Shown: positions 1-39,502 of the stretch, in pieces
Numbering within the stretch: position 1 is the first letter of the stretch
Layout: each line of letters begins with the position of its first letter
From: Deltaproteobacteria bacterium
GTDB lineage: Bacteria; Desulfobacterota; DSM-4660; Desulfatiglandales; Desulfatiglandaceae
Assembly (NCBI GenBank): GCA_021737785.1
Contig: JAIPDI010000049.1
Span: forward strand, 1-39,502
Reading direction: 5' to 3'
Length of the DNA stretch: 39,502 nt
Position numbers and translations under genes: made by a program
Notes under the pieces: generated by a model
The model's database searches: none
Told to the model about the DNA's origin: nothing
What the model saw: the letters and a program-made list of their open reading frames with translations, nothing else

Positions 1-571
1 GGGACGCGATCATCTCGTTGGTGAAATCCTCGGCCGTCATGTAGAAGATCCGGGATTCGGGATCCTTGTCCAGGATGGTATGCCCGATGGCCTGGGAGAG
101 ATGGGTCTTGCCCAGACCGGTGTTGGCGAGCATCAGGAGGGACTGATAGTCGCAGGGGCCGCCCGATGCCATGCTCCTGGACGCGGAATAGGCAAACTCA
201 TTGGACTGACCGACGATAAAGCGGTCAAAGGTAAACTGGCTCTTGAGCCAGAGGTTTCTGGGCCGGGGCATGGAAGGAAGGGGCAACTGGTCGGGGTGGG
301 TCGGCAGGGCGGCGGGAGCAGGCTGGCGTTTACAGGGCTGGACCTTGAGGTCGACCGCCATATGGCCCATGCCCGAGGCCTCCAGTTTCTCCCGGATCAG
401 GCTCAGGTAGTTTTCCATGACCCAGTTTCTGGAGAACCGGTTGGGACACCCTAAGACCATGGATGTCCCGTTCGCCTCCAGGCAGGAGATGGGATGGATC
501 CAGAGGGAAAAGCTGTTTCTTGGAAGATAGGACCGGATTTGATCTTTGATCTGATCCCAGACCGCGCTCAT
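1..571 (-). CDS. dnaA: Chromosomal replication initiator DnaA, 5' part (cut by window edge)
   Basis: DnaA binds DnaA boxes and opens the origin. Reading the minus strand from the ATG at 569-571 gives 190 uninterrupted codons to the window edge. Residues 1-65 form the N-terminal domain (start MSAVWDQIKDQI, then W24 and SRNWVMENYLSLIRE). A Pro-rich linker follows (80-105), then the start of the AAA+ domain with FTFDRFIVGQSNEFAYSAS near 113-131. Walker A is at about 149-157 and the sensor-like FYMTAEDFTNEMI near 176-188. Walker A reads ANTGLGKTH instead of the usual GGVGLGKTH; GLGKTH is intact. An AAGGAG ribosome-binding site lies 6 bases before the ATG. The C-terminal AAA+ part and the DNA-binding domain lie outside the window. 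The neighbouring DnaA-box cluster supports the call. Confidence 0.93.
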   Translation of the reverse strand, partial: MSAVWDQIKDQIRSYLPRNSFSLWIHPISCLEANGTSMVLGCPNRFSRNWVMENYLSLIREKLEASGMGHMAVDLKVQPCKRQPAPAALPTHPDQLPLPSMPRPRNLWLKSQFTFDRFIVGQSNEFAYSASRSMASGGPCDYQSLLMLANTGLGKTHLSQAIGHTILDKDPESRIFYMTAEDFTNEMIAS

Positions 572-1104
572 GGCACACTCCTTAAAATAAAAAGCTGGAA
601 GTTTGGAGTTGGAAGATTGACGATGAAGTGTGACGTCGGCGTTGAACGCTGGCGGTTGACATCCGCCTCTGGAGAATCCTTCTCCTTACACCCGTGCCTT
701 GCGCCTTTATGCTTGCAGGTGAAACGTTGGGAGGCTTTTACACGAAACCGCAAAGGCCTGTCAAAGGTCACGGCGGGGAATGAACACTTACGTTAGGTCT
801 CCTTTTCGACACCTGCTAACCGGTCCCGTTTGCAGGCAAAAACGGATGCGCAGATGTAAGGGGGCGAGAAAAGGGATGAAATCACCTGTAGAAAATCATG
901 TGTAAAGACAACTGGTTAACCACAATTAGAGTATTGTGGAAAATGTTATCCACATCATCGAACTCCCGATATCTTCATCTTTCACCCTTTTTTGGCGATT
1001 TTCAATTTTTCTGGCTTTATTTTTTTGATCCAAACCTCAAAAAGGCGCACGGGAAGATTCACACGGAGCTTGACACCTTGTTTGAGATATGTTTTTTGAC
1101 TGAA
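572..1104. other. dnaA/EndoQ-UvrD intergenic region holding the predicted origin
   Basis: This is 533 bases between divergent dnaA and the helicase gene. The left part (572-890) carries short heptamer-periodic tracts (592-619 and 694-714) but no convincing gene. The right part (890-1035) has the DnaA-box cluster and AT-rich block listed separately. An open frame of the downstream gene extends back to 898, but that stretch lies over the DnaA boxes and looks unlike protein. Confidence 0.6.
898..1035. other. oriC: Predicted oriC: DnaA-box cluster and AT-rich unwinding element
   Basis: A perfect DnaA box, TTATCCACA, lies at 946-954. One-mismatch boxes are TTAACCACA at 916-924 and TGTGGAAAA (reverse strand) at 935-943. 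A weaker match, TGTGTAAAG, lies at 899-907. All sit within 56 bases. Immediately downstream, 985-1035 is rich in T runs (TTTTTTGG, CAATTTTT, TTTATTTTTTTG) and is a good candidate unwinding element. Placement directly upstream of dnaA is typical of bacterial origins. Function is inferred from motif density and position; a GC-skew switch could not be computed here. Confidence 0.68.
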
Positions 1105-4100
1105 ATGAAATTTATCGCAGACCTTCATACCCACTCCCGGTTCTCCAGGGCCACATCAAAGGCGCTTGACCCGGAACACCTGTCCCTGTGGGCCGGGAAA
1201 AAAGGGGTCAAGGTCGTGGGCACCGGCGATTTTACCCATCCGGGATGGTTCGCGGAACTGGCCGATAAACTCGTCGAGGCCCCTTGCGAAGGTCTCTACC
1301 AACTAAGGTCCGATATCCAGCAGGCCATCGATTCGGAGGCCCTTCCCTCCTGCCCGGGGCCGACCCGGTTCCTCCTTACGGGAGAAATCAGTTGTATATA
1401 CAAGAAGAATGGCCGGACCCGAAAACTCCACCACCTCATCCTCATGCCCGATATGGATGCGGTGGTCAGGTTCAACCGGCGTCTGGACCGGATCGGCAAT
1501 ATCGCCTCTGATGGAAGGCCGATACTGGGGCTTGATTCGAAAGATCTTTTGGAGATCGTCCTGGAAACGAGCGAACAGGCCTTTTTCATCCCGGCCCACA
1601 TATGGACGCCCTGGTTTTCCCTTTTCGGTTCCAAGTCCGGATTCGAGACCATCGAGGAGTGTTTTGAAGACCTGACCGGGCATATTCATGCCCTGGAAAC
1701 CGGACTCTCCTCAGATCCCCCGATGAACCGGTGCCTCTCTGCCCTGGACCCCTATCTCCTGGTCTCCAATTCAGATGCCCATTCTCCCGGCAAACTGGGC
1801 CGCGAGGCCAACCTGTTCGACACCCACCTCGATTACCCCCATATGATCCAGGCCATGAAGACGGGCGCCGGATTTGCCGGCACCATAGAATTCTTTCCCG
1901 AAGAAGGAAAATACCATTTGGATGGGCACCGCAAATGCGGGGTAAGGCTGCATCCGGAAGAGACCCTCCGGCTCGATGGCATCTGTCCTGTATGCCGTCG
2001 GCCTCTCACCGTAGGCGTCCTCAACCGGATCTACGAGCTTTCGGATCGCTCGACGCCCCGGCGTTTCAAGACCTTCCACAGTCTCATCCCCCTCCCTGAA
2101 ATTCTCTCTGAAATCCTCAGGTGTGGCCCGGCCACCAAAAAGGTCGCTGTTTTTTATGAGAAACTCCTGTCGGATCTCGGACCCGAACTGGAAATCCTCA
2201 TGCATGTTCCCCAAAAAAGACTGGAAGCCTCGGGCGGCCCTGTCCTGGCAGAGGCGATCCGGCGGATGCGCTCCGGTCACGTGATCCGCGACGAGGGTTA
2301 TGACGGCCACTTCGGAACCATCCACCTGTTTCAGGAGCCGGAAAAGGCGGGCGCGGCCGGACAGACCGCCCTCTTTACGAATCCCACCCCGAATTCCCGT
2401 GCCGCCCCCGCACCTGCACCGACGCTTCCCCGGGAAAGGACGCGGCCGGGAAGGGATCGGACAGGGAAAGCCTTCTCAGCATCGCCGGCCACCCCCGTCA
2501 CCCCCCTCAACCCCGAGCAGCTGGCCGCGGTGATATACGATCGAGGACATCTTCTGATCGTGGCAGGCCCGGGCACGGGAAAAACCCTGACCCTGACCTA
2601 CCGGATCAGGCATCTCATCCGCGAAAGACGGGCCCGGCCCGAACAGGTCTTGTGCCTCACCTTTACCCGGAAGGCGGCCGGGGAGATGAGGGACAGGCTC
2701 TCCCGGCTCCTGTCGGGTCCTGAGGGCGCCCTGGTCCGCGTGGCCACATTCCATCGATTCTGTCTGGATCTCCTCAGAGAGCACGGCGCCGCCACAGGAC
2801 TCCCGACCGATTTTGCCCTCTGCTCCGAAATCGACAAGGAACATATGGCAAGGGACGTTCTCGACCGCCAAGGCCCAGGCAAACCCTCCCTCAATCATTT
2901 CCTCAAGGCCTTATCCCGCTGCAGGACCGGCCAGGTGCTGGATTCCCCTGCAGGCCCTGATGAAACCGCATGCCTCCCCTTGTGCCGTGAATACCAGCGA
3001 ACCTTGAGAGAGGCCGGCATGCTCGATCTGGAAGAACTGGAGATAGAGGCACTGAGACTTCTTCGGGACCATCCGGAGACATCCGGGGTGGATGGCGAAG
3101 CCTTTTGCTGGATATGTGTGGATGAATACCAGGATACCAATCGGGTCCAGGCGGCGATCCTGAAAGAACTGGTTCAAAGGGGCAAAGGGGAAATCTGCGC
3201 CATCGGGGACCCGGATCAGGCCATCTACGGATTCCGCGGGGCGGACGTCCGCAACTTCTACGGCTTTGCCCGGGATTTCCCCGGCGCACAAGAGATTGTC
3301 CTCACCCGCAACTACCGGTCCACACCGTCTATCCTCAAGGGGTCGGCCGAGGTTATCCAAAGAGAGCGACCTCTGATTTCCGGGTCTACGGAAGGAGGAC
3401 CCATCTTACTGACCCACTGCCGAACCGAATCCGAAGAGGCAGAGATGATCGTGGAACAGGTAGAGCGCCTGATGGGGGGTACCTCTCACTTTTCCATGGA
3501 CAGCGGCCGGGTGGCCTCCCACGAGGGAGTGGAAATCTTGGGATTTGGGGACATCAGCGTCCTCTACCGGCTCAACGCCCAGGGGGACGCCCTCGCAGAG
3601 GCCATGGACCGGTCGGGAATTCCCTTTGTCCGGTCCGGAGAGGCCCCTCTTATCGCCGGATATCCGGTGAATATCCTCTGGCGCTACCTCCAGGTCCTGT
3701 GTTATCCGGATGCCCATTATTATGCCCGTGCCTGGGAGCAACTCAGACCCGAGGGAGTTTGTGTCTTCGGGAGGGGGGAACCTAGGCCGCACGCCGGGGA
3801 CAGTTGCGTTCTGGACGTTCTAAACCATGCGCTGGCAGTGCTCGGGCTTGCGGTGGATTCGGATGAGGCCGAGAGGGCGATGTCCCGTCTCAGGGATCTG
3901 GCCACCCACTGTCAAGGGGATCTGAAGGCCTTTCTGGATCTCCTCTCCATTGACCGGGGCATTGATCATGCACTGTTGGCCGGCGACCGGATCGCTCTCA
4001 TGTCCCTTCATGCGGCCAAAGGTCTCGAATGGGAGGTGGTCTTTATTACCGGGTGCGAGGCGCGGCTCCTCCCCTGCCTCCTTTTCGGAGACCGGGACCT

Positions 4101-4314
4101 GGCAGAGGAGGCCCGCCTTTTTTATGTGGGGATGACCCGGGCCCGCTCGCGGCTCATCCTGTCCTATGCAAACCGCCGCTCCCTCAATGGGCGTTTTCTC
4201 GATATGAGCCCATCACCTTTCCTCGATCTCATCCCTGAAGACGTGTGCCGACCCCTTGATCGCCGGGAGTGGCAGCCCAAAAAACGACCGGCCCGGCAGT
4301 TGAAGCTGTTTTAG
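1105..4314 (+). CDS. EndoQ-type PHP nuclease fused to UvrD/PcrA-family helicase
   Basis: 1069 residues. Residues 1-410 match the EndoQ/TIGR00375 family, which cuts DNA 5' of deaminated bases. Visible signs are MKFIADLHTHSRFSRATSK with metal ligands H8 and H10, GTGDFTHP, TGEISCIYKK, SNSDAHSPGKLGREAN, and a small Cys cluster at C278, C294 and C297. A Pro/Arg-rich linker (about 425-470) leads to a superfamily 1A helicase. The helicase has Walker A GPGTGKT at 488-494, LTFTRKAAGEM, DEYQD at 673-677 (variant of DEFQD), GDPDQAIYGFRGAD, RNYRST, SLHAAKGLEWEVVF and FYVGMTRARSRL. Start chosen at the ATG at 1105, where family homology begins; no clear ribosome-binding site is seen. It likely couples recognition of deaminated DNA to unwinding. 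It is divergent from dnaA across the predicted origin. Domain assignments are confident; coupled activity is inference. Confidence 0.9.
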   Translation: MKFIADLHTHSRFSRATSKALDPEHLSLWAGKKGVKVVGTGDFTHPGWFAELADKLVEAPCEGLYQLRSDIQQAIDSEALPSCPGPTRFLLTGEISCIYKKNGRTRKLHHLILMPDMDAVVRFNRRLDRIGNIASDGRPILGLDSKDLLEIVLETSEQAFFIPAHIWTPWFSLFGSKSGFETIEECFEDLTGHIHALETGLSSDPPMNRCLSALDPYLLVSNSDAHSPGKLGREANLFDTHLDYPHMIQAMKTGAGFAGTIEFFPEEGKYHLDGHRKCGVRLHPEETLRLDGICPVCRRPLTVGVLNRIYELSDRSTPRRFKTFHSLIPLPEILSEILRCGPATKKVAVFYEKLLSDLGPELEILMHVPQKRLEASGGPVLAEAIRRMRSGHVIRDEGYDGHFGTIHLFQEPEKAGAAGQTALFTNPTPNSRAAPAPAPTLPRERTRPGRDRTGKAFSASPATPVTPLNPEQLAAVIYDRGHLLIVAGPGTGKTLTLTYRIRHLIRERRARPEQVLCLTFTRKAAGEMRDRLSRLLSGPEGALVRVATFHRFCLDLLREHGAATGLPTDFALCSEIDKEHMARDVLDRQGPGKPSLNHFLKALSRCRTGQVLDSPAGPDETACLPLCREYQRTLREAGMLDLEELEIEALRLLRDHPETSGVDGEAFCWICVDEYQDTNRVQAAILKELVQRGKGEICAIGDPDQAIYGFRGADVRNFYGFARDFPGAQEIVLTRNYRSTPSILKGSAEVIQRERPLISGSTEGGPILLTHCRTESEEAEMIVEQVERLMGGTSHFSMDSGRVASHEGVEILGFGDISVLYRLNAQGDALAEAMDRSGIPFVRSGEAPLIAGYPVNILWRYLQVLCYPDAHYYARAWEQLRPEGVCVFGRGEPRPHAGDSCVLDVLNHALAVLGLAVDSDEAERAMSRLRDLATHCQGDLKAFLDLLSIDRGIDHALLAGDRIALMSLHAAKGLEWEVVFITGCEARLLPCLLFGDRDLAEEARLFYVGMTRARSRLILSYANRRSLNGRFLDMSPSPFLDLIPEDVCRPLDRREWQPKKRPARQLKLF

Positions 4315-4681
4315 GCTGGATGCTCGATGCTGGATATTGAGAATTGGCCCATGGCCGATAGCTGATGGCTGATAAGGGGGATAAAAACGCTTAATAGCCT
4401 AAAGCGGATAACCGCAACCAAAACGGCTGTGTGCTGTCCCGTCATTCCGGCGTGCCCTTAGCCGGAATCCAGTCCGCCGGTTTTCTGGATTCCGGCTAGA
4501 ATCGTGCCGGAATGACGGAAGGCCAAGCGTGCAGTGGAAGGATGGCCATATTTTCTTGTTTTTCATGACAGAAGACCAGGAATTAAGGGCCTAACAGCGC
4601 AGTAACATAACAACTTGTGCCCAACGCCTCATGCCTCGCGCCTCGTATATGACCGGTTGATGGATACCCGTTTTTCAATCG
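4315..4681. other. Gene-free interval with repeats
   Basis: 367 bases with no supported gene. It holds heptamer-periodic tracts (4314-4341 consensus TGCTGGA; 4351-4378 consensus ATGGCTG; 4617-4644 consensus RYGCCTC). It also has a 23-bp dispersed motif at about 4400-4422 (CTAAAGCGGATA then CCGCAACCA) that recurs inverted near 37356-37379. The nested palindrome at 4439-4518 is listed separately. Confidence 0.6.
4439..4518. repeat. GTCATTCCGG-type nested palindromic element
   Basis: The outer arms CCGTCATTCCGGC (4439-4451) and GCCGGAATGACGG (4506-4518) are perfectly complementary. The inner arms GCCGGAATCCAG (4461-4472) and CTGGATTCCGGC (4485-4496) are also perfect. Related sequence recurs at 29041-29069. 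This is a REP/MITE-like dispersed element with no coding content. It may act as an RNA hairpin at the 3' end of the helicase gene. Confidence 0.8.
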
Positions 4682-5992
4682 TCAGTCGTCAATCCGATGG
4701 ACCGGCTGGTTGAAATACCCTAATTCCAGGCTTGGGAATTCCGCCCTCACGATCTCGGCCATCCTCCTCATGCCGATGCCCGGTCCCTTGGGGCCGGGCA
4801 TCTTCTCCAGATAGAGACCTGGATCGATGCACAGATTTTTGAGGTGGAGGAAATTAACCCCGGTCTTCTCAATTAACTGTCTCAGGGCCTCGATCTCCGG
4901 CTCCTGATCGGTGATCCCGGGAAAGACCAGGTAGTTGATCATGGTATAAAGCCCCAGGTCTTTGGACAGGGCGACGGCTTTTGCCACGTCTTCAAAATGA
5001 TATTTCCGGGGCCGGTAATAGGCATGATAGACCTCCGGACGCGCGCTGTTCATGCTGATTCGAATGGAGTCCAGGCCGCTCATGGCAACCTCCCGAACCC
5101 GGTCAGGCCGGCTCCCGTTGGTATTGAGATTGATGGTGCCCCGTCCTGTCTGACTCCGGATCTCACGGATGCTTTCCGCCATGACCCGGTATTCCGTCAG
5201 CGGCTCCCCTTCGCATCCCTGGCCGAAGCTGACAATCGGTTCCGGCGCATGGGTTAAGTGCCGCACCGCCAATTCAACGACTTCTTCCACTGAAGGGGTG
5301 AAAGAGATCCGTTCATGAGACGCCTCGAACGAGGCATCGGGCTGAAGGGAGAGGCACCCGAGGCAGGCGGCATTGCACTTTCGGCTGATTGGCAAGGGGG
5401 CCTCCCATCTTCCTAAAAAGAGGTTTTTTGCCGCGAAACAGTGGTTTTCCGTGGCGCAACGGGTCAGGTGCCGCACAAGAGGCCCTTCCGTATTCCGCCG
5501 TTTAAACCGGCGAATGGCAGACACCAGCTCCCTGTCGTCGTAGTTTCGGGGATCCCATTTAGGGTTGTATTCCACCTGGAATCCCGACACCCAGTATCCA
5601 TCCTCCCTGAATCCCACGGCACCGTAGGCCCACGAAGGGAGGGTGTAGGCCTTGACCCTGTAGTCGGCCGCCGGAAGGTGGCCCCGGACCCATCCCGGTT
5701 CAAGAAAGGCGGCCACGGCAAGGCACCTGGAGAGGACCCCGCCCACCCTTGTCTCCTCCAGAATCACGGGTTCACCGGTATCGGGATCAAGACCCATGGG
5801 CGGACAGTCGGGGATATAGAATAGCTTGCTGAAGGCCGGCATCGGCGCCAGGTCATCTTCCTGGATCACTTGCGGCACAGACCCGGAAAGACCCAACATC
5901 CTGAGATGAGGGTGTTCATAGATACGGCCATGGCTGTCGGCATACAGCATGAAGGGAAGGTGTTTCATATCAAATTTCAGAGCTTCACCCAT
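4682..5992 (-). CDS. Radical SAM domain protein
   Basis: 436 residues from the ATG at 5990-5992. The C-terminal half carries the radical SAM core. CNAACLGCLS gives the CxxxCxxC ligands for the 4Fe-4S cluster, followed by a Gly-rich SAM motif (VSFGQGCEGEPL), TINLNTNGSRPD, SIRISMNSARPEVYHAYYRP and INYLVFPGITD. The N-terminal 190 residues are not a domain I recognise. They include tracts such as FMLYADSHGRIYEHPHLRMLG and PGWVRGHLPAADYRVKAYTLP. The frame is open further upstream, but no good ribosome-binding site is seen, so the start is uncertain. It is a single gene, divergent from the histidine kinase at 6152. The core resembles SPASM/MoaA-type enzymes; substrate unknown. Confidence 0.85.
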   Translation of the reverse strand: MGEALKFDMKHLPFMLYADSHGRIYEHPHLRMLGLSGSVPQVIQEDDLAPMPAFSKLFYIPDCPPMGLDPDTGEPVILEETRVGGVLSRCLAVAAFLEPGWVRGHLPAADYRVKAYTLPSWAYGAVGFREDGYWVSGFQVEYNPKWDPRNYDDRELVSAIRRFKRRNTEGPLVRHLTRCATENHCFAAKNLFLGRWEAPLPISRKCNAACLGCLSLQPDASFEASHERISFTPSVEEVVELAVRHLTHAPEPIVSFGQGCEGEPLTEYRVMAESIREIRSQTGRGTINLNTNGSRPDRVREVAMSGLDSIRISMNSARPEVYHAYYRPRKYHFEDVAKAVALSKDLGLYTMINYLVFPGITDQEPEIEALRQLIEKTGVNFLHLKNLCIDPGLYLEKMPGPKGPGIGMRRMAEIVRAEFPSLELGYFNQPVHRIDD

Positions 5993-6041
5993 GGTTTTAT
6001 CGGCATCAATGTTAAGATTTGTACCGCTTCCTGCTAAACTA

Positions 6042-6070
6042 TTGACTCTAAGCACCTTAAAGCATAAATT
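6042..6070 (+). promoter_or_regulatory. Predicted sigma-70-type promoter for the two-component genes
   Basis: TTGACT (6042-6047) and TAAATT (6065-6070) are separated by exactly 17 bases. This would start transcription near 6077, upstream of the histidine kinase and divergent from the radical SAM gene. Confidence 0.5.
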
Positions 6071-6151
6071 AAAAAGTTGCAATCATTGTCAATGCCGAAC
6101 GCATCGGCTTCACCCCAAACACTGTTCTTAATTTTTTCGCCAACGGCCCCT

Positions 6152-7606
6152 ATGACACCGACTCAGAAACACACGGAAAAACAAGGAAGGCAGTTCCGGC
6201 TGGTTAAATTCTTTGCCTACGCAAGCTTCATCGTTTTGATTATCTTCAGTTTTCCATTTTCTATGGTCATCTCCCGGCAGGCAAAAGACATCCTGATGAA
6301 GAGCTATGAAAATTATGCCCTTCTTCTGGGGGAAAACCTGAATTATCAGGTGTTTCAAAACTTTGTACTCCCTGTAACCAGCCAGTTCGGCAAAATCAGG
6401 CTGAGGGAGGAATTTCAATATGAGTTGATGGATCGTATCGTCAGGAACACCACCCACAGCTTCAAGATAGATCTGGTCAATATCTACGATATCAATAACG
6501 ACGTGATCGCGTACAGTACCGATCCGAGTCTCCTGGGCAAAAAAGTACGGGAGAGCTTAGGGTACAAAAAGGCCGTCATGGGAGAGAATTCCTCCGGGCT
6601 GATATCCGGCGGGGATACCCCCCTCTGGGGTCTGGGTATTGAAAAGATGGGGGGGGAGAAGAAGCTGCGGACCTACATCCCCTTCACGGGAATCGGCCCC
6701 TTCCTGGGGGATACCGGATATGTGCTGGGCGTCTTCGAACTGATCCAGGATCTGAGCGAGGAATTCAAATCCGTCATTCGGTTTCAGTACCTTACATTCG
6801 GGCTTTCGATCCTGATCATGGGCATGATCTTTATTGCCCTTCTTCTGATCGTCCGTAAGGCCGAGAATATCATCGATGAGCGCGCCAGGCAACAGCGGGA
6901 ACTCGAGGAGCAATTGCACCATGCAGAGAGACTGGCTGCATTGGGCGAAATGGTTGCGGGGGTCTCCCATGAGATCAGAAACCCCTTGGGCATTATCCGA
7001 AGCACCGCAGAGCTGTTGGGATCCATGCCCGGCGCAGAAGACTCCACGACCCGGCTCACGAAGCTGATTATAGAAGAATCCGGCAGGCTTAACGATATTG
7101 TCACCGAATTTCTGGACTATGCCCGGCCCATGACGCCCAAGTTTCAGAATGCCGACCTCAGACAAATCCTGGAGAGAACATTTCTCTTTCTGGGACCGGA
7201 ACTCGACAAAAATGGGATTTCCCTTCAGAACAATCTCGGCCATCGCTCCCTGGAACTCCGGGCAGACCCGGAAAAGCTCTACCGGTCGCTTCTCAACATC
7301 TTTTTAAACGCCATTCAGTCCATGCCGAACGGGGGCGAGATCACGGTGCATGTGACGGAGGAGAAAGACGACCATTATTTACTTAAGATTGCAGACACCG
7401 GCACCGGGATCAGCGAAACGGACCTGAAAAAGATCTTCAATCCTTTTTTCAGTACCAAGGAGAAGGGGACGGGCCTCGGGCTGTCCATCGTCCGCAATAT
7501 CATTGAGGGGCATAACGGAAAGATATGGATAGAGAGCCGGGTGGAGGGTTCCCAGGATGGAACACCCTCGGGAACAGAGGTGATGATCAGACTCCCTGTG
7601 AAGTGA
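6152..7606 (+). CDS. Membrane sensor histidine kinase (NtrB/ZraS-like)
   Basis: About 484 residues. An N-terminal membrane helix (about 17-38, FFAYASFIVLIIFSFPFSMVIS) and a second at about 210-235 (LTFGLSILIMGMIFIALLLIV) bracket a periplasmic sensor region of about 170 residues containing a PDC/Cache-like stretch (NIYDINNDVIAYSTDPSLLGK). A short coiled coil follows, then HisKA with the phospho-acceptor H273 in GVSHEIRNPLG. The HATPase domain has the N box (NIFLNAIQSM), DTGTGIS, FNPFFSTKEKGTGLGLSIV and a final Gly-rich strand. No ribosome-binding site is evident. ATG 6152 was chosen; ATG 6092 in the same frame is possible. It pairs with the NtrC-type regulator 140 bases downstream. The signal sensed is unknown. 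Confidence 0.9.
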   Translation: MTPTQKHTEKQGRQFRLVKFFAYASFIVLIIFSFPFSMVISRQAKDILMKSYENYALLLGENLNYQVFQNFVLPVTSQFGKIRLREEFQYELMDRIVRNTTHSFKIDLVNIYDINNDVIAYSTDPSLLGKKVRESLGYKKAVMGENSSGLISGGDTPLWGLGIEKMGGEKKLRTYIPFTGIGPFLGDTGYVLGVFELIQDLSEEFKSVIRFQYLTFGLSILIMGMIFIALLLIVRKAENIIDERARQQRELEEQLHHAERLAALGEMVAGVSHEIRNPLGIIRSTAELLGSMPGAEDSTTRLTKLIIEESGRLNDIVTEFLDYARPMTPKFQNADLRQILERTFLFLGPELDKNGISLQNNLGHRSLELRADPEKLYRSLLNIFLNAIQSMPNGGEITVHVTEEKDDHYLLKIADTGTGISETDLKKIFNPFFSTKEKGTGLGLSIVRNIIEGHNGKIWIESRVEGSQDGTPSGTEVMIRLPVK

Positions 7607-7746
7607 GTCTGGCCGGCTGCTGGAGGATCGGGATAATTGAAATGCTGAAATGCTGCCATAGATGGCCTTCCTGACCTCTGGTCTTTACCGCTGACCATGG
7701 TTCTTTATTGAGTAACTTTAACTCACTTTAGGCACTTAAAATTATA

Positions 7747-9111
7747 ATGGAAACAATCCTGATTGTAGATGACGAAAAAAACTATTTGGTGGTACTCGAG
7801 GCCCTCCTGGGAGCGGAAGGCTATGAGATCGTTACTGCCAATGACGCCAAGGCCGGGCTTGCTACGGTGCGTGAAGCAGACCTGGACCTGGTGATAACCG
7901 ATATGAAAATGCCGGGCATGAGCGGCATGGAACTCCTCGAGGCGTGCAAGAAGATAAAGCCGGACCTGCCGGTCATCATGATGACGGCATACGGAACCAT
8001 TGAGATGGCCGTGGCCGCGATGAAGAGGCATGCCTATGATTACATCCAGAAGCCCTTTGAAAATGAGCAATTGAAGCTGACCATAAGAAAGGCCCTTGAA
8101 AACTATCGGCTTATCAAGCAAAACAGGCTTTTGACAGAGGCCCTTTCAGACCGCTTCAGGTACGGTAAGCTGATTGGAAAAAGTAAGCCGATGCGCCAGG
8201 TGTACGATCTTATTGAAAAGGTCTCCAGGTCCAAGGCATCCGTGCTCATTACCGGCCCTTCCGGGACCGGAAAGGAACTCATCGCCAAGGCCATCCACTA
8301 TCATGGCCAGAGAAAGGACCGGCCGTTTATTTCCATCAATTGCGGCGCGTTGACGGAAACCCTGCTGGAAAGCGAACTCTTCGGGCATGAAAAAGGGGCC
8401 TTTACCGGGGCGGTGGCCATGAAAAAGGGGCGGTTTGAACTGGCCGATGAGGGAACCCTCTTTTTGGACGAAGTGGGTGATATGCCGCCTTCCCTCCAGG
8501 TCAAGCTCTTGCGGGTGCTCCAGGAGATGGCGTTTGAACGCGTCGGCGGCACACGGACGATCCAGGTGGATGTGCGGGTTCTTGCTGCTTCCAACAGAAA
8601 CATCAAGGAGGATGTCATGAATGGGGTCTTTCGTGAAGACCTCTATTACCGCCTCAATGTCATTCATATCGACGTCCCTTCTCTCCAGGAAAGGACGGAC
8701 GATATCCCGCTCCTGGTAAGGCATTTCATTCAAAAATTTCATGCCGGAGACAGTGATGACGCCATCCAGCTGAGCCCCGAGGCCTGGAAGGCCCTTTACG
8801 CCTATCCCTGGCCCGGGAATGTGAGGGAGCTGGAGAATGTCATTGAGAGGGCCGTGGTCCTCCATACGGCCGGGCAGATCACGGTGGATGATCTCCCGGC
8901 AGAGCTGACCGGAGCAGAAACCCAATTCGATGTGGAGAGATTCATTCCGCCCGACATCCCCTTGCAGAAGGCCCTGGAAGAAATAGAGGAACGCCTGATA
9001 AGGAGGGCCCTGATCCGGTGCGACAATGTCCAGGCCCATGCGGCCAGGGACCTGGGGATCACCAAAAGCCTTATCCAGCACAAGATGAAAAAGTACAATA
9101 TCACTGTGTAG
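7747..9111 (+). CDS. NtrC-family sigma-54-dependent response regulator
   Basis: 454 residues. The receiver domain (1-120) has DD at 8-9, phospho-acceptor D52 in ITDMKMPG, T80-type TAYG and K102-type QKPF. The AAA+ sigma-54 activation domain (about 140-380) has Walker A GPSGTGKE and GAFTGA at 217-222, the loop that contacts sigma-54. Further motifs are FLDEVGDMP (Walker B) and FREDLYYRLNV. The C-terminal Fis-type helix-turn-helix is EERLIRRALIRCDNVQAHAARDLGITKSLIQHKMKKYN. It is the partner of the upstream histidine kinase. Its stop codon lies one base before the first enhancer-like dyad of the downstream sRNA cassette, so it is the natural candidate to activate those promoters. That regulatory link is inference. 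Confidence 0.95.
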   Translation: METILIVDDEKNYLVVLEALLGAEGYEIVTANDAKAGLATVREADLDLVITDMKMPGMSGMELLEACKKIKPDLPVIMMTAYGTIEMAVAAMKRHAYDYIQKPFENEQLKLTIRKALENYRLIKQNRLLTEALSDRFRYGKLIGKSKPMRQVYDLIEKVSRSKASVLITGPSGTGKELIAKAIHYHGQRKDRPFISINCGALTETLLESELFGHEKGAFTGAVAMKKGRFELADEGTLFLDEVGDMPPSLQVKLLRVLQEMAFERVGGTRTIQVDVRVLAASNRNIKEDVMNGVFREDLYYRLNVIHIDVPSLQERTDDIPLLVRHFIQKFHAGDSDDAIQLSPEAWKALYAYPWPGNVRELENVIERAVVLHTAGQITVDDLPAELTGAETQFDVERFIPPDIPLQKALEEIEERLIRRALIRCDNVQAHAARDLGITKSLIQHKMKKYNITV

Positions 9112-9112
9112 C

Positions 9113-9207
9113 GGTACAAAATATGGTACCCGAAGTTATCTTTATATCTTAAGCGGTTACCTAAAAGATCCGTTTTTCGGGCAGGTATGGGTACAATAAA
9201 TTGGACT
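9113..9207 (+). promoter_or_regulatory. Enhancer-like region of sRNA cassette 1 (two dyads)
   Basis: Dyad 1 (9113-9130) reads GGTAC-AAAATATG-GTACC. Dyad 2 (9190-9207) reads GGTAC-AATAAATT-GGACT. Between them is a block conserved with cassette 2, TAAAAGATCCGTTTTTCGGGC in two parts (TAAAAGATCC 9162-9171 and GTTTTTCGGGC 9172-9182). The dyad centres lie about 210 and 133 bp upstream of the predicted transcription start, a normal distance for enhancer-binding proteins of the NtrC family. Confidence 0.65.
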
Positions 9208-9305
9208 TTGTGAGAAAGCCGTCGAAGGCCGGCCCATCCTCTGGATCAATAAAATACCGATTAAAAACAGATGCTTGCAAATACGTTGCCTGAAGCGGAC
9301 TGTTT

Positions 9306-9322
9306 TGGCAAGCCTCTTGCAG
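9306..9322 (+). promoter_or_regulatory. Sigma-54 promoter of sRNA 1
   Basis: The core TTGGCAAGCCTCTTGCAG (9305-9322) has GG at 9307-9308 and GC at 9319-9320, separated by exactly 10 bases. This is the -24/-12 hallmark, matching the TTGGCAC-N5-TTGCA consensus with one change. The predicted start is near G9332. The sequence is identical in cassette 2. Confidence 0.8.
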
Positions 9323-9331
9323 TATCAATAA

Positions 9332-9404
9332 GGCAAATAGCAATACTCAATTACTCTTTCCTCCTAAGTAAAACCGACCTCGCCTTGCGGGGTCGGTTTT
9401 TTTT
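9332..9404 (+). ncRNA. Predicted sigma-54-dependent small RNA 1
   Basis: About 73 nt from the predicted start to the end of the T run. The 5' part (GGCAAATAGCAATACTCAA) looks unstructured. A 5-bp hairpin, TTACT/AGTAA, has an 11-base loop CTTTCCTCCTA exposing CCTCCT, complementary to Shine-Dalgarno sequences. The terminator hairpin (9373-9397) follows directly. It is nearly identical to sRNA 2 at 9784. No matching known RNA family is recognised. Likely a trans-acting, translation-blocking sRNA; that role is inference. Confidence 0.7.
9373..9404 (+). terminator. Intrinsic terminator of sRNA 1
   Basis: The 11-bp stem pairs ACCGACCTCGC (9373-9383) with GCGGGGTCGGT (9387-9397), with a CTT loop and one T-G wobble. 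Eight T follow or overlap (9397-9404). Confidence 0.93.
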
Positions 9405-9565
9405 GGCCTTCCGGATCCGAGCACGGCCGGTCAAGGGAGTGCCACATCGCAAGATAGAATGTTTTGAGGGTCCGGTGCGCAAGCTCCCGTCCATTGCGGG
9501 GAGGATCGGGATGTGGACCACGCCTCATCCACACCGGATGCAAGAGTACAAAAACACGCTTTAGC

Positions 9566-9660
9566 GGTAAAAAATATGGTACCCGAATATATCATAGAAT
9601 TTCGGGAGGTTATTTAAAAGATCCGTTTTTCGGGCGTGAATGGGTACAATAAATTGGACT
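9566..9660 (+). promoter_or_regulatory. Enhancer-like region of sRNA cassette 2 (two dyads)
   Basis: Dyad 1 (9566-9583) reads GGTAA-AAAATATG-GTACC. Dyad 2 (9643-9660) is identical to that of cassette 1. The distance between dyad centres is 77 bp in both cassettes. The middle conserved block (9615-9635) is also at the same offset. Confidence 0.65.
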
Positions 9661-9757
9661 TTTGAGGAGTATCAGCGGGAAGCGCACATCCGGCAAGACA
9701 AACAGATATCCTTAAAAAACAGAAGGTTATAGATGAGTCGCCAGAAGCGGGATGTTT

Positions 9758-9774
9758 TGGCAAGCCTCTTGCAG
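9758..9774 (+). promoter_or_regulatory. Sigma-54 promoter of sRNA 2
   Basis: GG at 9759-9760 and GC at 9771-9772 are separated by 10 bases, in the same TTGGCAAGCCTCTTGCAG core (9757-9774) as cassette 1. The predicted start is near G9784. Confidence 0.8.
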
Positions 9775-9783
9775 TATCGATAA

Positions 9784-9855
9784 GGCAAATAGTAAAACTC
9801 AATTACTCTTTCCTCCTAAGTAAACCAGCCCTGCCTTGCGGGGCTGGTTTTTTTT
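9784..9855 (+). ncRNA. Predicted sigma-54-dependent small RNA 2
   Basis: About 72 nt, the second copy of the sRNA. The hairpin TTACT/AGTAA with the CTTTCCTCCTA loop is unchanged. Differences from copy 1 are confined to a few 5' bases and to compensated positions in the terminator stem. It lies just upstream of the 3' end of convergent era. Confidence 0.7.
9824..9855 (+). terminator. Intrinsic terminator of sRNA 2
   Basis: ACCAGCCCTGC (9824-9834) pairs with GCGGGGCTGGT (9838-9848), loop CTT, with T9848-9855. Compared with copy 1, pairs G9376-C9394 and A9377-T9393 become A9827-T9845 and G9828-C9844, so pairing is kept. Read in reverse, the same stem could also stop era transcripts, though only three T follow there. 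Confidence 0.93.
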
Positions 9856-9892
9856 GGGGCAATTCCTCACGCCTTGCGCCTTATCCCTACAT

Positions 9893-10777
9893 TCAATACC
9901 CTAACCGCCTCAATGCCCGCGTATCCCGGGACCAGTTTTTTTCCACCCTCACCGTCAGATCTAAATAGACCCGCAGCCCAAAGATCTTTTCCAGGTCCAG
10001 CCGGGCGGATCGCCCGATCGCCTGGATCATCTTCCCTCTCCGGCCGATGAAAATCCCCTTTTGAGAATCCGTCTCCACGTGAATCCGGGCTGAAATCATC
10101 AACACCCCCTTCTTTGGCATGTCATCGATCTTCTCCACGGTCACCGCGGATGCATAGGGCAATTCCTGCCGCAACTGAAGATAGATCTTTTCCCGGATCA
10201 CCTCTGATATCAAGAAGTTCTCCGGCTGATCGGACGCCATATCCTCCGGGAAAAACTGGGGTCCGGGTCTTAATCGGGACCTCAGTTCATTCATGAGGAG
10301 ATCCACATTGTCGCCCTTCAAGGCGGAGATGGGGATGATCGCATCAAAGGGATATCTCTTTCCGTAGTCTGCCATCAGGGGGAGGAGCATTTCCTTGGGT
10401 CCCTTATCGATCTTGTTGATGAGGAGAAGACACGGCCTCTTCATCCCCTGCAAGTTCTTCAGGATGGGTGAGACCGCGGCCCCCTCCATCTCGCCCAGCT
10501 GGATCATCACCAGGAGGATGTCCACCTCCTGAAAAACCGCAAGGGCAGACGCCACCATGCTCTTGTGGAGCGGGGTCCGGGTCCGGTGAATCCCGGGCGT
10601 ATCAATGAACACCATCTGAACTCCCGCCTCATTATGGATGCCGAGGATGCGGTTCCGCGTGGTCTGGGGCTTGGGCGACACTATCGTCACCTTCCTCCCC
10701 AGAATACGATTGAGGAGCGTGGATTTGCCCACGTTCGGGGGGCCGATGATCCCGATATAACCGGACGAAAACGTCAT
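9893..10777 (-). CDS. era: GTPase Era
   Basis: 294 residues, the usual Era length. It binds 16S rRNA and assists 30S subunit maturation. The G domain shows G1 GPPNVGKS (11-18), a switch I Thr region (KPQTTRNRILGI), G3 DTPG in IDTPGIHRT, and G4 NKID. The C-terminal KH domain contains IFIGRRGKMIQAIGRSARLDLEKIFG, with the GxxG-type RNA-binding loop, and ends in VRVEKNWSRDTRALRRLGY. The start ATG overlaps the stop of the upstream radical SAM gene (shared bases 10774-10777), so translation is probably coupled. It is the last gene of the rnc-rSAM-era cluster and converges on sRNA 2. Confidence 0.97.
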   Translation of the reverse strand: MTFSSGYIGIIGPPNVGKSTLLNRILGRKVTIVSPKPQTTRNRILGIHNEAGVQMVFIDTPGIHRTRTPLHKSMVASALAVFQEVDILLVMIQLGEMEGAAVSPILKNLQGMKRPCLLLINKIDKGPKEMLLPLMADYGKRYPFDAIIPISALKGDNVDLLMNELRSRLRPGPQFFPEDMASDQPENFLISEVIREKIYLQLRQELPYASAVTVEKIDDMPKKGVLMISARIHVETDSQKGIFIGRRGKMIQAIGRSARLDLEKIFGLRVYLDLTVRVEKNWSRDTRALRRLGY

Positions 10778-11793
10778 ATGACCTCCACCCTGACCCTTCC
10801 TTCGGCGACCGTCTCATCGGCGGCGATCCCGACGATTGTTGCCCCGGTCTTGTCTTCGATCGATCGGATCCCAAGATTGCCATGGCCTCTCACGAGCGGG
10901 ATCTCCGGAGCGGGTGCAAATATCCTGATTTTTCCGGCTGTTCCCCGGATGGGCAGATCCGCTTCAATGGCCTTATGATGAATGGCCGAACGGACCAGAA
11001 ATCCAAAGGCGGGGTGCCAGGGACCTGCCACAATCCGCCCTGGCTCAAGGAGCGACGGGGAACTCATGAGGCCGATCCGAATCACCGGGATCCCGTTCTC
11101 TTCCAGGCGGATCGTCCCGGTGACGCAACGGTAAACAGCCTCATGGAGCGTCAACGGCCGGTAGGTCCCGGCCTCGTACATCCGCGCAAGCCCTGTTCCT
11201 GCAATGACTATCGCGGGATAGAGCCGGACCATGTCGGGGTCCAGGGAGATGACCGCTTTGACGGTGGCGCAGAAGGTCTCTCTGGAATCTCCCGGCAGCC
11301 CCGGCATCAACTGGATCCCCACCTTGAACCCCTCCCGCCTCAACAGCCGGACCGCCCCTGTCACATCTTCTGCCGAGTGTCCCCTTCGGGCCATGGCGAG
11401 GACCCGGTCATCCATCGACTGGACGCCCAATTCGACCGTCTTCACATGCCGGGCCTTCAGGATGCCCAGGCCATCCTCGTCCACGAAATCGGGCCGGGTG
11501 GAGACCCTGACGCCGCTGATCAGCCCTTTTTCGATGTACGGGCCTACCGCCTGCAGAAGCCGTTTCATCTGCGCAACAGGAAGCCCTGTAAAGGTCCCTC
11601 CGTAAAAGGCCACCTCCGGATTCCGATCCGGATCAAAGGTCCTGGAATGAACGGCCTGATCCAGTACCCCCCTGACGTAATCGCCGTCCACCACCCGGGC
11701 CGCCTGGGCGGTTATCCTTTCCTGATCGCAGAAGATACAGCGATGCGGGCATCCGGTGTGCGGAATAAAGATCGGGATGATCAGCGGTTTCAC
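10774..11793 (-). CDS. Elp3-like radical SAM protein
   Basis: 339 residues starting MKPLIIPIFIPHTGCPHRCIFCDQ, where CxxxCxxC (C15, C19, C22) binds the 4Fe-4S cluster. Further core motifs are VAFYGGTFTGLP, GVRVSTRPDFVDEDGL, VKTVELGVQSMDDRVLAMARRGHS and VGIQLMPGLPGDSRETF, typical of the Elp3/HemN-like radical SAM branch. There is no C-terminal GNAT domain, so it is not a full Elp3. About 70 C-terminal residues are unassigned. It lies between rnc and era, overlapping era by 4 bases. The location suggests a role near RNA or ribosome modification, but the substrate is unknown. Confidence 0.88.
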   Translation of the reverse strand: MKPLIIPIFIPHTGCPHRCIFCDQERITAQAARVVDGDYVRGVLDQAVHSRTFDPDRNPEVAFYGGTFTGLPVAQMKRLLQAVGPYIEKGLISGVRVSTRPDFVDEDGLGILKARHVKTVELGVQSMDDRVLAMARRGHSAEDVTGAVRLLRREGFKVGIQLMPGLPGDSRETFCATVKAVISLDPDMVRLYPAIVIAGTGLARMYEAGTYRPLTLHEAVYRCVTGTIRLEENGIPVIRIGLMSSPSLLEPGRIVAGPWHPAFGFLVRSAIHHKAIEADLPIRGTAGKIRIFAPAPEIPLVRGHGNLGIRSIEDKTGATIVGIAADETVAEGRVRVEVI

Positions 11794-11915
11794 CTTTTTA
11801 ATACCTGAGCCGGATAAACAGGGATTACGAATTTAGCATCTCTGGTGGTAACTTCTCTGCACCACGCGGAGAAGCTGGCGGCCTTATCAGTCATCGCACG
11901 CGGGGGGATGGATGT

Positions 11916-12653
11916 TCATTTTTGAAGCGCTCGCTCCTTTAGAACGAACAAGGCCTGCCGCGCCGCGTTCTGCTCGGCCTCCTTCTTGCTTCTTCCTTCA
12001 CCCTCTGTCAGGGGTTTTCCCATCAAACTCAAGGAGACAAGAAACGACCTGTCATGGGCCGGACCTGTCTCCTGGATGAGCCGGTATCTGGGGAGCGTCT
12101 TGCAGGTCTGCTGGGTATATTCCTGAAGCAGACTCTTGAAATCATGGACCCGTTCCCTGCTCGCCACCCGCTCCAACAGGGGTGAAAAGAGCTCCTCTAT
12201 CATCCTCTGTGCCCGGTCGAACCCTCCATCCAGATAGACAGCCCCGATGAGGGCCTCAGTGGTATCGGCGAGGATGGAAGGCTTCTCCCTGCCGAGGGTC
12301 TGTTCTTCACCCTTGCCCAAAAGGAGATAATCTCCCAATCCGAGGCCCTGCGCAACCTCGTAAAGGCCGGCTTCATCCACCAGCATGGCCCTGAACTTGG
12401 ACAGCTCTCCTTCTCTGGCATCTTCAAAATGGCGCATCAGGAGATGGCTGACGGCCAGATCCAGCACGGCATCTCCCAAAAACTCCAGCCGTTCGTTATC
12501 CTCCAGTCCCGGCCACACCTGCTCATTCACATAGGAGGCATGGCAGAACGCCCGGACGAGCAGCTCAGGGGCGTGGAAGGTGTACCCCAACCGCTCCTCA
12601 AGGCGTCTGAATCCTGTTTCCAGAAACAATGATTCTACTCTCTCTTTCTTCAT
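11916..12653 (-). CDS. rnc: Ribonuclease III
   Basis: 245 residues. It cleaves double-stranded RNA in rRNA and mRNA processing. The nuclease domain has the signature NERLEFLGDAVLDL (53-66), the second acidic cluster DTTEALIGAVYLDGG, and the helix RAMLVDEAGLYEVAQ. The double-stranded RNA-binding domain follows (about 165-240: DFKSLLQEYTQQ, then SLMGKPLTEGEGRSKKEAEQNAARQAL). Start taken at ATG 12651-12653, preceded by AGGGG; an in-frame TTG lies 5 codons upstream. It is first of the rnc-rSAM-era group, 122 bases upstream of the radical SAM gene. Confidence 0.97.
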   Translation of the reverse strand: MKKERVESLFLETGFRRLEERLGYTFHAPELLVRAFCHASYVNEQVWPGLEDNERLEFLGDAVLDLAVSHLLMRHFEDAREGELSKFRAMLVDEAGLYEVAQGLGLGDYLLLGKGEEQTLGREKPSILADTTEALIGAVYLDGGFDRAQRMIEELFSPLLERVASRERVHDFKSLLQEYTQQTCKTLPRYRLIQETGPAHDRSFLVSLSLMGKPLTEGEGRSKKEAEQNAARQALFVLKERALQK

Positions 12654-12777
12654 CCCCTGGCTTCTCAATCAAATTTGATCACCAATTCCATTCCATTGCT
12701 GTGGAAAAACCGATGCCGAAGTTTATAATAATCCGCTTCCCTTTTTCAAGTTCAGAAAGTCCCGGGTAAGATTTGCG

Positions 12778-12806
12778 TTCAAAAGGCCCGGCATCTCTGA
12801 TATAGT
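12778..12806 (+). promoter_or_regulatory. Predicted promoter for the 12932-17077 operon
   Basis: TTCAAA (12778-12783) and TATAGT (12801-12806) are spaced by 17 bases. Transcription would begin about 120 bases before the first gene. Confidence 0.4.
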
Positions 12807-12931
12807 GGCACACCATAGTGTCCTGCTGAACAAGACGACAGGGGTCATCTTCCCGCATCGGCCATAGATGCGGGCGCTGCCTATCCCGGCCCCCCTGACC
12901 CTCTGACTCAGAACCAAGGAGACCCGCTCCC

Positions 12932-13789
12932 ATGACATCCCGATCTCTTCAGCAATCCGGCATCTTGCTGCTCCTCTTCTCGTCTCTCTTTCTGAGCAGC
13001 ACCCCGGCAACGGCCGCAGATATCCTCAAGATAGAGACAGAAACGACCGTAGAGGTGTCGGCCGATCGGGTCACGGCCGGCATTACCTTTACCAACAGGG
13101 GGACGGCCCCGGCTCACAACCTCCAGGTTCACCTGACCGCCCTCGGCCGAACCGATGCCTCGCCGGTGGTGGCGCGCCTCGACCCCGGGCAGTCAGAACG
13201 GGCCTTCTTTGAAAGGGAGATCAAAGGGAAAGGAAATGGACGATACCCCTTAACCGTGCGGGTGGATTTTCACGACGCCAACCAGTATCCATTTTCAGCC
13301 TTGTCAGGGATGACCTTCCATATCGGCGAGGCGGTCAACCCTGACCTGGCGGCCCTGGCCCGTGACATGACCCTCGACAAGGGCGGGAGGCTCCGGTTCG
13401 ACATCAAGAACCTGGGAATTAACCCGCAAAAAATCATCGCCACCCTGGTCCTTCCCAAGGAATTTTCGTCACCTGAATCCAAGCACGTCTTTGAGATCGA
13501 TCCTCGGTCCGAAAAGATCGTGGACTTCGAGATCCGCAATTTCTCCGCCCTCCCCAGGGCCGCGTATCCCGTCTTCTGCTATTTTGAATACAATTCCGGG
13601 GGGGTCCACCATACAATCCTTGCCAGATCCCTGGTGACCGTTGCCGGGGATGAAAATCTGTTCCGCAGATTCCGGTGGGCCTGGATCACCCTGGCCGGCA
13701 TCCTTGCCGTACTCCTCGTCTTTGTCCTGATCAAGGAACGCCGGAAGAAATCCCCAATTCCTAAATCCCTGAATTCGCATAGTCAATGA
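12932..13789 (+). CDS. Exported, membrane-anchored protein with NEW3/CARDB-like domains
   Basis: 285 residues. A Sec signal peptide (about 1-30, hydrophobic ILLLLFSSLFLSSTPATAA) is followed by two beta-rich segments. The first (33-130) resembles CARDB/NEW3 folds (VSADRVTAGITFTNRGTAPAHNLQVHL). The second is similar (150-245, GRLRFDIKNLGINPQKIIATLVLPKEF). A C-terminal membrane helix (about 250-270, WITLAGILAVLLVFVLI) ends in a basic ERRKK tail, so most of the protein faces the periplasm. AAGGAG lies 10 bases before the ATG. It is the first gene of a four-gene operon, overlapping the next gene by ATGA. Its function is not recognised; a periplasmic partner for envelope glycan or lipid work is plausible. 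Confidence 0.82.
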   Translation: MTSRSLQQSGILLLLFSSLFLSSTPATAADILKIETETTVEVSADRVTAGITFTNRGTAPAHNLQVHLTALGRTDASPVVARLDPGQSERAFFEREIKGKGNGRYPLTVRVDFHDANQYPFSALSGMTFHIGEAVNPDLAALARDMTLDKGGRLRFDIKNLGINPQKIIATLVLPKEFSSPESKHVFEIDPRSEKIVDFEIRNFSALPRAAYPVFCYFEYNSGGVHHTILARSLVTVAGDENLFRRFRWAWITLAGILAVLLVFVLIKERRKKSPIPKSLNSHSQ

Positions 13790-14634
13790 AACTCATTTTC
13801 CATGGCGATGATTTTGGATTGACCTCGGGGGTCAACAGGGGAATCATCCGCTCGTTCAGGGAGGGGCTCCTGACCAGCACCTCGATGATTGCGGCCGGGG
13901 AGGCCGCACAGGAAGCCATTTCGCTGGTCAAAGACACCCCGGGATTGGATATGGGCGTGCATCTGACCCTCTGCGATGAACGGCCCGTGCTCCGCCCTCG
14001 ACACCTTTCTTCGATCATCCCTTCGGGCGGTCGCTTTCCTTCCAGGATCCATCTCCTGAAAACGATCCTCTTCAGGCGGATAGATTACCGCGAGGTGGAG
14101 GCCGAATGGCGCGCCCAGGTGGAAACGGTCCTGAATGCAGGCATCCGGATCAGCCACCTGGACAGCCACCAGTTTGTCCATCTCTTTCCCGGGCTTATAG
14201 GGGTGTGCCTTAGAATAATCAGGACCTATGACATCCCCTTTGTCAGGGGGATCATGGTTGACCCGGCATCCCTCAAGTCGGGGCTCAGAAGGCTCATCCA
14301 GTGGGCCGGTCTCGCCGGATGGTCCCGGCTTTACGCCTCCCGGGTGCTGGCGCCCCCTGTCAAGATCATCCCATCGATGGGATTCCTGTCGGCAGGCGGC
14401 AGGTTGACCCGGGCCGCGCTCCTCCATACCCTGACACGGCTTCAGGCCAACTTATCCGCGCCCACAATGGAAATCATTCTTCATCCCGGAACCGGCGACG
14501 CCCATACGATTCATACCTATTGTCACTGGGGGTATGACTGGAAAAAGGACCTGGACCTGCTTACCGACGGCGCACTCAAACAAGACCTGGCCCGGCAAGG
14601 CATGCAACTCACCTCCTTCGGGAAAGAGCGATGA
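13786..14634 (+). CDS. YdjC/ChbG-family carbohydrate deacetylase
   Basis: 282 residues. Family hallmarks are MKLIFHGDDFGLTSGVNRGI (metal-binding D8, D9), GVHLTLCDERPVL (His ligand) and ISHLDSHQFVHLFP (His cluster). YdjC-type enzymes remove N-acetyl groups from amino sugars. HpnK of hopanoid synthesis belongs to the same family and is likewise paired with a B12 radical SAM enzyme (HpnJ), as here. No squalene-hopene cyclase is visible, so that identity is not claimed. The start overlaps the upstream stop and the end overlaps the next start (ATGA in both), indicating a coupled operon. Confidence 0.88.
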   Translation: MKLIFHGDDFGLTSGVNRGIIRSFREGLLTSTSMIAAGEAAQEAISLVKDTPGLDMGVHLTLCDERPVLRPRHLSSIIPSGGRFPSRIHLLKTILFRRIDYREVEAEWRAQVETVLNAGIRISHLDSHQFVHLFPGLIGVCLRIIRTYDIPFVRGIMVDPASLKSGLRRLIQWAGLAGWSRLYASRVLAPPVKIIPSMGFLSAGGRLTRAALLHTLTRLQANLSAPTMEIILHPGTGDAHTIHTYCHWGYDWKKDLDLLTDGALKQDLARQGMQLTSFGKER

Positions 14635-16007
14635 CGCACCCGGAAACCATACTCCTCATCAATCCCGACTGGACCGGGATCCAGACACAGAAGCAGCCCC
14701 AGTTCAAGCGGATCTGGCAGCCCCTCGACCTGGCCATAGCCGCCGCCATGCTCGAACAGGAGGGCTATTCCGTCCGGATCCTGGATAATAATATCGAGCA
14801 CCTCTCGCCACAGGCCATCGGCCGACGGGCAGACCAATGCCAAAAGGTGTTTGTCACCTCCACCCCCTATGACCGATGGCAGTGTCCCGCTCTGGACATC
14901 GGGTTTTTCTTCCGCACCATCGAGCGGATTCCCAGGGAACGGCTCTATATTATGGGCGCCCACGTGACGGAAAGACCGGAGGCCGTCCTCAGGCAAAGCC
15001 GGGCCCGCCTGGCCATTCTGGGCGAACCGGAACAGACCGTTTTAGAGCTGGCCCGGCAGGACGGCTCCCCGGATATCCCTTCCGGCATCCCCGGCATCGC
15101 TTGGCTGGAGGGCGACCGGCTGGTCTGTTCAGCCCCCAGAGGGTTCATCCACGACCTGGATCGCCTCCCCTATCCGGCCTACCACCTCCTGAATATGGAC
15201 CGATACCACTATGCGTTTCTGGGGGGCAACTTTGCCATTCTGGAAGGGTCAAGGGGATGCCCCCACAGGTGCAGTTTCTGCTACCTCGGGATGTACGGAC
15301 ATCGCTTCAGACAAAAAAGCCTCGACCGTCTCGTGAGCGAAACGGTCTATGTCAGGGATCGATTTCACGTCACAAACATCTACTTCATGGACCTTGAATT
15401 TGCCCTCAACCGGGGTTTCGTCCGGTCATTCTGCCGGGCCCTCATCCGGCACAACCTGGGCATCCGGTGGTGCTGCCAGACGCGGGTGACCGATGTGGAC
15501 GACGATCTCTTAAAATTGATGAGACAGGCCGGATGTCGCCTCATTCATTTCGGCGTGGAGGCAGGGAGTCCCCGCATCCTCAGCCGGACCGGAAAGGGGA
15601 TCCGGGTATCGGACTGCCTAAAGGCCGTTTCGCTGGCCCGCAAGAACAGGATACGGACCGCCCTCTTCATGAATTTCGGGTTCCCGGACGAGACCCCGAC
15701 CGACATGGCGTCCACCACCCGTCTGGCTGTACGGCTCGATCCCGATTATGTCGCCTTTCATCTGATCGTCCCCTTTCCAGGAACCCGGCTCGCCGAGCAG
15801 ATCCAGCTCGATCCTGAGACCTTTCCCGCCCATCTCTACCCCCATTACAACTTTGTCCATCACGACCTCCGGACATTGAAATCCGTGCTGAGAAGGGCCT
15901 ATCTGCGGTTTTATCTCCGGCCGTCCTATCTGATACGGTCCATAAAGGATCATACCCTCCCCGGATTCGATCAGGGGAGGCTGTTTCTGAGGCTGTTGAA
16001 GGGATGA
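14631..16007 (+). CDS. B12-binding-type radical SAM protein
   Basis: 458 residues. The N-terminal 150 residues have a B12-binding-like Rossmann layout (ILLINPDWTGI, LAIAAAMLEQEGYSVRILDNNIEHLS, LYIMGAHVTERPE, LAILGEPEQTVLEL). There is no obvious DxHxxG cobalamin-His motif, so base-off or absent B12 is possible. The radical SAM core has GSRGCPHRCSFC (CxxxCxxC), FMDLEFALN, RWCCQTRVTDVDDDLLKLM, IHFGVEAGSPRIL and FGFPDETPTD. It is similar in layout to BchE/HpnJ-type enzymes acting on complex lipids or tetrapyrroles. It is coupled by ATGA overlaps to the deacetylase upstream and the acetyltransferase downstream. Substrate unknown. Confidence 0.87.
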   Translation: MTHPETILLINPDWTGIQTQKQPQFKRIWQPLDLAIAAAMLEQEGYSVRILDNNIEHLSPQAIGRRADQCQKVFVTSTPYDRWQCPALDIGFFFRTIERIPRERLYIMGAHVTERPEAVLRQSRARLAILGEPEQTVLELARQDGSPDIPSGIPGIAWLEGDRLVCSAPRGFIHDLDRLPYPAYHLLNMDRYHYAFLGGNFAILEGSRGCPHRCSFCYLGMYGHRFRQKSLDRLVSETVYVRDRFHVTNIYFMDLEFALNRGFVRSFCRALIRHNLGIRWCCQTRVTDVDDDLLKLMRQAGCRLIHFGVEAGSPRILSRTGKGIRVSDCLKAVSLARKNRIRTALFMNFGFPDETPTDMASTTRLAVRLDPDYVAFHLIVPFPGTRLAEQIQLDPETFPAHLYPHYNFVHHDLRTLKSVLRRAYLRFYLRPSYLIRSIKDHTLPGFDQGRLFLRLLKG

Positions 16008-17077
16008 CCCATACCTGGCACATACGGGACTATCGGGATGGGGACGAGGAACAGATCCTGGACCTTCGCCGACGCGTCTTCGGCGACCTGGATCCTGTCC
16101 GGCTCATGCCCGAGACTTGGCGCTGGCAGTTTCGCGATAATCCTTCGGGCGAGGCCCTCTGGGCCCTGGCCCAAGACCACGATCGGATCGTGGGCCAGTA
16201 CGCCGTGATCCCCACCCGCTTTTCCGTTCAGGGCAACGAGACCCGGTTCGCCCTCTCCTGCGATACCATGATCGATCCCGGCTATCGAAGGCAGGGGCTC
16301 TTTATTGCCCTGGCCCGGAAGACCTACCAGCGGTTGGCATCGGAAAGGGACATCACCACGGTCTGGGGCTTTCCCAACGAGGCGTCCCTCCCCGGATTCA
16401 CCCGGCATCTTGACTGGCGCCTCCTCACGGTCTTTCCCCTGCGGATTATACCCTTGAGGCCCCTGACCATGCTGCGGATGCGCCTTGGCCTGAAAAAAGA
16501 CCCCGGCAACACGCCCGCAGGACGGGAGGGTGGCGCTGATGCAACGGTCTCTGCGAATATTGCCGGCCTCCGGGTGGAACCTGTGACCCGATTTGACAAG
16601 GAATACGACGACCTTTGGAACCGGCGCAAAAACCCGGCCCCCGTCATCCAGATCCGCGATGCCGCCTATCTTAACTGGCGTTACGCGGACATCCCTGACT
16701 TCGGCTACCGGCCCTTTGCCGTCCGGTCCGGCGGGAGGCTCCTGGGCTATATGGTCATCCGTACCCTGACGCTCATGGGGCATTTTTTCGGGGTCCTGAC
16801 CGATCTGTTTCCATTCCCGATCCGGGACACCCTCACCACCCAACAGCTTTTTCGCTTTGCCGGGGGCTACATTAAGGCCGAGGGGGGGGAATTCATGACC
16901 TGTCTCATGTCCCAGGCAGATCCCGCCTTCCTAAAGGACGCGGGGCTGAGAACGGTCCCGGCCATTCTGAACCCAAGAAAATGGCATTTGGGGGCCCGGT
17001 ATGCGGACCGGGACCACGCCGTGCTGGGGTCCGCCCATAACTGGCATCTCACCTACGGGGACACGGATATTGTGTAG
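16004..17077 (+). CDS. GNAT-family acetyltransferase
   Basis: 357 residues. The N-terminal GNAT domain (about 1-150) contains DEEQILDLRRRVFGDLDP, then the substrate strand IVGQYAVIPTRF. The acetyl-CoA loop is DPGYRRQGLFIALARKTYQ. The C-terminal half (about 190-350) looks like a second, degenerate GNAT-like fold (RDAAYLNWRYADIPDFGYRPFAV, FPIRDTLTTQQLFRFAGGYIK). It is the last gene of the operon, overlapping the upstream stop by 4 bases. With a deacetylase two genes upstream, a pathway that removes and later replaces an acyl group on a sugar is conceivable, but this is inference. Confidence 0.85.
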   Translation: MTHTWHIRDYRDGDEEQILDLRRRVFGDLDPVRLMPETWRWQFRDNPSGEALWALAQDHDRIVGQYAVIPTRFSVQGNETRFALSCDTMIDPGYRRQGLFIALARKTYQRLASERDITTVWGFPNEASLPGFTRHLDWRLLTVFPLRIIPLRPLTMLRMRLGLKKDPGNTPAGREGGADATVSANIAGLRVEPVTRFDKEYDDLWNRRKNPAPVIQIRDAAYLNWRYADIPDFGYRPFAVRSGGRLLGYMVIRTLTLMGHFFGVLTDLFPFPIRDTLTTQQLFRFAGGYIKAEGGEFMTCLMSQADPAFLKDAGLRTVPAILNPRKWHLGARYADRDHAVLGSAHNWHLTYGDTDIV

Positions 17078-17082
17078 GCGCA

Positions 17083-17138
17083 AGAAGCAGGGGGCAGGGA
17101 GCAGGGAGCAGGGGGCGGGGAGCAGGGGGCGGGCGGCA
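17083..17138. repeat. Eight tandem degenerate heptamers (GGGRGCA)
   Basis: Units begin at 17083, 17090, 17097, 17104, 17111, 17118, 17125 and 17132, with no indel between them: AGAAGCA, GGGGGCA, GGGAGCA, GGGAGCA, GGGGGCG, GGGAGCA, GGGGGCG, GGCGGCA. A second heptamer tract (ATCGGCC, ATCAGCC, ATGAACC) lies at 17172-17192. Confidence 0.9.
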
Positions 17139-17210
17139 ATTTGTTGAGCCGGCAGTCGCGAATATGAACTTATCGGCCATCAGCCATGAACCAGCATCAC
17201 TCTTCATTCT

Positions 17211-17918
17211 TCACTTGCCCTTCTTCAATCCCCCCAGCCACAACCGAAAGAGGTTCCCGAACTTATAGAACCCCTCGTGGATCAGGTTGAACCGGCTTCC
17301 GCGCAGGTCCGTACACGCGACCGGTATCTCCCTGAGCCGCTTTTTATCGCGGCTTGCCCAATACACCAGTTGGACCACATAAAAGGTCTGATCGTCCAGA
17401 TGGGGAAGATATCTCTGCACCAGGGCCTTGTGATACCCTTTTGCGGCGATGGAATAGTCGTTGGCATGGATCCGCAGCAGGATCCCGGCCAGCCGGATAA
17501 AGGAGATGCTGGCCAGCCTGCGGATCCATGCCCGTCGCTGGCTTCCGGTGATCTTGGACCCGATGACCATGTCCACCTCGTCGAGGAGGCGGCACGCCTC
17601 TCCAATAAAGCCCAGATGGATGGAAAGATCCATGTCCACGGTGACGATCCGATCATACCGGCTGATCCTTATCCCTTCCTTGAAGGCCCTCCCCACCCCC
17701 TTTTGGGGAAGATGAAAGAAGCGGACCCGGGGATAGGTACGGCACAGCGCCTCAGCCATAGGGACGGTGCGGTCCGTGGAACCGTTGCTCCCGAGGATGA
17801 TCTCATAGGGCCGTCCCAGTGACTCGAGGTATGCGCAGAGCCGCTTTGTGTGCGACACCAGGAGTGTCTCCTCATTCAATACCGGTACAAACACCGTCAC
17901 ACCCTCTCCATCCGTCAT
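17211..17918 (-). CDS. Family 2 glycosyltransferase (polyprenyl-phosphate type)
   Basis: 235 residues with a GT-A fold. Visible motifs are VTVFVPVLNEETLL, EIILGSNGSTDRT (nucleotide-sugar binding), VGRAFKEGIRISRYDRIVTVDMDLSI (DxD-type metal motif DMDLS) and NDYSIAAKGYHKALVQ. It lacks clear membrane helices. It is similar to DPM1/polyprenyl-phosphate sugar transferases that charge lipid carriers. It overlaps the upstream membrane protein by ATGA (17915-17918). That protein carries GT-C-like features and would be a natural user of a lipid-linked sugar. Specificity unknown. Confidence 0.87.
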   Translation of the reverse strand: MTDGEGVTVFVPVLNEETLLVSHTKRLCAYLESLGRPYEIILGSNGSTDRTVPMAEALCRTYPRVRFFHLPQKGVGRAFKEGIRISRYDRIVTVDMDLSIHLGFIGEACRLLDEVDMVIGSKITGSQRRAWIRRLASISFIRLAGILLRIHANDYSIAAKGYHKALVQRYLPHLDDQTFYVVQLVYWASRDKKRLREIPVACTDLRGSRFNLIHEGFYKFGNLFRLWLGGLKKGK

Positions 17919-20578
17919 CGCGTCTGAATCTCCTTGAGCCGGTCTCCGGCGAATTGCGCCCAGATCTCATCCGGGAATTCCCGTACTGTCCTTGAAAACC
18001 ATTCCCGGGCCTCCGGTATCCGGCCCAGGTTCAGATAACAGATGCCCACATGATAAAAGGCCTCTCCGGCCCGTCCGGTCTCCGGATATTCCCTGAGAAG
18101 CCATATCAATTCGCGGATCGTATCCTCCCACTTCCCTTCCCTGAAGGAACACATGGCCAGGTGATAGGCGGCCTGATCCACGATCAGGGTCTGGGGAAAC
18201 CGGTCCAGCACCTCTCTGAAATGATCCCTGGCCGTGCTGAAATCCTCCTCGGTGAACGCCTGGATACCCTTATTATGGGAGATCACGGGAAATTCAGGGG
18301 ACAGCCGGACCAGATAGAACCCGGCCCCCAGGCATGCGATCCCCATCAGGACAAGGACCCCTTTCAGGCACCACCGGTCAAACCACGCAGAGATACGGTT
18401 CTCCATGCGCGACAGGTCCCAATACTTCAAAATTTTATCTCCGTGGCTCCGTGGCTCTGTGTGAGAGATCCTTCGAAGGAGGATATACAGGACCGCCAGA
18501 AGGGTCATGGCCACGCCCGCATAGTCGGGCCATGTCCGGCCGTAATAGAGCCTGACCTTTGATGATTCCGGGTATATGAGCATGAATGCCGGGGAAGCCA
18601 GATAGATGGTATCGGCGCCCTCCACCTGCCAGTTGGGATGGTACGATATCTTGATGAGGAGCGGTTTCCCCGGCACAGCCCCTTTTATGACGATCTCCTC
18701 CTCCCTGACGATCTCCTTCACCATGCCGCCCCCCGATATCGGTTCCTTCGGGAGGTCCCGAATATCCAGGGCCCCCGCCGCCACGCTGTGAAATCTCTCA
18801 AGATCCCTTCCATCGGGCCCCTCCCGAAAGACCAGCGGCACATCCAGGTCCCCCAGCCGGAACCATCGATAAGAGATCCTTCTCCAGTCGCCCCCGCTCA
18901 CCAGGACCGGCCGGAACCCGACCGGCGTTACATAGGCCCTGGCCCCGGTCTTGAGGGCATAGACTTCATACGGACCGGCCCCGTATTCAAAACGAAATTC
19001 CGGAGAGGCCCGCAGTGCCTTCTTTGTTTCGGGCTCCGCGGCAATGAATTCCCGGACATTGAAAAGTCTCAGGTGCGCGATCCCCTTTTCCAGATTGAAA
19101 CGGGAATAGGAGTAATCGGGTATGGGTGTGGAGGCCTTCTGGGAGATCTCGGATTGGAGATAAAAGATGAAGGGGACCGAGAGGCTCCCCTGGATGTACA
19201 CCCCCTCCAGGGTGGATCGACCGGAAAAAAGCGGGAGCGATTCAAAGGCCCTGACCGTGCCGGCCCCCTGGTGGATCATGCTGTGTTCATAGACCACCCT
19301 GGGATCATCAGGAGTCCCCTTCAGAAACCGGTTGACCGATAGGAACGGTTCGTACAATCGTCGGCTCTCCACCCCTGTATAGTTGGAACGGATCCAGTTG
19401 TGGATGAAGGTCTCCCGGTCATCCACCCACACAAAGGTCAGCACCACGGTCATAAGGACCGCCAGGACCGCAGCCTTTCGATGGGGGGCGATCCAATAGA
19501 AGATCATGGCACCGGCCGTCACCAGAAAAAACTGGAGAAAGGGGAGAAAGCGGATGTCAACGACCCCGATCCGGTATCCGATGAAATAGAGGGCCACCCC
19601 GCACAGGGCGGAAAACCAGACATAGGCCCAGGGTCGGAGGGCCACGGCCCCCGGCGACCGTACCTTTCTGATAACGGCCCGGATTCCTCCCGCAACAGCC
19701 AGACCCATAAAGGGATAAAGGATTACCGGAAAGATTTCTCTCCCGATCTGTTTCAGGTCGAAAAAAATCCAGAGGATGCTGAAACGGGTGGTATACGGCA
19801 AGAAAAGAATGAGCGGGATGAGCCAGAATGCCATCAGGAAAAAGGCCAGGACATGGATATGAAGGAGGGTCTTCAGGTTGCGGGCCATGTCCTTCCCGGT
19901 GAACAGGAAAAAGGCAGAGGCAAACACGGCAAACAGAAGGGTATATCCATGGCACATGCCCACCATGGCCAGCAGAATGGCGCAGGTCATCCGGCCTTTC
20001 TGCGCAGTCACCGCCCGGTACGCCAGACCCAGCCACAGGATGGCCAGCGCGAATCCGAGGCTGTAGCAAAAGGTGCCGGCAAGGGTGCTGGGGATGTTAC
20101 CCCCCCACATGGAGTTCCCTTCCATAAAGAGGAAGGGGAGGGTGAACACCGCCCCCATCACCGGAACCGGGAAGGGGTGTCTCAACAGGCGAAAGTAGAG
20201 ATAGGTGCAGATGGGAAGGAGAAAGGTCCCTAAGACCGTGACAATCTTGAAGGCGATCTCCATCGGGATGACCCCGGACAGGAGGGCCATCAGGAGAAAC
20301 GGGAGGGGAAAATAGTTCTGCAGTATGGGAAACCCGCCCAGGTTTCCCTGGCACCATCCGGATATCTTTCCATGGGGGAGGAGATAATTTTTCAGATACT
20401 CGGCCGTATAATAGTGGGATGCGGTGTCCCCTCCGGTGGTGATGGTCTCTGAAAAGAGGAGACGGGGCTCAAAATAGCAGAGGAGAAAGGCCGCGATCGC
20501 GGTGAGAACAACCAGATCCGTTATCCAAAGGGCGTGCTTCCGCAGCCCTGAAAATGCCTCCCCCCGAATCACATTCAA
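17915..20578 (-). CDS. GT-C-like polytopic membrane protein fused to C-terminal TPR domain
   Basis: 887 residues. Residues 1-700 form a polytopic membrane protein (about 12 helices) of the PTPS-related/GT-C-like type. An early acidic loop ITTGGDTASHYYTAEYL is followed by GNLGGFPILQNYFPLPFLL. A large extracytoplasmic domain occupies about 380-660. Residues 702-713 (HTEPRSHGDKIL) are encoded by a dispersed CACACAGAG repeat. After it, MENRISAWFDRW (from residue 725), a membrane helix (about 737-757) and three to four BamD-like TPRs (770-885) look like a once separate gene. The open frame starts at TTG 20578, overlapping the HD-GYP stop; GTG 20572 has a better spaced AGAGG. Probable role: envelope glycan assembly. 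Confidence 0.8.
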   Translation of the reverse strand: MNVIRGEAFSGLRKHALWITDLVVLTAIAAFLLCYFEPRLLFSETITTGGDTASHYYTAEYLKNYLLPHGKISGWCQGNLGGFPILQNYFPLPFLLMALLSGVIPMEIAFKIVTVLGTFLLPICTYLYFRLLRHPFPVPVMGAVFTLPFLFMEGNSMWGGNIPSTLAGTFCYSLGFALAILWLGLAYRAVTAQKGRMTCAILLAMVGMCHGYTLLFAVFASAFFLFTGKDMARNLKTLLHIHVLAFFLMAFWLIPLILFLPYTTRFSILWIFFDLKQIGREIFPVILYPFMGLAVAGGIRAVIRKVRSPGAVALRPWAYVWFSALCGVALYFIGYRIGVVDIRFLPFLQFFLVTAGAMIFYWIAPHRKAAVLAVLMTVVLTFVWVDDRETFIHNWIRSNYTGVESRRLYEPFLSVNRFLKGTPDDPRVVYEHSMIHQGAGTVRAFESLPLFSGRSTLEGVYIQGSLSVPFIFYLQSEISQKASTPIPDYSYSRFNLEKGIAHLRLFNVREFIAAEPETKKALRASPEFRFEYGAGPYEVYALKTGARAYVTPVGFRPVLVSGGDWRRISYRWFRLGDLDVPLVFREGPDGRDLERFHSVAAGALDIRDLPKEPISGGGMVKEIVREEEIVIKGAVPGKPLLIKISYHPNWQVEGADTIYLASPAFMLIYPESSKVRLYYGRTWPDYAGVAMTLLAVLYILLRRISHTEPRSHGDKILKYWDLSRMENRISAWFDRWCLKGVLVLMGIACLGAGFYLVRLSPEFPVISHNKGIQAFTEEDFSTARDHFREVLDRFPQTLIVDQAAYHLAMCSFREGKWEDTIRELIWLLREYPETGRAGEAFYHVGICYLNLGRIPEAREWFSRTVREFPDEIWAQFAGDRLKEIQTR
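18441..18475. repeat. CACACAGAG element arm inside a coding sequence
   Basis: The plus-strand sequence has CCGTGGCTCCGTGGCTCTG then TGTGAGAGATCCTTCG. It matches the right arm of the intergenic elements near 27606-27640 and 35521-35545. It is read in frame as HTEPRSHGDK on the minus strand. Confidence 0.7.
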
Positions 20579-22194
20579 GACCTCTGATCCGTCCGGTCCG
20601 CGTTCTTGGATTCGAGGAAGCAGATCATGTCATCCACATATTCAGGGCTGAAGTGGTTCCCCCGGTGACGGCGCAGGGCCCTGGGCAGGCACCGCAGAAA
20701 GGCGGCTACCACCTCCGGATCGAAGTGGGTTCCGCTGTCCGCCTCCAGGATATGGATCACCTTACGGGACGGCATTCCTTCAAACCCCATCATTCCACCG
20801 TCCATGTATTTGGGATAGTCCCGGCGGGAGGTCAGTGCGTCAAACACATCGACCACTGCCAGGATCTTCGAACCGATGGGGAGATCTTTGCCGGTCAACC
20901 CATAGGGGTAGCCATGGCCATCCATTCTCTCGTGGTGATAGGCGGCCACCACCGGGACCTGTCGAAGGCGTCTGGGAAAGTGAAAGGTTTCGAGGATGGA
21001 ACGCGTCTTGGCCGGGTGGTCGTTCATCTCGGCCCGCTCCTCCGGGGTAAAAGGACCGTCCTTGAGAAGGATACTGTCATGTATGCCGATCTTCCCGATA
21101 TCGTGCAGGAGCCCCGCGTATCTGATCACCATCTGCTCATCTTCGCTGAGATTCATCTCCTCGGCGACCAGGAGGGCATACTCGGTCACCCGTTGCGAAT
21201 GACCTGCAGTAAGGGGATGCCTGGCGTCCACGGTTGCCGCCAGGGTTTCCATGGCCCCCTCAAAAGAGGCCTCCAATTCCTCCATGAGAAAGGAGTTCTC
21301 GAGGGCGATGCCTGCGGACGAGGCGAGGGACATCAACAAATCAGTATCGTTCTCGTCAAAGCCTTCCTTGCCGATCTTATTGATCACCTGAATTACCGCG
21401 ATCCGTTCTCCTGAGTGGTTGGTGATCGGGGCGCAAAGCACCGACCGGGTGCGGAAGTTGTTCTTGAGGTCAAAGCTCCGGTCGAAGTAGGGAAGTTCCC
21501 AGGCGTCCACCACATTGATGATCTCGCCGGTCTCAGCGACCCTCCCGCTGATCCCATGACCCATCGGGAGGCGGATCTCATCCACCTTCTCGGCCACCGT
21601 GGTGCAGACCTCTCCCTCTTCCCGGCCGATGACATAGAGGCTGGTCCGTTCGGCCCCCATCACATCGGTAACCTTGCTGATAATCAGAGGGAACAGCCGA
21701 TCAAAATCGAGTTCCGAACTGAGGTCCTTGGCCACACCGAGCACAGTGGACAGTGTTTTGTTGAGGCGGACCTGTTCCTTCAGGAGATGCACGTTTTCAT
21801 CGGCCAGGCGCCATTCCTTCAAAATCCGGACCAGCTTGGTCTTCAGCTCCTCGCGGGTAAACGGCTTGATAACCAAATCCTGAGCCCCGGCCGCCATCAC
21901 CTCATCATAGGAGTATTCGCCGTCATAACCGGTAAGTATGATAAAGGGGATATCCGTCCGGATCTTCCGGGCCTCGGTCATGACCTTCAGCCCATCCATC
22001 CCCGGCATGCGGATATCGCAGAGGACAATGTCAAAAGGTTGTCTCCGGATAAGGTCCAGGGCCTCGAAACCGTCCACCGCCTCCTCACAGGGGTAGCCGA
22101 GGGCTCCGAGCGCCTCGGTGATAAGCTTCCGGACCTCAGGGACATCGTCCACCACCAGGATTGCCCCCTTGCCCGTACCCGTCATATCCGCCAT
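20575..22194 (-). CDS. REC-GAF-HD-GYP response regulator (c-di-GMP phosphodiesterase type)
   Basis: 539 residues. The receiver domain (about 10-130) has VVDDVPEVRK and phospho-acceptor Asp in DIVLCDIRMPGMDG. The GAF domain (about 160-310) contains GAERTSLYVIGREEGEV and APITNHSGERIAVIQVINKIG. HD-GYP (about 335-520) contains LTAGHSQRVTEYA, LLHDIGKIGIHDSIL, DHPAKTRSIL, YHHERMDGHGYPYGL (intact GYP) and VVDVFDALTSRRDYP. The metal ligands are complete, so c-di-GMP hydrolysis is expected. Start at ATG 22192-22194 with GGAGG 6 bases upstream. It is first in a three-gene unit with the membrane/TPR protein and the GT2, suggesting a c-di-GMP link to envelope polysaccharide. Confidence 0.93.
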   Translation of the reverse strand: MADMTGTGKGAILVVDDVPEVRKLITEALGALGYPCEEAVDGFEALDLIRRQPFDIVLCDIRMPGMDGLKVMTEARKIRTDIPFIILTGYDGEYSYDEVMAAGAQDLVIKPFTREELKTKLVRILKEWRLADENVHLLKEQVRLNKTLSTVLGVAKDLSSELDFDRLFPLIISKVTDVMGAERTSLYVIGREEGEVCTTVAEKVDEIRLPMGHGISGRVAETGEIINVVDAWELPYFDRSFDLKNNFRTRSVLCAPITNHSGERIAVIQVINKIGKEGFDENDTDLLMSLASSAGIALENSFLMEELEASFEGAMETLAATVDARHPLTAGHSQRVTEYALLVAEEMNLSEDEQMVIRYAGLLHDIGKIGIHDSILLKDGPFTPEERAEMNDHPAKTRSILETFHFPRRLRQVPVVAAYHHERMDGHGYPYGLTGKDLPIGSKILAVVDVFDALTSRRDYPKYMDGGMMGFEGMPSRKVIHILEADSGTHFDPEVVAAFLRCLPRALRRHRGNHFSPEYVDDMICFLESKNADRTDQRS

Positions 22195-22280
22195 GAACAG
22201 CCTCCCCTGAAGATACCCGAAAACGTTGCGCCATTCATACTCTCTATTACGCGAACTCAATAATCGTTTCAATTTAAAAA

Positions 22281-22309
22281 TTGAGCCGTTGCGGATCAGA
22301 TGCTATAGT
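22281..22309 (+). promoter_or_regulatory. Predicted sigma-70-type promoter for CHASE2 cyclase
   Basis: TTGAGC (22281-22286) and TATAGT (22304-22309) are spaced by 17 bases, in the 238-base gap between the divergent HD-GYP and CHASE2 genes. Confidence 0.5.
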
Positions 22310-22432
22310 GTGCAAGCCTCGGGGGAGTTCTTTTGGGTTGTTGGGTTAATTCCCGGATTTCCCCGTGAGAAACGGCATCTTTAAATCCCTGCGTCTTTGC
22401 GCCCTTGCGCGAGGCCTCCAATAGAGGATGGC

Positions 22433-25400
22433 ATGGTCAAAAAAGCGTTCTTCTCGCTCATGGTCGGCCTGTCGACCTTTTTCCTGATCCACTTCATCTC
22501 CACCCAGACCACCTTTTTCATCAGTATGGAGCGCAGCCTCCTGGATGGATTCTATTACATGCGGGAGCCGGGCGTCAACAGTCACAACCGCCTGGTTTCC
22601 AAACGGGCGGTCCTCTTGGGCTACGACGAGGCGTCCCTGGCCGCCATGGGCAAGTGGCCGTGGAGCCGGTATGTCCATGCGCGCTTTCTGGATAAGATCG
22701 AGCGATTCTCTCCCGAGAGCGTGATGTTTGATATCATGTTCATCAAGCCCGAGTCCATGCCTGAGTTTCTGTCGGAAAAGGCGGATCTCGACTTAGACAC
22801 CCGCTGGGAGGTGGAAGCGGCCTTTTTAAGGATGGACCATGAATTTACAAAGGCCCTTAAAAGGTACCCCAACGTCTATATCGATCTCCAGCTGGTCGAA
22901 ACCCCTCGGCCCGACCTCCCGGAAGAGTATCAGAGTCGCATCCTGTTCAACGAATCGATCATCCGGCAGTACTCCCAGCCTGTCCGGGACAACCAGAGCC
23001 TTATTACATTTCATTCCCTCGAACCGATCATCGACGATTTTGTGGAAAACGCTCATCCGGCGGTCATCAATGTGTTGCAGGACGACGACGGTGTGATCCG
23101 GTATTTCCCCCTCTATTACACCTATCAGATGATGGATGGCGCCAGACGAAATCTCTTTACCATTGTCCTCTCCCTTCTCCAGCGATACTATGACGTCAAA
23201 CCGGAGGACATTATCATCGCTCCTGAGAAGGTTATCCTCACATCCGCCAAGGTACCGGTTCTCGACAGGAATACAGGCCAGGAAAGGGTTTCCGTCCATG
23301 ATTTTAGAGATATCGCCCAGCGCATCCGCAATCCGGGGCCGCCTGAAGGATATCGTTACAATAGGAATCTCTACCACTTCCTGGTGAACCAGGCGAGGCT
23401 CGATCCCCTCAATGAGGAAAGGCTTCCCTATTTCCCCCTGCGAGTGCTCAGAGAGGGCAATAACCGCCTGGAAATCCTGGACGGTTGGGAGATCTACGAT
23501 GCGGCGCAGCATCTCGGCTCAAAAAGGATAGACCTCATCTTCCATGACCTCAAAGATATGGAGATCGAGACGCCGGTCAGCGGCCTGTTCCGCATCAATT
23601 ACGCCGGCACGGAAAAGCGCTTTTATCTCGATCCGGATACGGGCAAACCCCAGATCCACACCACCTACCCGACCGGCAGCTATGTGGATATCTATGCCCT
23701 GCCCCCCCTCCCCGATATCCCGGCCCTCACCCCTTCCGGCGCCATCGAGGCGGGATACGACACAGGGTCCCTTGAAACATGGTTCCGCGCCCTGTGCGAA
23801 CAGAAGACCTACGACATCTACCGGATGGCCCGGGAAGAACTGGAAGGCCAAGACGAAGACGAGGCCCGGCTGCAGGCGTACATGAACCGCCATCCTGGGC
23901 TGGGGAAGTTTTTTTTCTACTATCTCTTCTTTGAAAACGTCGATGCCGGGCCCGGCACGCTCAAAAGCCTTATCGAGATCTATCCGGCCTTTGGTAAAGA
24001 GGTGGGCCAGGACCCGGCCCATTTCCTCAGCGAAAAAGAAATCACTCTCGCCCTCACCGAAGCATACCGAAAACAGTTTGACAGGTACTACAACAAATTC
24101 ATCTTCACCGGGGCCAACGCCACCGGGCTCGGCGACGTCCGCCAGACCCCCTATGGCGCCATGACCGGCGTCAACGTCATCATGAACGCCTTCAGCACGG
24201 TGGTCACCCAAAACCCCCTCCGGGCATCATCGGACATCCCGCACCTCGATGTTCTCCTTCTTCTCAGCATGTGCCTGTTATGCAGCCTCCTTTACGGGCT
24301 CATCAATATCCGGATCAGCGCGGGGCTTTTCGTCCTCCTCTTCTTAGGGACCCTCATAACGGCCCTGGCCCTTTTCTGGTCCCAATCTCTCTTCCTCCAT
24401 ACAACGCCCCTCCTCTTTTCCAACGCGGTCATCTTTGTGAGCATCGTCGTGTATAAAGTCCTGACCGAGGAAAAAGACAAGAAATTCCTCAAGACCACCT
24501 TTTCGAGCTATCTGGCCCCCGAACTCATCGACGAGATGTACCGGAGCAAAACCATCCCCACCCTGGGCGGGGAGGCCCGGCCCGTCACCGCCTTCTTCAC
24601 CGACATCCAGGGCTTTTCCACCTTTTCGGAAAAACTCACCGCCCACCAACTGGTAGAGCTCCTCAACGAGTACCTGTCGGCCATGACGGACATCCTCATC
24701 AGCCAGAAGGGGACCCTGGACAAGTACGAAGGGGATGCCATCATCGCCTTTTTCGGGGCCCCCATGGAGATCCCGGATCATCCCCTGAGGGCCTGCCGGG
24801 TGGCCGTGGCCATGCAGCAGACGCTCCTCCATCTGTGCGAAAAGTGGCGCAATGAAAAGCAAGGTCCCGGCGAGCCCGATCCCAACACCCAGGGCTTTCC
24901 TCCGGAGGAATGGACCCCCGGAGACAAATGGCCCGGGATCGTCCACCGGATGCGGATGCGGATCGGCATCAATACCGGGGAGATCGTGGTGGGCAACATG
25001 GGGAGCGCCATGCGCATGAACTATACCATGATGGGCGACCCGGTCAATCTGGCCGCCCGCCTGGAATCCGCCGGAAAACAGTACGGGGTATACACCCTGG
25101 TCAGCGAAAACACACTGGCCTTTGAATACATGGATGAAAATAGCGAGCACATCAGGGTCCGGGATATGGTGGAGACGCGCTTTATCGACACCATTGCCGT
25201 GGTGGGCAAGACCGAACCGATCCGGGTCTATGAGCTATGGGCCATGAAAGGGGAACTCGATCCTGCGGAGCAGGAACTGGCGCGCATCTTTGAGAAGGGG
25301 ATACAGCACTACCTCAAGATGGAATGGGATCCGGCCATCGCAATATTTTCCGAGTCCCTCAAGCTCGAAAGATTCCCGGACGCCGACATTACCCCGTCGG

Positions 25401-25495
25401 GGGTCTATATCCAGCGGTGCAGGATGTTCAAGGAAAACCCGCCGACAGGTCCTGGACAGGCGTGGGACGGGGTGTTCCGTTTAAGCACCAAATAG
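22433..25495 (+). CDS. CHASE2-domain adenylate/guanylate cyclase (class III)
   Basis: 1020 residues. An N-terminal membrane helix (about 5-27) leads to an extracytoplasmic CHASE2 domain. Its start (LLGYDEASLAAMGKWPWSRYVHARFLDKI, VMFDIMF) and end (NKFIFTGANATGLGDVRQTPYGAMTGVNV) are clear. They are about 500 residues apart, far more than usual, because of a helical insertion rich in acidic residues. Three membrane helices (about 604-680) precede a class III cyclase domain with metal ligands in FFTDIQGFSTFSE and DKYEGDAIIAFFGAP. The base- and ribose-contact segment is MNYTMMGDPVNLAARLESAGKQYG. All catalytic positions appear intact. Start at ATG 22433 with GAGG 5 bases upstream. It probably makes cAMP in response to an envelope signal. 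Confidence 0.92.
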   Translation: MVKKAFFSLMVGLSTFFLIHFISTQTTFFISMERSLLDGFYYMREPGVNSHNRLVSKRAVLLGYDEASLAAMGKWPWSRYVHARFLDKIERFSPESVMFDIMFIKPESMPEFLSEKADLDLDTRWEVEAAFLRMDHEFTKALKRYPNVYIDLQLVETPRPDLPEEYQSRILFNESIIRQYSQPVRDNQSLITFHSLEPIIDDFVENAHPAVINVLQDDDGVIRYFPLYYTYQMMDGARRNLFTIVLSLLQRYYDVKPEDIIIAPEKVILTSAKVPVLDRNTGQERVSVHDFRDIAQRIRNPGPPEGYRYNRNLYHFLVNQARLDPLNEERLPYFPLRVLREGNNRLEILDGWEIYDAAQHLGSKRIDLIFHDLKDMEIETPVSGLFRINYAGTEKRFYLDPDTGKPQIHTTYPTGSYVDIYALPPLPDIPALTPSGAIEAGYDTGSLETWFRALCEQKTYDIYRMAREELEGQDEDEARLQAYMNRHPGLGKFFFYYLFFENVDAGPGTLKSLIEIYPAFGKEVGQDPAHFLSEKEITLALTEAYRKQFDRYYNKFIFTGANATGLGDVRQTPYGAMTGVNVIMNAFSTVVTQNPLRASSDIPHLDVLLLLSMCLLCSLLYGLINIRISAGLFVLLFLGTLITALALFWSQSLFLHTTPLLFSNAVIFVSIVVYKVLTEEKDKKFLKTTFSSYLAPELIDEMYRSKTIPTLGGEARPVTAFFTDIQGFSTFSEKLTAHQLVELLNEYLSAMTDILISQKGTLDKYEGDAIIAFFGAPMEIPDHPLRACRVAVAMQQTLLHLCEKWRNEKQGPGEPDPNTQGFPPEEWTPGDKWPGIVHRMRMRIGINTGEIVVGNMGSAMRMNYTMMGDPVNLAARLESAGKQYGVYTLVSENTLAFEYMDENSEHIRVRDMVETRFIDTIAVVGKTEPIRVYELWAMKGELDPAEQELARIFEKGIQHYLKMEWDPAIAIFSESLKLERFPDADITPSGVYIQRCRMFKENPPTGPGQAWDGVFRLSTK

Positions 25496-25832
25496 GAGTT
25501 CCCCTTGATTTTTATTGACAATCCTTACATAAATGGGTAAGGTGCACCGCACCCGGCGCTCTTATCACGTGATGTTGATCATTAAATAGTACCCGAACTG
25601 AAACCCGGAGAATCAAGAAACAGTGAAATATGAGAAGAGGTTCTGTTAATGTAAATTTTGTTCCATGGGTTTTCAATTTTCAATTCTTGAATATTCAATT
25701 GTGCCTCAACGGGGTTTTCGTTCAGGCACGAAGTATCCATATCACCATAATACAAAACTTCTCCGGGATCCCGATGCCGGGTATTTCATCGGGAGTCCCG
25801 CTGTCTGCGCGACGCGTTCGATAGGGGGCCGC
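25496..25832. other. Gene-free leader region with repeat and palindromes
   Basis: 337 bases. A weak promoter-like pair, TTGACA (25515-25520) and TAAGGT (25538-25543), is spaced 17. A perfect 10-bp palindrome, ATCACGTGAT, lies at 25564-25573. Heptamer-periodic sequence lies at 25668-25695. An imperfect hairpin element (GTGCCT...AGGCAC, about 25701-25729) matches the reverse complement of the element at 38207-38270. Open frames here lack coding character. Confidence 0.5.
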
Positions 25833-27515
25833 ATGTCATCGATCAGGCCAAGCTTCACCTTCGCCACGGCGTTCCTTCTGTTTTCCGTTCTCTTTTCTCC
25901 ACTCTCCCATGCCCGGAGTCCAGCTGTCCAGCCGGGGATCTCCCACGAAGACGCCAATACATCGGCAGAGAAGGGATTTCTGCTCGCCCAATCCTCGGAA
26001 CCCCAAGCGGGGGCGCCCCGGAACAGCGCCCTCGATTATTTCGCCGACGGGATTGAGGGTCTGGAAATGCAGGATTTCGAGGCGGCCGAACAATCCTTTC
26101 AAAAGGCCCTTTCCCTCGAACCGGGGAACATGGAATTCCAATATTATCTTGGTGTTGCCTATGCCCGCGTTAAAAAGGAGGATGAGGCGCTTCGGATATT
26201 TGAGTCGCTGATTGAAAAGAATCCCGGAGATTACTTCAAGGCCTATTTTGATATCGCAGGCCTGTACAGCAGCCAGGGTCAATATCAGAAGGCGTTAGAC
26301 ACCCTCAACCTGGCAGAAGCGGCAGCGCCCGACAGCGCCCGCGTCTATATTGAAAAGGGCTATGTTTACAAGAATCTCAAGGAATATGAACAGGCCATCC
26401 GCTGCTTCAACAGGGCCAAAGCGCTTGACCCGAAAGAGACCCAACTGGCCTATTACATGATCGGCGCCATCGACCTGGAAAGGGAGGAGTTTAAAAACGC
26501 CGATCTCATGTTCAAGAAGGCCTTTGAGATCGCTCCCCAGACCCCTCTCGGGCAAAGCGCCGGCCAGACCATTCCCCATGTGGGCCGGGCCGCATGGGCC
26601 AGAAAACCATGGTATCTTACCACCACACTCAACTGGGGCTATGATGACAATGTCCCCCGCAATCCCCTGGAAGAGATTACGGGCGGACCTGTCAGCGGCG
26701 GTCTGGGCGAAGGGGACCAGTTTCAGACATTCGTTCTCATCGGCGGATACAAATTTCTCAACCGAAAAGACTTGGAAATCGGGGCGGGATACTCCCTCTT
26801 CAGCATAGGATACAGGGACTGGACCCAAAACAATGTCACTTCCCACAGCCCCCATGCCTATATTCAAGGAAATTTTCATCCGGTCTATTTCCGTTTTCAA
26901 TATGATTTCAGTTATTTTTATGCCGGTGGCGAAAAGCAGAGCATCAATCCTCCCATCTATCTCACCTTTGCCAATAACTCATATGCGAGACTGCGGATGC
27001 ACAGCTTTGTGCCCTCCATCACCATCCTGGAACCGTACGATCTCAGGACCGATATCAATTTCAGCTACCAGATCAAAGATTATCTGGATGGGATCACCGC
27101 GGACGCCTCCCGTTACGGGGCCGACATTACCCAATCCTACAAGATTCCGGGAACCGAATGTTTTCCCAGGGTGGGATATCGGCATGCCTATGAACAATCC
27201 GGCGACAAGAGTTCTGTTTACAGGTATCACGAATTCTTTGCAGGCATTTCGGCTCCCATATACTGGGGCATCACGGGCGACGTATCTTTTGCATACATGC
27301 GGACCGAATATCCTGAATTCAGCATTCCGATCTCCGAGAGACTTGACAAGACATACACGGTGAGCGTCACCTTGAACCGTTATATTATCGAACGGCTCCT
27401 CCTCACGTTCAACTATATCCATTTAAAAAACGACTCCGACTTTTATGAAAATAATAAAGACCTGTATACCTTTGAAAAAAACATGTATATTCTATCTCTG
27501 ACATACAGCTTTTGA
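25833..27515 (+). CDS. TPR protein with C-terminal outer-membrane beta-barrel
   Basis: 560 residues. A signal peptide (1-26, TAFLLFSVLFSPLSHA) is followed by about four to five TPRs at about 65-235 (ALDYFADGIEGLEMQDFEAA, MEFQYYLGVAYARVKKEDEAL, YFKAYFDIAGLYSSQGQYQKAL, ARVYIEKGYVYKNLKEYEQAI). From about 258, alternating amphipathic strands (WYLTTTLNWGYDDNVPRN onward) form a barrel ending in LTYSF, with the C-terminal Phe typical of outer-membrane proteins. The layout is like Slam/DUF560-type or TPR-barrel exporters. Start chosen at ATG 25833 because the signal peptide begins there and AGGGGG precedes it. Neighbours are the FecR and giant surface proteins, so a role in their export or anchoring is plausible but unproven. 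Confidence 0.85.
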   Translation: MSSIRPSFTFATAFLLFSVLFSPLSHARSPAVQPGISHEDANTSAEKGFLLAQSSEPQAGAPRNSALDYFADGIEGLEMQDFEAAEQSFQKALSLEPGNMEFQYYLGVAYARVKKEDEALRIFESLIEKNPGDYFKAYFDIAGLYSSQGQYQKALDTLNLAEAAAPDSARVYIEKGYVYKNLKEYEQAIRCFNRAKALDPKETQLAYYMIGAIDLEREEFKNADLMFKKAFEIAPQTPLGQSAGQTIPHVGRAAWARKPWYLTTTLNWGYDDNVPRNPLEEITGGPVSGGLGEGDQFQTFVLIGGYKFLNRKDLEIGAGYSLFSIGYRDWTQNNVTSHSPHAYIQGNFHPVYFRFQYDFSYFYAGGEKQSINPPIYLTFANNSYARLRMHSFVPSITILEPYDLRTDINFSYQIKDYLDGITADASRYGADITQSYKIPGTECFPRVGYRHAYEQSGDKSSVYRYHEFFAGISAPIYWGITGDVSFAYMRTEYPEFSIPISERLDKTYTVSVTLNRYIIERLLLTFNYIHLKNDSDFYENNKDLYTFEKNMYILSLTYSF

Positions 27516-27546
27516 GAATTGAGGGATCGTCGCAATGCCTTTTGGC

Positions 27547-27640
27547 ATCACACAGAGCCGCAGAGCCCACAAAGAAAAAGATCCAACCACACGTATTGAG
27601 CCATCTTTGTGTCTCCGTGTCTCTGTGTGAGAATACTTCG
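27547..27640. repeat. CACACAGAG inverted-repeat element
   Basis: TCACACAGAG (27548-27557) and CTCTGTGTGA (27621-27630) are inverted arms around imperfectly paired GAGCCCACAAAG and CTTTGTGTCTCCG. The element sits just before the FecR-protein ribosome-binding site. Confidence 0.75.
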
Positions 27641-27651
27641 GTAAGGACGCC

Positions 27652-28857
27652 ATGATGAAAATGAAAATGCGAACATTTTTTTCGAGCACCTCCTTGCAAC
27701 GGGTTATGGCCATGGCCCTGTTGCTCTTAGTCCTCCCTCTGACAGCGCATGCCGCCGACGCAATCGGCAAGGTGACGCGGCTCAAGGGGACGGCAACCCT
27801 TATCAGGCAGGCCGTTTCCAGTCCTGTGAAGGTCACCGTGGGAATGCCCGTTCTTCTGGGGGACCATATCAAGACCGGCCCCGATTCCACGCTCCGCATC
27901 GAACTCAAGGACGGCAGCATCCTGACCATGGGGGAAAAGGCCGACCTCAACCTGGATCAGTTTGAATTCAATGCCAAGGAACAGAAGCGGACCGCATCCT
28001 TCAAGGTGGATATCGGAAAGGTCAGGGTATTTGCCAAGGACCTGATGAAGTTCAAGAAAAAGGACTTCGAGATACGCACCCCGACCGCGGTGGTGGGGGT
28101 TCGAGGGACCCTCTTTCTGGTCTGGGTCCAGTCCAGCACCATTACCCAGGTGATCTGTTTCGAAAATATGGTTCAGGTCTCAAACGTCCTCACGCCTCAA
28201 CAATTTATCGACCTGACCCAGAATTTCTCCACCAACGTCCTGAAAGGTGATGATCCCTCCATGCCGGTCCTGCTAACCGAGGACCAGTTCAAGCAGCTTC
28301 AAATGGAATTCGACGACGCAACCACTACCGAAGACACCACTACCGAGGCAACGACAACGGAAGCCTCTACGACCCAGGGCACCACCACAATGTCAACCAC
28401 CACCGCGCCCACCACGACCCAGCCTTCAACGACACAACGAAGTCTGGGGGCATCCACCACCACGAGTTCCACAACAACCACGACCACCACCACTACGACC
28501 ACTACGACCACTACGACCACTACGACGACAACAACGACAACCACCACGACGACCACGACGACCACAACAACGACGAGCACATCCACGTCTACATCCACAT
28601 CCACGTCTACAACGTCTACAACGTCCACCACATCAACGACTTCGACGACATCCACAACTTCAACCACGTCGACGTCAACGACATCTACATCCAGCACCTC
28701 CAGCACGTCCACGTCCAGCACCTCCAGCACGTCCACATCCTCAACGACCTGGCCGACAACAACGACCACAACGTCGACCACCACGACGCGGCCGACAACA
28801 ACGACCACATGGTCGACAACCACATTGCCCGGACCTCCAACGCCGCCGGGAGGCTAA
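27652..28857 (+). CDS. FecR-domain exported protein with long Thr/Ser-rich tail
   Basis: 401 residues. A signal peptide (1-34, MALLLLVLPLTAHA) is followed by a FecR domain at about 38-190. The domain has AIGKVTRLKGTATLIRQ, VKVTVGMPVLLGDHIKTGPDSTLRIELKDGSILTMGEKADLNLD and IRTPTAVVGVRGTLFLVW. Residues about 221-390 are almost only Thr and Ser, encoded by ACN/TCN trinucleotide repeats. The protein ends LPGPPTPPGG. Here FecR is not next to a sigma factor or TonB receptor, so it is a FecR-fold exported protein rather than an anti-sigma regulator. The tail looks like a mucin-type, possibly O-glycosylated, spacer. AAGGA lies 4 bases before the ATG. The tail length may vary by slippage. Confidence 0.85.
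   Translation: MMKMKMRTFFSSTSLQRVMAMALLLLVLPLTAHAADAIGKVTRLKGTATLIRQAVSSPVKVTVGMPVLLGDHIKTGPDSTLRIELKDGSILTMGEKADLNLDQFEFNAKEQKRTASFKVDIGKVRVFAKDLMKFKKKDFEIRTPTAVVGVRGTLFLVWVQSSTITQVICFENMVQVSNVLTPQQFIDLTQNFSTNVLKGDDPSMPVLLTEDQFKQLQMEFDDATTTEDTTTEATTTEASTTQGTTTMSTTTAPTTTQPSTTQRSLGASTTTSSTTTTTTTTTTTTTTTTTTTTTTTTTTTTTTTTTTTSTSTSTSTSTSTTSTTSTTSTTSTTSTTSTTSTSTTSTSSTSSTSTSSTSSTSTSSTTWPTTTTTTSTTTTRPTTTTTWSTTTLPGPPTPPGG
28315..28830 (+). repeat. In-frame Thr/Ser trinucleotide repeat tract
   Basis: About 170 consecutive ACN and TCN codons in several sub-blocks: ACCACGACC-type, ACTACGACC-type, ACATCCACG-type and TCCAGCACC-type. The plus strand is strongly depleted in G outside ACG/TCG codons. Loss or gain of triplets would keep the frame. 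Confidence 0.9.
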
Positions 28858-29314
28858 AATGAAGACCTTCGCTTTCCCTGACCTTAAAGGCGATGGGCGA
28901 TAAATTCATTCCCGGGAAATCTAAACCGGGGCAAGTCAATGTGATAAACGAGAAGCATTCGAAGCCCTATTCCGAAGGGACCAGCCACCGCGGCATACCG
29001 GAAGTTTGATGGTCTCGTAAAAAGTCAGGAAATGTCATTTTTCGTCATTCCGGCGAAAGCCGGAATCCAGTATATTCAATCAGTTACAAAACCTCTGGAC
29101 CCCGTTTTTCAACGGGGTGACGACTTTTTACGAATGCATCAAGTTTTATGACTCAACCGGGATCGTGAAGTCACGATGATACAACCAGCGATCCCGTTCT
29201 TTTGAAGACTGAATGGCCCTGCAATCGGGCATCATCAGAGAAATGGCATGAATTTTCAAGCGTCCCCGAAGCGAGGCGAGGGGAAAGGGGTGTTTTTTAC
29301 AGGGAGGTTTTGTG
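28858..29314. other. Gene-free interval with MITE-like element and hairpin
   Basis: 457 bases. It holds the 29002-29146 element (listed separately). It also holds an 8-bp stem, CGGGATCG (29158-29165) pairing with CGATCCCG (29189-29196), followed by TTCTTTT, which could be a weak terminator or leader structure. The rest shows no supported feature. GGAGG at 29303-29307 serves the next gene. Confidence 0.5.
29002..29146. mobile_element. MITE-like element with imperfect terminal inverted repeats
   Basis: The left end (29002-29026) and right end (29122-29146) are inverted copies of about 25 bp with five mismatches. They share TCGTAAAAAGTC / GACTTTTTACGA. The interior contains GTCATTCCGGCGAAAGCCGG (29043-29062) and CCCCGTTTTTCAACGGGG (29100-29117). 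There is no coding capacity. It is related to the palindrome at 4439-4518. Confidence 0.75.
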
Positions 29315-32300
29315 ATGGTGATCAAAAAATGGACAACAAAGAAAACATTTACTTTTCTCCTTTTCGGGTTCTGCCTGCTCCTCTTCTCCGGGCCCATACC
29401 CTGTCATGCTGCCACATATGAGCGTTATGTAGACATCAACAACGGTACCGATGACACAGGCCACGGCACATCTTCAGGAGCTGGCGCCTGGAAAACCCTT
29501 CATTACGCCATTCAGCAGATCAACGCCCTCTCACCCCTCACATCAACGGATACCTGCATCGTGTACGTGGCCCAAGGGACCTACAGCGTGGTCGCTGAGG
29601 CCGATGCCGAACTGATTCTTATGCAGAGCTACGTGACCATTCTTGGCAATGATGACCCCAAACCCGTCATCGACGCCACCGGCGCCGCCATTTGGGCGGA
29701 TGGGCTGGAGATTCAGGGCTCGAACGCGGTGGTCACCAACCTTGTCATCAAGAATTTCGCAGCATTCAGCAGCGGCATTATGATTTCCGGATTAAACAAT
29801 GCCGTGGTCAATTGCAACCTCCAGTATAACGAATATGGGGTCTATATTACCGGGGCGGGGAGCCAGAGCAATATCATCGAGGCGTGCGACATCCACCACA
29901 ATGGCTATGGCGTGTTTCTTCAAGAAACCGGGACCGGGAATACCATTGACAATTGCCAGATCTATTCCAATCGGGACTACGGGGTAAAGATACAATCCTC
30001 TCCCGACTCTGCCGTATTGAACAGTGCGATCTATTGGACGACCACCACAGAAGGCGGCGACGGCATTTATGTGGAATACAGCGACGCCGTTATCTTCCAA
30101 AACAGGGTGTACGAGAACTTTTCCTTCGGGATACTGGTCCAGGGCTGCAGCCCGATCATCTGGCAAAACAGGGTCTACGACAACGGCGACGGCATCATGG
30201 TTGCGGGAGAGACCTACGAAGCCTCCCCTCAGATCTGGAACAATCTGATCTATGAAACCGATACCAGTCTGTATAACATGATTCAGGGCATTGGCGTGGA
30301 GAGCTGGGACGGGCTTGCAGGGGCCAGCCCCGTCATCTACCACAACACCCTGGATCACGGCCCATATTATGGTATCCATGTGGGAAACTCCACCACGGCC
30401 ACTATCGATCCGGATATAAAATACAACATCATCACCAATTTCGGGGCAGGCGGCATTTGGTGCGATGGACCGGTGACGACCATTGATTACAACGACGTCT
30501 GGAACAACGGGGCCGGTGGTTCTGTCAACTATTACGGGTGCGCCGCCGGGGGGAACGACATCTCGTCCGACCCCCAGTACGCCGCCACCGGCCACGCCCT
30601 TCAGCCTGGCTCTCCGTGTATCGATAAGATCCCCCCTCTTCCAAATCCCCCGTACGATCCGGTGTCGATCGACATCAACGGCGACCCAAGACCCCAGGGG
30701 TCGGGTTTTGACATCGGCTGCTACGAATACTCCGGCACCTATACGGCAACCATCTCAGGCCGGGTCACCGATTCAACAGGCACGCCGTTGAGCGATATAC
30801 GCGTGAATGCGGTTGACAACAAATGCAATGGAAATGTGTATGGATCTGTGTCAGACGAAAACGGGGACTACGCTATTCCTGTTCCCGAAGGAAAGCTTTA
30901 TGTTGTGGCGCATGCATTCCCCTCCCATCAGAATTACACCCTGGAATGGTGGAACGAGGGCAATGGAACACCTGACTGCAGGCTGGCGACGTCTGTAACC
31001 GCCCTGGCCGACCAGACCACCGGGAACATCGATTTCGCCCTTGCAGCCGGGGGATCTGTATCCGGCACGGTGACCGATTCTCACGGCGATCCAATCCAGA
31101 ATCTCCATATATATGCGGAGGCTCAAGGTTGTGGCGGCAACTGGTTGGGGGGCACCGAGACGGACGTAAACGGGAACTACCAGATTACCGGTCTGCCCGG
31201 TGGCAATACTTACGTAACGGCATGCGCCACCTGTTCAGGTCTGGCCTACATAACCGAATGGTACGACAATGTTACCGATTGCGACTACGCCACGGCGGTT
31301 CAGGTAACCGTGGACGATGATACCCCCAACATCGACTTTTCTTTGCATGCTGGCGGCGTCATTTCCGGCCGGGTCACCGATGGCGGCGGAAATCCGTTGA
31401 ACAACATAACGGTAAATGCGATCGACAACAAATGCGTTGGAAACTGGTACCACTCGTCAACAAACGAAACCGGCGAATACATGGTGGTTGTTCCGACCGG
31501 CACCTATTATGTTCTCGCGATTGGCAGTCACGTGTATCAGAATTATGTCCTGGAATGGTGGAATGATGGGGATGGTACACCCGACTGCAACCAGGCAGCG
31601 CCAGTGGCCGCAGAGGTGGAGCAAACCACAGGCAACATTGATTTTGTCCTTGCAGCCGGAGGGTCCTTATCCGGCAAGGTGACCGACACCAACGGAGATC
31701 CAATCCCGAATCTTGAAGTGGTCGCACACTCTCAAAACTGCGGCGGCAACTGGTTAGGGAGTATGAATACAGACCCGAACGGTGAATACCGTATTGCCGG
31801 CCTTCCCCAGGGCAACACGTATGTCAATACAGATTCCCCGCGTTCGGGTCTGTATTACAGGGACGAATGGTACAACAACGTCCTCACCTGTGATCAGGCC
31901 ACGGCCGTGCCCATAACAATAGGCCAGGACACGCCCGGGATCGATTTTTCACTTATAAACGTCGAGGGCACAACCATCACCGGCACCGTGTACCAAAGTA
32001 ACGGAACGACGCCCCTTGGAGGTATACAGATCTGCGCCTGGCCCTTCCCGGGCGGTACCAACTGGTGCACCACGAGCCAGTCGGACGGGACGTACAGCTT
32101 AACCAACGTACAGCCGGGATACCTGAAAGTTGAGGCCTCGGGCGGGGGGTACCTGACTGAATACTACAACAACGCCTACGACCCCCACTGGGCTACGGCC
32201 GTATGGATCGGCCCAGGTCAGACCACCCCCAACATCAATTTTTCCATGGGGACCAGCGGCTCCATCTCAGGGAAGGTTTTTAAGGGCGATGGCGTCACCC

Positions 32301-34846
32301 CTCTGGCAAACGTATGCGTGGGCGCCTTCATGCACCAGTGCGCGAGCAATCGATATGCAGGGGCACAGACCGACGCCAACGGCAACTACACCATTTCTAA
32401 TCTCCCGCCCCAGACCTACTATCTCGCGGCCAACGCGGCATGCACCACGCCTCAGCACTACCAGCTGGAATGGTGGAACGGCAACGACGGCGGCGGCACG
32501 CTTATCTGCGATCAGGCCGACAGCGTGACCGTCGTCTCAGGAGGCAACACATCACCCGTCAATTTCTCTCTGGATTCATCCAAGGATGCCTACCCGGGGC
32601 CGAAAATCACTTCCAGCGCGCTCTTTTCAGCCCATCTCGCAGATGGAACCATCCAGACCCATATTTGGGCACGCATCAGCGGTCCAAGCCCGCAGGATGT
32701 GGCCTCCTTTACGGCTACCGGTCCCTCGGGAACATTTAACTTAAATATGCTTCAACCCCCCTTCAGGCAACTGGGCACCACATATATTGCCAGTGTGCCA
32801 TCGGTTTTACAAAACGGCGCCTATGCCTTCGTGATCACCGACAGCCTGGGCCGTACAGCCACGGTGACCAGGAATTTCACCTATGACGCCACTGTCCCAC
32901 AAGTGGCTTCATCCACCATGAAGGTGGAAGGGAAGGACAATTACGCCTATGTGGGGACCACCACGCCCACCCTGACCTGGGATGAGGTTGCCGGCGCATT
33001 CACTTACCAGCTATTTATTTATGACTGCGACGGCCAGGCCATATGGTACTTCGAGACAACCGGCGGCACAACGGTCACGGTCCCCGAAGGGTATCTCCAA
33101 CCCGACACCCCGTATTACTGGTGGGTCCGGGTCAATGACGTGACCGGGGAGAACCGGCATTTCAGCGACACCCTCTATTTCTACACCGGCACAAAAGCGT
33201 TCCCCCCCGATCTGACAGAAATATTTACACTTTCATTCGCCTGCCCTGATTATTCAGCCAACTGGTTTGCGGCCCGCAATATTAATCTGGCCCCGTGGGA
33301 TATCAGTTCCTTCAATGTCACCGGGCCGAATGGGACCGTCTATCTCCACAACAACCGCAGTTTTAGATTTCACACGCCCGTCTTCGAAGGGTTTTTTAGC
33401 GGGGGCGGGCCTCTACCCACCCCTGACGGGACCTACACCTTTGAGTTAACGGATACGGATTCAAACACCTACACCCAGACCAAGGCATTCACATACAACC
33501 CCATTTCACCCATTTCCGAGGCATCGAGGTCCCCTGCCCCCAATGCCTACGTGTATACAGGGCGCACATTCAGTTGGGCGCCGGTCTCGGACAGCCGGAC
33601 CCTTTATTACAAGCTTCGCATACGCGATTACAATTCGCGGATCGTCTGGTACGAATCGCCCTACAGTACGGAAACCTCCTGTACCATACCCGACAGCGTG
33701 CCAAGGGCGCCCTACGGGTCCTACAAATGGCAGGTCCTTGTGACTGACAGCCCCACAGATCCAAAAAACATGTCCATGTCAGCCCTGCGCACCATCACCA
33801 GCGCGCCCCTGTCCCAGTATGTTTACACCCTTCCGGGCGGGACAGGCGTGGCAACGGACTACCGGATGTTCACGGTGCCGCTCTATACCGGAACCGTCAA
33901 GGACTTCCTGCAACTCATGGAAAAGACCCTGGGGTTCTATAATCCCATGGGTAGCTGGCGCATCTTTCTCTATGTAAACAACGCGTATTATGAGATAAAC
34001 AGCCCTTCGATCCAGTCCATGCCCTATGCCCCGGGCAATGCCGCCTGGATCATCAGCCGGGACGCCACAGAGGTCCTCTTTTCAGGCGGCACCGAACCAA
34101 AAGGGACATATCCGATGAATCTGAAGGGTAATTCATGGCACATGATCGGCCTCCCCTGGAGCGACACGGGAATAGAACTGTCCAAAATTGCGGTCAGCGA
34201 CGGGACAAACACCTATTTCATTACCGACGAGGCCAATCCTCTGACCGGACATGTGGTGTGGGAGTATACCGGAACCGGCCCCTATTCCGGTTATGTGCAA
34301 CGCGGAGTAGGGGACTCCCTTGCGCCGGGAACCGGGTACTTCTTCAAAGTCACGGCCCAAAACGATGTGAGACTCCTCATCCCACCCGACAACAGCGGGA
34401 CCCAATTCTCTGTCCAGGCCGGCAGGGGACTCGAAGGAAAAAAGCTGAACCGCGTTTATGAAGAAGAGCCCCCGCCGCCGCCCGGGGCGCAGCCTGCATC
34501 CGACATCAAGGCCAACGGCCAGGACGGGTCCATCACGGTATCTTCGGGCAACCTGGTCTCCGTAGCCGTCACCCTCGACCCCGGGGCCTGGGCCGGTCGG
34601 GATGCGGACTGGTGGCTGGCGGCCTACACCCCCTTTTCCTGGTACACCTATATTCATACGATGGGCTGGCAGCCCGGTATCCACCGGTGCATCCAGACCC
34701 CTCTGATCCCGCTATCCACGCCCGTGGAGGTCTTGAACATGCCCCTCCCGAAAGGGCACTACATCTTCTATTTTGCCGTGGACGGCAATGCGGATGGGAT
34801 CCCGGACGCCACCTGGATGGATTCGGTCGGGATAACGGTGGAATAG
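29315..34846 (+). CDS. Giant secreted beta-helix protein with Cna-B/CarboxypepD-like repeats
   Basis: 1843 residues, the largest gene here. A signal peptide (1-32, FLLFGFCLLLFSGPIPCHA) is followed by a right-handed parallel beta-helix at about 35-470 (repeats such as NAVVNCNLQYNEYGVYITG, NIIEACDIHHNGYGVFLQ). Six regulatory-like beta-sandwich repeats of about 100 residues follow (about 475-1088). Each starts I/VSGxVTDxxGxP and carries paired Cys (NKC or QGC, then DC). FN3/Ig-like segments occupy about 1090-1500. A C-terminal region (1510-1843) has YRMFTVPLYTGTVKDFL and SWHMIGLPWSD. There is no sortase, autotransporter or T9SS signal that I recognise. ATG 29315 has GGAGG 7 bases upstream. Likely a surface adhesin or glycan-binding protein, perhaps exported with the upstream barrel protein. 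Confidence 0.85.
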   Translation: MVIKKWTTKKTFTFLLFGFCLLLFSGPIPCHAATYERYVDINNGTDDTGHGTSSGAGAWKTLHYAIQQINALSPLTSTDTCIVYVAQGTYSVVAEADAELILMQSYVTILGNDDPKPVIDATGAAIWADGLEIQGSNAVVTNLVIKNFAAFSSGIMISGLNNAVVNCNLQYNEYGVYITGAGSQSNIIEACDIHHNGYGVFLQETGTGNTIDNCQIYSNRDYGVKIQSSPDSAVLNSAIYWTTTTEGGDGIYVEYSDAVIFQNRVYENFSFGILVQGCSPIIWQNRVYDNGDGIMVAGETYEASPQIWNNLIYETDTSLYNMIQGIGVESWDGLAGASPVIYHNTLDHGPYYGIHVGNSTTATIDPDIKYNIITNFGAGGIWCDGPVTTIDYNDVWNNGAGGSVNYYGCAAGGNDISSDPQYAATGHALQPGSPCIDKIPPLPNPPYDPVSIDINGDPRPQGSGFDIGCYEYSGTYTATISGRVTDSTGTPLSDIRVNAVDNKCNGNVYGSVSDENGDYAIPVPEGKLYVVAHAFPSHQNYTLEWWNEGNGTPDCRLATSVTALADQTTGNIDFALAAGGSVSGTVTDSHGDPIQNLHIYAEAQGCGGNWLGGTETDVNGNYQITGLPGGNTYVTACATCSGLAYITEWYDNVTDCDYATAVQVTVDDDTPNIDFSLHAGGVISGRVTDGGGNPLNNITVNAIDNKCVGNWYHSSTNETGEYMVVVPTGTYYVLAIGSHVYQNYVLEWWNDGDGTPDCNQAAPVAAEVEQTTGNIDFVLAAGGSLSGKVTDTNGDPIPNLEVVAHSQNCGGNWLGSMNTDPNGEYRIAGLPQGNTYVNTDSPRSGLYYRDEWYNNVLTCDQATAVPITIGQDTPGIDFSLINVEGTTITGTVYQSNGTTPLGGIQICAWPFPGGTNWCTTSQSDGTYSLTNVQPGYLKVEASGGGYLTEYYNNAYDPHWATAVWIGPGQTTPNINFSMGTSGSISGKVFKGDGVTPLANVCVGAFMHQCASNRYAGAQTDANGNYTISNLPPQTYYLAANAACTTPQHYQLEWWNGNDGGGTLICDQADSVTVVSGGNTSPVNFSLDSSKDAYPGPKITSSALFSAHLADGTIQTHIWARISGPSPQDVASFTATGPSGTFNLNMLQPPFRQLGTTYIASVPSVLQNGAYAFVITDSLGRTATVTRNFTYDATVPQVASSTMKVEGKDNYAYVGTTTPTLTWDEVAGAFTYQLFIYDCDGQAIWYFETTGGTTVTVPEGYLQPDTPYYWWVRVNDVTGENRHFSDTLYFYTGTKAFPPDLTEIFTLSFACPDYSANWFAARNINLAPWDISSFNVTGPNGTVYLHNNRSFRFHTPVFEGFFSGGGPLPTPDGTYTFELTDTDSNTYTQTKAFTYNPISPISEASRSPAPNAYVYTGRTFSWAPVSDSRTLYYKLRIRDYNSRIVWYESPYSTETSCTIPDSVPRAPYGSYKWQVLVTDSPTDPKNMSMSALRTITSAPLSQYVYTLPGGTGVATDYRMFTVPLYTGTVKDFLQLMEKTLGFYNPMGSWRIFLYVNNAYYEINSPSIQSMPYAPGNAAWIISRDATEVLFSGGTEPKGTYPMNLKGNSWHMIGLPWSDTGIELSKIAVSDGTNTYFITDEANPLTGHVVWEYTGTGPYSGYVQRGVGDSLAPGTGYFFKVTAQNDVRLLIPPDNSGTQFSVQAGRGLEGKKLNRVYEEEPPPPPGAQPASDIKANGQDGSITVSSGNLVSVAVTLDPGAWAGRDADWWLAAYTPFSWYTYIHTMGWQPGIHRCIQTPLIPLSTPVEVLNMPLPKGHYIFYFAVDGNADGIPDATWMDSVGITVE

Positions 34847-34874
34847 TGAATGATCCCCTGACACGCCGATTCCA

Positions 34875-34895
34875 TTGTGGTTACAATGACCACAA
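34875..34895. promoter_or_regulatory. Dyad upstream of decayed antitoxin
   Basis: TTGTGGT (34875-34881) and ACCACAA (34889-34895) form a perfect 7-bp dyad around TACAATG. It ends 26 bases before the antitoxin ATG, the usual place for an autoregulatory operator. It could instead be a 3' hairpin of the upstream gene. Confidence 0.35.
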
Positions 34896-34920
34896 GTTAT
34901 GGGGGTAATGCGAGGGGGTG

Positions 34921-35070
34921 ATGCACACCAGAACGGTCGGTATCAGATAGGCAAAAATTCATTTGAGCAAATTGATCACGCTGGCCCGTAAGGGAAGCGA
35001 GATCATGTTGACGGATCGCGGGAAGCCTGTTGCAAAGAGAGACCCTCCTTTCCGGTGTCTTAGCATATGA
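34921..35070 (+). pseudogene. Phd/YefM-type antitoxin remnant (nonsense mutation)
   Basis: From ATG 34921 (preceded by GAGGGGG) the frame reads MHTRTVGIR, then TAG at 34948-34950, then AKIHLSKLITLARKGSEIML and TDRGKPVAKR. After this it runs into unrelated sequence and stops at 35068-35070. The second part is a clear Phd/YefM N-terminal domain (HLSKLI...GKPVAK). The stop replaces a residue usually Asp or Glu in VGISEAK-type starts. The normal C-terminal toxin-neutralising region is missing. It is followed by a truncated PIN toxin, so the locus is dead. Confidence 0.75.
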
Positions 35071-35284
35071 AGCGCTTGAAGAAGGCCCCTGGAGGAAATT
35101 GACGATTTGGCCTCAATGCATCATGGTCCGGTTTCTCTCGGAAAAATGGCCTCTGAGAGGGGCGGATTTATGGCATCTTTCCACGGCAAAAAATCTTCAA
35201 AAGGAACTGCCTGAATTGCTCTTGTTGACGTTTGATAATCGACTGCACAAAGCGGCACTAGGGGAAGGTTTGGTAGAAGCATAG
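35030..35284 (+). pseudogene. Truncated VapC-like PIN-domain toxin remnant
   Basis: The frame ends with RGADLWHLSTAKNLQKELPE, then LLLLTFDNRLHKAALGEGL. This is the C-terminal half of a PIN RNase domain (RGADxxHL and LLTFDxRL carry the conserved acidic residues). The N-terminal half with the first catalytic Asp is absent. The upstream part of the frame (before about 35130) does not look like PIN. With the broken antitoxin before it, this is the remains of a Phd-PIN toxin-antitoxin pair after an internal deletion. Confidence 0.72.
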
Positions 35285-35629
35285 CCCCGCCATTCAACCC
35301 ATGACCTGAACCGCCTCCACTATCTGATCAGGCTTGCGAAAGACCCTGTCGACGATTCTAACCCAGACAAGCCGGCACAGAACCAAAGAACGCTCACACA
35401 GAGCCCCAAAGCCACAGAGTTTCTTGTTGTTGTAATAGCCTTCTAATTGATTGGAATAGTGCGGTATAGGGTTTCACCCCGGTCAAATAACCGAGACAGC
35501 CATTTGGAGGGTTTTTCTTTGTGGGCTTTGTGGCTCTGTGTGAGTACCGCCTGGGCGGGATGGGTTTCGGCTATGCCGCTTTTGGGCAGTTTATGGGATG
35601 GCCCTGTGTGAGAACAACGGGAGGCCAAA
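35285..35629. other. Gene-free interval with CACACAGAG element
   Basis: 345 bases. 35285-35390 has no supported feature. The inverted element 35393-35544 fills most of the rest, and a further single arm (CCCTGTGTGAGAA) lies at about 35602-35614, just before the kinase ribosome-binding site (GGGAGG, 35619-35624). Confidence 0.55.
35393..35544. repeat. CACACAGAG inverted-repeat element
   Basis: The left arm CTCACACAGAGCC (35393-35405) and the right arm GGCTCTGTGTGAG (35532-35544) are perfect inverted copies. Inner sequences CCAAAGCCACAGAG and TTTGTGGGCTTTGTGG are partly complementary. The family also occurs at 18441, 27547 and 37258. Confidence 0.85.
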
Positions 35630-37165
35630 ATGACCGATAATGATCAAAGAGATCCGGGAATCCTTGCAGCCGACCGACGAGAAAGCGATCGGGTCATGAG
35701 GGAGCGGCTCGGCCGATACAAGAAGGCCTTTCATGTGGGACGGGTCATCGCCTCGGAAATGGACAGGGACCGCCTCTTTGAGGTGGTCATTTATCAGACC
35801 AATGAGGTCATGGAGTCTGTACGGAGCACCGTATTCCTGCACGATGAAAAGGCGGACCAGCTGTGGTCGCTTGTGGGGGTCGGGCTGAAAAAGAGGGAGA
35901 TCCGCATCCCTTCGGATTACGGGGTAGCCGGCTGGGTCTTCAGCCATCGGGCGCCGGTATCCGTTAATGACGCATACAACGATCCGCGCTTTTATTCCGA
36001 GGTGGACAAGAAATCCGGATTCAGGACCAGAAATATCATGTGCGTCCCCCTTGTCAACTGGGCCGGCCGCTGTATCGGCGCACTTCAATCTCTCAACAAG
36101 CGTTCCGGTGATTTCACCGACGACGACATGGAATTATTGACCTTTGTCTCCAATTACGTGACCGTCGCCCTGGAAAATATGATGGTTGTCGAGGAGCTGA
36201 AGGATCTGAATAAGGCGATTGAAAGGGCCATAAATCACCTGTCGCACGAACTGAAAACCCCGCTGGCGCTTATCGCAACCATCTTTGACCGCCTTTTCAA
36301 GGACCTTCATGAAAGAGATGACCCGAAACAGTCAAGAATGATCCATAGGGGAATACGCAATGTGAAGCGGTTGACGGAACTTCAGGCGAAGATTGACGAC
36401 ATACTCAATCTGAGAACCTTCAAGGAAAAGGACCAGATTCGTTACATGGTCGCGTCCGCGGCTGATTTTGTGGAAGAATGCGGTGACGAAATGGATGCGC
36501 GACACGCCGAAGCCCTGGCCCGGGTCCTGAAGCGCATCGAATCGGTTTACGGCATTGAGGATACGCATGCAGAAAGGACAGAACTCTGTGAGTTGTTGAA
36601 CGTCATATCCAATGAAGCCATTTCAGCCATACAGGAAAGGGACCTGGAAATCATCACGGATCTTGAGAAGGGACACGTATTGAATGCTGACGAAAGGGTC
36701 CTGAGGAAGGTTTTTGAAGGCCTTTTAAAAAATGCCATAGAAAATACCCCGGATGAAGGGCGGATAGAGATGGGTCTCAATTGCACGGACCATGAGATCT
36801 GCGTCTATATTCGCGATTACGGCGTCGGCATCAGCCCCCAAAACCAGAAGCTGATCTTCCATGGGTTTTTCCATACCCAGGACACAATGAACTATTCGTC
36901 AAAAAGGCCCTACCAGTTCAATGCAGGGGGAAGCGGTTCGGATCTGCTGCGGACCAAGGTCTTCTCGGAACGCTTTGGATTTTCGGTGGAATTTGAAAGC
37001 ACCCGCTGCCGATTCATCCCCAATGACACGGATGAATGCCCGGGAAGAATATCGACCTGCCCGTTTATAAAGACCACATCAGACTGCTTTTCTTCAGGGG
37101 GCACCACCTTTTCCGTAGGCTTTCCGGTAGCCATTTCACAGGTTCGGGATCAGGGGGCGAGATAA
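35630..37165 (+). CDS. GAF-domain histidine kinase with Cys-rich insert
   Basis: 511 residues, soluble, with no membrane helix. A GAF domain (about 35-195) has RLFEVVIYQTNEVMESVRSTVFL and MCVPLVNWAGRCIGALQSLNK. HisKA has the phospho-acceptor His in INHLSHELKTPLALI (about 200-215). A helical insert follows (about 240-330), then HATPase with GLLKNAIENTPDEG and DYGVGISPQNQKLIFHGFF. The G2 region is changed: after GGSGSDLLRTKVFSERFGF it has C460, C470, C477 and C486 (C-x9-C-x6-C-x8-C) before the last strand SGGTTFSVGFP. These could bind a metal or Fe-S cluster, or form disulfides. No regulator is adjacent, so it is an orphan kinase here. Confidence 0.9.
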   Translation: MTDNDQRDPGILAADRRESDRVMRERLGRYKKAFHVGRVIASEMDRDRLFEVVIYQTNEVMESVRSTVFLHDEKADQLWSLVGVGLKKREIRIPSDYGVAGWVFSHRAPVSVNDAYNDPRFYSEVDKKSGFRTRNIMCVPLVNWAGRCIGALQSLNKRSGDFTDDDMELLTFVSNYVTVALENMMVVEELKDLNKAIERAINHLSHELKTPLALIATIFDRLFKDLHERDDPKQSRMIHRGIRNVKRLTELQAKIDDILNLRTFKEKDQIRYMVASAADFVEECGDEMDARHAEALARVLKRIESVYGIEDTHAERTELCELLNVISNEAISAIQERDLEIITDLEKGHVLNADERVLRKVFEGLLKNAIENTPDEGRIEMGLNCTDHEICVYIRDYGVGISPQNQKLIFHGFFHTQDTMNYSSKRPYQFNAGGSGSDLLRTKVFSERFGFSVEFESTRCRFIPNDTDECPGRISTCPFIKTTSDCFSSGGTTFSVGFPVAISQVRDQGAR

Positions 37166-37257
37166 GAGAGCGGTGAATATTAGTATCTTTTCGCCTAGTT
37201 TTCTTTCACAAGGAACAAGAAAATCTGTTTGTATCTCAGTACATATTATTATATAGA

Positions 37258-37355
37258 CTCACACGGAGACACGAAGAACAAAAGAAAAGGGCATGTTGCC
37301 GTTTCTTTACAAAAAAAAGATCCTTTGTGTGCTCTGTGTCTTTGTGTGATATTCT
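37258..37355. repeat. CACACAGAG-type inverted element
   Basis: The left arm CTCACACGGAGACACGAAG (37259-37277) and the right arm CTCTGTGTCTTTGTGTGA (37332-37349) are inverted relatives around an A-rich middle. Directly after it, 37356-37379 carries the inverse of the 23-bp motif seen at 4400-4422. Confidence 0.7.
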
Positions 37356-37391
37356 GGTTGCGGGTATCCGCTTTAGGGAGTAGTAAACAAT

Positions 37392-38126
37392 ATGTTCTTA
37401 GATTCGGCGCCCGCTGCTGAAAAGCGGCTGGGCCTGACCGACACCTTCTGCTTTTCGTGTCACAACGGTCTTTCGTGCTTCAACCAGTGCTGCCGGAACA
37501 AGCATCTTCCGTTAACGCCTTACGACATTCTGAGGATACGGAAGGCCCTCGGGCTTCACTCGGATTATTTCCTCGAACAATATGCGCTCTACCGCCTGGA
37601 TCCCCTGTCCGGCTTCCCGATCCTGTCGGTGAAAATGGGGGACGGGACCGGGGAGTGCCCGTTTGTCGGTTCCGAAGGGTGCACCATCTATGATGACCGG
37701 CCCACGGCCTGCCGCCTCTATCCGTTGGGACGATCGTCGGGGATAGGGCAAAACGGGACCCCGCCCGAGGCATTTTTCTACCTCCTGGATACGCCGTACT
37801 GTCAGGGGATAAAGGAAGAAAAGATTCAGAGTTTGGCGGACTGGCAGGAAGAGCAGGGGCTTGGCCCTTATATTCAGATGAATGACAGGATGTTGGGCCT
37901 TCTGTTCCATCCCAGGAGGGACCGCGGCGTCCACCTGAACCAAGGGCAGCAGCAGAAGGTCCTGGTGGCCTGCTACAACATCGATCTTTTCAGGGAATTT
38001 GTCTTTAAGAGCGGCCTGGCGGAGGCCTACAAGATTGAACCCTCGGCCCGCAACAGGTTGATGAAGGATGATTCGGCGCTCTTAGACCTGGCGTTTGCAT
38101 ACCTCGACCAAACCCTCTTTCCTTAG
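37392..38126 (+). CDS. YkgJ-family cysteine-cluster protein
   Basis: 244 residues. The Cys pattern FCFSCHNGLSCFNQCC near the N-terminus, then GECPFVGSEGCTIYDDRPTACRLYPLGR, is the zinc- or iron-chelating cluster of the YkgJ/CxxCxxCC family. A later C (TPYCQGI) follows. The C-terminal half (about 130-244) is helical and unassigned. Function in this family is poorly known; metal binding is the safest statement. A GGGAG site lies about 10 bases before the ATG. It is a single gene between the GAF kinase and argF. Confidence 0.87.
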   Translation: MFLDSAPAAEKRLGLTDTFCFSCHNGLSCFNQCCRNKHLPLTPYDILRIRKALGLHSDYFLEQYALYRLDPLSGFPILSVKMGDGTGECPFVGSEGCTIYDDRPTACRLYPLGRSSGIGQNGTPPEAFFYLLDTPYCQGIKEEKIQSLADWQEEQGLGPYIQMNDRMLGLLFHPRRDRGVHLNQGQQQKVLVACYNIDLFREFVFKSGLAEAYKIEPSARNRLMKDDSALLDLAFAYLDQTLFP

Positions 38127-38206
38127 GCGCTTTGAAGGACAAATAATCGGTTGAAATTTATATTCAATTAAATTATGAGGGGATAAACGGACAACAAGAC
38201 GCAGTA

Positions 38207-38241
38207 AATTGTGCCTGACGAAAACCCCGTCAGGCACAATT
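38207..38241. terminator. Perfect 14-bp hairpin (possible terminator or dispersed element)
   Basis: AATTGTGCCTGACG (38207-38220) and CGTCAGGCACAATT (38228-38241) pair perfectly around loop AAAACCC. No T run follows, so it is not a classical intrinsic terminator. It continues into heptamer-periodic sequence (38242-38276). The whole block is an inverted copy of 25668-25733. Confidence 0.55.
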
Positions 38242-38353
38242 GAATATTGAAGAATTGAAAATTGAAAATTGATGGAATAAATTCAAGCTTAACAAAACAG
38301 ATTCTCACATTCGACTGTTTCTTGATTTCCCGTGGTTTCGTTCAGGCACTGCG

Positions 38354-38383
38354 TCTATTTGCGTTCACTAGCGTTCACTAGCG
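38354..38383 (+). repeat. Short tandem repeat before argF
   Basis: GCGTTCACTA occurs twice directly at 38361-38380 and is followed by GCGGTTC. A weaker related unit precedes it. No known operator is recognised. Confidence 0.5.
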
Positions 38384-38411
38384 GTTCCAGTTCAACCAGC
38401 GGAGGTATCCC

Positions 38412-39332
38412 ATGACAAGGTCACTGCTGACAGCCGCCGATCTCTCCTCAGAGGACCTGTTCGCCATTTTCGAGAGGGCCCGGGATCTTAAATCCCGCAT
38501 CAGGTCGCGCAAACCGATCGACACTCTTAAAAACAGGGTTATCGGCATCCTTTTTGAGAAGCCCTCAACCCGGACCCGGACCAGCTTCGAGTCGGCCATC
38601 CTCCGGCTGGGCGGCGCCACCATCTATCTCGCCCCCGGCAACCTCCAGATCAAACGGGGGGAACCGATCGAGGATACGGCACGAATGCTGGGAAGCTATC
38701 TCGATGCTATTGTTGCACGGGTCTATGCCCATCAGACAGTGGTAGACCTGTCCCGTCATTCCAATATTCCGGTGATCAACGGCCTAAGCGACCTCGACCA
38801 CCCCACCCAGGCGATCTGCGACCTCTTCACCATCCTCGAAATAAAAGGGCGGGTCGAGGGGCTCAAGCTTGCCTATATCGGCGATGGAAACAATGTCTGT
38901 CATTCATTGCTGCTGGTCTGCGCCCTGGCAGGCATGCACATGGATGTGGCCTCCCCCAAAGGTTATGCCCCGGACCAAGAAATTCTGCGCACGGCGACGG
39001 AAATTGCAGCCAAAACAGGAGCCAGACTGAATGTATTCGATCGCCCGGAAGAGGCGGCGGCCGGGGCCGACATCCTCTATACAGACGTCTGGGTCAGCAT
39101 GGGGGAGGAAGAAGAAGAAAAGACAAAACTCAAGATCTTTCAGGGTTTCCAGATTAATGCCGAACTGCTGGAAATCGCGGCCGACGATGTCGTGGTGATG
39201 CACTGTCTCCCTGCCCACCGGGGCCTGGAAATCACCAACGACGTCATCGAAGGGCCCAGGTCCATCGTCTGGCAGCAGGCCGAAAACAAGATGCACGGGG
39301 CCGCGGCCATACTGGATTACCTCCTTTCCTGA
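38412..39332 (+). CDS. argF: Ornithine carbamoyltransferase
   Basis: 306 residues. It makes citrulline from ornithine and carbamoyl phosphate in arginine synthesis. The carbamoyl-phosphate sites are STRTR (52-56) in FEKPSTRTRTSFE and HPTQ (130-133) in LDHPTQAICDL. The ornithine-side motifs are DVWVSMGEE (the SMG loop that separates OTCase from aspartate carbamoyltransferase) and MHCLPAHRG (catalytic Cys). The C-terminus QQAENKMHGAAAILDYLLS is complete. GGAGG lies 6 bases before the ATG (38401-38405). No other arg gene is in the window on either side. Confidence 0.97.
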   Translation: MTRSLLTAADLSSEDLFAIFERARDLKSRIRSRKPIDTLKNRVIGILFEKPSTRTRTSFESAILRLGGATIYLAPGNLQIKRGEPIEDTARMLGSYLDAIVARVYAHQTVVDLSRHSNIPVINGLSDLDHPTQAICDLFTILEIKGRVEGLKLAYIGDGNNVCHSLLLVCALAGMHMDVASPKGYAPDQEILRTATEIAAKTGARLNVFDRPEEAAAGADILYTDVWVSMGEEEEEKTKLKIFQGFQINAELLEIAADDVVVMHCLPAHRGLEITNDVIEGPRSIVWQQAENKMHGAAAILDYLLS

Positions 39333-39366
39333 CACGGCCTGACAGCCGGAATAACCATATCTCACA

Positions 39367-39502
<136 letters not shown>

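What the first reader, a model, noticed from the sequence alone, without database searches (positions are those of the whole stretch)
9348..9371. sRNA hairpin loop displays an anti-Shine-Dalgarno CCUCCU
In both copies the stem TTACT/AGTAA holds the loop CTTTCCTCCTA, unchanged, while flanking bases differ. An exposed CCUCCU would pair with ribosome-binding sites (AGGAGG), as in the CUCCU-loop sRNAs known from alphaproteobacteria and Gram-positives. This suggests broad translational repression.
Basis: partly seen in the sequence, partly recalled or inferred. Interest (0 to 1): 0.75.

Follow-up and report, generated by a model that had tools for sequence, protein, structure and literature searches.

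The report
Sigma-54-driven porin-silencing small RNA pair
Two tandem copies of a small RNA gene, apparently switched on by the two-component regulator encoded next door, carry a strand that is the near-exact antisense of the translation start of the bacterium's major outer-membrane porins, so they most likely shut porin synthesis down in a group of bacteria with no detectable Hfq.

Summary
The motif is real and duplicated (9356-9366, 9808-9818; 0.02 expected), but the CCUCCU-loop hairpin is not supported: its five pairs form in only 3 of 28 homologues. CCUCCU lies in a mostly single-stranded linker just before a terminator whose stem covaries. Each copy is a complete gene: two palindromic enhancer sites, a sigma-54 -24/-12 promoter (TGGCA-N6-TTGC, invariant in 28/28), a ~73-nt RNA and a terminator, directly downstream of a histidine kinase and an NtrC-type response regulator. 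The sRNA is found in 57/61 relatives and 49/297 genomes sampled across the phylum; Hfq was found in 0/61. Among 1,563 own-genome genes the three best duplexes are a porin, an OmpA-type protein and an OprB porin. Porins found by protein profile pair best with their own genome's sRNA (swap test p = 5e-5), up to 22 contiguous pairs covering Shine-Dalgarno, spacer and AUG, with compensatory changes. So anti-SD pairing is supported, but not hairpin display or broad repression: this looks like a dedicated porin-repressing sRNA, a functional counterpart of RybB/MicA/FoxI under sigma-54/two-component control. No matching family was found in Rfam or the papers searched. Everything here is computational.

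The parts
6077..7606 (+). Membrane histidine kinase (HisKA, HATPase_c; C-terminal half most like AtoS/ZraS), presumed sensor of the circuit
   Evidence: Pfam, NCBIfam; synteny
7747..9111 (+). NtrC-family sigma-54-dependent response regulator (receiver, AAA+ with GAFTGA, Fis-type HTH), presumed activator of both sRNA genes
   Evidence: Pfam, NCBIfam; next to the sRNA in nearly all loci of the family at about 70-92% identity
9113..9130 (.). Distal enhancer palindrome, copy 1 (GGTACAAAATATGGTACC), -193 from the promoter
9190..9207 (.). Proximal enhancer, copy 1 (GGTACAATAAATTGGACT), -116 from the promoter
9306..9320 (+). Sigma-54 -24/-12 promoter, copy 1 (TGGCAAGCCTCTTGC)
   Evidence: invariant TGGCA-N6-TTGC in 28/28 homologues
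9332..9404 (+). sRNA copy 1, about 73 nt (start inferred 12 nt after the -12 C; end at the T-run)
   Evidence: CM hit 98 bits
9350..9367 (+). Antisense core of copy 1, ATTACTCTTTCCTCCTAA; contains the reported motif 9356-9366
9370..9404 (+). Intrinsic terminator of copy 1
   Evidence: fold; covariation
9566..9583 (.). Distal enhancer, copy 2 (GGTAAAAAATATGGTACC)
9643..9660 (.). Proximal enhancer, copy 2 (GGTACAATAAATTGGACT)
9758..9772 (+). Sigma-54 promoter, copy 2 (TGGCAAGCCTCTTGC)
9784..9855 (+). sRNA copy 2, about 72 nt
9802..9819 (+). Antisense core of copy 2
9822..9855 (+). Intrinsic terminator of copy 2
9893..10777 (-). Era GTPase, convergent neighbour; a syntenic marker, not a part of the mechanism
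   Evidence: Pfam; synteny

Best explanation
A stand-alone, trans-acting small RNA in two tandem copies. The adjacent histidine kinase phosphorylates the NtrC-type regulator, which binds the two palindromes (GGTACAAWATWTTGTACC) about 195 and 116 bp upstream of each sigma-54 promoter and switches the sRNA on. The ~73-nt RNA exposes AUUACUCUUUCCUCCUAA in a linker before its terminator. This pairs with the whole initiation region of porin mRNAs (UUAGGAGGAAAGAGUAAUG: SD, spacer and AUG) and blocks 30S binding, lowering synthesis of abundant porins without Hfq. Shown by sequence: gene anatomy, conservation, synteny, porin complementarity and its coevolution. Inferred: regulator binding, transcription, direction of the effect (repression) and the signal (probably envelope or osmotic stress).
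For: Anatomy and conservation: promoter and core invariant in 28/28, spacer variable, terminator helix covarying. Regulator linkage: RR-sRNA adjacency in nearly all loci of the family, usually followed by era, and RR-sRNA again in Desulfatibacillum at 56% RR identity; enhancer pair at near-fixed spacing of about 79 bp. Distribution: 57/61 relatives, 49/297 in the phylum. Targets: own-genome scan of 1,563 genes, top three = porin (-32.3 kcal/mol), OmpA-type lipoprotein, OprB porin. In relatives the nine most extended matches among 54 sites all belong to signal-peptide porin-like proteins; exported vs other p = 5e-4. Porins found by protein search pair 16-22 contiguous nt with their own sRNA in most genomes; swap test own -26.3 vs others -22.5 kcal/mol, p = 5e-5, and 1.5e-4 within groups. 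Compensatory changes: G017/G034 sRNA ATCACTC with target GAGTGATG; G020 CCTGGAAG with CTTTCAGG; G047/G049 CCTAAAGAAA with TTTCTTTAGG; G062 and G112 follow their own divergent cores. Weak CM hits elsewhere in relatives fall repeatedly on the antisense strand of porin start sites. Hfq 0/61 with working positive controls.
Against: No transcriptomic or proteomic data. Some porins pair poorly with the local sRNA (G011, G051); G056 pairs better with foreign sRNAs. The own-genome top energy alone is only moderately unusual (1 of 100 flank-shuffled control RNAs reaches it), and signal-peptide enrichment fades beyond the top 10. Strong porin ribosome sites could partly explain complementarity at AGGAGG. 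An exact-compensation test for the CTCTTTTCTCC variant was negative (G-U pairing tolerates the change). In four divergent genomes the only exact matches were the sRNA itself. Phylogenetic non-independence inflates the permutation p-values. Several genomes with the sRNA gave no hit to these porin profiles.
Confidence: 0.82

Rival explanations
1. Broad-spectrum anti-Shine-Dalgarno RNA that represses many mRNAs through CCUCCU.
For: Core contains CCUCCU and is predicted mostly unpaired; SD-containing genes form moderate duplexes.
Against: No genome-wide excess of complementary sites; the duplex-energy list falls to background after three genes; conservation extends through UCUUU and often into flanks that match porin spacers and upstream bases rather than SD alone; lineages change the core together with porin ribosome sites; several homologues have lost perfect CCUCCU (UCUCC, CCCCC).
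Confidence: 0.1
2. The RNA acts mainly as a decoy for an RNA-binding protein or the ribosome, and the porin match is a by-product of strong ribosome sites.
For: Pyrimidine-rich single-stranded core; CbrAB-CrcZ is a known sigma-54 precedent for a titrating sRNA next to its regulator (own knowledge).
Against: Does not predict own-sRNA/own-porin coevolution or the compensatory changes upstream of the SD; one motif copy per RNA; Hfq not found.
Confidence: 0.05
3. The RNA pairs with porin mRNAs but its main role is target stabilisation or recruitment of RNase III for cleavage, rather than occlusion of the start site.
For: Duplexes of 17-22 bp approach RNase III substrates, and an RNase III gene lies in the same neighbourhood (11916-12668), though it is housekeeping.
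Against: Pairing covers SD and AUG, which on established knowledge blocks initiation; pairing downstream of the start is limited in this family.
Confidence: 0.1
4. Cis-acting leader, attenuator or small ORF rather than a stand-alone sRNA.
For: None beyond its intergenic position.
Against: Own terminator, next gene convergent (era), and no conserved reading frame: the spacer varies freely in length and sequence.
Confidence: 0.02

Closest known systems
RybB / MicA (sigma-E-dependent omp-repressing sRNAs, PMC1804206)
   Same: Envelope-directed sRNAs that down-regulate abundant outer-membrane protein mRNAs by pairing at or near the start site (abstract and own knowledge).
   Different: Controlled by sigma-E and using Hfq; here sigma-54 with a two-component regulator, no Hfq found, different seed, unrelated sequence.
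FoxI / FoxJ of Fusobacterium nucleatum (PMC11005410)
   Same: Repress an abundant porin (FomA) in a bacterium lacking Hfq and ProQ, with a C-rich seed; that of FoxI lies in a linear stretch.
   Different: sigma-E controlled, different phylum, no sequence relation known; the present core matches SD, spacer and AUG.
VrrA of Vibrio cholerae (PMC2628432)
   Same: Represses ompA translation by pairing with the 5' region; Hfq not stringently required.
   Different: 140 nt, sigma-E dependent, different organism and seed.
Dv_sRNA2 downstream of response regulator DVU0679 in Desulfovibrio vulgaris (PMC3333781)
   Same: An sRNA that is the target of a regulator encoded directly upstream, in a sulfate reducer; function unknown.
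   Different: Sequence relation not tested: the DVU0679 locus was not available here. Reported orthologues are in Desulfovibrio, Desulfotomaculum and Symbiobacterium.
CrcZ (CbrAB), Qrr (LuxO), GlmY/GlmZ (QseF/GlrR)
   Same: Sigma-54-driven sRNAs activated by NtrC-type response regulators; CrcZ also lies downstream of its regulator genes (own knowledge).
   Different: Other targets and mechanisms, mostly tied to Hfq or adaptor proteins; none is a dedicated porin antisense.
AbcR1/2 and NfeR1 anti-SD sRNAs of alphaproteobacteria (PMC8844928)
   Same: Use anti-SD motifs to block translation; AbcR1/2 are tandem copies.
   Different: CUCCUCCC in a hairpin loop (AbcR aSD1), transporter targets, no sigma-54 promoter known; here a linear core and porin targets.

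Membership tests
Any described RNA family (Rfam 15) | Covariance-model match at 9332-9404 or 9784-9855 | tested here: not met
   no match there even at E <= 1
CUCCU-loop (cuckoo/AbcR-type) anti-SD sRNAs | Anti-SD motif displayed in a conserved hairpin loop | tested here: not met
   stem 5/5 in 3 of 28 homologues, no covariation
CUCCU-loop (cuckoo/AbcR-type) anti-SD sRNAs | Accessible anti-SD sequence complementary to ribosome-binding sites | tested here: met
   CCUCCU unpaired probability 0.67-1.0
Sigma-54/NtrC-controlled sRNAs (CrcZ, Qrr, GlmY kind) | -24/-12 promoter with upstream enhancer sites | tested here: met
   TGGCA-N6-TTGC 28/28; paired palindromes
Sigma-54/NtrC-controlled sRNAs (CrcZ, Qrr, GlmY kind) | Transcription requires RpoN and the cognate regulator | not testable with these tools
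   needs mutants or footprinting; only linkage shown
Omp-repressing sRNAs (RybB/MicA/FoxI kind) | Conserved complementarity to start regions of abundant outer-membrane protein mRNAs | tested here: met
Omp-repressing sRNAs (RybB/MicA/FoxI kind) | Control by the sigma-E envelope-stress response | tested here: not met
   the promoter is sigma-54 type, invariant
Omp-repressing sRNAs (RybB/MicA/FoxI kind) | Demonstrated lowering of porin protein | not testable with these tools
   no expression data
Hfq-dependent sRNAs | Hfq encoded in the genome | tested here: not met
   PF17209 in 0/61 genomes, positive controls detected
Dv_sRNA2 (DVU0679 target) | Sequence homology of sRNA and regulator | not tested
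   locus not fetched; only the paper's description read

The most novel reading that the evidence does not exclude
An ancient, phylum-wide porin-control circuit of Desulfobacterota: a sigma-54/two-component-driven sRNA that works without Hfq by being a whole-start-site antisense, and that has coevolved with successive porin families in different lineages, convergent with the sigma-E sRNAs of Enterobacteria and Fusobacteria.
Probability: 0.5. Interest if true: 0.75.

Novelty: new variant of a known kind. Interest (0 to 1): 0.62.

Why it matters
Post-transcriptional control in Desulfobacterota is almost unexplored and the genomes tested here have no detectable Hfq. This gives a sensor-regulator pair, a promoter, a ~73-nt RNA and specific porin targets with compensatory changes, so RNA-only control of outer-membrane permeability becomes directly testable. 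It also suggests that an RNA brake on porins evolved again under a different sigma factor, supporting the idea that such a brake is a general need of two-membrane bacteria.

Tried and rejected
Hairpin display of CCUCCU: rejected. Broad repression by site counting: no excess and no enrichment beyond the top ~10 duplexes. Compensation for the CTCTTTTCTCC variant: few hits, no trend. First covariation test with AGGAGGAAAAN0-3GATGAA looked positive until four of five divergent hits proved to be the antisense of the sRNA itself; only the Desulfatibacillum porin stood. A ZraP-like gene seemed to share the enhancer motif, but it has its own divergent kinase/regulator pair and a different palindrome, so it is not counted as a co-target. 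Pattern hits outside Desulfobacterota include many coding-region matches and are not counted as homologues. Cis-leader or peptide reading rejected on anatomy. Rfam gave nothing at the locus. A first, larger duplex run timed out and was repeated with 100 controls.

Full report
OBSERVATION. CTTTCCTCCTA occurs twice in the window, 9356-9366 and 9808-9818, with 0.02 expected. The two occurrences are the centres of two copies of one gene: the copies are 91% identical over 103 nt and share conserved upstream blocks. The TTACT/AGTAA stem is present in both window copies but is worth only -0.4 kcal/mol.

HAIRPIN OR LINKER. In 28 homologues the five proposed pairs all form in 3, and pair counting shows no support beyond shifted controls. 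The helix that is conserved is the terminator directly downstream: 10 of 15 pairs have changes on both sides, 42 such cells against 14 in shuffles. With the RNA started at the inferred +1, CCUCCU is predicted unpaired with probability 0.67-1.0. So the motif is a mostly single-stranded linker core. The invariant part is CTCTTTCCTCCT plus near-invariant flanking A residues; the 5' spacer varies freely.

GENE ANATOMY. Upstream of each copy lies TGGCAAGCCTCTTGC, a sigma-54 -24/-12 promoter, invariant at TGGCA and TTGC in all 28 aligned homologues. About 195 and 116 bp further up lie two copies of a palindrome GGTACAAWATWTTGTACC, spaced about 79 bp apart in nearly all loci; the window copies are somewhat degenerate versions. 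Counting +1 as 12 nt after the -12 C gives RNAs of 73 and 72 nt (9332-9404, 9784-9855). Start sites are inferred, not measured.

NEIGHBOURS. 7747-9111 encodes an NtrC-type response regulator (receiver, sigma-54 AAA+ domain with GAFTGA, Fis HTH) and 6077-7606 its histidine kinase. The order kinase, regulator, sRNA, then era on the opposite strand is kept across the family. In a distant lineage (Desulfatibacillum alkenivorans, regulator 56% identical) the sRNA again sits just after the regulator gene. In the 1.57 Mb of the genome that was scanned, only the two sRNA copies combine this palindrome with this promoter; a ZraP-like gene first looked like a third case but has its own paralogous system.

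DISTRIBUTION. A covariance model finds the RNA in 57 of 61 relatives and 49 of 297 genomes sampled over the phylum. Rfam has no matching family. Hfq was not found in any of 61 genomes, while the control genomes were positive.

TARGETS IN THE OWN GENOME. 1,563 genes were called in 1.57 Mb and duplexes computed between the sRNA core and each start region. The three best are a porin at C7:38946 (-32.3 kcal/mol, TTTAGGAGGAGAGAGTAAT, 19 contiguous pairs with G-U), an OmpA/VWA-domain lipoprotein (-24.8) and an OprB-family porin (-24.1); the list is then background. Control RNAs with TCCTCC kept and flanks shuffled reach the top energy in 1 of 100 cases, so this alone is suggestive, and enrichment for exported proteins fades beyond the top ten.

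TARGETS ACROSS GENOMES. Sites GGAGGAAAGAGN0-4ATG were collected from relatives without regard to gene function and annotated. Pairing beyond the 11-mer is longest for signal-peptide porin-like proteins: the nine longest of 54 are all of this kind (p = 5e-4 for exported versus other). In the converse, less biased direction, porins were found by protein search and their start sites read afterwards. Most have 16-22 contiguous pairs with their own genome's sRNA. A swap test over 31 start sites and 26 genomes gives own -26.3 and foreign -22.5 kcal/mol (permutation p = 5e-5; 1.5e-4 when swapping only within the window's family and within the rest). Lineages with changed cores show matching changes: G017/G034 ATCACTC with GAGTGATG; G020 CCCCCTGGAAG with CTTTCAGGGAGG (own rank 1 of 26); G047/G049 CCTAAAGAAA with TTTCTTTAGG; G062 and G112 with their own distinct cores. 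The covariance model itself, run on whole genomes, gives as recurrent weak hits the antisense strands of porin start sites. Relatedness of genomes inflates these p-values and is not corrected for.

FUNCTION. Best reading: the kinase/regulator pair switches on the sRNA from sigma-54 promoters, and the sRNA covers SD, spacer and AUG of porin mRNAs and blocks initiation. Shown by sequence: anatomy, conservation, linkage, complementarity, coevolution. Inferred: transcription, regulator binding, repression, signal. The porins resemble, weakly, the Desulfovibrio homotrimeric porin family NF033939, Porin_4 and OprB.

COMPARED WITH WHAT IS KNOWN. It works like RybB/MicA (PMC1804206), VrrA (PMC2628432) and above all FoxI/FoxJ, porin-repressing sRNAs of a bacterium lacking Hfq and ProQ (PMC11005410), but those are under sigma-E. 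Its control resembles CrcZ, Qrr and GlmY (own knowledge). The nearest description in a sulfate reducer is Dv_sRNA2, target of the regulator DVU0679 encoded upstream of it, function unknown (PMC3333781); relation untested. Alphaproteobacterial AbcR uses an anti-SD in a hairpin loop (PMC8844928); that defining feature was tested here and not met. Literature searches returned no description of this RNA in the library held.

VERDICT.

Noticed in passing
window 39367-39437 (-): Group II intron domain V/VI match (Rfam RF00029, 56.8 bits, over the gathering score) at the right edge of the window.
   Followed up: no
own genome C2:165835-169902 (locus L311): A ZraP/Spy-like periplasmic protein gene with its own sigma-54 promoter (TGGCATGGCCATTGC) and palindrome GGATACAAAGTATCC, divergent from a separate kinase/NtrC-type regulator pair: a ZraPSR-like system distinct from the sRNA circuit.
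   Followed up: partly
L478 (G057), L479 (G048), L487 (G052), L475 (G023), L486 (G030): Further CTCTTTCCTCC or CTCTTTTCTCC elements followed by a hairpin and T-run but without a sigma-54 promoter; possibly paralogous sRNAs with the same seed under other promoters.
   Followed up: no
L056, L067, L114, L115, L118, L122, L432, L433, L437: A Syntrophobacteraceae-like subfamily with ACTCTTTCCTCCT and a sigma-54 promoter, in which the terminator loop also looks conserved and C-rich, and no copy of this regulator nearby; it may carry a second seed.
   Followed up: no
L020 (G016), L023 (G012): sRNAs in which the core is partly duplicated within one RNA (ATTACTCTTTAATTACTCTTTCCTCC; CTCTTTCCTCTTTTACTCTTTCCTCC).
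   Followed up: no
L239 (G056), L250 (G017), L252 (G034), L263 (G023): HU-type DNA-binding protein genes repeatedly carry GGAGGAAAGAG ribosome sites, with little pairing beyond the 11-mer; secondary target or coincidence of a strong ribosome site.
   Followed up: partly

Follow-up and report, generated by a model that had tools for sequence, protein, structure and literature searches.

Sensing by histidine kinases is usually assigned to their input domains; an exception, redox cysteines in the ATP-binding domain of SrrB, is reported in passages of two reviews (PMC8774646, PMC8534201). A kinase gene in the window, the whole 39,502-nucleotide stretch of DNA analyzed here, raises the question of whether the enzyme core itself could house a sensor. 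The sequence-only reading of this stretch had described a GAF histidine kinase with four cysteines, C460, C470, C477, and C486, inside its ATPase domain, and had suggested a metal, Fe-S, or disulfide switch there. All four cysteines are present at the corresponding codons of an intact open reading frame, and Pfam matches the GAF, HisKA, and HATPase_c domains. The features of the gene are listed below, with counts referring to the family described in the following sections.

35630 to 37165, + strand: histidine kinase gene, intact open reading frame of 511 residues
35762 to 36172, + strand: GAF domain, residues 45-181 (Pfam PF01590, E 5.2e-16)
36221 to 36400, + strand: HisKA domain, residues 198-257, with H206 in the H box (SHEL) (Pfam PF00512)
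36689 to 37129, + strand: HATPase_c domain, residues 354-500, split by the insert (Pfam PF02518 and fold search)
36875 to 36949, + strand: ATP lid and G2 box specific to the family, residues 416-440 (no variation at Y422, F430, A432, G433, G434, or L439 across 65 representatives)
37001 to 37099, + strand: four-cysteine insert, residues 458-490, about 29 residues beyond ordinary kinases (control sequences and predicted secondary structure)
37007 to 37009, + strand: C460 codon, cysteine in 110 of 110 members
37037 to 37039, + strand: C470 codon, cysteine in 106 of 110 members
37058 to 37060, + strand: C477 codon, cysteine in 110 of 110 members
37085 to 37087, + strand: C486 codon, cysteine in 108 of 110 members

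Judged by its motifs, the window protein appears to be a HisKA/HATPase_c kinase, with an H box containing a phospho-acceptor histidine, an N box, and a G1 box. H206, N368, D396, G398, and G400 are each conserved in at least 90% of 65 family representatives, obtained by clustering the kinase modules at 60% identity. Against NCBIfam, the protein scores 72.2 bits at best, compared to a cut-off of 334.2, and its relatives at loci L013-L016 share 80, 70, 52, and 44% identity with it. Besides the four cysteines of the insert, it contains C138, C148, C284, C320, C385, and C391. Two of these, C138 (36041-36043) and C148 (36071-36073), lie in the GAF domain and are shared by the window protein and all four relatives compared; they are a possible second cysteine site.

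Position of the insert in the catalytic domain

The sequence-only reading had the cysteines replacing the G2 box just before the final strand. The first part of this is wrong, as a G2 box, AGGSGSDLL (residues 432-440), is present just upstream. It departs from the canonical GxGLGL form in its last glycine, which is D in the window protein; across the family, GxG is retained and the next glycine is mostly replaced by D or E. The placement before the final strand, on the other hand, is borne out: the insert lies between a strand at residues 452-458 and the last strand at residues 491-499, with strand limits taken from the secondary structure of predicted models. From the serine ending one strand to the S/T opening the next, the gap is about 35 residues here and about 6 in ordinary kinases, hence an insert of about 29 residues.

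A control for the cysteines themselves comes from ordinary kinases encoded elsewhere in this genome. Of the 30 best among 118 HATPase_c matches, 25 were readable by motif; between the G2 box and the C terminus, 17 of these contain no cysteine, seven contain one, and one contains two. Relative to ordinary HisKA/HATPase_c kinases of the PhoR, WalK, and CovS types, with which it shares the H, N, and G1 boxes and the catalytic fold, the family is set apart by the insert, by a longer lid with its own invariant residues, and by the acidic residue that mostly replaces the last G2 glycine.

Structure prediction bears on the core of the domain. AlphaFold2, run on five sequences, models the catalytic core, with a pTM of 0.67 when the domain is predicted by itself. 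In residues 410-434 and 461-488, pLDDT falls below 50, so that the lid and the insert are not confidently modeled; neither the full-length nor the catalytic-domain predictions gave usable insert geometry. Foldseek matches are ordinary kinase catalytic domains and cover the kinase core only. Among solved structures, a sequence search with the insert profile returned nothing below E 0.18, and the structures matched by sequence reach profile position 158 at most, before the insert. From the general topology of the fold, the insert would project beside the lid.

Conservation of the cysteines and extent of the family

A search profile of the kinase module, built from nine sequences, matched 112 distinct ORFs. 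Leaving aside one without the C-terminal part and one ordinary kinase (74 bits), 110 members remain, of which 104 carry the complete set of four cysteines. Among the six exceptions, four lack C470 (L086, L097, L099, and L100), all belonging to group f57 and all carrying an additional cysteine, C480. In L047, the last cysteine is shifted two residues later, and L080 has three cysteines and a truncated end, for which no continuation was found in the three frames of its strand near the gene end. With the lid motif as the sole criterion, at least four cysteines follow within the next 66 residues in 113 of 114 ORFs, L080 again being the exception, although this test is not wholly independent because the loci were fetched with a profile that includes the cysteine columns.

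Across the 65 representatives, the only invariant columns of the whole protein are the six lid and G2 box residues listed above together with C460 and C477. Both TGC and TGT are in use at every cysteine site. As judged from the alignment, conservation of the cysteines equals that of the ATP-binding glycines, and does so regardless of the input domains, which differ among members (47 of the 65 representatives have GAF and 41 have PAS). The sequence-only reading had named poor conservation among close homologs as its refutation; the opposite is found, with C460 and C477 present throughout and the cysteines defining the family. Chance or poorly conserved cysteines are thus ruled out by the 110-member counts and by the zero to two cysteines in ordinary kinases.

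The fifth position, C480, lies three residues after C477 and is a cysteine in 71 of the 110 members. The window protein is without it and has its four cysteines in C-x9-C-x6-C-x8-C spacing. On a tree of 106 rows, calculated by a quick method with the insert left out, at least eight changes of C480 can be counted; 28 of the 103 inner branches of this tree are drawn open. C470 disappears a single time, and the closest relative of the branch concerned carries five cysteines. No change from cysteine to histidine occurs at any of the five positions in the 110 members. The pattern at C470 and C480 is what one would expect of a four-ligand site with a spare ligand.

The same genome holds four further paralogs with 33-38% identity, each with four matching cysteines, and there are up to six paralogs per genome across the family. 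In a profile search of Desulfobacterota, members were found in at least 55 of 395 genomes and at least 41 of 246 genera, both lower bounds because five candidates were scored per genome. When all candidates were scored in six further genomes, members were found in four, although two of the six are not independent, as G397 and G398 have the same match coordinates as G349 and G231, respectively, two genomes of the earlier set. Members in these six genomes score at least 252 bits, whereas weaker matches score 61 to 76 bits and end by profile position 228, except for one 74-bit stretch that is part of a truncated member. The family is easily recognized by lid motif and cysteines, and the four-cysteine insert marks a discrete family of predicted histidine kinases.

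In the two other phyla searched, members are rare or absent. Spirochaetota, the phylum of locus L018, have one genome with members among 198; its two members (L147 and L148) reflect either transfer or genome contamination, and one of the two loci also carries a regulator of the single-domain family described below. The phylum of Desulfosporosinus (locus L017) gave no members in 249 genomes, in a search run without a positive control. No family member was found among the best 15 of 37 plasmid records, all matches being below 60% identity, and viral contigs gave one distant relative with 25% identity.

Nature of the putative cofactor site

The insert is very probably a site for a metal or Fe-S cofactor ligated by cysteines. 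Ligand redundancy, the absence of cysteine-to-histidine changes, and a spacing resembling that of MutY in 69 of 114 family members together favor a thiolate cofactor site over a disulfide. Of the three options originally suggested, metal and Fe-S therefore stand as the best-supported reading, and the disulfide is less likely. As to the kind of cofactor, an Fe-S cluster, perhaps [4Fe-4S], is a better guess than zinc, with roughly even chances of being correct.

One pointer to Fe-S is the spacing C-x6-C-x2-C-x5-C, a hallmark of EndoIII and MutY, which is found in these 69 members. Outside the family, it occurs in only 1 of 1204 ORFs of 150 residues or more, taken from six-frame translations of the loci studied. 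The sole non-member is a MutY-type glycosylase (HhH-GPD and NUDIX) from the same genome. In MutY/MUTYH, a [4Fe-4S] cluster is bound by four cysteines, as described in part of PMC12000561. The kinase family differs from the EndoIII/MutY loop in its extra invariant C460, which a MutY-like cluster would not need, and the window protein itself lacks both C480 and this spacing; these points argue against Fe-S. Two more stand on the same side: CP-rich Cys4 loops are often zinc sites, and the nearby genes give no pointer to redox sensing. With PF10576 (EndIII_4Fe-2S), none of this genome's five inserts gave a match even with the threshold relaxed to E 10, and the profile did not appear when 32 inserts were scanned with a cut-off of E 1. 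Hence, the likeness to EndoIII/MutY would be an analogy of spacing, the one thing in common, and we reject a homologous relationship between the insert and the EndoIII loop. We also observed that the EndoIII-like protein of the same genome (L189, about 1501-1551) has histidine at the second cluster cysteine.

The main rival is structural zinc, a single ion on the four cysteines that would fold the hairpin and the lid without any sensing; we consider it a serious possibility, albeit with chances clearly below even. Four thiolates per site would suit zinc, C470 and C480 swap as the ligands of zinc knuckles may, and the site persists across different input domains, as expected of a structural element. 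Against it, none of the 110 members has exchanged a cysteine for histidine, the four-cysteine members have no close cysteine pair (spacings 9, 6, and 8), and the site is lost in no member apart from the truncated L080. Moreover, zinc-finger families give no above-chance match to the inserts, a Pfam scan of the inserts alone from 32 members having returned chance-level matches only.

A sensor of metal availability, binding a labile metal and reporting its level, would be consistent with the cysteine-only ligands and with several paralogs per genome bearing different input domains. However, a single metal input in up to six paralogs per genome would be redundant, and the 25 commonest Pfam families of operon-like neighbors show no metal transport theme, so that we regard this as improbable. 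Least probable of all is a disulfide switch, in which two cysteine pairs would open and close with redox state and alter kinase activity, as proposed for SrrB and its reported redox-sensitive disulfide in the ATP-binding domain (in passages of PMC8774646 and PMC8534201), because most members have five cysteines, C480 covers the loss of C470, and nearly all representatives look soluble (a simple hydrophobicity test gave no membrane-like stretch for 63 of the 65), so that the site would be located in the reducing cytoplasm.

Comparison with known systems and proposed mechanism

The location had been called unusual for a sensor, which is fair, although SrrB of Staphylococcus aureus provides a precedent. 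According to the passages on SrrB in the two reviews (PMC8774646, PMC8534201), this histidine kinase likewise has cysteines of redox relevance in its catalytic domain, in the form of one redox-active disulfide in the ATP-binding domain; the family here has four or five cysteines rather than a single pair. One of the reviews describes the SrrB cysteines as not conserved in all staphylococci (PMC8774646). The alignment of the solved SrrB chain 6paj stops at profile position 157, at residue 213 of 229, and the 16 residues left leave no room for a four-cysteine insert.

Other kinases hold cofactors in their input domains, as do NreB and AirS with Fe-S. The cyanobacterial Hik2, whose GAF input domain is reported in part of PMC13421787 to carry a [3Fe-4S] cluster, would also be a cytoplasmic kinase with a cysteine-ligated cofactor, if our reading is right, but the site here is in the catalytic domain. 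Similarly, S. aureus WalK has a metal in its cytoplasmic part, but this zinc is bound in the PAS input domain (PMC8534201, in part). A literature search covering mainly openly accessible papers found no description of such an insert or kinase family.

Overall, we favor the explanation that cysteines in the catalytic domain ligate a cofactor, more likely Fe-S than zinc, which gates activity via the lid; as a whole, this explanation may be right or wrong with about equal probability. The four thiolates of C460, C470, C477, and C486 would bind the cofactor within the segment that joins the last two strands, with C480 taking the place of C470 as ligand in one branch. The resulting folded knob could prop the enlarged, co-conserved ATP lid, and the most likely role of the cofactor would be to order hairpin and lid. 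The state or loss of a cluster, in response to oxygen, NO, iron, or redox status, may then affect how the lid closes and how far H206 is autophosphorylated; our guess at the direction is that loss or oxidation of the cofactor would lower autophosphorylation. Such a cofactor would supply a single shared input on top of the signals detected by the variable GAF or PAS domains. If so, the enzyme core itself would be a common sensor, or would need the cofactor to work, across a whole family with several paralogs per genome.

Gene neighborhood

Single-domain response regulators of one discrete family occur in 21 of the 110 kinase loci (26 ORFs versus 1.3 expected, a rough expectation from the density of ten regulator copies in this genome). 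They are about 165-185 residues long; besides the ten of this genome (L149-L158), examples are L015:5366-5887 and L036:3379-3915. No response regulator lies beside the window kinase gene, but one adjoins the kinase in the loci of its close relatives (L015, L023, and L029). A gene order of cysteine kinase, small kinase, and response regulator is found in L036, L041, L044, and L045, and in L046 by position. The small kinase has about 260-280 residues and is without a recognized sensor domain. A more specific proposal, that in this mostly Desulfobacterota family a [4Fe-4S] cluster by the ATP lid gates autophosphorylation and conveys a redox or oxygen input, over the GAF/PAS inputs, to dedicated single-domain regulators, is tentative, and we think it rather doubtful in this full form.

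Several minor observations concern these loci. The small kinases at L036:2472-3299, L041:2480-3328, L044:2482-3324, and L045:2468-3241 have a CxxC motif near the end of the HisKA region. Downstream of the window kinase, the next gene (37392-38126, + strand) encodes a 244-residue CxxCxxCC protein matching PF03692, a domain that putatively chelates zinc or iron; no such gene was seen next to the relatives searched, and its link to the kinase may therefore be accidental. Upstream of the kinase gene is a 21-nucleotide inverted repeat (35393-35413 and 35524-35544, 95% complementary), and related CTTTGTG-type intergenic motifs, including those at 37332-37346 and 27605-27619, give three matches versus 0.06 expected. 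At 29312-34846 (+ strand), an ORF of 1844 residues encodes a right-handed beta-helix and repeated carboxypeptidase-regulatory-like domains.
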